Positions 1-54,020 of a DNA stretch of 54,020 nt are shown in pieces (position 1 is the stretch's first letter; each line of letters begins with the position of its first letter). The notes below the pieces were generated by a model. It had not been told where the DNA came from. It ran no database searches and saw only the letters and a list, made by a program, of their open reading frames with translations. The stretch lies in NCBI GenBank assembly GCA_004295105.1, contig SHNC01000268.1:1-54020 (forward strand), in the 5' to 3' direction. The position numbers and the translations under genes were made by a program. The DNA is from Betaproteobacteria bacterium. GTDB taxonomy: Bacteria; Pseudomonadota; Gammaproteobacteria; Burkholderiales; Rhodocyclaceae.

Positions 1-63
1 TTCGGGATCCGCGAAGTCTGTCGTACCGTCGGCGCCGGCGTCGTCGCCAAGATCATCGAGTAA
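1..63 (+). CDS. tuf: Elongation factor Tu, C-terminal 20 residues (5' partial)
   Basis: The first 63 bases read in frame 1 as 20 residues ending VGAGVVAKIIE and a TAA stop, which is the C-terminus of EF-Tu domain 3. EF-Tu carries aminoacyl-tRNA to the ribosome. The position just before rpsJ is the usual place for tufA in the str-S10 cluster. Only the tail is in the window. The first residues read FGIREVCRTVG, whereas EF-Tu is almost always FAIREGGRTVG here, so three residues differ (A to G, GG to VC). This may be real or may be base errors at a contig edge, because duplicated tuf genes often break assemblies. Confidence 0.93.
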   Translation, partial: FGIREVCRTVGAGVVAKIIE

Positions 64-71
64 CACTCGCC

Positions 72-117
72 GGCGGCGGAATCCCAGGATGCCGCCGCCT
101 CGCTCTTTTCGCTCTTT
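72..117 (+). terminator. Terminator-like hairpin between tuf and rpsJ
   Basis: GGCGGCGG (72-79) pairs perfectly with CCGCCGCC (92-99) around a 12-nt loop and is followed by a T-rich stretch with runs of three and four T (100-117). It could end or attenuate tuf transcripts before rpsJ. The 66-bp tuf-rpsJ gap leaves no room for a long E. coli-type S10 leader. Confidence 0.5.
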
Positions 118-129
118 GGAACTCATATC

Positions 130-441
130 ATGCAGAACCAGAAAATCCGCATCCGCCTCAAGGCCTTCGACTATCGCCTGATCGATCAGTCCGCTCTGGA
201 GATCGTCGACACCGCCAAGCGTACCGGCGCCGTCGTGCGTGGCCCGGTGCCGCTGCCGACGCGTATCGAGCGCTTCGACCTGCTGCGTTCGCCGCACGTC
301 AACAAGGCGTCTCGCGACCAGATGGAGATCCGCACCCATCAACGCCTGATGGACATCATCGATCCGACCGACAAGACGGTCGACGCGCTGATGAAGCTGG
401 ATCTGCCGGCGGGTGTGGATGTCGAGATCAAGCTCCAGTAA
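130..441 (+). CDS. rpsJ: 30S ribosomal protein S10 (NusE)
   Basis: The 103-residue product has the same length as E. coli S10 and its typical opening ([19 protein letters not shown]). S10 sits in the 30S head and also works as NusE, the partner of NusB and NusG in antitermination and transcription-translation coupling. The ATG at 130 has only a weak upstream purine patch (GGAA). It is separated from rplC by a 113-bp gap containing a promoter, so it may be transcribed mainly with tuf rather than with the rest of the S10 operon. Confidence 0.97.
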
Positions 442-450
442 GCGGCTTGC

Positions 451-489
451 TTGCGGATTCTTGAAAGAGGCCGGTATAATCCGGCCTTT
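451..489 (+). promoter_or_regulatory. Promoter of the rplC operon embedded in a hairpin
   Basis: TTGCGG (451-456), an 18-bp spacer and a perfect TATAAT (475-480) form a sigma70-type promoter. The TATAAT is exactly the loop of an inverted repeat: GGCCGG (469-474) and CCGGCC (481-486), extendable to about 9 bp with one G-T pair (466-489). T-rich sequence follows the stem, so the same DNA can act as a terminator for rpsJ transcripts and as a start for rplC. Confidence 0.6.
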
Positions 490-519
490 GTGCCTTTTGG
501 CGCATTAATCAGTGTGACC

Positions 520-539
520 CCCGGTCAATCGCAACCGGG
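520..539 (+). other. Leader hairpin before rplC
   Basis: CCCGGT (520-525) pairs with ACCGGG (534-539) in the presumed rplC leader, just upstream of the CAGGAG ribosome site. It could stabilise the leader or be a feedback target of a product of the operon. No family match is claimed. Confidence 0.35.
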
Positions 540-554
540 ATTCAGGAGAAAAAA

Positions 555-1193
555 ATGAGTCTAGGCCTTGTTGGGCGCAAGGTCGGCATGACTCGCATCT
601 TCGCCGAGGATGGCAGGTCCATTCCGGTGACGGTGCTTGACGTGTCCGACAATCGCGTTTCCCAGATCAAGACCCCTGATACCGACGGTTATTCCGCGGT
701 TCAGGTGGCATTCGGCAAGCGCCGTGCCAGCCGTATCACCAAAGCCGTCGCGGGGCATCTCGCCAAGGCTGCGGTCGAGCCGGCACGCGGTCTGAAGGAA
801 TTCCGCGTCGAAGCCGAGCAGCTTGCATCGCTCAAGGCGGGCGACGTGGTCGGTGCCGACATCTTCCAGGTGGGTCAGAAGGTTGACGTCACTGGCGTGA
901 CCATCGGCAAGGGCTTTTCTGGCCCGATCAAGCGTCACAACTTCTCGTCGAACCGTGCCTCGCACGGTAACTCGATTTCCCACAACTCCCCGGGTTCCAT
1001 CGGTATGGCGCAGGATCCGGGTCGAGTCTTCCCGGGCAAGCGCATGGCCGGCCAATACGGCAACGTGCAGCGTACGACCCAGGGCCTGGAAATCGTTCGT
1101 GTCGATTCCGAGCGTCAGTTGCTGCTGGTCAAGGGTGCTGTGCCGGGGTCCAAGGGTGGCGACGTCGTCGTCCGTCCGGCGATCAAGGCGTAA
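555..1193 (+). CDS. rplC: 50S ribosomal protein L3
   Basis: The 212-residue product (E. coli L3 is 209) begins with the conserved [12 protein letters not shown] block. The central extension that reaches toward the peptidyl transferase centre is present. It contains Gln153 in AQDPG, which aligns with the Gln150 that PrmB methylates in E. coli. L3 is an early assembly protein of the 23S rRNA 3' domain. The ATG at 555 follows CAGGAG plus an A-run. It is the first gene after the hairpin promoter and lies 14 bp from rplD. Confidence 0.97.
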
Positions 1194-1207
1194 GGAGCAA
1201 GCCCGCA

Positions 1208-1828
1208 ATGGAACTGAAACTCTTGAATGATCAGGGGCAGGCCGCGTCGACGCTGCAGGCGTCGGACGCGCTGTTTGGCCGTGAGTACAACGAAGCGCTG
1301 GTGCATCAGGTCGTCACCGCCTATCTGGCGAACGCACGGTCGGGCAACCGGAAGCAGAAGGGTCGCTCGGAAATCGCCAAGTCTACCCGCAAGCCGTTCC
1401 GTCAGAAGGGTACGGGTAACGCTCGTGCCGGTATGGCGTCGAGCCCGCTGTGGCGCGGGGGTGGCAAGATCTTCCCGAACACGCCCGACGAGAATTTCTC
1501 GCAGAAGGTGAACCGCAAGATGTACCGCGCGGGTGTTGCGGCGATCCTGTCGCAACTGGCTCGCGAAGACCGTCTGGCGGTGGTGGATAGCTTCAGCGTC
1601 GAGGCGCCGAAGACCCGCCTGTTGTCGCAGAAGCTGAAGGGTATGGGTCTGGATTCGGTTCTCGTCATCACCGACGAAATCGATGAAAACCTGTTCCTGT
1701 CCTCGCGCAATCTGCACCAGGTCCTGGTGCTCGAGGTTCAGGAGGCCGATCCGGTGTCGCTGGTTCGCTTCCCGAAGGTCATCGTCACCAAGGGGGCGCT
1801 GGCGAAGATGGAGGAGGTGTGGCAATGA
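1208..1828 (+). CDS. rplD: 50S ribosomal protein L4
   Basis: The 206-residue product carries the long internal loop rich in Arg, Lys and Gly (around residues 45-95, including [11 protein letters not shown]) that lines the peptide exit tunnel. In E. coli L4 also represses the S10 operon by acting on its leader, but the leader here is short and differently built, so that control cannot be assumed. The start at 1208 has an AAGGAG-type site (1192-1197). The stop overlaps the rplW start by four bases (ATGA), pointing to translational coupling. Confidence 0.97.
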
Positions 1829-2130
1829 GCGCAATCAGTCAGGAACGTCTGCTGCAGGTGCTGCTCGCCCCGCAGGTCTCGGAGAAGGCGACCTACATCG
1901 CCGACAAGAACGAGCAGGTCGTCTTCAAGGTCGCATCCGACGCCACCAAGCCAGAGGTGAAGGCGGCGGTCGAAGCGCTCTTCAAGGTGCAGGTCGAGTC
2001 GGTGAACGTCGCGAACGTGAAGGGGAAGTCCAAGCGTTTCGGCAAGATGATGGGGCGCCGCAAGAACTGGAAGAAGGCTTTCGTCAGCCTGAAGCCCGGC
2101 CAGGAAATCAACTTTGCGGCTGGGGAGTGA
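1825..2130 (+). CDS. rplW: 50S ribosomal protein L23
   Basis: L23 lies at the tunnel exit and docks trigger factor and SRP. I chose the ATG at 1825 (101 residues, [10 protein letters not shown]) because GAGGAG (1811-1816) lies eight bases upstream and the ATGA overlap with rplD is typical. A GTG six bases earlier (1819) would add two residues but sits almost on the ribosome site. The [20 protein letters not shown] stretch is the rRNA-binding tip of the family. Confidence 0.96.
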
Positions 2131-2136
2131 TAAGTC

Positions 2137-2964
2137 ATGGCACTGGTAAAACTCAAGCCTACCTCCGCCGGCCGTCGCGGCATGGTGAAGGTCGTCAATC
2201 CGGATCTGCACAAGGGACGCCCCTTTGCCGGCCTGGTTGAAAAGAAGTCCAAGAATGCGGGCCGAAACAACAACGGCCGTATCACGATGCGGCACCAAGG
2301 TGGTGGTCACAAGCACCACTATCGGCTTATCGACTTCCGTCGCACGAAGGATGGCATTCCGGCCAAGGTCGAGCGCATCGAATACGACCCGAACCGTTCG
2401 GCGAACATTGCGCTGCTGTGCTACGCGGACGGCGAGCGCAGCTACATCATCGCTCCGCGCGGCGTTGAGGTCGGTCAGCAACTGATCAGCGGCGCGGAGG
2501 CGCCGATCAAGGCCGGCAACACCCTGCCGATACGTAACATTCCGGTCGGTTCGACGATTCATTGCGTCGAGATGACCCCGGGGAAGGGCGCGCAGCTCGC
2601 CCGCGCAGCGGGCACCTCGGTCCAGTTGCTTGCGCGTGAGGGTGTGTACGCCCAGCTTCGCCTGCGTTCCGGCGAGATCCGTCGTGTGCACGTCGAGTGT
2701 CGCGCGACCATCGGTGAAGTCGGCAACGAGGAGCATGGTCTGCGCAAGATCGGCAAGGCCGGCGCGAACCGCTGGCGCGGCATCCGCCCGACCGTTCGTG
2801 GTGTGGCGATGAACCCGGTCGATCACCCGCACGGCGGTGGCGAGGGCCGCACCGGCGAAGCACGTGAGCCCGTGAGCCCGTGGGGCACGCCGGCCAAGGG
2901 TTATCGTACGCGCAGCAACAAGCGCACCGATGGCATGATCGTGCAGCGTCGTCACAAGCGTTAA
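2137..2964 (+). CDS. rplB: 50S ribosomal protein L2
   Basis: The 275-residue product (E. coli 273) has the OB-fold region, the SH3-like region and the signature [14 protein letters not shown] near residue 225-240. This includes the His equivalent to E. coli His229, which is needed for peptidyl transfer activity. L2 also helps join the subunits. The basic tail ([16 protein letters not shown]) is complete. It lies six bp after rplW and ten bp before rpsS. Confidence 0.98.
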
Positions 2965-2974
2965 GGGGTAACAG

Positions 2975-3250
2975 ATGGCACGTTCTATCAAGAAAGGCCC
3001 GTTCGTCGACGCGCACCTCCTGAAGAGGATCGACGCCGCGCGGGCAAGCAACGACAAGCGTCCGATCAAGACTTGGTCGCGTCGTTCCACGGTTCTGCCG
3101 GATTTCGTCGGCCTGACGATCGCAGTGCACAACGGCAAGCAGCACATCCCGGTGTACGTGACGGAAAACATGGTCGGACACAAGCTGGGCGAGTTCGCGC
3201 TGACGCGGACCTTCAAGGGCCACGCCGCCAGCAAGAAGGCGAAGCGCTAA
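2975..3250 (+). CDS. rpsS: 30S ribosomal protein S19
   Basis: The 91-residue product (E. coli 92) starts [17 protein letters not shown], as is usual for S19. It forms a complex with S13 in the 30S head and contacts tRNA and the B1 bridges. The conserved [16 protein letters not shown] block is present near residues 68-83. The ATG at 2975 follows AAGGGG. Intergenic spacing of ten bp on both sides fits one transcript with rplB and rplV. Confidence 0.97.
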
Positions 3251-3259
3251 GAGGACGAC

Positions 3260-3589
3260 ATGGAAACCAAAGCAATTCTCCGTGGTGTTCGCCTGTCGGC
3301 TCAAAAGGGCCGTCTGGTTGCCGACCTCGTGCGCGGCAAGCCGGTCGAGCAGGCGCTCAACATCCTGACGTTCTCGCCGAAGAAGGGCGCACAGATCATC
3401 CGCAAGGTGCTGCTGTCGGCCATCGCCAACGCTGAGCACAACGACGGTGCCGATATCGACGCGCTGAAGGTCAAGACCATTCACGTCGAGGAAGGCATGA
3501 CGCTGAAGCGCTTCACGGCGCGTGCGAAGGGTCGCGGCAACCGCATCCTCAAGCCGACCTGCCACGTCTACGTGACGGTTGGCGAGTAA
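3260..3589 (+). CDS. rplV: 50S ribosomal protein L22
   Basis: The 109-residue product (E. coli 110) has the globular part and then the long beta hairpin (residues about 78-98, ending [18 protein letters not shown]). The hairpin reaches into the exit tunnel and is where macrolide-resistance changes arise in other bacteria. No deletion in the hairpin is visible. The ATG at 3260 follows GAGGAC and the gene is nine bp from rpsC. Confidence 0.97.
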
Positions 3590-3598
3590 GGAGTAGAT

Positions 3599-4366
3599 AT
3601 GGGTCAGAAAATTCATCCCACCGGCTTCCGGCTCGCCGTCACGCGTGACTGGGGTTCCCGCTGGTTCGCATCCAGCCACGACTATGCCGGCATGCTGCAC
3701 GAAGACCTGAAGGTGCGCGACTATCTGAAGAAGCGCCTCGCGCACGCTTCGGTCGGCCGTGTGGTCATCGAGCGGCCGGCCAAGAACGCGCGCGTGACGC
3801 TGTACAGTGCTCGTCCGGGTGTGGTCATCGGCAAGAAGGGCGAGGACATCGAGGCGCTGAAGCGTGACCTGCAGAAGATCGTCGGCGTTCCGGTCCATGT
3901 GAACATCGAGGAAGTGCGCAAGCCGGAGATCGATGCCAAGCTGATCGCCGATTCGATCGCCCAGCAGCTCGAGAAGCGCATCATGTTCCGTCGTGCGATG
4001 AAGCGTGCGATGCAGAACGCGATGCGCCTGGGTGCCCAGGGCATCAAGATCATGAGCTCCGGTCGCCTGAACGGCGCGGAGATCGCCCGCACCGAGTGGT
4101 ACCGTGAAGGACGTGTGCCCCTGCACACCCTGCGCGCCAACATCGATTACGGTGTGTCCGAAGCCAAGACCACCTACGGCGTCATTGGCATCAAGGTGTG
4201 GGTTTTCAAGGGCGAGATGCTGGGTCGCAACGAGCAGCCCGTCGCGGCCGAGCCGGAAGCTGAAGCTCGTCGTGGTCGCCGCGGTGCGCCGCGTGATGGC
4301 GAAGGTCGTCCGGGTCGCCGCCCGGCTCGTCGTGATGGCCGGCAAGAAGAAAGCAGGAGTGAATGA
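3599..4366 (+). CDS. rpsC: 30S ribosomal protein S3 with long Arg-rich tail
   Basis: S3 is at the mRNA entry channel and has helicase activity with S4 and S5. The type-2 KH domain with the GxxG-like IGKKGE loop lies around residues 75-85. At 255 residues it is longer than E. coli S3 (233). The extra part is a low-complexity tail after about residue 215, rich in Arg, Gly, Glu and Pro, probably disordered and able to bind RNA. Such tails occur in betaproteobacterial S3. The stop overlaps the rplP start (TGATG). Confidence 0.97.
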
Positions 4367-4782
4367 TGCTGCAGCCGACTAGAAGGAAGTATCGTAAGGA
4401 GCAGAAAGGCCGCAACACCGGCGTGGCGACACGGGGTGCCAAGGTCAGCTTCGGCGAATACGGGCTGAAGGCGATCGGACGAGGCCGTCTGACGGCGCGC
4501 CAGATCGAGTCGGCGCGTCGTGCGATGACTCGTCACATCAAGCGCGGCGGCCGCATCTGGATCCGCATCTTCCCGGACAAGCCGATCTCGAAGAAGCCGG
4601 CTGAAGTCCGTATGGGTAACGGCAAGGGTAACCCCGAGTACTGGGTCGCCGAGATCCAGCCTGGCAAGGTGCTCTATGAAATGGACGGCGTCGATGAAGC
4701 GCTGGCCCGTGAGGCATTCCGGCTCGCCGCTGCGAAGCTGCCGATCGAGACCGTGTTCGTCACCCGCATGATTGGGGCTTGA
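4366..4782 (+). CDS. rplP: 50S ribosomal protein L16
   Basis: I placed the start at the second of two adjacent ATGs (4366), giving 138 residues beginning [16 protein letters not shown], the conserved L16 N-terminus. AGGAG at 4355-4359 is spaced better for it than for the ATG at 4363. L16 shapes the A-site finger region and is needed late in 50S assembly. The VRMGNGKGN block contains the Arg equivalent to E. coli Arg81, which is hydroxylated by YcfD in that species. Confidence 0.96.
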
Positions 4783-4784
4783 GA

Positions 4785-4979
4785 ATGAAAGCGAGTGAAC
4801 TCCGCGCCAAGAGCGCAAGTGAATTGAACCAGGAGTTGCTCGAGCTGCTGAAGGCGCAGTTTTCGCTGCGCATGCAACATGCGACTCAGCAACTCGGCAA
4901 CACGAGTCAGATCGGGAAGGTGCGCCGCGACATCGCGCGCGTACGCACTGTCCTGCGCGAGAAGGCGGGTCAGCAATGA
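4785..4979 (+). CDS. rpmC: 50S ribosomal protein L29
   Basis: The 64-residue helical-hairpin protein beside L23 at the tunnel exit starts [14 protein letters not shown] at ATG 4785. A TTG two codons upstream would only add Met-Arg and is unlikely. The conserved LFSLRMQ-like block appears here as [14 protein letters not shown], followed by [14 protein letters not shown]. It starts two bases after the rplP stop and overlaps rpsQ by four bases. Confidence 0.95.
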
Positions 4980-5248
4980 GCGAGCAGCAAGTCGAAAAGG
5001 TTCGCCGCGCCCTGGTCGGGCGTGTGGTGAGCGACAAGATGCAGAAGACGGTGACCGTTCTGGTCGAGAGCCGGGTCAAGCACCCGCTCTACGGAAAGAT
5101 CATCACCCGCTCTGCCAAGTATCACGCCCATGTCGAGGAAGGCGTTGCTGCCGAAGGCGATCTGGTCGAGATTGAGGAGTGCCGCCCGATTTCCCGCACC
5201 AAGACCTGGCGTGTGGCCAAGGTGCTCGAGAAGGCGAGAGTGATCTGA
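4976..5248 (+). CDS. rpsQ: 30S ribosomal protein S17
   Basis: The 90-residue OB-fold protein of the 30S body binds 16S helices 7 and 11. The family core [14 protein letters not shown] lies at about residues 14-27, and [11 protein letters not shown] and the [13 protein letters not shown] block follow. The ATGA overlap with rpmC suggests translational coupling. It is the last gene before a hairpin with a T-tract, so it probably ends the first ribosomal transcription unit here. Confidence 0.97.
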
Positions 5249-5276
5249 GTCAGCGAGCAGCAGTTGTTGCGTAAAA

Positions 5277-5314
5277 CAGCTTGGCGCCAACACGCCAGGC
5301 TGTTATACTTTTTT
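5277..5314 (+). terminator. Intrinsic terminator after rpsQ
   Basis: CAGCTTGGCG (5277-5286) pairs with CGCCAGGCTG (5293-5302), ten pairs with one G-T, around the loop CCAACA. TTATAC and a run of six T (5309-5314) follow. It is shaped like a Rho-independent terminator and overlaps the promoter of rplN. Confidence 0.6.
5281..5309 (+). promoter_or_regulatory. Promoter of the spc-type operon (rplN onward)
   Basis: TTGGCG (5281-5286), a 17-bp spacer and TATACT (5304-5309) make a sigma70-like promoter whose -35 box lies in the left arm of the rpsQ terminator and whose -10 box lies in its T-tract. Transcription would start near 5316 with an 84-nt leader to rplN. Confidence 0.55.
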
Positions 5315-5399
5315 CTCTTTGCTCCGGTGCTCGCTGGGGCATCCTGCCCTGACGGGTTCCAAGACTGACCGCAATGCGGGAGAAGTTGGAGATAAATTC

Positions 5400-5768
5400 A
5401 TGATTCAAATGCAGTCCAGGCTGGACGTGGCCGACAACACCGGCGCGCGCTCGGTGATGTGCATCAAGGTCCTGGGTGGTTCCAAGCGTCGGTACGCCGG
5501 CATTGGCGACATCATCAAGGTTTCCGTCAAGGATGCTGCGCCGCGTGGCCGTGTCAAGAAGGGCGATGTCTATAACGCCGTGGTGGTGCGTACCGCCAAA
5601 GGTGTTCGGCGTCCCGACGGTTCGCTGGTCAAGTTCGACAACAATGCGGCCGTGCTCCTGAATAACAAGCTCGAGCCGATCGGCACCCGTATCTTCGGGC
5701 CGGTTACGCGTGAGCTGCGCACCGAGCGATTCATGAAGATCGTCTCGCTCGCGCCGGAAGTGCTCTGA
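5400..5768 (+). CDS. rplN: 50S ribosomal protein L14
   Basis: The ATG at 5400 gives exactly 122 residues, the standard L14 length, starting [17 protein letters not shown]. The open frame continues upstream to 5319 but that part is non-conserved leader and covers the promoter. L14 is at the subunit interface (bridges B5 and B8) and is the target of the silencing factor RsfS. GGGAGAAGTTGGAG upstream supplies the ribosome site. It is the first gene of the second ribosomal unit. Confidence 0.97.
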
Positions 5769-5780
5769 GGAGTCGCTGAG

Positions 5781-6098
5781 ATGAACAAGATCCGCAAGGG
5801 TGATGAGGTTGTGGTGCTGACGGGCAAGGATCGCGGTCGCCGCGGCACCGTCCTGCGCCGTGTCGATGACGATCTTGTCGTCGTCGAAGGGGTGAATCGG
5901 GTCAAGAAGCACGTGCGCCCGAATCCGCTCAAGGGTGAAGTTGGTGGCATCGTCGAGAAGGAGATGCCGATCCAGGTCTCGAATGTCGCGCTGTTCAATC
6001 CCGCCACGCAGAAGGCCGATCGCGTCGGGATCAAGGTGCTTGAGGACGGGCGGAAGGTCCGCTTCTTCAAGTCGAACGGCGAGCTGGTGAATGCCTAA
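5781..6098 (+). CDS. rplX: 50S ribosomal protein L24
   Basis: The 105-residue product (E. coli 104) opens with a KOW motif ([19 protein letters not shown], residues 5-23). L24 starts 50S assembly at the 23S 5' end and lies near the tunnel exit. The stop is inside the AAGGAG ribosome site of rplE, so the two are probably coupled. Basic blocks KKHVRPNP and [11 protein letters not shown]-like [11 protein letters not shown] are present. Confidence 0.97.
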
Positions 6099-6107
6099 GG
6101 AGTGACG

Positions 6108-6647
6108 ATGGCTCGCTTGCAACAGTTTTACAAGGACACCGTCTCGCCTGAGCTGCAGCAGCGTTTCGGTTACAAGTCGGTGATGGAAGTGCCGCGCATC
6201 ACGAAGATCACCCTGAATATGGGTGTCGGTGAGGCGGTTGGCGACAAGAAGGTGCTTGAGCACGCGATCGGCGACATGACCAAGATTGCGGGGCAGAAGC
6301 CGGTGGCGACGAAGGCAAAGAAGTCGATCGCAGGCTTCAAGATCCGCGACGGTTACCCGATCGGCTGCATGGTAACGCTGCGCGGGCCGCGCATGTTCGA
6401 GTTCCTGGATCGCCTGGTGACGATCGCGCTGCCTCGCGTGCGCGACTTCCGCGGTATCGCGTCCAAGGGTTTCGATGGCCGTGGCAACTACAACCTCGGC
6501 GTCAAAGAGCAGATCATCTTTCCGGAAATCGAGTACGACAAGATCGATGCGCTGCGCGGAATGAACATCAGCATCACGACGACGGCGAAGACCGACGAGG
6601 AATGCCGTGCGCTCCTCGCTGCGTTCAAGTTCCCGTTCAAGAATTGA
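6108..6647 (+). CDS. rplE: 50S ribosomal protein L5
   Basis: The ATG at 6108 gives 179 residues, the family length, starting [10 protein letters not shown]. An in-frame GTG at 6102 lies inside the ribosome site AAGGAG (6097-6102) and is rejected. L5 binds 5S rRNA and forms bridge B1b with S13. The blocks [23 protein letters not shown] and [10 protein letters not shown] are all intact. Confidence 0.97.
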
Positions 6648-6654
6648 GGGTGAT

Positions 6655-6960
6655 ATGGCAAAACTGGCTCTGATCAATCGCGAAGAGAAGCGTGCGAAGC
6701 TGGTGGCAAAGTTCGCTGCCAAGCGTGCTGCGCTCGTCGCGCAGGTCAATGACACCAAGTTGTCCGACGAAGAACGCATGGCTGCCCGCCTCGCGCTGCA
6801 ACAACTGCCGCGCAACGCCAATCCCACGCGCCAGCGCAACCGTTGCGCCCTGACCGGGCGTCCGCGCGGTGTGTTCCGCAAATTCGGTCTGTGCCGCAAC
6901 AAGCTGCGCGAGATCGCGTTCCGTGGCGAAGTGCCCGGCATGACCAAGGCGAGCTGGTAA
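6655..6960 (+). CDS. rpsN: 30S ribosomal protein S14 (long, zinc-free form)
   Basis: The ATG at 6655 gives 101 residues starting [13 protein letters not shown]. The frame is open further upstream inside rplE, but that part is non-homologous. This is the long C-minus form: the zinc ribbon cysteine pairs of the 61-residue type are absent and only two isolated Cys remain. S14 is a late-binding protein of the 30S head. GAGGGTGAT provides the ribosome site. Note that S4 and L36 in this cluster keep zinc-ribbon cysteines. Confidence 0.97.
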
Positions 6961-6973
6961 GGAGAATCTGAAG

Positions 6974-7369
6974 ATGAGTATGTCCGATCCGATCGCCGAC
7001 ATGCTGACGCGCATCCGCAACGGCCAGCAGGCACAGAAGGCGAGCGTGAGCATGCCCTCGTCGAAGCTGAAGGTGGCAATTGCGAAAGTGCTGCAGGAAG
7101 AAGGTTATATCGATGGTTTCTCGGTGCGCGAAGAGGCGGGCAAGGCTGCTCTCGACGTGGCGCTGAAGTATTACGCCGGGCGTCCGGTCATCGAGCGCAT
7201 CGAGCGTGTCAGCCGTCCCGGGCTGCGCGTGTACAAGGGTAGTGACGATCTGCCGCGTGTGATGAACGGCCTCGGTGTCGCGATTGTGTCGACGCCTCGC
7301 GGCGTGATGACTGACCGTGCCGCACGTGCCAGTCGCGTCGGTGGCGAAGTTCTCTGCCTCGTGGCCTAA
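6974..7369 (+). CDS. rpsH: 30S ribosomal protein S8
   Basis: The 131-residue product starts [16 protein letters not shown] and ends GGEVLCLVA, both family signatures. S8 is a primary binder of 16S helix 21 and in E. coli represses the spc operon through a helix-21 mimic near rplE. I did not identify a convincing mimic here by eye. GGAGAATCTGAAG precedes the ATG at 6974. Confidence 0.97.
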
Positions 7370-7378
7370 GGGGGTGCA

Positions 7379-7912
7379 ATGTCTCGTGTAGCTAAGAATC
7401 CGGTTGCGATCCCCGCTGGTGTCGAAGTGTCCATTTCGGCCGCCGAGATCGCCATCAAGGGCCCGCTCGGTACGCTCCGGCAGGCGCTGAACACGGCCGT
7501 TGTCGTCGAACGCGAAGGTGATGCGCTGCTGTGCAAAGCGCGCGATGGTGCGCCCAATGCTAACGCTCTGTCCGGTACGACTCGTGCGCTCGTCAACAAC
7601 ATGGTGACAGGGGTGACCAAGGGCTTCGAGCGCAAGCTCACTCTGGTTGGCGTCGGTTACCGTGCGCAGGCACAGGGCGACAAGCTGAACCTTTCGCTGG
7701 GCTTCTCGCATCCGGTGGTGCACCAGATGCCGGCCGGCGTGAAGGTGGAGACCCCGACCCAGACCGAGATCGTGATCAAGGGCATCGACAAGCAGCAAGT
7801 CGGCCAGGTCGCTGCCGAGGTGAGGGCCTACCGCGCTCCCGAGCCCTACAAGGGCAAGGGCGTCCGTTACTCGGACGAAGTGGTGGTGCTCAAGGAAACC
7901 AAGAAGAAGTAA
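7379..7912 (+). CDS. rplF: 50S ribosomal protein L6
   Basis: The 177-residue product starts [15 protein letters not shown] and carries the two tandem alpha-beta repeats of L6, with the C-terminal [14 protein letters not shown] signature at about residues 152-165. L6 lies near the sarcin-ricin loop, where elongation factors dock. The gene starts nine bp after rpsH and the tail KETKKK is typical. Confidence 0.97.
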
Positions 7913-7923
7913 GGCGGTTCGTC

Positions 7924-8277
7924 ATGAACAAGAAAGAAACTCGTCTTCGCCGCGCGCGCAAAACCCGCGCCAAGCTTGCGGAGCTCAAGGCGGTACGCCT
8001 TGCCGTGTTCCGTTCCAACTGCCACATCTATGCCCAGGTGATCTCGGGTTGCGGCTCGCGCGTGCTGGCCGCAGCGTCGACGGTCGAGCCGGAAGTGCGT
8101 GCCTCGCTGCCGAATGGCGGCAACGTGGCGGCTGCCCAGGCCGTCGGCAAGCTGATCGCCGAACGCGCGAAGGCAGCCGGCATCGAGACGGTCGCATTCG
8201 ATCGTTCCGGTTTCCTGTATCACGGTCGCGTGAAGGCGCTGGCCGAGGCCGCCCGTGAAGGCGGTCTTAAGTTCTAA
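7924..8277 (+). CDS. rplR: 50S ribosomal protein L18
   Basis: The 117-residue 5S rRNA binder has a basic N-terminus ([15 protein letters not shown]) and the conserved [10 protein letters not shown] and [25 protein letters not shown] blocks described over residues 38-47 and 92-116. It works with L5 in the 5S particle of the central protuberance. It begins 11 bp after rplF and ends 12 bp before rpsE. Confidence 0.97.
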
Positions 8278-8289
8278 GCGAGGATTCGA

Positions 8290-8814
8290 ATGGCTAAGCA
8301 GCAAACGAAACGCCCGCAGGCCAACGAAGAGCGTGATGACGGCCTTCGGGAGAAGATGGTCGCTATCAATCGCGTCACCAAGGTGGTCAAGGGCGGCCGG
8401 ATCCTCGGTTTCGCGGCCCTGACGGTGGTCGGCGACGGTGACGGCGGCATCGGCATGGGCAAGGGCAAGTCGCGGGAAGTACCGGTGGCCGTACAAAAGG
8501 CGATGGATGAAGCCCGACGCAAGATGGCCAAGGTGGCCCTCAAGAACGGCACCCTGCAGCATACGGTGATCGGCAAGCATGGTGCGTCGTCGGTACTGAT
8601 GCAGCCGGCACCGAGCGGTACCGGCATCATCGCCGGCGGCCCGATGCGCGCCGTGTTCGAAGTGATGGGGGTGACGGACATCATCTGCAAGTGCATCGGT
8701 TCGGCCAATCCGTACAACGTGGTTCGCGCGACCATCAATGGTCTGCTGGCGATCAACACCCCGGCGGAAATCGCTGCAAAGCGCGGCAAGACCGTCGAAG
8801 AGATTCTGGGGTAA
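8290..8814 (+). CDS. rpsE: 30S ribosomal protein S5
   Basis: The 174-residue product has the dsRBD-like N-domain ([17 protein letters not shown]) and the second domain with the [13 protein letters not shown] loop. S5, with S4 and S3, forms the mRNA entry ring and affects decoding accuracy. Loop changes that give spectinomycin resistance in E. coli lie in the VTKVVKGGR segment, which looks wild type here. CGAGGATTCGA precedes ATG 8290. Confidence 0.97.
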
Positions 8815-8817
8815 GCC

Positions 8818-9000
8818 ATGTCCGACAAGAAGATCAAGGTCACGCTCGTGAAGAGCGTGATCGGAACCAAGCAGTCGCACCGTGCCACCGTTCGCGGTCT
8901 GGGCCTGCGCCGACTGAACCACACCGTAGAACTCGTCGACACCCCCGCGGTGCGCGGCATGATCAACAAGGTGTGCTACCTGGTGAAGTGTGAGGGTTGA
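8818..9000 (+). CDS. rpmD: 50S ribosomal protein L30
   Basis: The short 60-residue bacterial L30 starts [17 protein letters not shown]. The [23 protein letters not shown] motif region covers residues 22-44 and [10 protein letters not shown] closes the protein. L30 binds near 23S domain II. It is separated from rpsE by three bases and from rplO by one. Confidence 0.97.
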
Positions 9001-9001
9001 T

Positions 9002-9439
9002 ATGCGCCTGAATTCCATCAAGCCGGCTTCCGGCTCGAAGTCGCCCGCCAAGCGTGTCGGTCGCGGCATCGGCAGCGGTCTGGGCAAGACCTGCGGACGC
9101 GGCCACAAGGGCCAGAAGTCGCGCGCCGGCGGCTTCCACAAGGTTGGTTTCGAAGGTGGCCAGATGCCGCTGCAGCGCCGCTTGCCGAAGCGCGGTTTCG
9201 TTTCGCTGACGCGAGCCCAGAACGCCGAAGTTCGTCTTTCCGAACTTGCTGCGCTGCCGGTCGACGAGATCGATCTGCTGACGCTCAAGCAGGCCGGGGT
9301 GATTCCGGCGGGTTCGCTCTCGGCGAAGGTAGTGCTGTCCGGCGAGATCGGTCGGAAGGTCGTGCTGCGCGGCGTCGGTGCGACCGCTGGCGCCAAAGCT
9401 GCCATCGAGGCGGCTGGCGGCTCCGTTTCGGCTGAGTAA
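9002..9439 (+). CDS. rplO: 50S ribosomal protein L15
   Basis: The ATG at 9002 gives 145 residues starting [13 protein letters not shown], matching family length (E. coli 144). A GTG at 8990 inside the rpmD tail would add four residues and is less likely. The Gly/Lys/Arg-rich N-terminal arm ([19 protein letters not shown], about residues 21-39) threads through 23S rRNA. The rpmD tail GTGAGGGTTGAT supplies the ribosome site, so the two are coupled. Confidence 0.96.
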
Positions 9440-9451
9440 CAGGGTAACGCT

Positions 9452-10777
9452 GTGGCCAAACCTGCTGCCACGCTGGGCAATGCCGGAAAGTTCGGTGACC
9501 TGAAGCGTCGACTGCTGTTTCTGGTGGGCGCGCTGATCGTTTACCGGCTCGGTGCACATATTCCGGTCCCGGGCATCGATCCTGCACGTCTCGCCGAGCT
9601 CTTCCAGTCCCAGTCGGGCGGCATTCTCGGCGTCTTCAACCTGTTCTCGGGCGGTGCGCTGTCGCGCTTCACCATCTTTGCGCTGGGGATCATGCCGTAC
9701 ATCTCGGCATCGATCATCATGCAACTGATGACGGTAGCGGTGCCTCAGCTCGAGCAGTTGAAGAAGGAAGGCGAGGCCGGTCGGCGCAAGATCACGCAGT
9801 ACACACGTTACGGCACTCTGGTGCTGGCCTTTGCACAGTCGCTCGGCATCGCCATCGCGCTCGAGGGTCAGCCTGGTCTGGTGCTCGAGCCGGGCCTCAT
9901 GTTCCGCTTCGTCACCGTGGCGACGCTGGTGACCGGGACGATGTTCCTGATGTGGCTGGGCGAACAGATCACCGAGCGCGGAATCGGCAACGGCATTTCC
10001 ATCATCATTTTCGCCGGCATTGCGGCGGGGTTGCCCAGTTCCATCGGCGGTCTGTTCGAGCTGGTGCGTACGGGCGCGATGCATCCCTTCACCGCGCTTT
10101 TCATCTGCATCCTTGTGGTGCTGGTGACTGCGTTCGTCGTGTTCGTTGAGCGAGGTCAGCGCAAGATCCTGGTGAACTACGCTAAACGTCAGGTCGGCAA
10201 CAAGATCTACGGCGGGCAGAGTTCGCACCTGCCGTTGAAGCTGAACATGTCGGGGGTGATCCCGCCGATCTTCGCGTCGAGCATCATCCTGTTCCCGGCT
10301 ACGCTGGGCCAGTGGTTCGGCTCGTCGGAAGGCATGTACTGGCTGCGCGACATCGCGTCAACGCTGTCTCCCGGTCAGCCGATCTATGTGATGCTGTATG
10401 CGCTGGCGATCGTGTTCTTCTGCTTCTTCTACACGGCGCTGGTCTTCAATGCTCGCGAGACGGCGGACAACCTGAAGAAGAGCGGGGCGTTCGTGCCTGG
10501 CATCCGACCCGGAGATCAGACGGCGAGGTACATCGACAAGATCCTGATGCGCCTGACGCTGGCCGGTGCGGTGTATATCACGCTGGTCTGCCTCCTGCCG
10601 GAGTTCCTGATCCTCAAGTGGAATGTACCGTTCTACTTTGGTGGAACGTCGCTCCTGATCATCGTCGTGGTGACGATGGACTTCATGGCGCAGGTTCAGG
10701 CGTTCGTGATGTCGCATCAGTATGAGAGTCTGCTGAAGAAAGCGAATTTCAAGGGTGCGGGTCTCCCGATCAGGTAA
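9452..10777 (+). CDS. secY: Preprotein translocase subunit SecY
   Basis: The 441-residue inner-membrane channel protein of the Sec translocon has ten predicted transmembrane segments, the first at about residues 25-45 ([15 protein letters not shown]). Family signatures seen are the plug-region [20 protein letters not shown] and the cytoplasmic [19 protein letters not shown] and [12 protein letters not shown] loops. It starts at GTG 9452, as often found for secY, after AGGGTAA. Its place in the ribosomal operon is universal and ties channel supply to ribosome supply. Confidence 0.97.
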
Positions 10778-10780
10778 GCG

Positions 10781-10999
10781 ATGGCGAAGGAAGACGTAAT
10801 CGAGATGCAGGGCGAGGTCACCGAGAACCTGCCCAATGCAACGTTCCGGGTCCGGCTCGAAAACGGTCATGTGGTCCTCGGCCATATTTCGGGGAAGATG
10901 CGGATGCACTACATCCGCATCCTGCCTGGTGACAAGGTGACGGTGCAACTGACCCCCTATGATCTGACCAAGGGTCGGATCGTGTTCCGGACCAAGTAA
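10781..10999 (+). CDS. infA: Translation initiation factor IF-1
   Basis: The 72-residue S1/OB-fold protein starts [13 protein letters not shown] and contains the [20 protein letters not shown] core. IF-1 binds the 30S A-site during initiation and helps IF-2 and IF-3. It is three bases after secY, so likely coupled to it. The position between secY and rpmJ is a common arrangement in beta- and other proteobacteria, whereas E. coli has infA elsewhere. Confidence 0.97.
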
Positions 11000-11023
11000 A
11001 GAACAGAGAAACAGGAGCAAGCA

Positions 11024-11137
11024 ATGAGAGTTCAGGCTTCAGTCAAGCGGATCTGCCGCAACTGCAAGATCATTCGCCGCAAGGGCGTGGTTCGTGTCAT
11101 CTGCACCGATCCGCGTCACAAGCAGCGTCAGGGTTGA
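11024..11137 (+). CDS. rpmJ: 50S ribosomal protein L36 (zinc form)
   Basis: This short gene encodes 37 residues starting [20 protein letters not shown]. The zinc ribbon of the C-plus form is complete: Cys11, Cys14, Cys27 and His32. L36 stabilises 23S helices near the factor-binding centre. ACAGGAG (11012-11018) is a good ribosome site. The stop codon (11135-11137) lies inside the -35 box of the next promoter, so it closes the second ribosomal unit. Confidence 0.95.
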
Positions 11138-11162
11138 TCAAGTCTTCCCAACGTATTAAAAT
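11134..11162 (+). promoter_or_regulatory. Promoter of the alpha-type operon (rpsM onward)
   Basis: TTGATC (11134-11139), a 17-bp spacer and TAAAAT (11157-11162) form a good sigma70-type promoter. The -35 box overlaps the rpmJ stop. Transcription near 11169 would leave only about 22 nt before rpsM. Confidence 0.6.
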
Positions 11163-11190
11163 TTAATGTTTCGCATTCTGGGGTAAACGA

Positions 11191-11553
11191 ATGGCCCGTA
11201 TTGCTGGGGTTAACATTCCCAATCACAAGCATGCCGAGATCGCGCTGACCGCCATCTATGGGATCGGCCGTTCGCGTGCTCAGTTGATCTGCGACGCCGC
11301 CGGCGTCGCGCGGTCGGTCAAGGTCAAGGATCTGACCGAGTCCGACATGGAGAAGCTTCGCGACGAAGTGGGTCGTTTCGTGGTCGAAGGCGATCTGCGT
11401 CGTGAAGTGACGATGAACATCAAGCGACTGATGGACCTGGGTTGCTATCGCGGTGTTCGTCATCGTCGTGGTCTGCCGTTGCGGGGGCAGCGCACCCGTA
11501 CGAATGCGCGTACCCGCAAGGGCCCGCGCAAGGCGATCGCCGGCAAGAAGTGA
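11191..11553 (+). CDS. rpsM: 30S ribosomal protein S13
   Basis: The 120-residue product starts [26 protein letters not shown], with the helix-two-turn-helix RNA-binding region and the basic C-terminal tail ([14 protein letters not shown]) that contacts P-site tRNA. S13 forms inter-subunit bridges B1a and B1b. It starts the third ribosomal unit, behind its own promoter. GGGGTAAACG precedes ATG 11191. Confidence 0.97.
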
Positions 11554-11565
11554 TAGGAACCGATA

Positions 11566-11955
11566 ATGGCAAAGACTGGTACTAAGGTTCGTAAGAAGGT
11601 CAAGAAGAACGTCGCCGAAGGCATTGCGCACGTTCACGCGAGCTTCAACAACACGATCATCACGATCACCGACCGTCAGGGCAACGCGCTTTCTTGGGCG
11701 ACCTCCGGTGGTGCGGGCTTCAAGGGCTCGCGGAAGAGCACGCCGTTCGCTGCGCAGGTCGCGGCCGAGGCGGCCGGCAAGGTTGCACAGGAGTGTGGCG
11801 TCAAGAACCTCGAGGTTCGCATCAAGGGTCCGGGCCCGGGTCGCGAATCCGCGGTGCGCGCGCTCAATGCGCTGGGGATCAAGATTTCCAGCATTACGGA
11901 TATCACCCCCATCCCGCACAACGGCTGCCGTCCGCCGAAGAAGCGCCGTATCTGA
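11566..11955 (+). CDS. rpsK: 30S ribosomal protein S11
   Basis: The 129-residue protein of the 30S platform lines the E-site mRNA path together with S7. Family blocks seen are [18 protein letters not shown] (about residues 22-39), the [21 protein letters not shown] region, and the C-terminal [29 protein letters not shown] precedes ATG 11566. It is 12 bp from rpsM and 14 bp from rpsD. Confidence 0.97.
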
Positions 11956-11969
11956 CAAGGAGTTGAAAC

Positions 11970-12599
11970 GTGGCTCGTAATCTCGATCCCAAGTGCCGTC
12001 AGTGCCGTCGCGAAGGCGAAAAGCTGTTCCTGAAGGGCGAAAAGTGTTTTACCGACAAGTGCGCAATCGAGCGTCGCGCATATGCGCCTGGCCAGCATGG
12101 ACAGCGCTCGGGTCAGCGGCTGTCGGGTTATGGCGTGCAATTGCGCGAAAAGCAGAAGATCCGTCGCCTGTACGGCGTGCTTGAGCGTCAATTCCGCAAG
12201 ACCTATGCCGAAGCAGATCGTCGTCGTGGTCAAACGGGTGAAAACCTGCTGCAACTGCTCGAAGGTCGACTGGATTCCGTCGCTTACCGCATGGGCTTCG
12301 GTGCATCGCGTGCCGAGGCGCGCCAGGTGGTGCGTCACAATGGCGTGCTGGTCAACGGCAAGCGCGTCAACATCCCGTCGTACGTCGTGCGTCCGGGTGA
12401 CGTCGTTGCGCTGACCGATACCGCCAAGACTCACCTGCGCACCAAGGCGGCGCTTGAGGCGGCCGCTTCCAGAGGTTTCCCGGAGTGGCTCGAAGTGGAC
12501 GTCAAGGAAGGCAAGGGCGTGTTCAAGGCCTATCCAGCTCGCGCCGAACTGCCGCCGACGATCAACGAAGGCCTGGTGGTGGAACTGTATTCCCGCTAA
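11970..12599 (+). CDS. rpsD: 30S ribosomal protein S4 (zinc form)
   Basis: The 209-residue primary 16S binder starts at GTG 11970 after AAGGAG. The S4 RNA-binding domain ([14 protein letters not shown] onward) is intact. Unlike E. coli S4, the N-terminus keeps four cysteines at residues 9, 12, 26 and 31, the same positions as the zinc site of Thermus thermophilus S4. In E. coli S4 represses the alpha operon by a leader pseudoknot, but the rpsM leader here seems too short for that. Confidence 0.97.
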
Positions 12600-12639
12600 G
12601 CGGGGGTGCCGATCCTCTTCTAGTTCCGAGGGAATGCTG

Positions 12640-13620
12640 ATGCAAAGCAATGCATTGCTGAAACCGCGCATCATCGACGTCCAGAGCATCTCGCCCGTAC
12701 AGGCGCGGGTGACGATGGAGCCGTTCGAGCGTGGTTTCGGTCATACTTTGGGGAATGCGCTGCGGCGCATCCTCCTGTCGTCGCTGCCGGGCCATGCGGT
12801 CACGGAAGTGATGATCGAAGGCGTGCTGCACGAGTACTCCACGCTGGACGGCGTCGGCGAGGACATCGTCGACCTGCTGCTGAACCTGAAGGGCGTGGTC
12901 ATCAAGCTGCACAACCGCAGCGAGACGATCGTCCGTCTGGCCAAGTCCGGCGAGGGGGTGGTGACCGCGGCAGACATCGAGGTCGGTCACGACGTCGAGA
13001 TCATCAACCCCGAGCACGTCATCGCGCATCTTGCCCCCGGCGGCAAGATCGACATGCAGATCAAGGTCGAGGAAGGTCGCGGGTATGTGCCGGGGAACGT
13101 CCGTCCGGTCAGCGGTGAGAGCAAGACCATCGGGCGCATCATGCTGGACGCGTCCTTCGGTCCGGTGCGCCGTGTCAGCTACCTGGTCGAAAGCGCCCGC
13201 GTCGAGCAGCGTACCGACCTCGACCGGCTGGTCATCGACATCGAGACCAACGGTGCGGTGGATCCCGAAGAGGCGATCCGCTATGCGGCACGCGTGTTGA
13301 TGGATCAACTGTCGGTGTTTGCTGATCTCGAGGGAACCCCGACGGCGGTGGTTCAGGAGAAGGCCGTCACGGTCGATCCGGTACTGCTGCGTCCGGTGGA
13401 CGATCTCGAACTGACGGTGCGCTCCGCCAACTGTCTGAAGGCGGAGAACATCTACTACATCGGCGACCTGATCCAGCGTACCGAAACCGAGCTGCTGAAG
13501 ACGCCGAACCTGGGTCGCAAGTCGCTCAACGAGATCAAGGAAGTGTTGGCCTCGCGTGGGCTGACCTTGGGCATGAAACTGGAAAACTGGCCGCCGGCCG
13601 GGCTCGAGAAGCTCGGTTGA
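12640..13620 (+). CDS. rpoA: DNA-directed RNA polymerase subunit alpha
   Basis: I chose ATG 12640 (326 residues, [13 protein letters not shown]) because GAGGGA (12628-12633) is six bases upstream. An in-frame ATG at 12634 abuts the ribosome site. The N-terminal domain (about 1-230) dimerises and assembles beta and beta'. The C-terminal domain (about 250-326, with [17 protein letters not shown] and [13 protein letters not shown]) binds UP elements and activators. It is transcribed with rpsM-rplQ as in most bacteria. Confidence 0.98.
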
Positions 13621-13647
13621 TACGGTTCGGAATAGTGAGGAATTGAA

Positions 13648-14043
13648 ATGCGTCACCGTCACGGTCTTCGCAAGCTGAATCGTACGAGCAGCCACCGTCA
13701 GGCGATGTTCCGCAACATGGCCAACTCGCTGCTGCGTCACGAAGTCATCAAGACGACGCTGCCGAAGGCAAAGGAACTGCGCCGCGTCGTCGAACCCATG
13801 ATCACCCTGGGCAAGAAGCCGAGCCTCGCGAATCGCCGCCTGGCGTTCGATCGGCTGCGCGATCGCGAGATCGTCGTCAAGCTGTTCGACGAACTGGGTC
13901 CGCGTTATGCCAACCGCAACGGCGGTTATCTCCGCATCCTGAAGTTCGGTTTCCGCAACGGCGACAACGCACCGATGGCGTTGATCGAGCTGCTGGACCG
14001 TCCTGAGGGCGAGGTCGCCGAAGGCGAGGTTGTTGCCGAGTAA
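13648..14043 (+). CDS. rplQ: 50S ribosomal protein L17
   Basis: The 131-residue product (E. coli 127) starts [17 protein letters not shown] and includes the [23 protein letters not shown] region over residues 23-45. L17 is near the tunnel exit. The acidic C-terminus ([12 protein letters not shown]) is a short extension common in betaproteobacteria. It is the last gene of the alpha-type operon, followed 33 bp later by an intrinsic terminator. Confidence 0.97.
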
Positions 14044-14076
14044 TTGCTGCCACCGGTTTCGGAGGCGGGATGGAAG

Positions 14077-14106
14077 AGCCGGGCTTGCCCCGGCTTTTTT
14101 GTTTTT
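14077..14106 (+). terminator. Intrinsic terminator ending the ribosomal cluster
   Basis: AGCCGGG (14077-14083) and CCCGGCT (14089-14095) form a perfect 7-bp stem with loop CTTGC, directly followed by TTTTTTGTTTTT. This is the clearest Rho-independent terminator in the window. Confidence 0.9.
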
Positions 14107-14148
14107 CTGGCGCAGGCCCCAGGGGCCGGTCGTGCAAGGGAGGCGGGG

Positions 14149-15171
14149 ATGGCAGTGACCTTGGTGACGGGGGGAGCGGGCTATATCGGTTCACATACCT
14201 GCGTGGAGCTGCTGCTTGCCGGGCGGGAGGTTGTGGTCTTGGACGACCTGTCCAATTCCTCGCGCGAGGCGGTGCGACGTATCGAGGAATTGGGAGGACG
14301 GCCGCTTGCCGAGTTCGTGCGCGCCGACGTCCGGGACCGCGATGCACTCACAGCGCTCTTTCGTCGGCACGAGATCGAGGGCGTGGTGCACTTCGCGGCG
14401 AAGAAAGCGGTCGGTGAGTCGGTGGTGTTGCCACGGGAGTACTACGACAACAACCTGAATGGTCTGTTGTCCCTGCTGGCGGTGATGGCACAAGCGGACG
14501 TCAAGTCGCTCGTGTTCAGCTCCTCGGCGACCGTCTACGGGGATCCGGCACGGGTGCCGATCGACGAGTCCTTCCCAACCTCGGCGACGAACCCCTATGG
14601 CCGTACCAAGCTGATGGGCGAACTGATACTGCGTGACGTGGGCGCGGCCGATCCGGGGTGGCACATCATCTTGCTGCGCTACTTCAATCCGGTCGGCGCC
14701 CACGCCAGCGGTCGCATCGGCGAGGATCCGAACGGACTGCCCAACAATCTGATGCCCTATGTCAGCCAGGTCGCGGTCGGTCGGCTTGCGCGGCTGCGGG
14801 TGTTCGGCGGCGACTATCCTACGTCGGACGGCACGGGCGTGCGCGACTACATTCATGTGGTCGATCTGGCGCAGGGGCATCTGCGGGCGCTGGAGCGCAT
14901 CGCCTCGCTGCGGGGCATCACGACGGTGAATCTGGGCACCGGTCGCGGTCATAGCGTGCTCGAGGTGGTGAAGGCCTTCGAGCGTGCTTCAGGGCGCGCG
15001 GTCCCGTACGACGTCGTCGAGCGGCGTGCGGGCGACGTGGCCGAATGCTGGGCGAATCCGGCGCTGGCGGCGGAGGTGCTGGGCTGGCGTGCGGAGCGCG
15101 ACCTGGATCAGATGTGTGCCGATGCATGGCGGTGGCAGAGCGCGAATCCGCAAGGCTACGCGGGCGGGTGA
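14149..15171 (+). CDS. galE: UDP-glucose 4-epimerase
   Basis: The 340-residue extended SDR enzyme interconverts UDP-glucose and UDP-galactose for LPS and exopolysaccharide precursors in the cytoplasm. The NAD-binding motif GGAGYIGS (residues about 7-14) starts right after the short first strand. SSSATVYG supplies the catalytic Ser/Thr and NPYGRTK the Tyr-x3-Lys pair. I set the start at ATG 14149 after AGGCGGGG. The open frame upstream is the terminator region. It stands alone between the ribosomal terminator and convergent uvrA. Related UDP-sugar epimerases are the main alternative. Confidence 0.93.
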   Translation: MAVTLVTGGAGYIGSHTCVELLLAGREVVVLDDLSNSSREAVRRIEELGGRPLAEFVRADVRDRDALTALFRRHEIEGVVHFAAKKAVGESVVLPREYYDNNLNGLLSLLAVMAQADVKSLVFSSSATVYGDPARVPIDESFPTSATNPYGRTKLMGELILRDVGAADPGWHIILLRYFNPVGAHASGRIGEDPNGLPNNLMPYVSQVAVGRLARLRVFGGDYPTSDGTGVRDYIHVVDLAQGHLRALERIASLRGITTVNLGTGRGHSVLEVVKAFERASGRAVPYDVVERRAGDVAECWANPALAAEVLGWRAERDLDQMCADAWRWQSANPQGYAGG

Positions 15172-15216
15172 GCGCCCGGCGGCAGACGGAGACAGGCACG
15201 CCCCCTGTGTGCGCAG

Positions 15217-18045
<2,829 letters not shown>

Positions 18046-18078
18046 GAGCGGTGAGCCGACGGCTGACGGGAACGCGAA

Positions 18079-18108
18079 ACTATAGAAGAGAAGCCGCGCC
18101 CGGGCCAA
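18079..18108 (-). promoter_or_regulatory. Probable uvrA promoter
   Basis: On the minus strand TTGGCC (complement of 18103-18108), an 18-bp spacer and TATAGT (complement of 18079-18084) lie 34 bp upstream of the uvrA ATG. The match is moderate and based only on hexamers and spacing. Confidence 0.45.
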
Positions 18109-18117
18109 TGCTAGAAT
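18109..18117 (+). promoter_or_regulatory. Extended -10 element for the MFS gene
   Basis: TGCTAGAAT (18109-18117) is an extended -10 motif. No clear -35 box is seen. It implies a start near 18124 and supports translation from the ATG at 18153 rather than the longer open frame. Confidence 0.4.
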
Positions 18118-18152
18118 TCCGTTCTTCCCGTTCAGCCCAAGCACAACCCCGC

Positions 18153-19361
18153 ATGTCTGTTCCCCTGCGCGACCCGATGACGCCCGACGAACGCCGAGCC
18201 GGCGTGAGCCTCGCCGCGATCTTCGCACTGCGCATGCTCGGTTTGTTCCTGATCCTGCCGGTGTTCTCGGTCCATGCCGCCCACATTCCCGGCGGTGACA
18301 ACCTGACGCTGGTCGGCATGGCGATCGGTGCCTACGGCCTGACTCAGGCCTGCCTGCAGATCGCCTACGGTGCGGCATCGGACCGCTTCGGCCGCAAGCC
18401 GGTCATCCTGTTCGGGCTCGCGCTGTTCGTCATCGGCAGCGCGGTGGCGGCGCTCGCCGACGGCATCCAGATGATCATCGTCGGCCGCGTGCTGCAGGGC
18501 GCGGGCGCGATCTCGGCGGCGGTGACCGCGCTGGCGGCCGACCTGACGCGCGACCAGCACCGCACGAAGGTGATGGCGATGATCGGTTCCAGCATCGGCC
18601 TGGTGTTCGCGCTGTCGATGGTGGCGGCGCCGCTGCTCTACGCGGCGGTCGGCATGTCGGGCATCTTCTGGCTCACCGCCGTGCTGGCGCTGGCCGCGAT
18701 GGGCGTGATGCTGTGGGTCGTGCCCTCGGCCCCGCCGGTACCACGCGCCAACGGCGGTCGCTTCATCGACGTGCTGCGTGACGGCCAGTTGATGCGGCTG
18801 AACCTTGGCGTGTTCGCACTGCACCTGATCCAGACGACCATGTGGGTCATGGTGCCGGCCGCGCTGGTGGCCAGTGGAAACCTGCCGGTCGCCGAGCATT
18901 GGAAGGTCTATCTGCCGGCGGTGCTCGTGTCCTTCATCGTGATGGTCCCGGCGATCATCATCGCCGAGCGGCGCAACCGCATGAAACAGGTCTTCAACAG
19001 CGCAGTCGCGCTGCTCGCGCTGGTCCAGTTCGGCCTCTATCTGTTCGGCCACACGCTGGTGCCGCTCGCGGTCCTGCTGACGCTGTTCTTTGTGGCTTTC
19101 AACGTGCTCGAAGCCACCCAGCCCTCCTGGATCTCGCGCATCGCACCGCCGCATGCCAAGGGTACTGCGCTGGGCGTCTATAACACCCTGCAGTCGGTCG
19201 GCCTGTTCCTCGGCGGCGTGGTCGGCGGCTGGGTCGGACAGCATTTCGGCAGCGGCGCGGTGAGCCTGTTGTGCGGCGTGCTCGCGCTTTCGTGGCTCGC
19301 GCTAGCATCGACCATGGATCCGCCGCCGGTGCGTGTGGTGCCTGCGCCGGCCAAGGGCTGA
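18153..19361 (+). CDS. MFS transporter, YajR-like
   Basis: The 402-residue inner-membrane protein has about 12 hydrophobic segments. The start of the transmembrane part ([20 protein letters not shown], from residue 9) resembles E. coli YajR, and the motif-A loop [13 protein letters not shown] lies between helices 2 and 3. YajR's extra C-terminal YAM domain is absent. The substrate is unknown. I chose ATG 18153; ATG 18177 is a good alternative. It is divergent from uvrA and followed 54 bp later by ssb, a neighbourhood (uvrA-MFS-ssb) common in beta- and gammaproteobacteria. Confidence 0.88.
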
Positions 19362-19415
19362 CATTCCGGCGGATGCCCTTGCGGCGGCCGCCTTCGTATT
19401 CAAAGGAGAATCTCG

Positions 19416-19910
19416 ATGGCATCCCTGAACAAAGTGATCCTGATCGGCAACCTCGGCAAGGATCCCGAAACGCGTTACGCGCCGAGTGGCGACGCGATCT
19501 GCAACCTCACGCTGGCGACGACCGAAACCTGGAAGGACAAGGCGACCGGCGAGCGGCGCGAGGCGACCGAATGGCACCGGGTCGTGTTCTTCGGCCGCGT
19601 TGCCGAAGTCGCGGCGCAGTACCTGCGCAAGGGCAGCCAGATCTATGTGGAAGGCCGCCTGCAGACACGGAAGTGGCAGGACCAGAACGGCCAGGATCGC
19701 TACACCACCGAGATTCGCGGCGACGAGATGAAGATGCTCGGTCGCCGCGAGGGTGCGGGCGAGGCGCCGATGCGCGGGGGCGATGCCGGCGGCTACGATG
19801 CGCCGGCGTCTGCACGTGCCCCGGCGCCAACGTCGGCACCGCGTTCGCAACCGGCGCCCCAGCCGTCCTCGGGCGGCTTCGGCGATTTCGACGACGACAT
19901 CCCGTTCTAA
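19416..19910 (+). CDS. ssb: Single-stranded DNA-binding protein
   Basis: The 164-residue protein has an OB-fold over residues 1-110 starting [18 protein letters not shown], then a linker rich in Gly, Ala and Pro, and the acidic tip DFDDDIPF that recruits replication and repair partners. AAGGAG sits upstream of ATG 19416. It coats single-stranded DNA in replication, recombination and repair. It may share a transcript with the MFS gene. Its neighbourhood with uvrA is conserved in many proteobacteria. Confidence 0.97.
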
Positions 19911-20055
19911 TTCGCCGCGGCGCCGACACGGTCAGGTGTGTCCGCGTGCGGAACGTCGCGCCCGCGCCGCGCGCGGTGGCCTCGCATCGGGCCAGAAGAC
20001 ACCATGCGCGGGCTCGGGCCGGAGGGGCGGAGCGGCCGGGCCCTGTCGCGGGCGG

Positions 20056-21864
20056 GTGCCAGCTTCGCATCCGTGCACGACCCTTGCAGGAAAGCTCCGC
20101 CGGACACTCGTCGCCGGCCTGACGCTGCTGCTGTTCGCCGCACCGTCCCTGTCCGCCGACGAAGCTCCCGCCCGCCGCGAAGTGCGCATCGGCGTGCTCG
20201 CCTTCCTCGGCGCCGAGGCGGCGGTTTCCGAATGGTCTCCGCTCAAGCGCCGCCTCGAGGCGGCGCTGCCACGATACGTGTTCAGGCTGGTCGAACTCGA
20301 CCATGCGCGCATGGATGCCGCCGCGCGTGCAGGCGAGCTCGATTTCGTCGTCACCAATCCGGGGCACTACGTCGAGCTCGAGTCCGAACTCGGCGCGAGC
20401 CGCATCCTGACGCTGGACAGCGGCAAGGGGCGCTCTGCTGCCGAGGCGCTGGGCTCCACCGTGGTGGCGCGTTCGGACAGTCGCGACCTCGACACGCTTG
20501 CCGACCTGCGCGGGCGGCGTGTGGCGATCGTCGGCACCGAAGCCTTCGGCGGCTATCAACTCGTGTGGCGCGAGCTTGCCGCGCTCGGCATCGATCCCGC
20601 GCGGGACTTGTCGGCGCTGAAGGTGGTGGGCTACCCGATGGACGAGGTGCTGGCCGCCGTCGAGCGTGGCGAGGCCGATGCCGGCGTCGTGCGCGCCTGT
20701 GTGCTGGAGGGGCGACCGCAGTGGGCATCGCGGCTGCGCGTCGTCGGCCGGCGCAGCGAGACGGATCATCCCTGTGCGACTTCGACGCGGCTGTATCCCG
20801 ACTGGGCCATCGCGACCCTGCACCATACGCCGCCCGAACTCGCCAAGTCGCTGGCCATCGCGCTGCTCGGCATGGAGCGGGGCGACGAAGGGATGGCATG
20901 GGCGGTGCCGGCCGACTACCAGGCGGTGCACGACCTATTTCGCGAACTGCAGATCGGCCCCTACGCCTACCTGCGCGAGCCCACGCTGATGGTCATGGCG
21001 GAGCGCTACTGGCCCTGGGTGGCCGCGGCGGCGGCGCTGGTCGTGCTGTGGATCCTGTACACGCTGCGGGTCGAACACATGGTGCATCTGCGCACCGCCG
21101 AGCTGCGCGCCGCGCTCGATGCACGCGACGTGCTGGAGCGCCGCATGCGCGACAGCCAGGAACAGGCCGAGCACCTGGCGCGCCTGTCGGTGCTGGGCGA
21201 ACTGTCGGGCACGCTTGCGCACGAACTCAACCAGCCCCTGGCAGCGATCGGCAATTACGCGCAGAGCCTCGAACGGCGTGTCGACAACCACCGCCTGACC
21301 GACGCGGCGGTGCGTGAAGCCGCCGGCGAGATCGCCGCGCAGGCCGAGCGCGCGGCGGGCATCATCGGCCGCATCCGCAGCTTCGCGCGGAAGCGCGTCG
21401 CACAACGCGAGCGGGTCGCGCCGTCCGAACTGGTGCGCGAGGCGGTGGCGTTGTTCCGCGGCATGCTGGCCAGCGCGCCGGAGGTGTCGATCACCGACGA
21501 GCTGCCGCCCGACACCACGATCGAGGTCGATCCCCTGCAGATCCAGCAGGTGCTGCTCAATCTGCTGAAGAACGCCTGGGACGCGACCCGCGAGCTGGCA
21601 CCGGAACGCCGCCCCCTCGCACTGCGGCTGGCCCGTACCGACGGCACGATCCGCATTCTGCTGCGCGATCAAGGCCCCGGTCTCGATGCCGCGGCGCAGG
21701 CGCGTCTTTTTGAGCCTTTCTTCACCACCAAGCGCGATGGCCTCGGTCTGGGCCTGTCGATCTGCCGGCGGATCGCCGAGGCGCACGGCGGCCGCCTGAC
21801 GGCGGAAGCGCCCGTCGAAGGTCCCGGCATGGTGTTCGCCTTGAGCCTGCCCAGCCATGACTGA
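20056..21864 (+). CDS. Sensor histidine kinase with PhnD-like periplasmic domain (TtrS-like)
   Basis: The protein has a signal-like hydrophobic stretch (residues about 15-30), a periplasmic PhnD/phosphonate-binding-like domain (REVRIGVLAFLGAEAA onward, including DFVVTNPGHYVELE), a transmembrane helix at YWPWVAAAAALVVLWILY, a short coiled coil, and a histidine kinase core. The kinase core has the H-box GTLAHELNQPLAAI, N-box NLLKNAWDA, G-box DQGPGLD and GLGLGLSICRRI. This layout matches TtrS, the tetrathionate sensor. No ATG lies in a suitable place; GTG 20056 is my best start but lacks a strong ribosome site, and GTG 19936 is possible. The start of the response regulator overlaps its stop by 8 bp. 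Confidence 0.85.
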   Translation: MPASHPCTTLAGKLRRTLVAGLTLLLFAAPSLSADEAPARREVRIGVLAFLGAEAAVSEWSPLKRRLEAALPRYVFRLVELDHARMDAAARAGELDFVVTNPGHYVELESELGASRILTLDSGKGRSAAEALGSTVVARSDSRDLDTLADLRGRRVAIVGTEAFGGYQLVWRELAALGIDPARDLSALKVVGYPMDEVLAAVERGEADAGVVRACVLEGRPQWASRLRVVGRRSETDHPCATSTRLYPDWAIATLHHTPPELAKSLAIALLGMERGDEGMAWAVPADYQAVHDLFRELQIGPYAYLREPTLMVMAERYWPWVAAAAALVVLWILYTLRVEHMVHLRTAELRAALDARDVLERRMRDSQEQAEHLARLSVLGELSGTLAHELNQPLAAIGNYAQSLERRVDNHRLTDAAVREAAGEIAAQAERAAGIIGRIRSFARKRVAQRERVAPSELVREAVALFRGMLASAPEVSITDELPPDTTIEVDPLQIQQVLLNLLKNAWDATRELAPERRPLALRLARTDGTIRILLRDQGPGLDAAAQARLFEPFFTTKRDGLGLGLSICRRIAEAHGGRLTAEAPVEGPGMVFALSLPSHD

Positions 21865-22489
21865 CCGCGACCATTGCGTCATCCACGTCGTCGACGACGA
21901 CGCCGCGTTTCGGCGCTCCCTCGTCTTCCTGCTCGAATCGGAGGACTGGCAGGTCAGGTCCCACGCCAGCGCGGAAGCGTTCCTCGAGGCCTGCGCCGCT
22001 CCGCCGCCCGACCTCGGCTGCCTCGTGCTCGACATCCGCATGCCCGGCATGAGCGGGCTCGAACTACAGCATGCGCTGCAGGCGCGCGGCTGGCGGGTAC
22101 CGATCGTGTTCATCACCGGCCATGGCGATGTGGAACTCGCGGTGCAGGCGATGAAACGCGGCGCCGCCGATTTCGTCGAGAAGCCGTTCAAGGACCAGGC
22201 CTTGCTGGATGCGGTGGCGGCGGCGGTGCGCCGTGGTGCGCAGGATCGCGCGCAGGCGGTGCGTCGTTGCGAGGCCGCGGAACTGCTCGCCCGGCTGTCG
22301 CCGCGCGAGCGTCAGGTCGCGCGGCTGGTGGCGCTCGGCTCACCGAACAAGATCGTCGCGCGAGAACTCGGCATCAGCGAGAAGACGGTTCACATCCACC
22401 GCCAGCACGTGATGGCAAAGACCGGTGTCGGCAGTGCGGCCGAACTGGCGCGCCTGATGCTGCGTGCCGACCCCGCCGCACTGGACTGA
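21857..22489 (+). CDS. FixJ/NarL-family response regulator (TtrR-like)
   Basis: The 210-residue protein has a receiver domain (residues about 6-120) with the acidic pocket DDD at 13-15, phospho-acceptor Asp59 in LDIRMPGMSG, and the switch Thr and Lys in FITGHGD and EKPF. It then has a LuxR-type helix-turn-helix (LSPRERQVARLVALGSPNK...LGISEKTVHIHRQHVMAK). It overlaps the sensor kinase gene by 8 bp, so the two form a pair. The nearest target is the tsdA-like gene downstream, where an inverted repeat could be its site. The TtrR label rests on the partner and context. Confidence 0.88.
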   Translation: MTDRDHCVIHVVDDDAAFRRSLVFLLESEDWQVRSHASAEAFLEACAAPPPDLGCLVLDIRMPGMSGLELQHALQARGWRVPIVFITGHGDVELAVQAMKRGAADFVEKPFKDQALLDAVAAAVRRGAQDRAQAVRRCEAAELLARLSPRERQVARLVALGSPNKIVARELGISEKTVHIHRQHVMAKTGVGSAAELARLMLRADPAALD

Positions 22490-22701
22490 AGCAGCACGCG
22501 CGGGCAGCCCCCCGAGCTCAGCGCCCCGGGTTGCCCGCACCCATTCCTCCCCCGGGGCCCATCCTGCCGCGTACCGGGGGTTCGTCGGGCAGCGTGGATG
22601 CCTCCAAGCCTCTTCCCGGATCTCAAGCTAGACGCCCTGCGGCTGCCGTGTGTATCGCCGTGTAGGCGGCACGCGCGCGGCTGGCTAGATCATTTTCCCT
22701 A

Positions 22702-22739
22702 TTGTCGAGCGCCGCGTGGACTGGGATAACGCTCGACAA
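22702..22739 (+). promoter_or_regulatory. Perfect 10-bp inverted repeat, candidate operator
   Basis: TTGTCGAGCG (22702-22711) and CGCTCGACAA (22730-22739) are perfect reverse complements separated by 18 bp, so the half-site centres are 28 bp apart, near the spacing of adjacent dimers on one DNA face. It lies about 120 bp upstream of tsdA and directly follows the response-regulator gene. It could bind that regulator or form a hairpin in RNA. Confidence 0.55.
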
Positions 22740-22771
22740 CGTCACTGGACACCCGCGCCATGCACATGTCC

Positions 22772-22785
22772 GTGATCAATATCAA
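22772..22785 (+). promoter_or_regulatory. FNR/ANR-like box upstream of tsdA
   Basis: GTGAT-CAAT-ATCAA matches the FNR/ANR consensus TTGAT-N4-ATCAA at 9 of 10 positions. The centre is 83 bp before the tsdA ATG. A TAAACA-like -10 (22801-22806) lies about 29 bp further from the centre. This would give oxygen-limited expression. Confidence 0.5.
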
Positions 22786-22861
22786 AAAACGGTGAAATTC
22801 TAAACATCGGGCGCCCACTGTCGCGCCCCGATCGACCCGTTCGAACATCAGGAGCGATGCC

Positions 22862-23902
22862 ATGAACAGAACGCATATCCCGGGTTTGCTGCTGGCGGCG
22901 GCGCTCGCGGTGGGAAGCCAGGCCCAGGCCCAGACCAGCCCCGTCAATCCGCTGGCGCCTGCCAAGGTCAGCCTCCTCGATCGCCCGCAGCCCAACGTCG
23001 ACAGTCTGCCCGACGACGAATACGGTCGTCTGGCCCGCTACGGACACGAACTGACGACGCGCACCTTCGCCCACATCGGGCCCGAGGTGAAGGACGACCG
23101 AAAGCGCTTCGCCGGCAACAACCTCGCATGCACCTCCTGTCACCAGGAGAACGCCACCAAACCCTATGCGATTCCCTGGGTCGGCGTCACCTCGACTTTT
23201 CCGCAGTACCGCGGTCGTGAAGATGCGCTGAGCACGGTGGAAGAGCGCGTCAATGGCTGCATGGAACGCAGCATGAACGGCAAGCCGCTGCCGCTCGATT
23301 CCACCGAGATGAAGGCCTTCACGACCTACATCCATTTCGTGTCGCGCGGGATTCCGGTGGGCGCGGAGATCGAGGGCAGCGCCACCAAGGCGGTCAAGTT
23401 GCCGAACCGGCGCGCCGACGTGGCCGCGGGGGAGGCGATCTTCAAGGCCCAGTGCCAGGTCTGCCATGGCGAGAACGGTGAGGGGCGTCGCGTCGGCACC
23501 CTGGGCGATGCGCAGGGCTACGTCTTCCCGCCGCTGTGGGGCAAGGACAGCTTCAACAACGGTGCCGGCATGAACCGCATCATCACCGCCACCCGCTTCA
23601 TCCGCCACAACATGCCGCAGGGGGTGAATCACACCACCGCCATCCTGACCGACGACGAAGCCTTCGACGTCGCAGCCTACATGCTGTCGCAACCGCGTCC
23701 GCTCAAGGCCAACCTCGAGAAGGACTTCCCGGCGCGCTGGAACAAGCCGATCGATGCCGCCTTCCCGCCGTATGTCGACGGCGCGCCGGCCGACCAGCAC
23801 AAGTACGGCCCCTTCCCGCCGCTGGCCGAGAAGGCGCGCGAACTCGCAGCGAGGCACGCCGAGGAAGTCAAGGCGAAACAGGCGCCGCCCGCCGCGAAGT
23901 GA
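22862..23902 (+). CDS. tsdA: Diheme cytochrome c, thiosulfate dehydrogenase/tetrathionate reductase
   Basis: The 346-residue periplasmic protein has a signal peptide ending near AQA-Q24. There are two c-type heme sites, CTSCH at 90-94 and CQVCH at 198-202. The segment FPQYRGRE...VEERVNGCMERSMNG (113-140) is the TsdA signature: Cys133 aligns with the unusual cysteine that ligates the active-site heme. TsdA joins two thiosulfates into tetrathionate, and some members mainly run the reverse reaction as tetrathionate reductases (Campylobacter jejuni). The TtrS/TtrR-like pair and FNR-like box next to it favour a role with tetrathionate under low oxygen, but direction cannot be read from sequence. 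An inverted-repeat hairpin follows. Confidence 0.9.
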   Translation: MNRTHIPGLLLAAALAVGSQAQAQTSPVNPLAPAKVSLLDRPQPNVDSLPDDEYGRLARYGHELTTRTFAHIGPEVKDDRKRFAGNNLACTSCHQENATKPYAIPWVGVTSTFPQYRGREDALSTVEERVNGCMERSMNGKPLPLDSTEMKAFTTYIHFVSRGIPVGAEIEGSATKAVKLPNRRADVAAGEAIFKAQCQVCHGENGEGRRVGTLGDAQGYVFPPLWGKDSFNNGAGMNRIITATRFIRHNMPQGVNHTTAILTDDEAFDVAAYMLSQPRPLKANLEKDFPARWNKPIDAAFPPYVDGAPADQHKYGPFPPLAEKARELAARHAEEVKAKQAPPAAK

Positions 23903-23925
23903 GCCGGCGTGCTTGCTGCAGATCA

Positions 23926-23954
23926 CGGGCTGTCGCGTCGGACGCGACAGCCCG
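23926..23954 (+). terminator. Strong hairpin after tsdA
   Basis: A 14-bp arm (23926-23939, CGGGCTGTCGCGTC) is exactly complementary to 23941-23954, with one base between them. No T-run follows, so termination would be hairpin-only or Rho-assisted; it may also protect the tsdA mRNA 3' end. Confidence 0.55.
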
Positions 23955-24059
23955 CGTCATTTCGGGCGTGCGCCGGCGCGACCACGGAACCTTGCGTCCG
24001 CAACGTGACCAAATCCCGGGAATCAGCCGATGCCGAGGAGTAGGCTGAAGCACAAAAGT

Positions 24060-24065
24060 TATAAT
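24060..24065 (+). promoter_or_regulatory. -10 box (TATAAT) for the MBL-fold gene
   Basis: A perfect TATAAT at 24060-24065 lies 36 bp before the GTG start of the hydrolase. No good -35 box is seen at the usual distance, so an activator may be needed. It helps place the start at 24102 rather than 24030. Confidence 0.4.
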
Positions 24066-24101
24066 TGCGCAAAACGAGCAGACGCAACGGGGGAGCCTGT
24101 C

Positions 24102-25073
24102 GTGCAGCACCTCATCACTCATCCGCAGGGCATCCATGCGGTCGATTCCGGCTATGGCAGGCCGCTGCTGGCCGCCATCCACATCATCGTGCACAACGGC
24201 CATGCGGCCCTGGTCGATACCGGCAACAATGCCTCGGTGCCGCGCGTGCTGTCGGCGCTGGCGCAACTGGGCATCGCGCCGGAGGCGGTCGACTGGGTCC
24301 TGCTGACCCACATCCACCTCGATCATGCCGGGGCCGCCGGCAGCCTCATGTGTGCGCTGCCGAAGGCGCGGCTGGTGGTGCATCAGCGCGGCGTGCGCCA
24401 CATGGTGGATCCTGCGCGGCTGTGGGAAGGCACCTCGGCAGTGTATGGCGCCGAACGGGCGTTCGAACTCTACGGCCGGCTCGTTCCGGTCGAGGCCTCG
24501 CGCATCGTCGTGGCGACCGACGGCCTGGAGATCGACCTTGCCGGGCGACGCCTGCGCATGCTCGATACGCCCGGCCATGCACGCCACCACATCTGCATCT
24601 GGGACGAGACCTCCCGATCCTTCTTCACCGGCGACACATTCGGTCTGTCATACCGCGAGTTCGACGTCGACGGCCGGGCGTTCATCTTCCCGACCACCAC
24701 GCCCACGCAGTTCGATCCTGCAGCGATGCATGCCTCGATCGACCGCCTGCTGTCGTACGAACCGCGTTCGATGTATCTCACCCACTTCAGCCGCGTCACC
24801 GAAGTCGAGCGCCTCGGCGCTGACCTGCATCGGCTGATCGACACCATGGTCGCCGTCGCGCAGGCGGCGCGCGGAGACGGCGTGGCGCGCCATGTCGAGA
24901 TCCTGGCTGGGCTGGAGCAGGTGGTGCGCGAGGAGACGACGCGCCAGAGCTGGGCGCTGTCCGAGGACGACGCGCTGGAACTCCTGCGCACCGATCTCGA
25001 ACTGAATGCCCAAGGCCTGGGCGAGTGGCTCGACAGCCAGCGCGAACTCGCCGCCGGTCTGGTCAGCGCATAG
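24102..25073 (+). CDS. MBL-fold metallo-hydrolase
   Basis: The 323-residue cytoplasmic protein has the metallo-beta-lactamase fold in residues about 1-215. The metal motif is H70-x-H72-x-D74-H75 (THIHLDHAG), then TPGHARHH, FTGDTFG and YLTHFS provide the further His and Asp ligands. The C-terminal quarter is helical and unfamiliar. The substrate is unknown; glyoxalase II, lactonase and thiolesterase-like activities all use this fold. I chose GTG 24102 because GGGGGAG sits about seven bases upstream. It overlaps the convergent SEL1 gene by 11 bp. Confidence 0.85.
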   Translation: MQHLITHPQGIHAVDSGYGRPLLAAIHIIVHNGHAALVDTGNNASVPRVLSALAQLGIAPEAVDWVLLTHIHLDHAGAAGSLMCALPKARLVVHQRGVRHMVDPARLWEGTSAVYGAERAFELYGRLVPVEASRIVVATDGLEIDLAGRRLRMLDTPGHARHHICIWDETSRSFFTGDTFGLSYREFDVDGRAFIFPTTTPTQFDPAAMHASIDRLLSYEPRSMYLTHFSRVTEVERLGADLHRLIDTMVAVAQAARGDGVARHVEILAGLEQVVREETTRQSWALSEDDALELLRTDLELNAQGLGEWLDSQRELAAGLVSA

Positions 25074-25878
25074 GCGGTGGTTGCGCGGCGTCGGGCACTG
25101 CCGGCGCAAGGTCGGCCGGAGGTGCCGCGTTGCTGGCGCCTCCGCCCTCCTCGATCATGCGGTCGAGGCCCTGCAGGCGTGCCGCCGCCGCCGGGTCGCC
25201 CTGACGGGCCGCGGCGCCGTACCAGTGCGCTGCAAGCCGACTGTCCTGTGGCAGGCCGTAACCTTCCTCGTACATGTTGCCCACCAGGAACTGTGCGCCC
25301 GGTTCGCCCGCGCGCGCTGCGGCCAGATACCACTGCGCGGCCTTCGCATAGTCGGGCGCGGCCCCACCGCTGCCGACGAAGTACATGGTCGCCAGCGCGA
25401 CCTGGGATTCCACGTGTCCCTGCTCGGCCGCCCGGCGATACCACTCCTGCGCAGTCGCGGCGGATCGTGCAACGCCATCGCCGAGGTCGTAGAGCTGGGC
25501 GAAGCGGTACTGAGCCTCGGCCAGGCCGGCGCCGGCCGCCTGGCGCAACCACCGCCAGGCGGCATTGCCCGCACCGTCCGGGGCCCGGGTCTCGCCGCGG
25601 TAGAGCATCATCGCGTAGTTGAACTGCGCGAGGCGGTTGCCGGCACGGGCTGCGCGCTCGAAGAGGCCGGCGGCCTCGTCGTGGCGGCCTGCCTCGTACG
25701 CGCTCACGCCGGCCTGCGCGACGTCGCCCGAGGGCGGCAGCGACAGCGCTGGCTGCGACAACGACATCAGCGTCGCACACGCGGCGCGGCCAGCCCATCG
25801 ACCCAGTGTCGTGGCCAGTCGGCGCCTGCGAGAAGGGGCGAGGGGAGGTCCGGCTGCTGCATTCGCGATCGATGTCAT
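25063..25878 (-). CDS. SEL1-like repeat (TPR-type) protein
   Basis: The 271-residue protein starts MTSIANAAAG, with a basic N-terminus and a hydrophobic stretch (GRAACATLMSLSQPALSLPP) that may be a signal peptide. About five SEL1 repeats follow (residues 55-245), each with the A-x3-G-x3-A pattern, such as AAEQGHVESQVALATMY and AARAGEPGAQFLVGNMY. The tail is rich in Pro and Ala. Such proteins are scaffolds or regulators; no function can be assigned. Tail-to-tail overlap with the MBL gene and head-to-head position to tcdA are the only context. Confidence 0.82.
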   Translation of the reverse strand: MTSIANAAAGPPLAPSRRRRLATTLGRWAGRAACATLMSLSQPALSLPPSGDVAQAGVSAYEAGRHDEAAGLFERAARAGNRLAQFNYAMMLYRGETRAPDGAGNAAWRWLRQAAGAGLAEAQYRFAQLYDLGDGVARSAATAQEWYRRAAEQGHVESQVALATMYFVGSGGAAPDYAKAAQWYLAAARAGEPGAQFLVGNMYEEGYGLPQDSRLAAHWYGAAARQGDPAAAARLQGLDRMIEEGGGASNAAPPADLAPAVPDAAQPPPMR

Positions 25879-26048
25879 GACGGCCTTGGGCAGGGCGGAA
25901 GGTGCGGGAAGCGCGACCGATGCGGATTGGAGCGCCCATGTCCGCACGAGTTCAGCCGTCCCCGGTCCGCTGCGGTAACATGCGTCGAACATTGCCCGGC
26001 GACCGACTCCAGCGCCTGCCGGCACTGATCCGCAGGAACTGCCTCCCG

Positions 26049-26903
26049 ATGACGACCGAGACTTCCATCGACACGACTGCCGCTGCCGCGGCAGTCGCAT
26101 TGCCCGCGCCCGACCTCGAACGCCGCTTCGGTGGGCTCGACCGCCTGTACGGTTCGGGCGCCGTGCAGGCGCTGGCGCGAGCGCGCGCTTGCGTGGTCGG
26201 CATCGGCGGCGTCGGATCGTGGGTTGCCGAGGCGCTGGCACGCAGCGGGGTGGGGCGGATCACGCTGATCGACCTCGACCACGTCGCCGAGTCCAACATC
26301 AACCGCCAGGCGCAGGCGCTCGACAGCACGCTGGGGCAGGCCAAGGTACTGGCCATGGCGGCGCGCATGCGCGACATCAACCCCGGCTGCGAACTCGACA
26401 CCGTGGACGATTTCCTCACGCCCGACAACGCGGGCGAACTGCTGTCCGGTTTCGACGGCGTCGTCGTCGATGCGATCGACAACGTGCGCGCGAAGGTCGC
26501 GCTGGCGGTGGTGTGTCGTGACCGTCGCCTGCCCCTGGTGATGGCCGGTGGCGCGGGTGGCAAGCTGGATCCGGGTCGCATACGGGTCGACGACCTGTCG
26601 CGTACCGAGCAGGATCCGCTGCTGGCGAAGGTGCGGGCACGCCTGCGCAAGGAGCACGGCTTCACCCGCGACCCCCGGCGCAAGTTCGGCATCGAGGCTG
26701 TGTATTCGACCGAGCCGCTGCGCTATCCCGCGCCCGCCGCCTGCGATGTCGGCGAGGCGCCGCATGCCGGCACCGCATCGCGCGGGCCGCAAGGGCTGGC
26801 GTGTGCCGGCTACGGCTCGAGCGTGGCGGTGACGGCCAGCTTCGGCCTGTTCGCTGCGGCGCGGGCGATCGAACATCTGCTGCGCGAGCGCAGGGCAGCT
26901 TGA
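26049..26903 (+). CDS. tcdA: tRNA threonylcarbamoyladenosine dehydratase
   Basis: The 284-residue E1-like (ThiF/MoeB superfamily) enzyme uses ATP to cyclise t6A37 of tRNA to ct6A. The match to E. coli TcdA (CsdL) is close: RFGGLDRLYG, then the nucleotide loop VVGIGGVGSWVAEALARSG, ITLIDLDHV, NRQ, TVDDFLTPDN, DAIDNVRAK, AGGAGGKLDP and SSVAVTASFG near the end. I chose ATG 26049, giving 18 extra residues before the conserved part; the frame is open further upstream. It reads away from the SEL1 gene and is 16 bp from the CbiX-like gene. Confidence 0.93.
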   Translation: MTTETSIDTTAAAAAVALPAPDLERRFGGLDRLYGSGAVQALARARACVVGIGGVGSWVAEALARSGVGRITLIDLDHVAESNINRQAQALDSTLGQAKVLAMAARMRDINPGCELDTVDDFLTPDNAGELLSGFDGVVVDAIDNVRAKVALAVVCRDRRLPLVMAGGAGGKLDPGRIRVDDLSRTEQDPLLAKVRARLRKEHGFTRDPRRKFGIEAVYSTEPLRYPAPAACDVGEAPHAGTASRGPQGLACAGYGSSVAVTASFGLFAAARAIEHLLRERRAA

Positions 26904-26919
26904 AGCTTTGGGAGGCGAT

Positions 26920-27315
26920 GTGAGCGGGACGACAATCGGGAAGAGGGCAGGCATCGTGCTGTTCGGCCATGGGGCGCGTGATCCGGAGTGGGCGCGACCA
27001 ATGCAACGCATCCGCGCCGCGCTCGAGCAGAACGGGCAGAGCCTGCGGGTGGAACTGGCCTTCCTGGAGTTCATGACGCCCACGCTGACGGAGGCGGTCG
27101 AACGGCTCGCCGCCGACGGCGTGGGCCGCATCGCCGTGGTGCCGGTCTTTCTCGCCCAGGGCGGACACCTGAAGCGGGACCTGCCGGTCCTCATCGACGC
27201 CGTTCGGAGCACGCACCCCGCCTGCGAAATCACGCTGGCCCAGGCCGCCGGCGAGGCCGACGGGGTGATCGCCGCGATGGCCGACTACGCGAAGGATTGC
27301 CTGCGCATGATGTAG
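26920..27315 (+). CDS. CbiX/SirB-type sirohydrochlorin chelatase-like protein
   Basis: The 131-residue single-domain protein is like archaeal short CbiX and bacterial SirB halves. The two metal-chelating histidines of the family are in FGHGARDP (His17) and AQGGHLKRD (His83). The family puts cobalt, nickel or iron into sirohydrochlorin for cobalamin, F430 or siroheme. I chose GTG 26920 because GGGAGG lies just upstream. It may be co-transcribed with tcdA. The metal and pathway cannot be told from sequence. Confidence 0.85.
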   Translation: MSGTTIGKRAGIVLFGHGARDPEWARPMQRIRAALEQNGQSLRVELAFLEFMTPTLTEAVERLAADGVGRIAVVPVFLAQGGHLKRDLPVLIDAVRSTHPACEITLAQAAGEADGVIAAMADYAKDCLRMM

Positions 27316-27369
27316 GTGGGCGTGTCGGGTAGCGGGGATGCGTCGGCCACGCGACGCGCTGGCGCGTGC

Positions 27370-27404
27370 TTGACGTGCAAGTTTATAAGAATATACTTAT
27401 AAAC
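27370..27404 (+). promoter_or_regulatory. Promoter-operator of the RND operon
   Basis: TTGACG (27370-27375), a 16-bp spacer and TATACT (27392-27397) make a strong sigma70-type promoter. A perfect palindrome, GTTTATAAG (27381-27389) and CTTATAAAC (27396-27404) with a 6-bp centre, covers the spacer and the -10 box and ends one base before the ATG at 27405. This is a repressor-type position. Confidence 0.65.
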
Positions 27405-28472
27405 ATGAAATCCTTCATGATTCCCTTTCTCCTGCTCGCCTTGCTGGGACTCGGCGTGCCTGCCGCGCATGCCGAAGTGCCAGTGGCGCGCATCGCATCG
27501 CATCCGGTCCAGCGCGCCCAGCCCGCGGAGGCCACCATCGAGGCGGTACGCCAATCGGTGCTCGCCGCCCAGGTCGCCGGTCGTGTGGTCGAGCTGGCCG
27601 TCGATGCCGGCGACCGTGTGCGCCAGGGGCAGGTGCTGATGCGCATCGACGCCGCGGAGGCCGCGGCCGCGGTGGCCGAGGCCGACGCCGGCGTGGCCCG
27701 TGCCGAAGCCGACCTCATCAATGCACGCGCGGAATTCGAGCGTGCGCGCAGCCTGGTCGAGCGCAAGTTCGTCAGCCAGTCGGCACTCGATCAGGCGCGC
27801 ACCCGCTATCAGGCCGCGGAAGCGCAACTGCGTGCCGCGCGCGCCGGCCGCGGCCAGGCGGCCACGGTGCAGGGCTATACGGCCATTGCCTCGCCGCTGG
27901 ACGGCCTGGTCGCCGCACGCCACATCGAGCGTGGCGAGATGGCGCAGCCGGGCCGCATGCTGCTGAGCGTGTACGACCCGGCGGCGATGCGCGCGCTGGT
28001 CGACCTGCCGCAGCAGCGCATTGCCGAACTCGGCGGCGCCGCGGCCTTGCGCGCGCGCATCGAGCTGCCCGACAGCGGGCGCTCGATCGATGCCGCCGCG
28101 GTGACCGTGCTGCCGGCCGCCGACGCCCGCACCCACACCGTGCGCGTGCGCGTCGATCTGCCGGCCGGCACGCAGGCGGTGCTGCCAGGCAGCTTCGCTC
28201 GTGTCCATTTCTTCTCGGCCGATGCCGCGACACAGGTGGCGCCGGTGACGGTGCCGATGGCAGCAGTGCTGCGACGCGGCGAGCTGACGGCCGTCTATGT
28301 GGCCGATGGCCGTGGTGGCTTCGCGCTGCGTCAGGTGCGCCTGGGTCAGGCGGTCGGCCCGCAGGACGACGTCGAGGTGCTGGCGGGGCTGGCCGGTGGC
28401 GAGACGGTGGCGCTGGACCCGGTGCAGGCGGGCATCGCTGCCCGTGCGGTCGGTCCGGCCGCCGGTCGCTGA
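27405..28472 (+). CDS. RND efflux periplasmic adaptor subunit (HlyD/MFP family)
   Basis: The 355-residue periplasmic adaptor bridges the RND pump to an outer-membrane channel. A signal peptide (MKSFMIPFLLLALLGLGVPAAHA) covers residues 1-23. The lipoyl half-motifs lie at AAQVAGRVVELAVDAGDRVRQG and YTAIASPLDGLVAARHIERGE, with an alpha hairpin between them and a beta-barrel after. It starts at ATG 27405, which abuts the operator palindrome, so the mRNA may be leaderless; GTG 27366 is the other possible start. It is 15 bp from the pump gene. Confidence 0.9.
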   Translation: MKSFMIPFLLLALLGLGVPAAHAEVPVARIASHPVQRAQPAEATIEAVRQSVLAAQVAGRVVELAVDAGDRVRQGQVLMRIDAAEAAAAVAEADAGVARAEADLINARAEFERARSLVERKFVSQSALDQARTRYQAAEAQLRAARAGRGQAATVQGYTAIASPLDGLVAARHIERGEMAQPGRMLLSVYDPAAMRALVDLPQQRIAELGGAAALRARIELPDSGRSIDAAAVTVLPAADARTHTVRVRVDLPAGTQAVLPGSFARVHFFSADAATQVAPVTVPMAAVLRRGELTAVYVADGRGGFALRQVRLGQAVGPQDDVEVLAGLAGGETVALDPVQAGIAARAVGPAAGR

Positions 28473-28487
28473 GTCCCGAGCCCGACG

Positions 28488-31400
28488 ATGGAAGACCGAC
28501 TCGGCATCTCGGGCCGCATCGCGGCCGCCTTCCAGCGCAATGCGCTGACGCCGCTGATCGCGCTGGTGATGCTGCTGGCCGGCGTGTTCGCGACGCTGAT
28601 CACGCCGAAGGAGGAAGAGCCCCAGATCGACGTGACCATGGCCAACGTGCTGGTGCCCTTCCCGGGCGCCTCTGCGCGCGACGTCGATGCGCTGGTGGCA
28701 CGGCCGGCCGAGCAGGTGCTGTCGCGCATGGCCGGCGTCGATCACGTGTACACCGTGTCGCGCCCGGGCATGGCGGTGATCACCGTGCAGTTCGAGGTCG
28801 GCGTCCCCAACCAGACTGCACTGGTGCGCCTGTACGACACGGTGCATTCGAATGCGGACTGGCTGTCGCCGCAGCTCGGTGTCGGTACGCCGCTGATCAA
28901 GCCCAAGGGCATCGACGACGTGCCCATCGTCGGCCTCACCTTGTGGACGGCCGATCCTGGCCGCGCGGGCTTCGACCTGCAGCAGGTGGCGCGCGCGGCC
29001 GAGACCGAGCTCAAGCGCATCGAGGGTACCCGCGACGTCACCACCATCGGCGGGCCGGGCCATGTGATCCGTGTGCAGATGGACACCGAGCGCATGAACG
29101 CCCACGGCGTCACCGCGCAGGACCTGCGGGCTGCCTTGCAGCTCGCCAACGCATCGCAGCCGGCGGGCAGCCTGGTCGCCGGCAACCGTGAGGTGCTGGT
29201 GCAGACGGGCACCTACATCGAGTCGGCCGAGGATGTGCGTCGTCTGGTGGTGGGCGTGCAGGACGCGAAACCGGTGTTCCTGCGCGATGTCGCGCAGGTG
29301 GACGATGGCCCCGATCAGCCGTCCCGATACGTCTGGTTCGGTACCGGCGCGGCTGCGGCCGAGCGTGCACAGTCCGGCAGCGCAGCGGCGGCCCATGGCC
29401 TGTTCCCGGCGGTCACGCTGGCGATCTCGAAGAAGCCGGGCGCGAACGCCTCCGACGTCGCCCAGGCCGCGATCTCGCGCATCGAATCGCTGCGGGGCGC
29501 GCTGATACCGACCGGCGTCGAGGTCACCGTCACCCGTGACTACGGCAAGACGGCCAACGACAAAGCCACCCAGCTCATCGGCAAGCTCGTCTTCGCCACT
29601 GCCGCGGTGGTGGTGCTGGTGTTCTTCGCCCTCGGCCGACGCGAAGCCGTGATCGTCGGCATCGCCGTATCGCTGACGCTCGCCGCGACGCTGTTCGCGT
29701 CCTGGGCGTGGGGCTTCACGCTGAACCGGGTGAGCCTGTTCGCGCTGATCTTCTCGATCGGCATCCTGGTCGACGACGCCATCGTGGTGGTGGAGAACAT
29801 TCATCGCTGGCACACGCTCGAGCCCGACACGCCGCTGTGGAAGCTGATTCCGCGCGCGGTCGACGAAGTGGGCGGGCCCACCATCCTCGCCACTTTCACC
29901 GTCATCGCCGCGCTGCTGCCGATGGCCTTCGTCACCGGCCTGATGGGGCCCTACATGAGTCCCATCCCGATCAACGCCTCGATGGGAATGTTCATCTCGC
30001 TTGCGGTGGCCTTCATCGTCACGCCCTGGCTGGCCCAGAAGCTGTTGAAATCGGTCGATGCGCACCACCACGAGGGCGAGGACAAGCTGACGCGCCGGCT
30101 CGACCGCCTGTTCCGTCGCGTGATGGCACCGATGCTGGATGCGCACGGCGGCGGGCGGGCGCGCCTCGGGCTGTGGCTGGCGGTGCTGGCGCTGATCACC
30201 GCCTCGGTGGCGCTGCCGGCGGTGCAGCTCGTCGTCATGAAGATGCTGCCCTTCGACAACAAGAGCGAGTTCCAGGTGGTGCTCGACATGCCGGTGGGCA
30301 CGCCGGTGGAGGAAACCTCGCGCGTGCTGAACGAGATCGGCGCGCACCTCGCGACGGTGCCGGAGGTGACCGACTGGCAGTCCTACGCGGGTACCGCGGC
30401 ACCGATCAACTTCAATGGCCTGGTGCGCCAGTACTACCTGCGCAGCAATCCCGAGATGGGTGACATCCAGGTGAACCTGGTGGACAAGAAGGCGCGTCAC
30501 CGCAAGAGCCACGAGATCGCGGTGTCGGTGCGCCAGGCGGTCACCGACATCGCCCGTCGCAGCGGGGGCAACGCCAAGGTGGTCGAGGTGCCGCCGGGGC
30601 CGCCGGTGCTGTCGCCGATCGTCGCCGAAATCTACGGACCCGACTACGGCGGTCAGGTCGAGGTGGCGAAGAAGGTGCGCGCGGCCTTCGAGGGCACGGC
30701 CGACATCGTCGGTGTCGACGACACGGTGGATGAAGCCGCGCCCAAGCTGGTGCTGCGTGTGGACCAGGCCAAGGCGGCGCGCATGGGCGTGGCGCAGGCC
30801 GACATCGTCGAGGTGGTGCGACTCGGCCTGTCGGGCGAGAACGTCACGCCGGTGCATGGCGGCGACAACAAGTACGAAATTCCGGTGCGGATCCAGTTGC
30901 CCTCGGTGCGACAGTCCGACGTGGACAACCTGCTGGCGATGAAGGTGCGAGCGCGGGAAGGGCTGAATGCGGGCCGGCTGATCTCGATCTCGGAACTGGT
31001 GCAGGTGTTTGAGACCGAACGCGAACAGGTGCTGTACCGCAAGGACCTGCTGCCGGTGGTGTATGTGACGGGCGACATGGGTGGCAAGCTCGATTCGCCG
31101 CTGTACGGCATGTTCGACATCCGCAGCACGGTCAGGGACATGGCACTGACTGGCGCGCCGGGCCTGGGCGGCACGCTGGGCGAGTGGTTCATCCGCCCGC
31201 CTGCCGATGCCTATGGTGGCTATCAGCTCAAGTGGGACGGCGAGTGGCAGATCACCTACGAAACCTTCCGCGACATGGGTGCTGCCTATGCGGTGGGCCT
31301 GGTGCTGATCTACCTGCTGGTGGTGGCGCAGTTCCGCAGCTACCTGGCGCCGCTCATCATCATGGCGCCGATCCCGCTCACCATCATCGGCGTGATGCCG

Positions 31401-31766
31401 GGCCATGCGCTGCTCGGCGCGCAATTCACCGCCACCTCGATGATCGGCATGATCGCGCTCGCCGGCATCATCGTGCGCAACTCCATCCTGCTGGTGGATT
31501 TCGTCAATCAGCAGGTGCGCGAGGGCGTTGATTTCGGTGAGGCGGTGATCCGCGCGGCGGCGGTGCGCGCCAAGCCGATCGGCCTGACCGCGCTGGCGGC
31601 GATGATCGGCGCGGTGTTCATCCTCGACGACCCGATCTTCAACGGGCTGGCGATCAGCCTGATCTTCGGCATCTTCATCTCGACGCTGCTGACGCTGGTC
31701 GTGATCCCGGTGCTGTACTACGCGGCGATGCGCAATCGCCTCGACCGACTCAAGGAGCAAATCTGA
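28488..31766 (+). CDS. RND efflux transporter permease (AcrB-like)
   Basis: The 1092-residue inner-membrane proton-driven pump has about 12 transmembrane segments and two large periplasmic loops. The N-terminal helix, ITPKEEEPQIDVTMANV and FPGASARDVDALVARPAEQVL are HAE/MexB-type signatures. Conserved helix-4 residues occur in FSIGILVDDAIVVVENI, with the proton-relay Asp pair. The C-terminal half repeats this in MIGMIALAGIIVRNSILLVDF. The substrate is unknown; no matching outer-membrane channel gene is in the window. Stop and next start overlap by one base (TGATG). Confidence 0.93.
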   Translation: MEDRLGISGRIAAAFQRNALTPLIALVMLLAGVFATLITPKEEEPQIDVTMANVLVPFPGASARDVDALVARPAEQVLSRMAGVDHVYTVSRPGMAVITVQFEVGVPNQTALVRLYDTVHSNADWLSPQLGVGTPLIKPKGIDDVPIVGLTLWTADPGRAGFDLQQVARAAETELKRIEGTRDVTTIGGPGHVIRVQMDTERMNAHGVTAQDLRAALQLANASQPAGSLVAGNREVLVQTGTYIESAEDVRRLVVGVQDAKPVFLRDVAQVDDGPDQPSRYVWFGTGAAAAERAQSGSAAAAHGLFPAVTLAISKKPGANASDVAQAAISRIESLRGALIPTGVEVTVTRDYGKTANDKATQLIGKLVFATAAVVVLVFFALGRREAVIVGIAVSLTLAATLFASWAWGFTLNRVSLFALIFSIGILVDDAIVVVENIHRWHTLEPDTPLWKLIPRAVDEVGGPTILATFTVIAALLPMAFVTGLMGPYMSPIPINASMGMFISLAVAFIVTPWLAQKLLKSVDAHHHEGEDKLTRRLDRLFRRVMAPMLDAHGGGRARLGLWLAVLALITASVALPAVQLVVMKMLPFDNKSEFQVVLDMPVGTPVEETSRVLNEIGAHLATVPEVTDWQSYAGTAAPINFNGLVRQYYLRSNPEMGDIQVNLVDKKARHRKSHEIAVSVRQAVTDIARRSGGNAKVVEVPPGPPVLSPIVAEIYGPDYGGQVEVAKKVRAAFEGTADIVGVDDTVDEAAPKLVLRVDQAKAARMGVAQADIVEVVRLGLSGENVTPVHGGDNKYEIPVRIQLPSVRQSDVDNLLAMKVRAREGLNAGRLISISELVQVFETEREQVLYRKDLLPVVYVTGDMGGKLDSPLYGMFDIRSTVRDMALTGAPGLGGTLGEWFIRPPADAYGGYQLKWDGEWQITYETFRDMGAAYAVGLVLIYLLVVAQFRSYLAPLIIMAPIPLTIIGVMPGHALLGAQFTATSMIGMIALAGIIVRNSILLVDFVNQQVREGVDFGEAVIRAAAVRAKPIGLTALAAMIGAVFILDDPIFNGLAISLIFGIFISTLLTLVVIPVLYYAAMRNRLDRLKEQI

Positions 31767-31975
31767 TGGCGCTCAACATCAACAAATTCGTGCGCATCTT
31801 CGCCGGCGCCTTCGTGCTGATCTCGCTCGCCCTGGGGGTGGAGGGCTCGCCGCTGTTCGTGAACAAGAACTTCCTCTGGTTCACCGTGTTCGTCGGCGCC
31901 AACCTGTTCCAGAGCGGCTTCACCGGCCTGTGCCCGCTGGAGAACATCCTGCGCAAGTGCGGCGTGAAGGACTGA
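31766..31975 (+). CDS. Small membrane protein, DUF2892 family
   Basis: The 69-residue protein has two hydrophobic helices (VRIFAGAFVLISLALGV and FLWFTVFVGANLFQSGF) and the C-terminal GLCPLENILRKCGV typical of DUF2892/YgaP membrane parts, with two cysteines. The one-base overlap with the pump gene makes it part of the RND operon. In other bacteria DUF2892 is often linked with rhodanese or sulfide-responsive genes. Function is unknown. Confidence 0.85.
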   Translation: MALNINKFVRIFAGAFVLISLALGVEGSPLFVNKNFLWFTVFVGANLFQSGFTGLCPLENILRKCGVKD

Positions 31976-32036
31976 GCAGGATGCCGGTGGCGGGCGGGAT
32001 AGAATGGAAGCCCCTCCGTTTCATCCGTACGTCATC

Positions 32037-32345
32037 ATGAAAGAAAGAAGCGGCCATGACGACCGCCGCCTCGACCGGCGCATTCCGATCGGTTGCCAGG
32101 CACTGATCCACCACGGCCAGGGAGGGCGCATCCCTGCCAGGTGCATGGAACTGGGGGTAGGCGGCATGACCTTGCATGCCGCCTACGTGCCGGGTGAAGG
32201 CGAGGTGCTCGAAGTCGCGGTGGTCGCGCCCGAGGGCGGCGTCGAGCGGCCGCCGCTGGTCGTGCGGCTGCAGGTGAAGCGCTGCAACGCGCTTGGCGGC
32301 GGCCTGTACGAAATCGGCGGCGCGATCGTGCGCGTCGTCGGCTGA
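32037..32345 (+). CDS. PilZ-domain-like protein
   Basis: The roughly 102-residue protein has an N-terminal RRLDRRIPI, matching the RxxxR c-di-GMP motif, then a beta-barrel-like core. The second motif (normally D/N-x-S-x-x-G) reads ELGVGGM, so it is degenerate. It may bind c-di-GMP weakly or act as a fold-only member. The start is uncertain: ATG 32004 is in frame but lies on a TAGAAT that looks like a -10 box, while ATG 32037 has no clear ribosome site. It stands alone between the RND operon and the TPR gene. Confidence 0.65.
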   Translation: MKERSGHDDRRLDRRIPIGCQALIHHGQGGRIPARCMELGVGGMTLHAAYVPGEGEVLEVAVVAPEGGVERPPLVVRLQVKRCNALGGGLYEIGGAIVRVVG

Positions 32346-32396
32346 GGCGGTTCGCCTTCCCGCCGTTCGCGCCTGTTTCCGGCTCGGTTGGCGCGT

Positions 32397-33725
32397 TCAG
32401 GCCGCCTTGCGCATCGGTTCGACGCGCGACTGGAACAGCCGCGTCAGCGGACTGTGCGGCCGGGTGGTCAGGCGTTCGGCCACCAGCGCCGTGGCGAGGG
32501 CATGCTGGCCACCGCGCAGGGCCGCCTCCAGCAGGGTCAGGTCGAGCACGCTGCGCTGCGCATGGCTGCCGCCGAAGCGGTGAGCGATGCTGCGCACGTC
32601 ACGGATCAGCCGCGCCGTATCCTCGTAGCGTCCCTCGCCGTAGGCCTTGATCGCCAGCACCAGCGGATGGCCGACCTCGCGGGTGAAGCGGGCGTTGTCG
32701 TCCTCGCCCTGCATCACCGCGCGTTGCGTCGACAGCACTGCCTCGAGTGCGTCGAGTCGGCCTGCGCCGACGAAGGCCATCGCCGCATGCACGTCGTTGA
32801 AGGCATAGTTGCCGGCCTGCGCGATCGGCAGCCAGCCGTCAGCCACACTCTGCCATCTCGTGCGGACGTCGACGCCGCGCAGGTGCAGGCGCCACAGCAT
32901 CGCCGAGGCGTCGATCATGTCGAGCACCACGGTGGAGCGGGCGCCGTGGATGGGACCGTCGAACAGCGCCAGCACCTCGTCGATTTCACCCAGCTCGAGG
33001 TGGAACAGCGCCAGGTGCCACCAGTTGTGCACCTGGAAGAAGTTGTCCAGGCTCCACGCGGCGACATTGGCACGCATCCAGGCGATGCCGTCGCGCTCGC
33101 GACCCTGCATTTCCATGACGTGGGCGACCGCGTGCTGCGACCATGCGTCGCGTGGTTCGAGTTCCACGCCCGCACGCCCCGCGGCCTCGGCCTTCGCATA
33201 GTCGCCGCATTCCTCGAGGCCGAAGGCGTACATGCCGAGAACCGCGTGGTAGCCCGGTGTCGCCTGCGACCACGCCGGTAGCGCGCGGGCGATACGGTCG
33301 CGCAGCATGCGCGAATCGCCGACGCAGAAATCGATGATGTGTCCCGCCTGCAGGGCGAGGATGTCCTGCGGATGGTCGATGGTGACATCCTCGAGGATGC
33401 GGCCGGCGCGATGCCAGCGCCCCTCCAGCACGGCACCGATCGCCGCGAGGTGGCCGCGCTCGCGCGGATTGGCCGGCAATGCGGCAGCGGCGGCATGGCA
33501 GGCGCGCGCCACCGCGAGCGCCGCCGGCTCGGTGCCCAGCAGGTGCAGCCAGGCTTTCAGCGCGTGGGCCATGACGAAGCCGGGGCATTGGGCAAGTGCT
33601 GCATCGACACTCGCCACCGGGTCCTCAATGTAGCACTGGAACTGGTGCAACGCGCGCCGATAGTGGGCAAGGCCGTTGATGTCGGCGCCGGACAGCGCCA
33701 GGCCGAGATCGTCGTGAATGCTCAT
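32397..33725 (-). CDS. TPR protein resembling the TTC38 family
   Basis: The 442-residue soluble helical protein lacks a signal peptide. Repeats cover most of the length, with TPR-like pieces AHALKAWLHLLGTEP, YHAVLGMYAFGLEECGDYAKAE and AWSQHAVAHVMEMQGRERDG. The strings HNWWHLALFHLELGE and DASAMLWRLHLRG are typical of TTC38 homologues. Function in bacteria is not known. AAGGAGACAGGCAATG is a strong start. It is divergent from an AraC-type regulator, which may control it. Confidence 0.82.
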   Translation of the reverse strand: MSIHDDLGLALSGADINGLAHYRRALHQFQCYIEDPVASVDAALAQCPGFVMAHALKAWLHLLGTEPAALAVARACHAAAAALPANPRERGHLAAIGAVLEGRWHRAGRILEDVTIDHPQDILALQAGHIIDFCVGDSRMLRDRIARALPAWSQATPGYHAVLGMYAFGLEECGDYAKAEAAGRAGVELEPRDAWSQHAVAHVMEMQGRERDGIAWMRANVAAWSLDNFFQVHNWWHLALFHLELGEIDEVLALFDGPIHGARSTVVLDMIDASAMLWRLHLRGVDVRTRWQSVADGWLPIAQAGNYAFNDVHAAMAFVGAGRLDALEAVLSTQRAVMQGEDDNARFTREVGHPLVLAIKAYGEGRYEDTARLIRDVRSIAHRFGGSHAQRSVLDLTLLEAALRGGQHALATALVAERLTTRPHSPLTRLFQSRVEPMRKAA

Positions 33726-33834
33726 TGCCTGTCTCCTTGGGGTGTGGGGGTGTCGCCGTTACGGGCACGGGGCCGTCGAACGCGGCCGTTTCATGCGCGC
33801 AGTGCTAAGTTATTCCTGAAGAGGGAAGGCCGAC

Positions 33835-34854
33835 ATGCCCGCGACGCCGGAAGTCTTGACCGCGGCGCCGGGTCTGGTGGAGGAAGAGACGATGGATGCG
33901 CTGTCGGAGGTGTTCGCCGCGGTGAGACTGTCCGGCGGCGTGTTTCTCGACGCCGAGTTCACCGCACCGTGGTGCGTGGTGTCGCAGGTCGGGCCGGAGG
34001 ACTTCAGCGCCCAGGGCGGCATGCCGGCACACCTGATCGCCTACCACTACGTCGTCGCCGGGCGCCTGTTCGTCGAGGTGGCGGGATCGCCAGCGCTGGA
34101 AGTGCGTGCGGGCGAGATCGTGCTGCTGCCGCGCAACGACCGTCACCTGCTCGCCAGCATCCCCGGTCTGTCGCCGGTCGTCATTGCCGACGAGGTGCAG
34201 GCGCCAACCGTGGCGGCTCCGGCCGTACTGCGCCACGGCGGCGGCGGCGAGGCGACCCGCATCGTGTGCGGCTATCTCGGCTGCGACGCACCGCACAACC
34301 CGCTGATCGCGACTCTGCCGCCGCTGCTCAGGCTGCAGATGGGAAACAGCGCGTCCGGCGCCTGGATCGAGAGCTCGTTCCGCCACGCGGCCGAGGAGTT
34401 CGCGCAGGGCGGCGCCGGCTCCGCCGCGGTACTGGGCAAGCTGGCCGAGCTGCTGTTCGTCGAGGCCGTGCGACGCTACCTCGCGGACTTGCCGGCGGGA
34501 CAGACCGGCTGGCTCGCAGGCCTGCAGGACCGCCTGGTCGGGCGGGCACTCGCCTTGCTGCACACCCGCGTCGCCCAGCCGTGGACGACCGAGGTGCTGG
34601 CGCGCGAGGTGGGTCTGTCGCGTTCGGCGTTCGCCGAGCGCTTCACCGCCTTGCTCGGCGTGCCGCCGATGCACTACCTGGCGAACTGGCGCCTGCAGCT
34701 TGCGGCGTTGCGGTTGCGCGACAGCGCGGCGTCCACGGCGCAGATCGCCTGGGACGTCGGTTACGAGTCGGACGCCGCCTTCTGCCGCGCCTTCAAGCGC
34801 GCCTTCGGCGTGACCCCGGCGGCCTGGCGCCGGCAGGGCGGAGTGGCGCGCTGA
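33835..34854 (+). CDS. AraC-family transcriptional regulator (cupin type)
   Basis: The 339-residue protein has an N-terminal cupin-like effector domain (residues about 20-200, of the AraC_binding/Cupin_6 kind, with GEIVLLPRNDRHLLAS) and a C-terminal pair of helix-turn-helices. The first is in VLAREVGLSRSAFAERFTALLG and the second in IAWDVGYESDAAFCRAFKRAFG, followed by PAAWR. The effector is unknown. It is divergent from the TTC38-like gene with a 109-bp shared region, the usual layout for a regulator and its target. Confidence 0.9.
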   Translation: MPATPEVLTAAPGLVEEETMDALSEVFAAVRLSGGVFLDAEFTAPWCVVSQVGPEDFSAQGGMPAHLIAYHYVVAGRLFVEVAGSPALEVRAGEIVLLPRNDRHLLASIPGLSPVVIADEVQAPTVAAPAVLRHGGGGEATRIVCGYLGCDAPHNPLIATLPPLLRLQMGNSASGAWIESSFRHAAEEFAQGGAGSAAVLGKLAELLFVEAVRRYLADLPAGQTGWLAGLQDRLVGRALALLHTRVAQPWTTEVLAREVGLSRSAFAERFTALLGVPPMHYLANWRLQLAALRLRDSAASTAQIAWDVGYESDAAFCRAFKRAFGVTPAAWRRQGGVAR

Positions 34855-34927
34855 GGGCGGATGCGTGCCGGGCCGGATTCGGGGCACTCACCCGATCGTC
34901 CTGCGGATGCGGGCCTGGGGCGCGTCG

Positions 34928-35440
34928 TCAGGTCCTGGCGCGGCGCGCCATCATCCACACCGCGAAGGCGATCACGCTCGCGAAGCACAGCAGCGACCAG
35001 TTGGCCAGCGACAGGCCGAGGAAGGTCCAGTCGATCGCCGAGCAGTCGCCCGCGCCGCGAAAGATCATCGGCAGCAACTGACCGAGCGGGAAGCTCTCCA
35101 GCATGTATTCCAGGCCGGGGCCGCACTCGGGGAACTCCGGCGGGTTGAGCTGCATCCAGCTCTGGCGTGCGGCGACCCCGGCACCGCTCAGCGCGGCGAC
35201 GCCGATCAGCAGGGCATACACCCGTGCGCCCACGGTGGCCGGGCCATGCAGCGCTGCAATCAGCGCAATCAAGGCCACGGCGACGAAGGCGTAGCGCTGC
35301 ATGATGCACATTGGGCAGGGCTGCAGGCCGACCACGTGCTGAAGGTACAACCCGCCACCGAGCAGGCCTATGCAGACGAGGAAGAGCGCAAAGAACAAGC
35401 TGCGGGCGGGCAGGCGGAGGACTTGCTGGAAAAGGGACAT
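34928..35440 (-). CDS. dsbB: Disulfide bond formation protein B
   Basis: The 170-residue inner-membrane protein has four transmembrane helices. It reoxidises DsbA and passes electrons to quinones. The first redox pair is Cys42-x-x-Cys45 (QPCPMC) in the first periplasmic loop, and the second pair is the two Cys in FPECGPG and GAGDCSAIDW. Arg in IMQRYAF is the conserved quinone-linked residue. I chose ATG 35440 over TTG 35452, which would add MSDP. It stands alone between convergent araC-type and co-directional LysR genes. Confidence 0.93.
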   Translation of the reverse strand: MSLFQQVLRLPARSLFFALFLVCIGLLGGGLYLQHVVGLQPCPMCIMQRYAFVAVALIALIAALHGPATVGARVYALLIGVAALSGAGVAARQSWMQLNPPEFPECGPGLEYMLESFPLGQLLPMIFRGAGDCSAIDWTFLGLSLANWSLLCFASVIAFAVWMMARRART

Positions 35441-35573
35441 CGGATCTGACAACGTTTCTGGATGAGGGCGGCGCGGGGACGGAAATCGCGCAGGTGCACA
35501 ATTGTAGGCGATGAGCCGAGCCTGACCTCATCGCCAGGTGCTTTGGTGTGCGTTGGGCGCGCAAGTTCCGCCA

Positions 35574-36494
35574 TCAGACCTGAGCCTGCTCCATGGCATC
35601 GCCCGCCATGGCCGCCTGCAACATGTCGATGAAGGCCCTCGTCTTCGCCGGCATCAGGCGGCGACCGGGAAACACCGCCCACGCCGTATGCGAGGGCAGG
35701 CACCAATCCGGCAGGACGCGACGCAGTTCGCCGCGGCGCACACGCGGATTTGCGGCGAACTCCGGCACCGCGGCGATGCCCGCGCCGGCCCGTGCCAGCC
35801 GGATCAGCAGCTCGGGGGAGTTCGCCGTGCTGCGGCCCGGCGGCAGGCCTTCCCAGCGTTCGTCGCCGCGCAGCAGCGTCCAGGGGATCGGCTCGCCGTT
35901 GCGGCCGAGCAGGCGCAGCGACTGGTGATCGGCGAGGTCATCGGGCACCGCCGGTTCGCCGTGCTCGGCGAGATAGGACGGCGCCGCGTACAGACCGTTG
36001 GGGAAGATGGCAATCCTTCGTGCCGCCAGAAGGGCGTCGTCCGGTAACTCGCCCATGCGCAGCGCGATGTCGAAGTTCTCGCCCAGCAGATCGACCCGCC
36101 GCGGCGACAGGTCCAGCTCCAGCGACACGGCAGGATGCAGCGCGATGAAGGCGGCAAGCATGTCGGTGAGCAGCAGGTTGGCGAGGTCGCTCGGCATCGA
36201 GACGCGCAATCGGCCGCTGGGCCGTGCCTGGCGGTGCTCGGCCAGCGCCCGCACTGCATCCACCTCGCTGGCCACCTGCCGCGCATGCTCGAGCAGGTGC
36301 TGGCCGAACTCGGTGAGCGTGAGGCGGCGCGTGGTGCGCAGCATCAGGCGCTCGCCCAGGCGTTCCTCGAGCAGAGCAATTCGACGCGACACGGTGGACT
36401 TGGGCAGGCCCAGCCGATCGGCTGCGCGGCTGAAGCTGCCGACGTCTGCCACGCGGGCGAAGATCAGCAGGTCGTTCGGTTCGAATTGTTCCAT
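35574..36494 (-). CDS. LysR-family transcriptional regulator
   Basis: The 306-residue regulator has an N-terminal winged helix-turn-helix (FARVADVGSFSRAADRLGLPKSTVSRRIALLEERLGERL region, residues 12-46) and a C-terminal effector domain of two periplasmic-binding-like lobes. It is divergent from azoR with a 98-bp gap, so azoR is the likely target and the effector may be a quinone, azo compound or electrophile. I saw no convincing T-N11-A site. It resembles the YhaJ/DsdC-unrelated group often found beside NAD(P)H-quinone reductases. Confidence 0.9.
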   Translation of the reverse strand: MEQFEPNDLLIFARVADVGSFSRAADRLGLPKSTVSRRIALLEERLGERLMLRTTRRLTLTEFGQHLLEHARQVASEVDAVRALAEHRQARPSGRLRVSMPSDLANLLLTDMLAAFIALHPAVSLELDLSPRRVDLLGENFDIALRMGELPDDALLAARRIAIFPNGLYAAPSYLAEHGEPAVPDDLADHQSLRLLGRNGEPIPWTLLRGDERWEGLPPGRSTANSPELLIRLARAGAGIAAVPEFAANPRVRRGELRRVLPDWCLPSHTAWAVFPGRRLMPAKTRAFIDMLQAAMAGDAMEQAQV

Positions 36495-36592
36495 ATGCGG
36501 GCTAATGTAATCCGTTTTGGCGTCTTATGTGCGCCGATCGGGAAGATTAAAGTTCGTGTCACCCAATCAAGTTCAGTCCAGAGGACACACAC

Positions 36593-37192
36593 ATGAACAT
36601 CCTGCAGATCAACTCCAGCGCCCGCCGCGAAGGCGCCAATTCCACCCGCGTCGCCAACGACATCGCCGCCCGAGTGCTGGCGGCCAGCGCCGGCGCCGCG
36701 CTGTCGGTGCGCGACCTCGCCGCCGATCCGGTGCCGGTGCTCGACGAAGCCGCCCTCGGCGCGCTCTTCACCCCCGCCGATCAGCGTACGCCGGACCAGG
36801 CGGCCCGCGTTGCACTGTACGACGCGCTGATTGCCGAGGTGCAGGCGGCCGACGTGCTGGTGCTGGGCGTGCCGATGTACAACTTCACCGTGACCGCCCA
36901 GTTCAAGAACTGGATCGACGCCATTGCCCGCGCCGGCGTCACCTTTCGCTACACGGAAAATGGCCCCGAAGGCCTGCTGAAGGGCAAGAAGGTGTATGTC
37001 GCGCTGGCGCGCGGCGGCCTGTACCGCGGCAGCGAGCTCGACACCCAGGTGCCCTATCTGAAGGCGGTGCTTGGCTTCCTCGGCATGACCGACGTGCATT
37101 TCATCTACGCCGAGGGTCTCAACATGGGCCCCGACGCGGCGCAGAAGGGATTCGCCCAGGCCGCGGCCGACCTCGAAGCCGCACTGGCCTGA
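36593..37192 (+). CDS. azoR: FMN-dependent NADH-azoreductase
   Basis: The 199-residue flavodoxin-like cytoplasmic enzyme reduces azo dyes and quinones by two-electron steps and protects against thiol stress. Family blocks are [13 protein letters not shown] (FMN phosphate site), [42 protein letters not shown] (described over residues 84-125) and [24 protein letters not shown] precedes ATG 36593. It is divergent from a LysR regulator and followed by a pirin, a set that suggests an electrophile or quinone response. Confidence 0.93.
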
Positions 37193-37308
37193 CCGCGTCA
37201 GGCGCGGGGCGCGACCGGCGCCCCGTCGCGATGGAAGCAGGTGCCGCCACCGCTGCCGCGCACCTGTCACGAAGAACCCGTGTGAGAGATTTTCCCGCAG
37301 GAGAGACC

Positions 37309-38184
37309 ATGACGAACCAAACCGCACTCCGCACCGAACAGGTCGAATTTCCGCGCCGCGTCGAGCGTCTGGTCGTCGGCAAGGCGACCTCCGACGGCGC
37401 CGGCGTGAAGCTCACCCGGGTGCTGACGCAGCCGCTGCAGCGCCGGCTCGATCCCTTCCTGATGCTGGACGCCTTCGGCAGCGACCAGCCCGACGACTAC
37501 ATCGGCGGCTTTCCCGATCATCCGCACCGCGGCTTCGAGACCATCACCTACATGATCGCCGGGCGCATGCTGCATCGCGACAGCGCGGGCCACGAAGGAC
37601 TGCTCGAGAACGGCGGCGTGCAATGGATGACCGCCGGCCGCGGTGTCATCCATTCGGAGATTCCGCAGCAGGAGGAGGGCATGATGGAAGGCTTCCAGTT
37701 GTGGCTGAACCTGCCCGGCCGCGACAAGCTGTGCCCGCCGTGGTACCGCGACTTCGCTGCCGGCGATCTGCCGCGCTTCACCACGGCGGAAGGTGTCGCG
37801 GCGACGGTGATCGCAGGTGAGAGTCACGGCGTCCGCGGTGCGGTGACGCGCGAAGCGACTGCACCGTTGTATCTGGACCTGCATCTGCCGGCCGGCAGCC
37901 GCTTCGCGCAGGCGTTGCCGGCGGGACACAACGCCTTCATCTACGTGTATCGCGGCGAAGCGGGGGTGGCCGGCACCGTGGTTCCGGTGCAGCGCATGGC
38001 CATTCTCGCCAACGATACGCAGGCCGACGGCGTGGTGATCGAGGCATCGGAGGACGCGAAGGTGCTGCTGATCGCCGGTCGGCCGCTCGACGAGCCGATC
38101 GCGCAATATGGCCCCTTCGTCATGAATACCGAGCAGGAGATCTACCAGGCGCTGAGCGATTTCCGCGACGGGCGGCTGGCTTAG
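37309..38184 (+). CDS. Pirin family protein
   Basis: The 291-residue bicupin has the metal site of pirins in the N-terminal cupin: His71 and His73 (DHPHRG), His115 and Glu117 (IHSE). Some bacterial pirins are quercetin 2,3-dioxygenases; others only regulate. Which applies here cannot be told. I placed the start at ATG 37309 (GCAGGAGAGACC before it); the frame is open far upstream but that part is a shadow of azoR. It probably shares regulation with azoR, 116 bp upstream. Confidence 0.9.
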   Translation: MTNQTALRTEQVEFPRRVERLVVGKATSDGAGVKLTRVLTQPLQRRLDPFLMLDAFGSDQPDDYIGGFPDHPHRGFETITYMIAGRMLHRDSAGHEGLLENGGVQWMTAGRGVIHSEIPQQEEGMMEGFQLWLNLPGRDKLCPPWYRDFAAGDLPRFTTAEGVAATVIAGESHGVRGAVTREATAPLYLDLHLPAGSRFAQALPAGHNAFIYVYRGEAGVAGTVVPVQRMAILANDTQADGVVIEASEDAKVLLIAGRPLDEPIAQYGPFVMNTEQEIYQALSDFRDGRLA

Positions 38185-38232
38185 GGCCGGATCAGGGCCA
38201 GATCCGCCCGCCATCGACGGCACAAACTGGGC

Positions 38233-38289
38233 GCAGGAACGGGCTTGAGCGCGATTGCATCCGCTGGTCGCGCTCAAGCGCGCTCCTAC
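38233..38289. repeat. REP-type palindrome, degenerate copy
   Basis: Arms 38233-38254 and 38268-38289 are 22-nt near-complements (three mismatches) around a 13-nt loop. The core GGGCTTGAGCGCGA and the CGCTCCTAC end match the REP/BIME family whose ends read GTAGGAGCG. It lies 31 bp from the second copy. Confidence 0.8.
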
Positions 38290-38319
38290 GCGAAGCTGTG
38301 GCACCGGCGGGAGGGTTTT

Positions 38320-38376
38320 GTAGGAGCGGGCTGGACCGCGATCTCGGATGCGGGTCGCGGTCCAGCCCGCTCCTAC
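38320..38376. repeat. REP-type palindrome, perfect copy
   Basis: Arms 38320-38341 and 38355-38376 are perfect 22-nt inverted repeats (GTAGGAGCGGG...CCGCGA) with a 13-nt loop. The terminal CTCCTAC supplies the TAG stop codon of ybiB on the minus strand (38373-38375). With the first copy it forms a two-element BIME between pirin and ybiB. Confidence 0.88.
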
Positions 38377-39296
38377 ACGTCGGCCTTGGCGAGTTCGACC
38401 AGAGCAGCGACCTGGGCGCGGATCGGCTCCGGCACCGGCTGTTCACCGGCCAGCATCGCGCCGATGATCGCGGCGTTGTCGGCCACCGACGGCGTGTCGG
38501 GCAGGCCGGCCAGGGGTGGTGCGCCGCCTTCCTCCGCCGGCACCGCGATGCGCCCCGTGCCTTCGGCATACACCTTGAGTTCCGGGCAGCGCCGCGGGTT
38601 GGCGTAGATTTCGCCCTCGGTGCCGCGCAGCAGCATCGCGCAGCCGCCGTCACGGCGCAGGAATTCATCCATCCGCTCAAGGTATTCCGGGTGCGTCACC
38701 GCCACCACCCGCACGCTGCGACCGAGCGCCGGGTCGAGCAGCTTGGCCATGGTATGTCCGCTGCCGCGCACGCCCATCCGCAGCCGCAGCGACAGCAGTC
38801 GATCCAGGCCGGGCAGCAGTTGATCGACGCGCAGGCAGGCCAGCCGCGACGCGGCGAGTTGCGCCGAGGCCGACGCGGCGCCGGCCGCCGGTTCGATGCC
38901 GAGCGCGGCGAGCAGTTCGAAGGGGCTCACCCGGGTCTCGAAATCGTGCCGCCCCTGGATCAGCACCGGCACGCCCGCGCGCGCCAGCAACAGGGCGACC
39001 AGCGGCATCAGGTTGGGCTGACGGCGTGCGCCGTTGTAGGTCGGCAACACCACGCAGCGCGGGCCGGGCGGCACGTCCACCTGGGCACAGCGTTCGTCCA
39101 TCGCCTGCTTGAAGCCGAGCAGTTCGTCGAGCGACTCGCTCTTCACCCGCAGCGCGATCAGGATCGCACCCAGCTCGAGGTCGGGCACCCTGCCGTCGAG
39201 GACGTCGCCGAACAGGCCCGCCGCGGTGGAGATGTCGAGCGGCCGCGAGCCCTTGGCGCCCCGGCCGATTTCCTTGATGATGGGTCCGTAGTTCAT
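38373..39296 (-). CDS. ybiB: DNA-binding protein YbiB (TrpD2 family)
   Basis: The 307-residue protein has the fold of anthranilate phosphoribosyltransferase but belongs to the TrpD2 group, which in E. coli binds nucleic acids without sequence preference and is SOS-induced. Matches to YbiB include NYGPIIKEIGRG, VPDLELGAILIALR, TYNGARRQPNLMPL, RMGVRGSGHTMAKL and GTEGEIYANPRRCP. I start it at ATG 39296; an upstream TTG would add NNRA. The stop codon is provided by a REP element, so the C-terminus may have been altered by its insertion. Confidence 0.9.
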   Translation of the reverse strand: MNYGPIIKEIGRGAKGSRPLDISTAAGLFGDVLDGRVPDLELGAILIALRVKSESLDELLGFKQAMDERCAQVDVPPGPRCVVLPTYNGARRQPNLMPLVALLLARAGVPVLIQGRHDFETRVSPFELLAALGIEPAAGAASASAQLAASRLACLRVDQLLPGLDRLLSLRLRMGVRGSGHTMAKLLDPALGRSVRVVAVTHPEYLERMDEFLRRDGGCAMLLRGTEGEIYANPRRCPELKVYAEGTGRIAVPAEEGGAPPLAGLPDTPSVADNAAIIGAMLAGEQPVPEPIRAQVAALVELAKADV

Positions 39297-39325
39297 CGCG
39301 CGATTATTCAAGGAGGAAGACGTAA

Positions 39326-40207
39326 ATGGAAGTCGGATTCATCGGCCTCGGCCTGATGGGGCGCCCCATGGCCCTCAATCTGCTGAAGGCCGGGCACCGG
39401 GTGCAGGTGTGGAGCCGCCGGCGCGAAGCCATGCAGCCGCTGCTGGAGGCGGGCGCGGCCGCTTGTACCAGTGCCGCCGATGTCGCCCGCCATGCGCCGG
39501 TGACGATCAGCATGGTGGCTGACGCGCCCGATGTCGAGCAGATCACGCTCGGCCCCGGTGGCGTGGTCGATGGCGCGCGGTCCGGCCACATCCATATCGA
39601 CATGAGCACGATCGCGCCGGCGGTGGCGCAGCGCATCGCCCTCCGGTTGAGCGAAAAGGGCATCGTCGCGCTCGATGCGCCGGTGTCGGGCGGCGACGTC
39701 GGCGCGATCGCCGGCACGCTGACCATCATGGTGGGCGGCGACGCAGCGGCATTCGAAACCGTGAAACCGCTGTTCGACGCGATGGGCAGGTCGGTGACGC
39801 GCATCGGCGCGGCGGGTGCCGGCCAGGTAGCCAAGGCCTGCAACCAGATCATTACCGGCGTCGGCGTCGCCGCGGTGGCCGAGGCGCTGAACTTCGCAGC
39901 GAAGAGCGGAGCCGACGGCGACAAGGTGCGTGAGGCGCTGCTCGGCGGTTTCGCCTATTCGCGCATCCTCGAGAACCACGGCCAGCGCATGCTCGACCGC
40001 AACTTCAAGCCCGGCTTCAAGGCCTGGATGCACCAGAAGGACTTGCGCATCGTCATGGAAGAGGCGCACCGGCTCGGCCTGGCGCTGCCCGCATCGGCGG
40101 CGACCGCGCAACTGTTCAACGCGATGGCCGGCAGCGGACTCGGCGATGAGGACTCGGTGGCGATGCTGAAGCTGCTGGAGCGCATGAGTGGAGGATCGGG
40201 CGAATGA
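39326..40207 (+). CDS. NAD(P)-dependent beta-hydroxyacid dehydrogenase, copy 1
   Basis: The 293-residue enzyme belongs to the 3-hydroxyisobutyrate dehydrogenase/tartronate semialdehyde reductase (GarR/GlxR) family. The Rossmann motif is GFIGLGLMGRPMA at residues 4-16, the substrate motif DAPVSGGDVGA near 120 and the catalytic Lys in GAGQVAKACNQI near 170. AAGGAGGAAG precedes ATG 39326. It overlaps the next, paralogous gene by four bases. The true substrate is not known; GarR-like reduction of tartronate semialdehyde is one option. Confidence 0.88.
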   Translation: MEVGFIGLGLMGRPMALNLLKAGHRVQVWSRRREAMQPLLEAGAAACTSAADVARHAPVTISMVADAPDVEQITLGPGGVVDGARSGHIHIDMSTIAPAVAQRIALRLSEKGIVALDAPVSGGDVGAIAGTLTIMVGGDAAAFETVKPLFDAMGRSVTRIGAAGAGQVAKACNQIITGVGVAAVAEALNFAAKSGADGDKVREALLGGFAYSRILENHGQRMLDRNFKPGFKAWMHQKDLRIVMEEAHRLGLALPASAATAQLFNAMAGSGLGDEDSVAMLKLLERMSGGSGE

Positions 40208-41103
40208 GCGGCGCGAAGATCAAGGTGGGCTTCGTCGGCCTCGGTGCCATGGGCGCGCCGATGGCCGGCCATCTGCTGGCAGCCGGGCACGAGCTGGCGG
40301 TGTGGGCGCGGCGGCCGCAATCGGCGGCGCCGCTGGCGCAGGCCGGCGCAACCGTGTGCGACACCCCGGCGGCATTGGCCGCGCGCAGCGAGGTGGTGAT
40401 CAGCATCGTCACCGCCAGCGCCGACGTCGAAGCGCTGGCCTTCGGCGCGCAGGGGCTGGCGGACGGTTTCCGGCCGGGTGCCATCCATGTGGACATGAGC
40501 ACCATCGCGCCGGCCACCGCGCGCGAGCTCGCGGCACGCTATGCGCAACAGGGCGTGGGCTGGGTCGATGCGCCGGTGTCGGGCGGCAGCCAGGGCGCGA
40601 TCGACGGCACGCTGGCGATCATGGCCGGTGGCGAGGAGGCGACCCTGCAGGCGGTCATGCCCTTGCTGCAGGCGATGGGCAAGCGCATCGTGCATATCGG
40701 CCCGGCCGGTGCCGGCCAGGTGGCGAAGGCCTGCAACCAGATGATCATGGTGTCGGCGATCCAGGCCTGCGCCGAGGCCATGCGTCTGGCCGCAGCCCAC
40801 GGTCTGGATCTCGCCACGGTGCGCCACGCGCTCGCCGGCGGTTCGGCCGGTTCGCGCGTGCTCGACGTGATGGGCGAGCGCATGGTGAAGCGCGATTTCC
40901 GCCCCGGCATCGAGGCCCGCCTGCATCACAAGGACTTCGGCATCCTGATGAACGACGCCTCCCGCCTGGGGGCGCCCTTGCCGGTGGCAGCGCAGGTCTG
41001 GCAGCAGCTCAACGCGTTGATGGCCAGCGGCTGGGAGCACGAGGACACCTCCGTGCTGCTGCGCGTGCTGGAGCAAGCCGACCGAAGCCGGGAGGGTGCG
41101 TGA
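40204..41103 (+). CDS. NAD(P)-dependent beta-hydroxyacid dehydrogenase, copy 2
   Basis: The 299-residue paralogue of the upstream gene has the same motifs: GFVGLGAMGAPMAG near residue 9, DAPVSGGSQGAIDGTLAIM, and GAGQVAKACNQMIMVSA with the catalytic Lys. It starts by ATGA overlap with copy 1 and overlaps the lipoprotein start, so the three genes are translated together. Differences in the C-terminal part (HHKDFGILMNDASRLGAP versus HQKDLRIVMEEAHRLGLA) suggest different substrates after duplication. Confidence 0.88.
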   Translation: MSGAKIKVGFVGLGAMGAPMAGHLLAAGHELAVWARRPQSAAPLAQAGATVCDTPAALAARSEVVISIVTASADVEALAFGAQGLADGFRPGAIHVDMSTIAPATARELAARYAQQGVGWVDAPVSGGSQGAIDGTLAIMAGGEEATLQAVMPLLQAMGKRIVHIGPAGAGQVAKACNQMIMVSAIQACAEAMRLAAAHGLDLATVRHALAGGSAGSRVLDVMGERMVKRDFRPGIEARLHHKDFGILMNDASRLGAPLPVAAQVWQQLNALMASGWEHEDTSVLLRVLEQADRSREGA

Positions 41104-41300
41104 GCGTGCGACTGACAGCCTGTTGCCTTGCGCTTTCGTTGCTGCAGGGTTGCGCCGTGATCGCGGTGGCCGACGCCACGGTGACCGTCGCCGCCACCGC
41201 GGTGAAGGCTGGCGCCGCGGTCACTGGCATGGCGATCGATGTGGTCGCGGCCGGGGTGGATGCGGTCACCGACGACGACAAGGAAGCGGACCCTGATTGA
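41100..41300 (+). CDS. Small putative lipoprotein
   Basis: A GTG at 41100, preceded by GGGAGG and overlapping the dehydrogenase stop, starts a 66-residue frame. It has a signal peptide with lipobox LLQGC (Cys at about residue 18), then an Ala/Val-rich stretch with repeated VxVxAxxV pattern that could be a beta or amphipathic segment, and an acidic end (DDDKEADPD). Similar tiny NF033894-like lipoproteins exist but I do not recognise a function. The gene is translationally coupled to the dehydrogenase. Confidence 0.7.
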   Translation: MSVRLTACCLALSLLQGCAVIAVADATVTVAATAVKAGAAVTGMAIDVVAAGVDAVTDDDKEADPD

Positions 41301-41317
41301 GGGGAAGGGCGCATTCC

Positions 41318-41992
41318 TCAGCCCGACGATTGCACCGGCTTGCCGTACCACCTGAAGCGCTCGAGCACATCCGCCATTTCCTCCTCCGACAGCAGCACCG
41401 GCGGGCCGATCTGGCAGGTGCGCCAATACTGCTGGCACAGGGTCTCGAACTCGATCGCCAGCGCCAGCGCGTGGTCGAGGTTGCGGCCATGCACCACCAT
41501 GCCGTGGTTGGCGAGCAGGCAGGCGCGGCGGCCCTGCAGCGCAAGCACTGCGGCATCGGACAGTGCCTGGGTGCCGAAGGTGGCGTAGCGTGCGCAGCGC
41601 ACCGTGCTGCCGCCGAAGCGCGCGATCATGTAGTGGAAGGGCGGAATATCGCTGCGCTGGCAGGCCAGCGCGGTGGCGAACGGCGCGTGGGCGTGCAGGA
41701 TGGCGCCCGCATCGGCAAAGGCGGCGTAGATGTCGCGATGAAGCTGCCACTCTGACGACGGCGCGAGCGTGCCGTCGAAGCGGCCGTCGGCGCGCACGAT
41801 TACCATGTCCTGCGGCGTGCTGCTGTCGGCGGCGAGGCCGCTGGGGGTGATCAGCAGGCCGTCGGCCTGCAGATCATCGCCGAGTCGCACGCTGGCATTG
41901 CCGGCGGTGCCGACGTTGAGCCCGGCCGCGCCCATCGCGCGTGCGGCGTCCAGCAGTGAAGCGCGTGGCGCATTGTCGTCTTCGCTGTCCAT
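41318..41992 (-). CDS. Class II aldolase, FucA/Ald2-like
   Basis: The 224-residue zinc enzyme resembles L-fuculose-1-phosphate aldolase: NVGTAGNASVR, the catalytic Glu in PSSEWQLHRD, Zn ligands in LHAHAPF and LANHGM, and FHYMIARFGG. MtnB dehydratases share the fold, but these motifs are closer to FucA than MtnB. It lies directly after mtnA with a one-base overlap (TGATG). FucA-like Ald2 cleaves 5-methylthioribulose-1-phosphate, or 5-deoxyribulose-1-phosphate, to DHAP and an aldehyde in the DHAP shunt, which fits this position. Confidence 0.85.
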   Translation of the reverse strand: MDSEDDNAPRASLLDAARAMGAAGLNVGTAGNASVRLGDDLQADGLLITPSGLAADSSTPQDMVIVRADGRFDGTLAPSSEWQLHRDIYAAFADAGAILHAHAPFATALACQRSDIPPFHYMIARFGGSTVRCARYATFGTQALSDAAVLALQGRRACLLANHGMVVHGRNLDHALALAIEFETLCQQYWRTCQIGPPVLLSEEEMADVLERFRWYGKPVQSSG

Positions 41993-43089
41993 CAGGTCTG
42001 CTCCGGGTAAAGGCTGCCGAGTGCGCCGGGGGAGACGACTCCGCGCTCGGTGATGATGGCGGTGATCAGGCCGGCGGGGGTCACGTCGAAGGCCGGGTTC
42101 GCCGTCGCGGTGTCGCCGGGTGCCTGGCGCAGCTCGACAATGCGACCATCGCGGTCGAGCCCGCGCACCACACGAAGCTCGTCGGTGTCGCGATCCTCGA
42201 TCGGAATGTGGCTGCCGTCGGCGCAGTCGAAATCGAGCGTCGAGTGCGGCGCCGCAATGTAGAACGGCACGCCGGCCGCGCGCGCCGCCAGGGCCTTCAA
42301 AAGCGTGCCGACCTTGTTGGCGGTGTCGCCGTTGGCGGCGATGCGGTCGGCTCCGGTGATCACCGCATCGACGTCGCGGCGTGCGAGCAGCAGCCCGGCG
42401 GCGTTATCCGCGATCAGCGTGTGCGGTACGCCGGCCTGGCGCAGTTCCCAGGCGGTGAGCAGCCCCTGGTTGCGCGGACGGGTCTCGCTGACCAGCACCT
42501 CCACCGCGATGCCCCGCTGGTGCGCGGCATACACCGGCGCGAGCGCGGTGCCGGCGCCGCAGGTGGCGAGCCAGCCGGCGTTGCAGTGCGTCATCACACG
42601 CACGCGTCCGTTGCGCCGTGCGGCGATGTCGGTGAGCAGGTTCAGTCCGTGCGCGCCGATTTCCTTGCAGGTGGCCGCATCCTCGGCGGCGATGGCGTGC
42701 GCCTCGCGCCACGCTGCGTCGCGCCGTGCGCCGGGGCCGAGAGGGCGCAATGCGCCGTCCATGCGCGCCAGCGCCCAGTGCAGATTCACCGCGGTCGGGC
42801 GGGTGGCGCCCAGCAGGCTCAGGGCGTCGTCGAGCACGGCTTCGCCGGTCCCATCCGTGGCGAGCGCGATGGCCACGCCGAACGCGGCCGTCGCACCGAT
42901 CAGCGGCGCGCCGCGCACCTGCATTCCGCGGATGGCCGCCGCGACTTCGGTGACCCGCGTCAGCCGCCGGATCTCGCTGCGAAAGGGCAGCAAGGTCTGG
43001 TCGAGGATGGCGATCGCGTCGCCATCACGCCGCAGCGTGGGGATGGGCTGTCGAAAAGCGGATTGAGCAGGTTCGGACGAGAAAGGCAT
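41992..43089 (-). CDS. mtnA: S-methyl-5-thioribose-1-phosphate isomerase
   Basis: The 365-residue enzyme converts 5-methylthioribose-1-phosphate to the ribulose form. Motifs match MtnA: RGAPLIGATAAFGVA, NLHWAL, catalytic Cys in MTHCNAGWLAT, ETRPRNQG, and GADRIAANGDTANKVGT with the catalytic Asp. Family C-terminus FDVTPAGLITAIITERGV is intact. No mtnB, mtnC or mtnD is next to it; instead a FucA-like aldolase follows, so the product is probably cleaved rather than recycled fully to methionine. The first ATG at 43089 lacks a strong ribosome site. Confidence 0.95.
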   Translation of the reverse strand: MPFSSEPAQSAFRQPIPTLRRDGDAIAILDQTLLPFRSEIRRLTRVTEVAAAIRGMQVRGAPLIGATAAFGVAIALATDGTGEAVLDDALSLLGATRPTAVNLHWALARMDGALRPLGPGARRDAAWREAHAIAAEDAATCKEIGAHGLNLLTDIAARRNGRVRVMTHCNAGWLATCGAGTALAPVYAAHQRGIAVEVLVSETRPRNQGLLTAWELRQAGVPHTLIADNAAGLLLARRDVDAVITGADRIAANGDTANKVGTLLKALAARAAGVPFYIAAPHSTLDFDCADGSHIPIEDRDTDELRVVRGLDRDGRIVELRQAPGDTATANPAFDVTPAGLITAIITERGVVSPGALGSLYPEQT

Positions 43090-43220
43090 TGTGATGGGTG
43101 GTAATGATCGAGGTTTGCGTGACCGGTGGCAGGCTCCGTCCTCATTCTACGAGGGCGGGAAAGCGCAGTAGCGAAGGCGTGCGGACTTGAGTGTGTCGAC
43201 ATGGGATTCCAGGCAGGAAG

Positions 43221-43278
43221 GCGACAACCTGGCGAAACGACGTGTCGTTGTCGCGACGCATGCCGCGCTTTGCGACAA
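43221..43278. promoter_or_regulatory. Three GCGACAA/TTGTCGC sites before the aminotransferase
   Basis: GCGACAA (43221-43227), TTGTCGC (43248-43254) and GCGACAA (43272-43278) lie between divergent mtnA and the aminotransferase. The last one carries an ACAATA near a possible -10. The spacing is 27 and 24 bp. It may be a shared operator, but the motif is short. Confidence 0.35.
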
Positions 43279-43318
43279 TACGCTTTCCGAGCACATCAGT
43301 TCGCCCGCATCCGCCACC

Positions 43319-44476
43319 ATGCCGAGCTTTCCAGCCCCCATCGAATCGCGCCTGCCGAACGTCGGCACCACCATCTTCACGGTCATGTCCCGTCTTGCGC
43401 AGGAGTGCGGCGCGATCAACCTGTCGCAGGGCTTCCCGGACTTCAATGCCGAGGACGCACTTTTCGAGCGGGTCGCGCACTGGATGCGCGCGGGTCACAA
43501 CCAGTATGCGCCGATGGCCGGCTGCCTGGCGCTGCGGGAGGCCATTGCCCGCAAGGTGGAGGCACTGTACGGCACCGCCTACGACGTGGAGTCCGAAATC
43601 ACCGTGACCGCCGGCGCCACCCAGGCGCTGTTTACCGCGGTGACGGCCTGCGTGCGGCCGGGCGACGAGGTCATCGTATTCGAGCCGGTGTACGACTCCT
43701 ACGTGCCGGCGATCGAGCTGGCGGGCGGCCGTGTCGTGCGCATGCGCCTCGCGGCGCCCGACTACCGTCCGGACTGGGATGCGGTCGCCGCTGCCGTCGG
43801 GCCGCGCACCCGCATGATCATGATCAACTCGCCGCACAACCCGACGGCCACCGTGTGGTCGGCGGCCGACCTCGACCGCCTCGCCGCGATCACCCGCGGC
43901 ACCGGAATCGTCGTCGTGTCGGACGAGGTCTATGAGCACATCGTGTTCGACGGCGCCGGTCATGCCAGTTGCGCCGCGCATGCGGAACTGGCGGCGCGCA
44001 GCTTCGTCGTGTCGAGCTTCGGCAAGACCTATCACATCACCGGCTGGAAGGTGGGCTACGTGGTGGCGCCGCGCGAGCTGATGGCCGAGTTCCGCAAGGT
44101 GCATCAGTTCAACGTGTTCACCGTCAACACGCCGGTCCAGCTCGCGCTGGCGGACTACATGGCCGACGCGTCGCGTCATCGGGCACTGGCGGCCTTCTAC
44201 CAGGCCAAGCGTGATTTCTTCCGCGCGGCGCTGGCCGCTTCGCGCTTCGAGCTGCTGCCCGCGCACGGCACCTATTTCCAGCTCGCGCGCTACGGCGCGA
44301 TCTCGGACGAGTCCGATGTGGCCTTCTGCAATCGGCTCACGCGCGAGGTCGGTGTCGCTGCCATCCCGGTGTCGGCCTTCTTCGCCGACGGTCGCGACGA
44401 GCGCGTGATCCGCTTCTGCTTCGCCAAGAACGAGGCGACGCTGGCGGCGGCCGGCGAGCGCCTCGTCCGGGTGTGA
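43319..44476 (+). CDS. Methionine aminotransferase (YbdL/MtnE-like)
   Basis: The 385-residue PLP class I/II aminotransferase is very close in motif to E. coli YbdL: LPNVGTTIFTVMS, INLSQGFPDFN, NQYAPMAGCLALREAIA, TVTAGATQAL, SPHNPTATVW, SDEVYEHI and the PLP-lysine block SSFGKTYHITGWKVGY. YbdL prefers methionine, and MtnE does the last transamination of 2-keto-4-methylthiobutyrate. I start at ATG 43319 where homology begins; longer in-frame starts exist. Divergence from mtnA supports sulfur-amino-acid salvage, although MtnC/MtnD are missing here. Confidence 0.9.
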   Translation: MPSFPAPIESRLPNVGTTIFTVMSRLAQECGAINLSQGFPDFNAEDALFERVAHWMRAGHNQYAPMAGCLALREAIARKVEALYGTAYDVESEITVTAGATQALFTAVTACVRPGDEVIVFEPVYDSYVPAIELAGGRVVRMRLAAPDYRPDWDAVAAAVGPRTRMIMINSPHNPTATVWSAADLDRLAAITRGTGIVVVSDEVYEHIVFDGAGHASCAAHAELAARSFVVSSFGKTYHITGWKVGYVVAPRELMAEFRKVHQFNVFTVNTPVQLALADYMADASRHRALAAFYQAKRDFFRAALAASRFELLPAHGTYFQLARYGAISDESDVAFCNRLTREVGVAAIPVSAFFADGRDERVIRFCFAKNEATLAAAGERLVRV

Positions 44477-44526
44477 GCATGGCCGCGTGCTAACATTTCC
44501 AGTCTGTCATTCGTTGCCAAGCCGCC

Positions 44527-44775
44527 GTGCGCAATCTGCTGATCTTTCTGCTGGCCCTGTGGGGAATCTGGTGGGTTCGTCGCGCCCTGAAGCGCGCGGG
44601 CGACCGGCGCAAGGCGGGCGGAGATCAGGCCGCGACGCCCGGGCGCGGGGTCGAGCACATGGTCGAATGCGCGCATTGCGGCATCCATGTGCCCGAGACC
44701 GAGGGCGTGCGCGAGGGCGACCGATTCTTCTGCAGCGAGGCGCACCGCCTTGCCGGCCCGCGCAAGCGTGACTGA
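44527..44775 (+). CDS. PP0621-family small protein
   Basis: The 82-residue protein starts at GTG 44527 with one N-terminal membrane helix (LLIFLLALWGIWWV), a Lys/Arg-rich part, and a small cysteine/histidine module: C-A-H-C then FFC-S-x-x-H. This suggests a zinc ribbon on the cytoplasmic side. Such proteins (PP0621 type) often precede pilS. Its stop overlaps the pilS GTG by 8 bp, so the two are coupled. Function unknown. Confidence 0.78.
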   Translation: MRNLLIFLLALWGIWWVRRALKRAGDRRKAGGDQAATPGRGVEHMVECAHCGIHVPETEGVREGDRFFCSEAHRLAGPRKRD

Positions 44776-46324
44776 CACGCTGACTGCGTGGGCGGGCATC
44801 GACCGCTCGCGGCGCCTGTCGTTGCGCTACTTCAATCTCTTCCGTCTGCTGCTGGCAGGCATCTTCGTCGTCGGCGGCCAGAGTTTCGGGCTGGGCGGCG
44901 AGCACGCGCTCGCCTACGACGTCGCCGCCTTCGGCTACCTCGCGGCCGTGCTGGCGCTGGGCTTCCCGGACGCGGTGCGACGCCTCGGCCTGGAACGGGT
45001 GATCCTGCTGCAGATCCTCGTCGATGTGCTGGCCCTTTCGGTGATCATGTGGGCCAGCGGCGGCTACCGCAGCGGCATGCCGGTGCTGATGATGGTGGTG
45101 CTGGCCGGCACCGGGCTGCTCGCCGAAGGCCGCATGGTGCTGTTTTTCGCCGCGCTGGCGACGCTGGCGGTGCTGATCGAGAACGCCTGGCGTTTTGCGT
45201 CGGGCGGGCAGCCGGGCGACTTCCTGCAGGTCGGGATCTTCTGCACCGGCTTTTTCGGCATCGCCGTCGTGTCGCGCCGGCTCGCGCTGCGTGCCCAGGC
45301 CAACGCCTCGCTCGCGGCCGAACGCGGCGCGGCGCTGGTGCGCCAGCAGGCGGTCAATGAGCGCATCATCCGCGACATGCACGATGGCGTGATCGTGGTG
45401 GGTGCCGATGGCAGGGCCCTGCAGGTCAACCCGCAGGCTGCAGCCTTGCTCGGCGTGTCGCGCATCGAGGGGCGCATGCTGTCCGAGATCGACCCGGTGT
45501 TCGATGAGGCGCTCGCGCACGACGGTCAGGAGCCGCGCGTGCTGCGGCTGGGGCCCGGTGGCCGGCTGATGCGCTGCCGCACGGTGCACAGCGAGGCCGA
45601 GGGGGCGGCGGGCGAGGTACTGATCTACCTCACCGATTTCGAGGACGTGGAACGCCAGATGCAACAGCTCAAGCTCGCCGCGCTCGGCCGGCTCACCGCG
45701 AGCATGGCGCACGAGATCCGCAATCCCCTGTCGGCCGTCACCCAGGCCGCCGAACTGCTGTGCGAGGAGAAGCGCGCCAACATGCAGGCGCGACTTGCCC
45801 GCATCATCAACGACAACGCCCACCGCATCGAGCGCATGATCCGCGATGTGCTCGCCCTCGGCCGGCGCGAGCACATCGTGCCCGAGGCCCTGCCGCTGGC
45901 GGCCTTCGCCGCCGAAGTGATCGATGCACGAGTGCTGACCGACGAGGTAGAGCGTGCGGTGTACGCGCTGGACATCGGCGGCGACATCACGCTGGGCGTC
46001 GATCGCGCCCATCTGCACCAGATCCTGGACAATCTGCTGGCGAATGCACGTCGCTATTGCAGCGGCCGGCCGGGTTCGGTGCGGCTGTATGCCGAGGCAC
46101 TGGCGGGCGGACGTGTCGCGCTGCATGTCGCGGACGACGGGCCGGGGCTCGACGAGGCCACGCGCGGGCACCTTTTCGAACCCTTCTTCACCACCCACGC
46201 GAAGGGCACCGGGCTGGGACTCTACATCGCCCGCGAGCTCGCCGAGGCCAACGACGCCACGCTGGAACTGGACGGCGAGGGTGCCGGTGCCGACTTCGTG
46301 CTCACCGGACGGAGCCGACCATGA
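44768..46324 (+). CDS. pilS: Sensor histidine kinase PilS
   Basis: The 518-residue kinase has about six N-terminal membrane helices (residues 25-175, without a large periplasmic domain), a PAS-like sensor (VIVVGADGRALQVNPQAAALLGV) and a HisKA/HATPase core. The H-box is MAHEIRNPLSAVTQAA, the N-box QILDNLLANARRY, then DDGPGLDE and GTGLGLYIARELAEA. PilS senses pilin in the membrane and controls PilR. The start is GTG 44768 inside the end of the previous gene. ATGA overlap with pilR. Confidence 0.9.
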   Translation: MTDTLTAWAGIDRSRRLSLRYFNLFRLLLAGIFVVGGQSFGLGGEHALAYDVAAFGYLAAVLALGFPDAVRRLGLERVILLQILVDVLALSVIMWASGGYRSGMPVLMMVVLAGTGLLAEGRMVLFFAALATLAVLIENAWRFASGGQPGDFLQVGIFCTGFFGIAVVSRRLALRAQANASLAAERGAALVRQQAVNERIIRDMHDGVIVVGADGRALQVNPQAAALLGVSRIEGRMLSEIDPVFDEALAHDGQEPRVLRLGPGGRLMRCRTVHSEAEGAAGEVLIYLTDFEDVERQMQQLKLAALGRLTASMAHEIRNPLSAVTQAAELLCEEKRANMQARLARIINDNAHRIERMIRDVLALGRREHIVPEALPLAAFAAEVIDARVLTDEVERAVYALDIGGDITLGVDRAHLHQILDNLLANARRYCSGRPGSVRLYAEALAGGRVALHVADDGPGLDEATRGHLFEPFFTTHAKGTGLGLYIARELAEANDATLELDGEGAGADFVLTGRSRP

Positions 46325-47691
46325 GCGTCATCGAGCGCCGCAACCGCCCCGACAGCATCGACGTCCTCGTCGTCGACGACGAGGAGGACATTCGCGAACT
46401 GCTCGAACTGTCGCTGCTCCGCATGGGGCTGGCCTGCGACACCGTGGGGACTGTCGCCGAGGCGCGTGAGCGGCTCGCGCAGCGGCGTTATCGCCTGTGC
46501 CTGACCGACATGCGCCTGCCCGACGGCGACGGGCTCGAGCTCGTCGACTTCATCCAGGGCCATCAGCCTGGCCTGCCGGTGGCGGTGATCACCGCCTACG
46601 GCAGCATCGAGACGGCAATCCGTGCGCTGAAGCGTGGCGCGTTCGACTTCGTCACCAAGCCCGTCGAACTCAAGGCGCTGCGCGAACTGGTGACCCACGC
46701 GCTGAAGCTCGAACCGAAGGTCGCGGCGCTACCGAGCGGCCGCAACCTGATCGGTCATTCACCCGCGTTCGAGCAATTGCGCGCGCAGATCGAAAAGCTC
46801 GCCCGCAACCAGGCGCCAGTCTTTATCCGCGGCGAATCCGGCACCGGCAAGGAGGTCATCGCGCGCCTGATCCATGGCCTGGGCGCGCGCGCCGCCGGCC
46901 CCTTCGTGCCGGTCAACTGCGGCGCCATCTCGCCCGAGCTGATGGAGAGCGAGTTCTTCGGTCATCGCAAGGGCAGCTTCACCGGCGCCAGCGCCGACAA
47001 GGAAGGCCTGTTCCAGGCGGCGCGCGGCGGCACGCTGTTCCTCGACGAGGTGGGCGAGCTGCCGCTGGGCATGCAGGTCAAGCTGCTGCGTGCCATCCAG
47101 GAGCGGGCGGTGCGCCCTGTCGGTGCGCATGCCGAGGAGCCGGTCGACGTACGCATCCTGTCCGCCTCGCATCAGGATCTGTCGCGCCTGGTCGCCGAGG
47201 GCAAGTTCCGCCAGGACCTGTACTTCCGCATCAACGTGATCACGCTGCGGGTGCCGCCACTGCGCGAGCGGATCGAGGACATCCCCGATCTGGCCGAGCA
47301 CATCCTCGCCAAGCTGGCCGAACGCGAAGGCGGCGCGCCGCGACGGCTGTCGCCCGGGGCGCTGACGGCGCTGCGGGCCCATGCCTTTCCCGGCAACGTG
47401 CGCGAACTCGAGAACCTGCTCGAGCGCGCCTGCGCGCTGTGCGAGGGCGAGGTCATCGACGCTGCCGACATCGACCTGCAGCCGGCGGATTGCCTCACGC
47501 CCCCGTCCATCGAGCGCGAAGTTTCCGCGGCCGACGGTGCCGACGACAGCGGCGACGTCAGCGACGATGAGCGCCGCCGCATCTTGCGGGCGCTGGACGA
47601 AACGCGCTGGAACCGCTCTGCGGCGGCGCGCAAGCTCGGCATGACGCTGAGGCAGTTGCGTTACCGGCTGCAGAAGTGGGGGCTGGAGTAG
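46321..47691 (+). CDS. pilR: Sigma54-dependent response regulator PilR
   Basis: The 456-residue activator has a receiver domain (phospho-Asp63 in [11 protein letters not shown]), an AAA+ domain with Walker A GESGTGKE and Walker [14 protein letters not shown], and a Fis-type helix-turn-helix at the C-terminus ([22 protein letters not shown]-like [17 protein letters not shown]). The sigma54-contact loop reads GSFTGA rather than GAFTGA, as in other PilR proteins. It turns on pilA and other pilin genes with RpoN. It overlaps pilS by four bases. Confidence 0.94.
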
Positions 47692-47746
47692 CGGGGCGGC
47701 GGACAGGGCAGGGATCTTCGAGCCGACGAACGGGCCGGCCTCCTCC

Positions 47747-49156
47747 TCAGACGACCACTTTCACCCGGCCGCCCGTTGCCCGCATCAGATGCTCGGCAAA
47801 GGCCTGGCGCGTGCTGTCCTCGCCATGCACCAGTCGCACCTCTTCGGGCAGATGGCGCATGCGCAGGATGAAGCGTGTCAGGTCGTCGCGATCGGCGTGG
47901 GCCGAATAGCCCGACAGCGTGTGGATACCCGCGCGGATGTCGATGCGTTCGCCGTCGAGCTCGACATGGCCGCCGCGCGGGCCGTAGGTCTGGATCGCGT
48001 TTCCTGGCGTGCCGCGCGCCTGGTAGCCGACGAAGACCACGTTGTGGCGCGCGTCGCCGAGCATCGCCTTCAGGTAATTCACCACCCGGCCGCCGGCGCA
48101 CATGCCGCTGGCGGCGATCACGATGGCGGGTTCGCCGCTTCGCGTCAGGCGGCGCACGTTGGCAAGATGCGTGTCGTGATCGCTGATCGCCACGAGCTGG
48201 TCGAAGCCGAGCGGCTTGCGCCCGGCGCGCACCCGCGCCAGCGCCTCGGCGTCCCAGTAGGGCTGCAGCTCGCGATACAGCTCGGTGAAGCGGCCGGCCA
48301 GCGGGGAGTCGAGGTAGATCGGCAGCTCCGCCCAACGCGCGGCGTTCCGGTTGGGCCGGATGCGCTGCCGGTGCAGGACGTCCTCGAACTCGTACAGCAG
48401 CTCCTGCGTGCGGCCGATGCTGAAGGCCGGAATGATCACCGTGCCACCATCGGCCAGGGCCTGCTCGATTACCTTTTGCAGCCGTTCCCGCCGGCTGCGA
48501 CGGTCCTCGTGCACCCGGTCGCCGTAGGTGGTCTCCAGCACCACCACATCGGCATGCCAGGGCGACTGCGGCGCCGGCAGCAGCGGCGCATGCGGCGCAC
48601 CGAGGTCGCCGGAGAAGAGCACCCGTCGTCCCTGCGGCCACACCGGGCCGGAGAAGTCGCATTCGACGTAGGCCGAGCCGAGGATGTGGCCGGCACGCTG
48701 CAGCCGGATGCGCAGCGTCGTGTTCGCACTTGCATAAACCGTGCGCCACTCGCGGTAGGGCAGCGGCCGCAGCCGCGCCTCGACCATCTTCAGGTAGCGC
48801 TCGACCAGCGCGCGGTCGCGCGTCACGCCCATTTCGAAGGCATCGGCCAGCACCGTCGGCAGCAGCTTCGCCGACGGTTCGCTGCACAGGATGGGCCCCT
48901 TGAACCCGGCGGCCAGCAACCACGGCAGACGGCCGCAATGGTCGACATGCACGTGCGTCAGCACCAGCGCGCCGACCTTGTCGACGGCAAAGGGAATCTC
49001 GAGCCGGTCTGCCGCCGAGCGCCCGTCGGGCGCGGTCTCCGCTCCCTGGAACAGGCCGCAGTCGATCAGGAGGCTGTCGTCGCCCTCGACGAACAACTGG
49101 TGGCAGGATCCGGTCACGCCATGGCGCGCGCCGTGATGCACGATGGTCGGGTTCAT
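47747..49156 (-). CDS. MBL/beta-CASP hydrolase, RNA-processing type
   Basis: The 469-residue protein has an MBL domain with the metal motif [13 protein letters not shown] (residues near 66-78), followed by the beta-CASP region ([34 protein letters not shown]) and a C-terminal RMMBL part with [10 protein letters not shown] and [13 protein letters not shown]. This is the layout of CPSF73/Ysh1-like and bacterial YSH1-type nucleases, so an RNA or DNA phosphodiesterase is likely. No signal peptide. It is convergent with pilR, which suggests no functional link. Confidence 0.88.
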
Positions 49157-49502
49157 GAGGGCGGCATTCTATATGTCATGAGCCGGGATTCAAAATGAAT
49201 GAACATGATGGCCGCTGCCGGCAGGATGGGCCACCGCTTCGGCGGCGCGCCCGGGGGCTCTGCAGGCGTTTCGCATGAGGATGGACGAACGTCCGTGGCT
49301 GCGAAGTCCAGTGTCGCCGGGCATGGGGCGTCGAGCGTCGGGTGGCTCGCGGCCCGGTCGGTGCGCTCGAATGAGCCAGCCGGGATCGATGCTCAGCAGC
49401 GTTCGTGCATTTGTTCCTGTCGTAACAGGCCGTGATCTTCGTAGCATTCGATCAATTGTCTGGGCGTATCATAGCGCCCGTTTGCAATCTCGGGGCTTGG
49501 CC
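49157..49502 (+). other. Intergenic region before the EPS locus
   Basis: This 346-bp stretch has no convincing gene. It holds a short CCTGT-CGTA-ACAGG hairpin (about 49417-49430) and, at 49462-49479, TATCAT placed inside a GGGCG/CGCCC inverted repeat, which may be the -10 of the EPS promoter. No clear -35 box is seen. Confidence 0.5.
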
Positions 49503-50129
49503 ATGAACGACACTTTTTCGATGATCCGGGGGAAATTCGGCAGGCTTTCTGCGCTGCTCGCGGCCGCAGGGCTGATGTCCGCCTGTGCGACACCCTATCC
49601 GCCGGCGCCGACGCTTGCCGCCGACCCGGACTGGAACTGGGTGATCGGGCCGGGGGACTCCGTCAATATCCAGGTCTGGCGCAATCCCGAACTGTCCTCG
49701 AGCGCGACGGTGCGCCCGGACGGCAAGATCACCGTGCCGCTGGTCGAAGACCTGCCCGCCATGGGCAAGGACGGCACCACGCTGGCGCGGGATATGGAAA
49801 AGGTGCTCGGCAAGTACGTGCGCGATCCGATCGTCACCGTGATGGCCAACGGTATCGGCCCCTACAGCGACCAGATCCGCATCGTCGGCGAGGCGGCGAA
49901 TCCGCAGGCGATCGCCTACAAGCAGAAGATGACGCTGCTCGACGTGATGATCGCGGTCGGTGGCATCACCGAGTTCGCCGACGGCAATGGCGCTTCCATC
50001 CTGCGCACCGCTGAGGGCAACAAACAGTACAGTGTGCGCATCCGTGATCTCATCAAGCGCGGCGACGTGTCGGCCAACGTCGAGATGCGCCCGGGCGACG
50101 TGCTGATCATCCCGCAGAGCTGGTTCTGA
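49503..50129 (+). CDS. XrtA/PEP-CTERM-system polysaccharide export lipoprotein
   Basis: The 208-residue Wza-like outer-membrane exporter begins with a signal peptide and lipobox (MSAC, Cys about residue 28). The poly-export domain (WVIGPGDSVNIQVWRNPELS, VRPDGKITVPLVEDL) is followed by an SLBB domain (IRIVGEAANPQAIAY...MTLLDVMIAVGG). The short size without extra SLBB domains is that of the exosortase-associated family. It starts at ATG 49503 and heads the EPS gene set, exporting a polysaccharide with the downstream proteins. Confidence 0.9.
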   Translation: MNDTFSMIRGKFGRLSALLAAAGLMSACATPYPPAPTLAADPDWNWVIGPGDSVNIQVWRNPELSSSATVRPDGKITVPLVEDLPAMGKDGTTLARDMEKVLGKYVRDPIVTVMANGIGPYSDQIRIVGEAANPQAIAYKQKMTLLDVMIAVGGITEFADGNGASILRTAEGNKQYSVRIRDLIKRGDVSANVEMRPGDVLIIPQSWF

Positions 50130-50207
50130 TCTCCCTTTCTCTCTCCACCTTCCGCAATCCGCCGGGCCGTGCGCCTGGCGACCTGTGGGCCTGAGCGGTA
50201 CTGATTC

Positions 50208-51758
50208 ATGGAAGAACTCGTAACACAGTTGGTCGGCTACCTGCGGGGCATGTGGCGCTTTCGCTGGTGGGGACTGGCGCTGTCCTGGCTGGTCGGCATC
50301 GTCGGCTGCGTGATGGTCTATCTGATGCCCGACAAGTACGAATCGAGCGCGCGGATCTTCGTCGACACGCAGTCGGTATTGCGGCCATTGATGTCGGGTC
50401 TCGCGGTTCAGCCCAACATCGACCAGCAGGTCGCCATCCTGAGCCGTACGTTGATCAGCCGCCCGAACGTCGAAAAGCTGATCACGATGGCCGACCTCGA
50501 CCTCGGCGTGCGCTCGCCGAAGGAGCGCGAGGCACTGATCGACTCCCTCAGCGGCAGCCTGCAGATCCGGCCTGCCGATCGCGGCAGCAACAACCTTTTC
50601 CTGCTCGCCTATTCGGACACCCAGCCCGCGCGTGCGCAGCGTGTCGTGCAGTCGCTGGTGTCGCTGTTCGTCGAATCGGGTCTGGGCAGCAAGCGCCAGG
50701 ACAGCGATGCGGCACGCCGCTTCATCGAGGAGCAGATCAAGAGCTATGAGCAGAAGCTGATGGAGGCCGAGAACCGGCTGAAGGAGTTCCGGCTCAAGAA
50801 CATGGCTCTGATGGGTAGCAGCACCGGAGATTTCGTCGGCCAGATCGGCAAGATGCAGGAGCAGCTCGAACAGGCGCGACTCGAGTTGCGCGAGGCGGAG
50901 AATTCGCGCGACGCGATGAAGCAGCAACTGCTGGGCGAGCCTTCGTCGCAGGAATTCGCTCCGCCTGCCGCGGTGATGGCCACGCCGGAAATCGATGCGC
51001 GCATCGATGCGCTCAAGCGCAATCTCGACGACATGATGCAGCGCTATACCGACCAGCATCCTGATGTCATCGGTGCGCGGCGTGTCATCGAGCAGCTCGA
51101 GAAGCAGAAGGGCGAGCAGATCGCGCAGATGCAGCAGGCGGCGACCAATTCGCCAATGGGCGTGATGGGGGTCAATCCGGCCTTCCAGCAGCTCAAGCTG
51201 GCGCTGGCCGAGGCGGATGCCCGCGTCGCCTCGATGCGGGCCCGTGTCGGCGAGTTCGAGAAGCGCATCCAGCAACTCGGCGCATCGGCCAAGATGGTGC
51301 CTGAACTCGAAGCCGAGATGGCGCAGCTCAATCGCGACTATGCGGTCAACAAGAGCAACTACGATCAATTGGTAGCGCGTCGCGAGTCGGCCAGCATCGG
51401 TGTGGAGATGAGCGACCAGGCCGGCATTGCCGAGTTCCGCCTGATCGATCCGCCCACACTGCCCAACAAGCCCTCCGCCCCCAACCGCCTGCTGCTGCTG
51501 CCGCTGGTCGGTCTCGCCGCGCTGGCGGCCGGTGCGGCGCTGACCTTCCTGATCAGCCAGTTGCGTCCGGCCTTCAGCGATGGCCGTGCATTGCGCGAAG
51601 CGACCGGATTGCCCGTCCTCGGCACCGTATCCATGTTGTCTACGCCGGAACGCATCCGAACCCGTCGCCGCGGTCTGCTCGCCTTCTCGGGAGGGCTTGC
51701 TTCCTTCGTCGGCGCGATTGCCGTCGCGACGGCCGCATTGATGGTGATCCAGCGTTGA
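50208..51758 (+). CDS. XrtA-system polysaccharide chain-length determinant
   Basis: The 516-residue inner-membrane Wzz/GNVR-type protein has an N-terminal helix (WGLALSWLVGIVGCVMVYLM), a long periplasmic coiled-coil part (residues about 165-400) and a C-terminal membrane helix (LLLLPLVGLAALAAGAALTFLI) with further hydrophobic segments. PDKYESSARIFVDTQSVLRPLM is the signature near residue 42-63, spread over two blocks. It sets EPS chain length with the downstream kinase and belongs to the group linked to exosortase A (GumC-like). Confidence 0.9.
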   Translation: MEELVTQLVGYLRGMWRFRWWGLALSWLVGIVGCVMVYLMPDKYESSARIFVDTQSVLRPLMSGLAVQPNIDQQVAILSRTLISRPNVEKLITMADLDLGVRSPKEREALIDSLSGSLQIRPADRGSNNLFLLAYSDTQPARAQRVVQSLVSLFVESGLGSKRQDSDAARRFIEEQIKSYEQKLMEAENRLKEFRLKNMALMGSSTGDFVGQIGKMQEQLEQARLELREAENSRDAMKQQLLGEPSSQEFAPPAAVMATPEIDARIDALKRNLDDMMQRYTDQHPDVIGARRVIEQLEKQKGEQIAQMQQAATNSPMGVMGVNPAFQQLKLALAEADARVASMRARVGEFEKRIQQLGASAKMVPELEAEMAQLNRDYAVNKSNYDQLVARRESASIGVEMSDQAGIAEFRLIDPPTLPNKPSAPNRLLLLPLVGLAALAAGAALTFLISQLRPAFSDGRALREATGLPVLGTVSMLSTPERIRTRRRGLLAFSGGLASFVGAIAVATAALMVIQR

Positions 51759-51771
51759 ACGGAATATTGCG

Positions 51772-52722
51772 ATGAGCCTGATCGAGAAAGCAGCACAACG
51801 TCTGGAAAAACTGAAGCAGGCAGCGGGGGATGACGTCGACGCGTTCGAGCCGGCCGTCGCCACGGTGTCCGACCGGCCGCAGCCGGCCGTCGAGCCCGTG
51901 CCCGCGGTCCAATCCTCTGCCGTACCGCGTCCGGCGCCGATGCGGACCAACCCCGTCGTGTCGCGCAGCGTCACCATCGACCTCGAGCGTCTGCACCACA
52001 TCGGCATGGTCACGCCGGAGCACTCGCGCAGCGCGCTGGCGGAGGAGTTTCGCGTCATCAAGCGACCATTGCTGCACAACGCCACCGCCACGGGCCCGGC
52101 CGCCGTCGACAGCGGCAACCTGATCATGGTGACGAGTGCCCTGCCGGGCGAGGGCAAGTCCTTCACCGCGGTCAACCTCGCGATCAGCATGGCGATGGAG
52201 CTGGACCACACGGGGCTGCTGGTCGACGCCGACGTGTCCCGCCCTTCGATACTCCGTCACCTCGGCCTGGCGCCCGAGCGCGGCCTGATGGACGTCCTCT
52301 CGGGTGAGGTCGACGACCTCGGTGAGGTGCTGCTGCGCACCAACATCGAGAAGCTCTCCATCCTGCCCGCCGGCATGCCGCATCCGCGTGCGACAGAACT
52401 GCTCGCATCCGACGGCATGAACCAGTTGCTCGAGCAGATCGCCAATCGCTACCCGGACCGTATCGTCGTGTTCGACTCGCCCCCTCTGCTGGTGACCACC
52501 GAGGCGCGCGTGCTGGCCACCCACATGGGGCAGATCGTGATGGTGGTGGAGGCCGAGCGCACCACGCAGGGGTCTGTCCGGCAGGCGCTGGCGACGATCG
52601 AATCCTGCCCGGTGAAGCTGATGGTGCTCAACAAGTCGCGCCGCTCGGGCCCGGGGTCCTACTACGGTTATGGTTATGGCTATGGATATGGCGCGGAAGG
52701 CGGCCCGCAGCAGGCGGCGTGA
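51772..52722 (+). CDS. XrtA-associated tyrosine autokinase
   Basis: The 316-residue BY-kinase acts in the cytoplasm with the chain-length protein. It has Walker A SALPGEGKSFTAVNLA, Walker A' LLVDADVSRPS and Walker B IVVFDSPPLL. The C-terminus ends with a Tyr cluster (SYYGYGYGYGYG), the target of autophosphorylation in this family. The DNA of that cluster is a short TATGG tandem repeat and overlaps the start of the next gene. ATG 51772 is 13 bp after the chain-length gene. Confidence 0.92.
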   Translation: MSLIEKAAQRLEKLKQAAGDDVDAFEPAVATVSDRPQPAVEPVPAVQSSAVPRPAPMRTNPVVSRSVTIDLERLHHIGMVTPEHSRSALAEEFRVIKRPLLHNATATGPAAVDSGNLIMVTSALPGEGKSFTAVNLAISMAMELDHTGLLVDADVSRPSILRHLGLAPERGLMDVLSGEVDDLGEVLLRTNIEKLSILPAGMPHPRATELLASDGMNQLLEQIANRYPDRIVVFDSPPLLVTTEARVLATHMGQIVMVVEAERTTQGSVRQALATIESCPVKLMVLNKSRRSGPGSYYGYGYGYGYGAEGGPQQAA

Positions 52723-54020
52723 CGCCAGGCGGCGGCCGCCGCCATCGCTGCTCGCGCTGGCAACGCTGCTGGCCGCGGGCGGTGCGTTCGCGCAAACCTC
52801 GGTCGTCACGCCTTCCCTGAATGCAACGCTGACGTGGACGGACAACGCCAGCACGTCCGGGATCGGCGGTTTCGGGGGACTTGGGGGCAGCGATCGCGGT
52901 GGTGACGACTGGATCCTGGAAGTGTCGCCTGCGGTTTCGATCTATCGCGACAGCGGACGGCTCAGCGGATCGCTCAATGCGAACTTTCGCAACGTGATGT
53001 ATGCGAGCAGCGCAGACAGGAACACTTCCTATCTCGCGCTCAGCGGCAGCGGTCAGTTCGAGGCGATCGAGAACATGCTGTTCATCGACGCGGATGCCTC
53101 GATCAGCCGCAGCAACCTGTCCACGTTTTCGACCCGTGGGCCCGGTGACGACCTCGACGTGAACTCCGACAATGAGACGCGCGTGTTCTCGCTGTCGCCG
53201 CGCTTCATGTTTCGCATTGGCGACAACACCCGCGGTTCGCTGCAATACCGTTACCGCTGGTCGGACTCGGGTGGCTCGCAACTTGCCGATCAGAGCGCCG
53301 GAAATTGGTCGGCGCAGATCTCCAATACCCAGATCACGGGCATCTTCGGCCTGGGGGTCGACTACAGCCGCACCGAGAGCGACAACAGCGGCGGATCGGG
53401 CCTGGCGGGGGGCAGTGGAACCGGCTCGTCGCTGCGTGGCGGCAATACTCAACAGAGTGCGCGCGCCACGCTGTACGCGAAGGTCACACCCGAACTCCGG
53501 CTGCGCGGCATCGTCGGCCGCGAGTCGAATGATTACAGCGGCCGGGGCGACCAGAGCAGTACCGTCACCGGCGGAGGCTTTGACTGGAACCCGACCGACC
53601 GAACCACGATTTCCGGTACTGTCGAACGCCGCATCTTCGGCCGCGGCTACGATCTCAGCTTCCAGCACCGCCTTTCACGCACGGCCCTGTTCGCAACCTT
53701 CTCGCGCGACATCCAGTCCTCGCTCGATCTGATCGCCGGCGGGGGACTGCTCGATCCCCTGTTCCAGCCCTTGTTCCAGGATCCCTTGCTGGCCGCGCTG
53801 TACCCTGATCCGGTGGTTCGGCGCGACGCGGTGCTGCTGATCCTGCGGCGCCTGCGGGGCGACGTGCTGACCAACGCCTATTTCGTGACGCGCAGCCTCT
53901 CCGGCGGGGTCACCTACAGCCTGCCGCGCGGCGTGCTGTCGCTGACGCTCAGCCAATCGGAGAACTCGCGCCTCGGTTCGGCGGAAGGGCTGAGCGCGGT
54001 CGACGACTTCCGCAACTTCA
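52688..54020 (+). CDS. PEP-CTERM-system outer-membrane protein (TIGR03016-like), 3' partial
   Basis: This frame runs to the window end without a stop, over 440 residues. After an Arg-rich start (MARKAARSRRRD) comes a hydrophobic signal peptide ending GAFAQ, then beta-strand-rich sequence with alternating aromatic and polar residues (GSLQYRYRWSDSGGSQ, AQISNTQITGIFGLGVDYSR). This is typical of the outer-membrane barrel-type protein of the XrtA EPS locus. The start is unclear: four in-frame ATGs (52670, 52676, 52682, 52688) lie in the Tyr-tail repeat of the upstream kinase gene. No good ribosome site is seen. Confidence 0.8.
   Translation, partial: MARKAARSRRRDARRRPPPSLLALATLLAAGGAFAQTSVVTPSLNATLTWTDNASTSGIGGFGGLGGSDRGGDDWILEVSPAVSIYRDSGRLSGSLNANFRNVMYASSADRNTSYLALSGSGQFEAIENMLFIDADASISRSNLSTFSTRGPGDDLDVNSDNETRVFSLSPRFMFRIGDNTRGSLQYRYRWSDSGGSQLADQSAGNWSAQISNTQITGIFGLGVDYSRTESDNSGGSGLAGGSGTGSSLRGGNTQQSARATLYAKVTPELRLRGIVGRESNDYSGRGDQSSTVTGGGFDWNPTDRTTISGTVERRIFGRGYDLSFQHRLSRTALFATFSRDIQSSLDLIAGGGLLDPLFQPLFQDPLLAALYPDPVVRRDAVLLILRRLRGDVLTNAYFVTRSLSGGVTYSLPRGVLSLTLSQSENSRLGSAEGLSAVDDFRNF

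Follow-up and report, generated by a model that had tools for sequence, protein, structure and literature searches.

A TtrSR-like pair beside tsdA in Thauera: a likely exchange of enzyme partner under a conserved predicted operator

TsdA is a two-heme cytochrome that interconverts thiosulfate and tetrathionate and is unrelated to the molybdenum tetrathionate reductase. As far as the consulted excerpts of the respective papers go, enzymes of this family work in both directions (PMC6879331), and tsdA-type genes are regulated by light and c-di-GMP in Erythrobacter (PMC10267684) and by sulfane-sulfur repressors in Hyphomicrobium (PMC12423496). The closest described system, again according to excerpts, is that of Vibrio parahaemolyticus, whose TtrR binds and activates both tsdBA and ttrBCA (PMC11293645). 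Beyond this report, no link between TtrR and tsdA was found in the portions of the open-access subset searched, which does not imply its absence elsewhere in print. TtrR control of tsdBA is already published for Vibrio; what would be new here is a sensor and an operator that are kept while the enzyme is exchanged. We consider it likely that the locus described below is a TtrSR two-component system of this kind, with tsdA now its target.

The sensor–regulator pair

The window, by which we mean the whole stretch of 54,020 nucleotides analysed, belongs to the genus Thauera and to a draft genome of 3.87 Mb (294 contigs, 94.7% complete). A first-pass annotation had placed a kinase, a regulator and tsdA in it, and all three were located at the positions claimed (table 1). 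The start of ttrR overlaps the end of ttrS by 8 bp. The next gap, between ttrR and tsdA, measures 372 bp and contains the predicted box, and tsdA therefore probably has a promoter of its own.

Table 1. Features of the ttrSR–tsdA locus.
Feature	Position	Strand	Basis or remarks
ttrS-like sensor histidine kinase	20056..21864	+	GTG start, 602 aa; signal-like N-terminus, PhnD-like periplasmic domain (about 20182-20970), HisKA (His389), HATPase_c
ttrR-like FixJ/LuxR-type response regulator	21857..22489	+	Asp59; recognition helix ISEKTVHIHRQHV
Predicted TtrR operator CAATAGGGAAAATGATCTAG (minus-strand reading)	22685..22704	-	matrix match
CTGGGATAA block	22721..22729	+	putative promoter element
FNR/ANR-like site GTGATCAATATCAA	22772..22785		one mismatch to consensus
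tsdA, diheme cytochrome c, thiosulfate dehydrogenase/tetrathionate reductase family	22862..23902	+	Pfam, aligned relatives

The PhnD-like periplasmic domain proposed for the kinase matches Phosphonate-bd (PF12974) with 114.7 bits (cut-off 27), HisKA and HATPase_c score 38.4 (26.9) and 74.2 bits (26.4), respectively, and a membrane-spanning stretch is recognizable by eye. The top NCBIfam model is TtrS (NF040750), which agrees with the label "TtrSR-like"; the score of 315 bits lies below the curated cut-off of 750, so the kinase is not filed as that equivalog, and three ttrA-linked kinases likewise fall short of it, at 283-311 bits. The regulator is FixJ-type, as had been stated: Response_reg (94.9 bits) and GerE (62.7 bits) are each above their cut-offs, and NCBIfam ranks FixJ (229.5 bits, cut-off 255) over TtrR (NF040749; 152.8 bits, cut-off 290), with both scores below the cut-offs. 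It is not filed as a TtrR equivalog either, and one ttrA-linked regulator also stays below the cut-off of the same model, at 163.8 bits. The overall architecture, a periplasmic PhnD-like, HisKA and HATPase_c kinase with an adjoining FixJ/LuxR-type regulator gene, is that of the TtrS/TtrR lineage.

A comparison of 26 ttrA-linked sensors gives 43 invariant residues, and the sensor of the window retains every one of them. This conservation, like the rank of TtrS among the NCBIfam models, argues against a ThsS-like sensor that reads thiosulfate and not tetrathionate. We regard such a ligand as unlikely, even though thiosulfate is the signal of ThsSR, a Shewanella halifaxensis two-component system encoded beside a thiosulfate reductase operon (PMC5408782, in excerpt). 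The predicted fold of the sensor domain (11-row alignment, mean pLDDT 77.9) matches the binding proteins PtxB, ArrX, HtxB and XAC2383, which share one common fold that is uninformative on the ligand.

A predicted operator upstream of tsdA

The box of Vibrio TtrR, GTGG-N4-CCAC, does not occur in the promoter of the window, which is thus not assigned to a Vibrio-type TtrR regulon; elsewhere it was matched exactly in one tsdA promoter (L176) and with one mismatch in 8/36 ttrB promoters. Promoters were therefore compared without a prior motif, and this gave a new box (type A), a 20-bp near-palindrome, CAATAGGTAAAACCATCTAG, conserved 5' of ttrB in ttrA-linked relatives. It occurs once in the window, its end lying 157 bp from the tsdA ATG. 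A matrix of 27 ttrB-promoter sites, the window excluded, finds a single good site over the 54 kb (31.1 bits; runner-up 13.9), and a matrix from 13 non-Thauera sites scores the same site at 31.1 bits versus 11.6 for the next. The whole assembly holds one zero-mismatch match, at tsdA, and one more at three mismatches (reversed-pattern control, 4). The annotation had suggested that TsdA, and not ttrABC, may be under the control of a sensor for tetrathionate or thiosulfate, and a ttrB-type box that stands 5' of tsdA and is closely matched nowhere else in the assembly speaks for it.

A scan of 175 loci selected around these genes (2.82 Mb) returned 32 matches of at least 17 bits, 25 of them no more than 700 bases 5' of ttrB and seven no more than 700 bases 5' of tsdA or ttrS. 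Three matches of at least 15 bits in an extra 448,558 bases have no promoter assigned (L063, 25.6; L108, 26.9; L121, 19.5 bits). Given its conservation, we predict that the new box is the site of TtrR, and judged by this conserved DNA site the Thauera pair adjoining tsdA probably controls that gene.

Other elements accompany the box. The CTGGGATAA block keeps a near-constant spacing from it in the tsdA promoters of the window and of two genomes considered below, Thauera sp. 2A1 (G500) and G323. The FNR-like site was scanned for with TTGATN4ATCAA, which we take to be the FNR consensus; the aligned stretch of G500 reads TTGATATATATCAA, and at up to two mismatches no such site was found in the tsdA promoter of G323 or in Thauera ttrB promoters (0/12).

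Where tsdA adjoins a more remotely related pair, the box is frequently another one, with the recognition helix of the regulator differing accordingly: SE[KR]T helices appear to pair with TAGGTA-type boxes and SD[HN]T helices with TAGCC-N6-GGCTA boxes (box B) at tsdA. Box B was spotted by eye and then counted on the same promoters, which makes its p value post hoc; four duplicate loci (L194, L274, L159, L169) were left out, as was any promoter of less than 150 bases. The 25 type-A boxes at ttrB are part of the training set. Neither box was present in ttrB promoters in 5/28 cases with an EK helix, 0/2 with ER, 1/1 with DK and 2/2 where the motif was not read; for tsdA promoters the corresponding counts were 5/7 (EK), 5/8 (DN), 0/4 (DH), 3/3 (EN), 1/1 (DK) and 4/4 (motif not read). 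Some of these box-less tsdA stretches are not promoters, because they lie inside long frames resembling TsdB-TsdA fusions.

Distribution of ttrA and of the sensor

The annotation had reported neither ttrABC nor sox genes in the window, and the same holds at the level of the draft assembly for a ttrA relative and for SoxB (TIGR04486), neither of which was found at E<=1e-10. The same ttrA query has matches at E<=1e-60 in 13 of 28 other Thauera genomes, so that ttrA is present in 13/29, and the kinase adjoins it on the same contig in 13/13. Of six proteins examined, five score as TtrA (1183-1206 bits, below the cut-off of 1750) and the sixth, chosen in error for its size, is a chemotaxis protein. 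In a draft of this completeness and contig number, ttrBCA might be present in an unassembled part, tsdA being a second target only, as in Vibrio. We think this very improbable: wherever a Thauera genome has ttrA the kinase is beside it, and the kinase locus of the window is fully assembled, with no ttrBCA adjacent to ttrSR and no ttrA there.

A sensor match at E<=1e-50 occurs in 17/29 Thauera genomes. Thirteen of the 17 sensors lie beside ttrA, and the remaining four (window, G460, G490, G508) adjoin a tsdA-family reading frame. In G323, too, ttrS, ttrR and tsdA run in one direction in the order of the window, with the same box (38.7 bits) before tsdA. In trees that held no Salmonella, Vibrio or Shewanella TtrS, the kinase of the window falls inside a clade of ttrA-linked kinases, in a 21-row set of 19 ttrA-linked and two tsdA-linked members (window and G323); the more careful tree groups it with G493 (support 97/90). 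Clustering away from TtrS-type kinases, which would have spoken against the proposal that the sensor serves TsdA instead of ttrABC, is not observed; the clade is mostly ttrA-linked, and the search of the assembly detected no ttrA. The G323 kinase sits elsewhere in the ttrA-linked clade and a single clade with that of the window is rejected (p-AU 8.9e-5), so re-pairing with tsdA probably happened twice. The Pfam content of 20 chosen neighbours of other kinases was mixed (molybdopterin enzymes, DsbC/thioredoxin/DsrE-type proteins, TauE, unrelated genes); not every kinase of this design therefore looks like a tetrathionate sensor by its neighbourhood.

G500 carries tsdA at the same ssb-MBL site as the window, with an identical box and without ttrSR: a sensor was not found in its genome at E<=1e-50, and the ssb-tsdA interval gave no convincing ttrSR remnants by tblastn (best E 0.62). 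Another factor might therefore read the box. Together with ten other Thauera regions that have ssb and the MBL-fold gene and neither ttrSR nor tsdA, this would fit a chance neighbourhood in which TtrSR is a relic and tsdA is under other control. We give this reading very little credence, as the kinase is intact with all its sensor invariants, the box at tsdA is without a close second in the assembly, and gene order and box recur in G323.

TsdA, the proposed mechanism and known systems

The signature cytochrome announced by the annotation, with Cys133 and two CxxCH motifs, is borne out by the domain scores (SoxA/TsdA, PF21342, 55.3 bits, cut-off 27; Cytochrom_C, 52.5 bits, cut-off 21.3) and by C90, C93, H94, C133, C198, C201, H202 and M251, which are invariant in the window and four aligned relatives (5/5) and include the places of the Cys ligand of heme 1 and the Met ligand of heme 2. 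Among solved structures the best matches come from chains of thiosulfate dehydrogenase (4wqc, E 1e-50; 4v2k, E 2.8e-50), and the heme-2 region reads RHNMP (Asn250-Met251).

As to the ligand of TtrS, binding by TtrR and the catalytic direction of TsdA in the window, we infer the following scheme. The PhnD-like domain of TtrS would bind a sulfur oxyanion, most likely tetrathionate; TtrS would phosphorylate TtrR, as the conserved His389 and Asp59 suggest; and TtrR, on the box upstream of tsdA, would activate this gene, perhaps with an FNR-type regulator as co-activator under low oxygen. The compound sensed would then be the substrate of TsdA, which most likely stands in for the missing TtrABC and reduces tetrathionate to thiosulfate.

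The chemistry may also be the opposite under the same control, with TsdA oxidizing thiosulfate to tetrathionate, which activates TtrS in a positive feed-forward switch for thiosulfate oxidation and not in tetrathionate respiration. We treat this as a possible if somewhat doubtful alternative. It finds a parallel in V. parahaemolyticus, where, according to the excerpts, tetrathionate made by TsdBA activates TtrRS and TtrRS activates tsdBA (PMC11293645), and it accords with the bidirectionality of TsdA enzymes (PMC6879331, in excerpt) and with the lack of a detected TtrA relative in the assembly to consume tetrathionate. However, sister species carry a like sensor next to tetrathionate reductase, the assembly gave no match to SoxB, a role under anaerobic conditions is hinted at by the FNR-like site, and the heme-2 Asn is that of the tetrathionate-reducing TsdA of Campylobacter jejuni, where Allochromatium vinosum has Lys. 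Since in C. jejuni the exchange of Asn254 for Lys brought no shift towards thiosulfate oxidation in the excerpted account (PMC5146829), the direction of TsdA is unsettled.

For the reading of an exchanged enzyme partner in its widest form, we lean towards a sensor and an operator that outlived their enzyme, with at least two re-pairings of a sensor of the ttrBCA-linked kind with a tsdA bearing the same operator, the diheme cytochrome replacing the molybdenum reductase as the tetrathionate-responsive enzyme, and with a helix-box code across the wider family. If true, this would be a clean case, and one with a replicate, in which a non-homologous enzyme takes over while signal and operator are conserved. 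The proposal points to an exact 20-bp site and to two residues as the basis of specificity, both directly testable, and would offer tetrathionate-sensor parts whose operator differs from that of Vibrio, as well as a regulatory handle on the direction of TsdA catalysis in these bacteria.

Among known systems, described here from excerpts of the papers, a two-component pair also adjoins tsdBA in Halomonas and is proposed to regulate thiosulfate oxidation; it joins a histidine kinase to a QseB-type regulator, is read as quorum sensing, and the excerpts describe no TtrSR-type pair (PMC9237845). ThsSR of S. halifaxensis is likewise a sulfur-oxyanion sensor next to the enzyme operon that it controls, but it senses thiosulfate and drives phsAB-psrC (PMC5408782). 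C. jejuni TsdA, a physiological tetrathionate reductase, shares the two hemes, the Cys ligand of heme 1 and Asn-Met at heme 2, whereas a TtrSR partner is not described in the excerpts (PMC5146829). In V. parahaemolyticus, too, a tsdA-type gene is a direct target of activation by TtrR, which acts at an inverted-repeat box, and one sensor joins tetrathionate and TsdA; that species also has ttrBCA and tsdB, which are co-regulated, and its box is of the Vibrio type, in contrast to the window with its own box and no ttrA found (PMC11293645). Close counterparts also exist within Thauera and among its relatives, at TtrSR-ttrBCA loci (L230-L237, L239-L247, L279-L287, L290) whose kinases and regulators belong to the clade of the window pair, with 51-70% sensor identity and the same box 5' of ttrB wherever the promoter is in reach. 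There ttrB is the gene that follows the box and ttrA is the neighbour of ttrR, whereas in the window the box precedes tsdA, 3' of ttrR.

The sensor, regulator and cytochrome of the window

The first-pass annotation described a PhnD-domain kinase, a FixJ-type regulator and then a TsdA cytochrome, and these genes are borne out by Pfam and, for the cytochrome, by solved thiosulfate dehydrogenases. Its description of the kinase as TtrSR-like also holds, TtrS being the best named model (315 bits, though below the cut-off of 750). Because three ttrA-linked relatives of the kinase score 283-311 against the same cut-off, the sub-cut-off score is a trait of its whole lineage.

Features of the ttrSR-tsdA module in the window
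Feature	Position	Orientation or placement	Basis
PhnD-domain sensor kinase	20056-21864	same direction as regulator and tsdA	Pfam above cut-off
FixJ/LuxR-type regulator	21857-22489	same direction; overlaps kinase gene	Pfam above cut-off
Box A	22685-22704	157 bp from box to tsdA start codon	27-site matrix
FNR-like site	22772-22785	tsdA promoter	
tsdA	22862-23902	same direction	Pfam above cut-off; best solved relatives are thiosulfate dehydrogenases

In a comparison of 75 sensors, two cysteines of the sensor domain, Cys209 and Cys234 in the 596-aa reading (window 20698-20700 and 20773-20775), are kept in 95% or more; they may be joined by a disulfide or may react with a polythionate. The predicted fold relatives of this domain include AioX, whose structure was solved with bound arsenite. 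Members of the TsdA subfamily share a C-terminal stretch, KDFPARWNKP...FPPYVDGA...YGPFPPL (window 23720-23824), most of which falls outside the region (residues 82-296) that aligns with 4v2k, a solved thiosulfate dehydrogenase. The right end of the window (50208-54019) presumably carries exopolysaccharide chain-length and autokinase genes, judging by the N-termini.

Distribution and origin of the module

Among 29 Thauera genomes, the window-type sensor is present in 17 (E<=1e-50), ttrA in 13 (E<=1e-60; named after NF011567, which gives 1183-1206 bits for five of six scanned proteins, under its cut-off of 1750) and tsdA in two (E<=1e-60), namely that of the window and Thauera sp. 2A1 (G500). 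The kinase adjoins ttrA in all 13 ttrA-positive genomes; the remaining four kinases (window, G460, G490 and G508) adjoin a tsdA-family reading frame, the frames in the last three genomes being relatives of 38-42% identity. In 10 of 12 Thauera regions, chosen around the MBL-fold gene downstream of the module, ssb and the MBL-fold gene have neither ttrSR nor tsdA between them; of the other two, that of G500 has tsdA in between and one ends at a contig edge. The module has the look of a local gain.

A kinase tree of 80 rows puts the window kinase within a set of 21, of which 19 are ttrA-linked and two tsdA-linked. A careful 32-row tree, like the former inferred from kinases other than the TtrS of Salmonella, Vibrio or Shewanella, places G493 as its neighbour (97/90). 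The other tsdA-linked member there is G323, a second genome with ttrS, ttrR and tsdA in the window's gene order, and constraining the two kinases together costs 51.8 log units (p-AU 8.9e-5). In the TsdA tree, unlike the kinase tree, the window and G323 proteins are sisters (94/76). Either one kind of tsdA would therefore have met two ttrSR pairs, or ttrSR would have been exchanged beside tsdA.

A small divergent gene lies upstream of tsdA in G323 (L238:8300-8812) and G500 (L274:8378-8779), the products being 62-72% identical. The corresponding gap of the window (22490-22861) holds at most a vestige of it (tblastn E 0.028), and a 67-base stretch of this gap matches that of G500 at 73% (E 5e-7). 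tsdA may have travelled together with this gene and the box described below.

A predicted TtrR operator at tsdA

The aligned ttrB promoters of 12 Thauera genomes contain a single strongly conserved 20-bp near-palindrome, CAATAGGTAAAACCATCTAG, found again in relatives; from its conservation, we predict that this box A is the TtrR operator. A 27-site matrix yields one good site in the window, at 31.1 bits (runner-up 13.9), and a matrix from 13 non-Thauera sites likewise scores it at 31.1 bits (runner-up 11.6). With zero mismatches, the pattern occurs in the whole draft assembly at the tsdA site only; three mismatches admit one more match, the reversed-pattern control giving four, and none of 100 shuffled windows contains the pattern. 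The tsdA promoters of the window, G500 and G323 have the box and a CTGGGATAA block in common at nearly constant spacing. The FNR-like site of the window has a perfect counterpart at the aligned place in G500; none was found in the G323 tsdA promoter, nor, with up to two mismatches, in the 12 Thauera ttrB promoters (0/12).

A scan of 175 loci selected for ttr or tsd genes (2.82 Mb, partly overlapping) returned 32 matches of at least 17 bits, 25 upstream of ttrB and seven upstream of tsdA or ttrS: the window, G500 twice (L150, L274), G323, a weak box of 18.4 bits before tsdA of Aromatoleum tolulyticum (L202), and ttrS of L243 and L244. A further 448,558 bases contained nine loci with a match of at least 15 bits, of which five (L034, L095, L270, L135, L136) repeat sites already counted, L103 has a weak box upstream of tsdA, and L063, L108 and L121 have matches not placed at any promoter.

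The tsdA genes preceded by the weaker box (18.4 bits) in L103 and L202 are of 53-57% identity. G458, the genome of L103, carries ttrSR-ttrBCA at a separate locus (L234), so TtrR may act there on tsdA as a second target at a distance. An identical 20-bp box precedes tsdA of G500 (L274:8981-9000), a genome in which no sensor match reached E<=1e-50; this box would be either an orphan operator or read by another regulator.

A second box, and known systems

After duplicate removal, 69 tsdA promoters comprised 14 with a sensor of the window's kind within 6 kb and 55 without. Box B, TAGCC-N6-GGCTA, counted where 9 or all 10 letters agree, is present in 7/14 of the former versus 0/55 of the latter (Fisher 3.2e-6, post hoc). 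In the vicinity of each promoter concerned (L162, L165, L166, L167, L170, L173, L258) lies a more distantly related kinase/regulator pair. The recognition helix reads SD[HN]T in the box-B regulators versus SE[KR]T in window-type ones, and among box-bearing promoters type A goes with SE[KR]T in 27/27 cases (25 of them from the matrix training set) and type B with SD[HN]T in 7/7. Pairs of the same design also occur near frames of 686-738 aa with a TsdA-like part, adjoining them in L254, L255 and L256 and a few kb off in L251; these frames are possibly TsdB-TsdA fusions.

In V. parahaemolyticus, TtrR has been shown to control tsdBA along with ttrBCA through the box GTGG-N4-CCAC (PMC11293645), from which the window-type box differs; ThsSR is a comparable system able to read thiosulfate (PMC5408782). 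No report of an enzyme exchange with a kept operator was found in the open-access literature, covered mostly below full-text level. As far as we searched, the apparent exchange of the enzyme partner under a retained operator, and its recurrence, would be new, as would a predicted box unlike that of Vibrio and its putative correspondence with the recognition helix.
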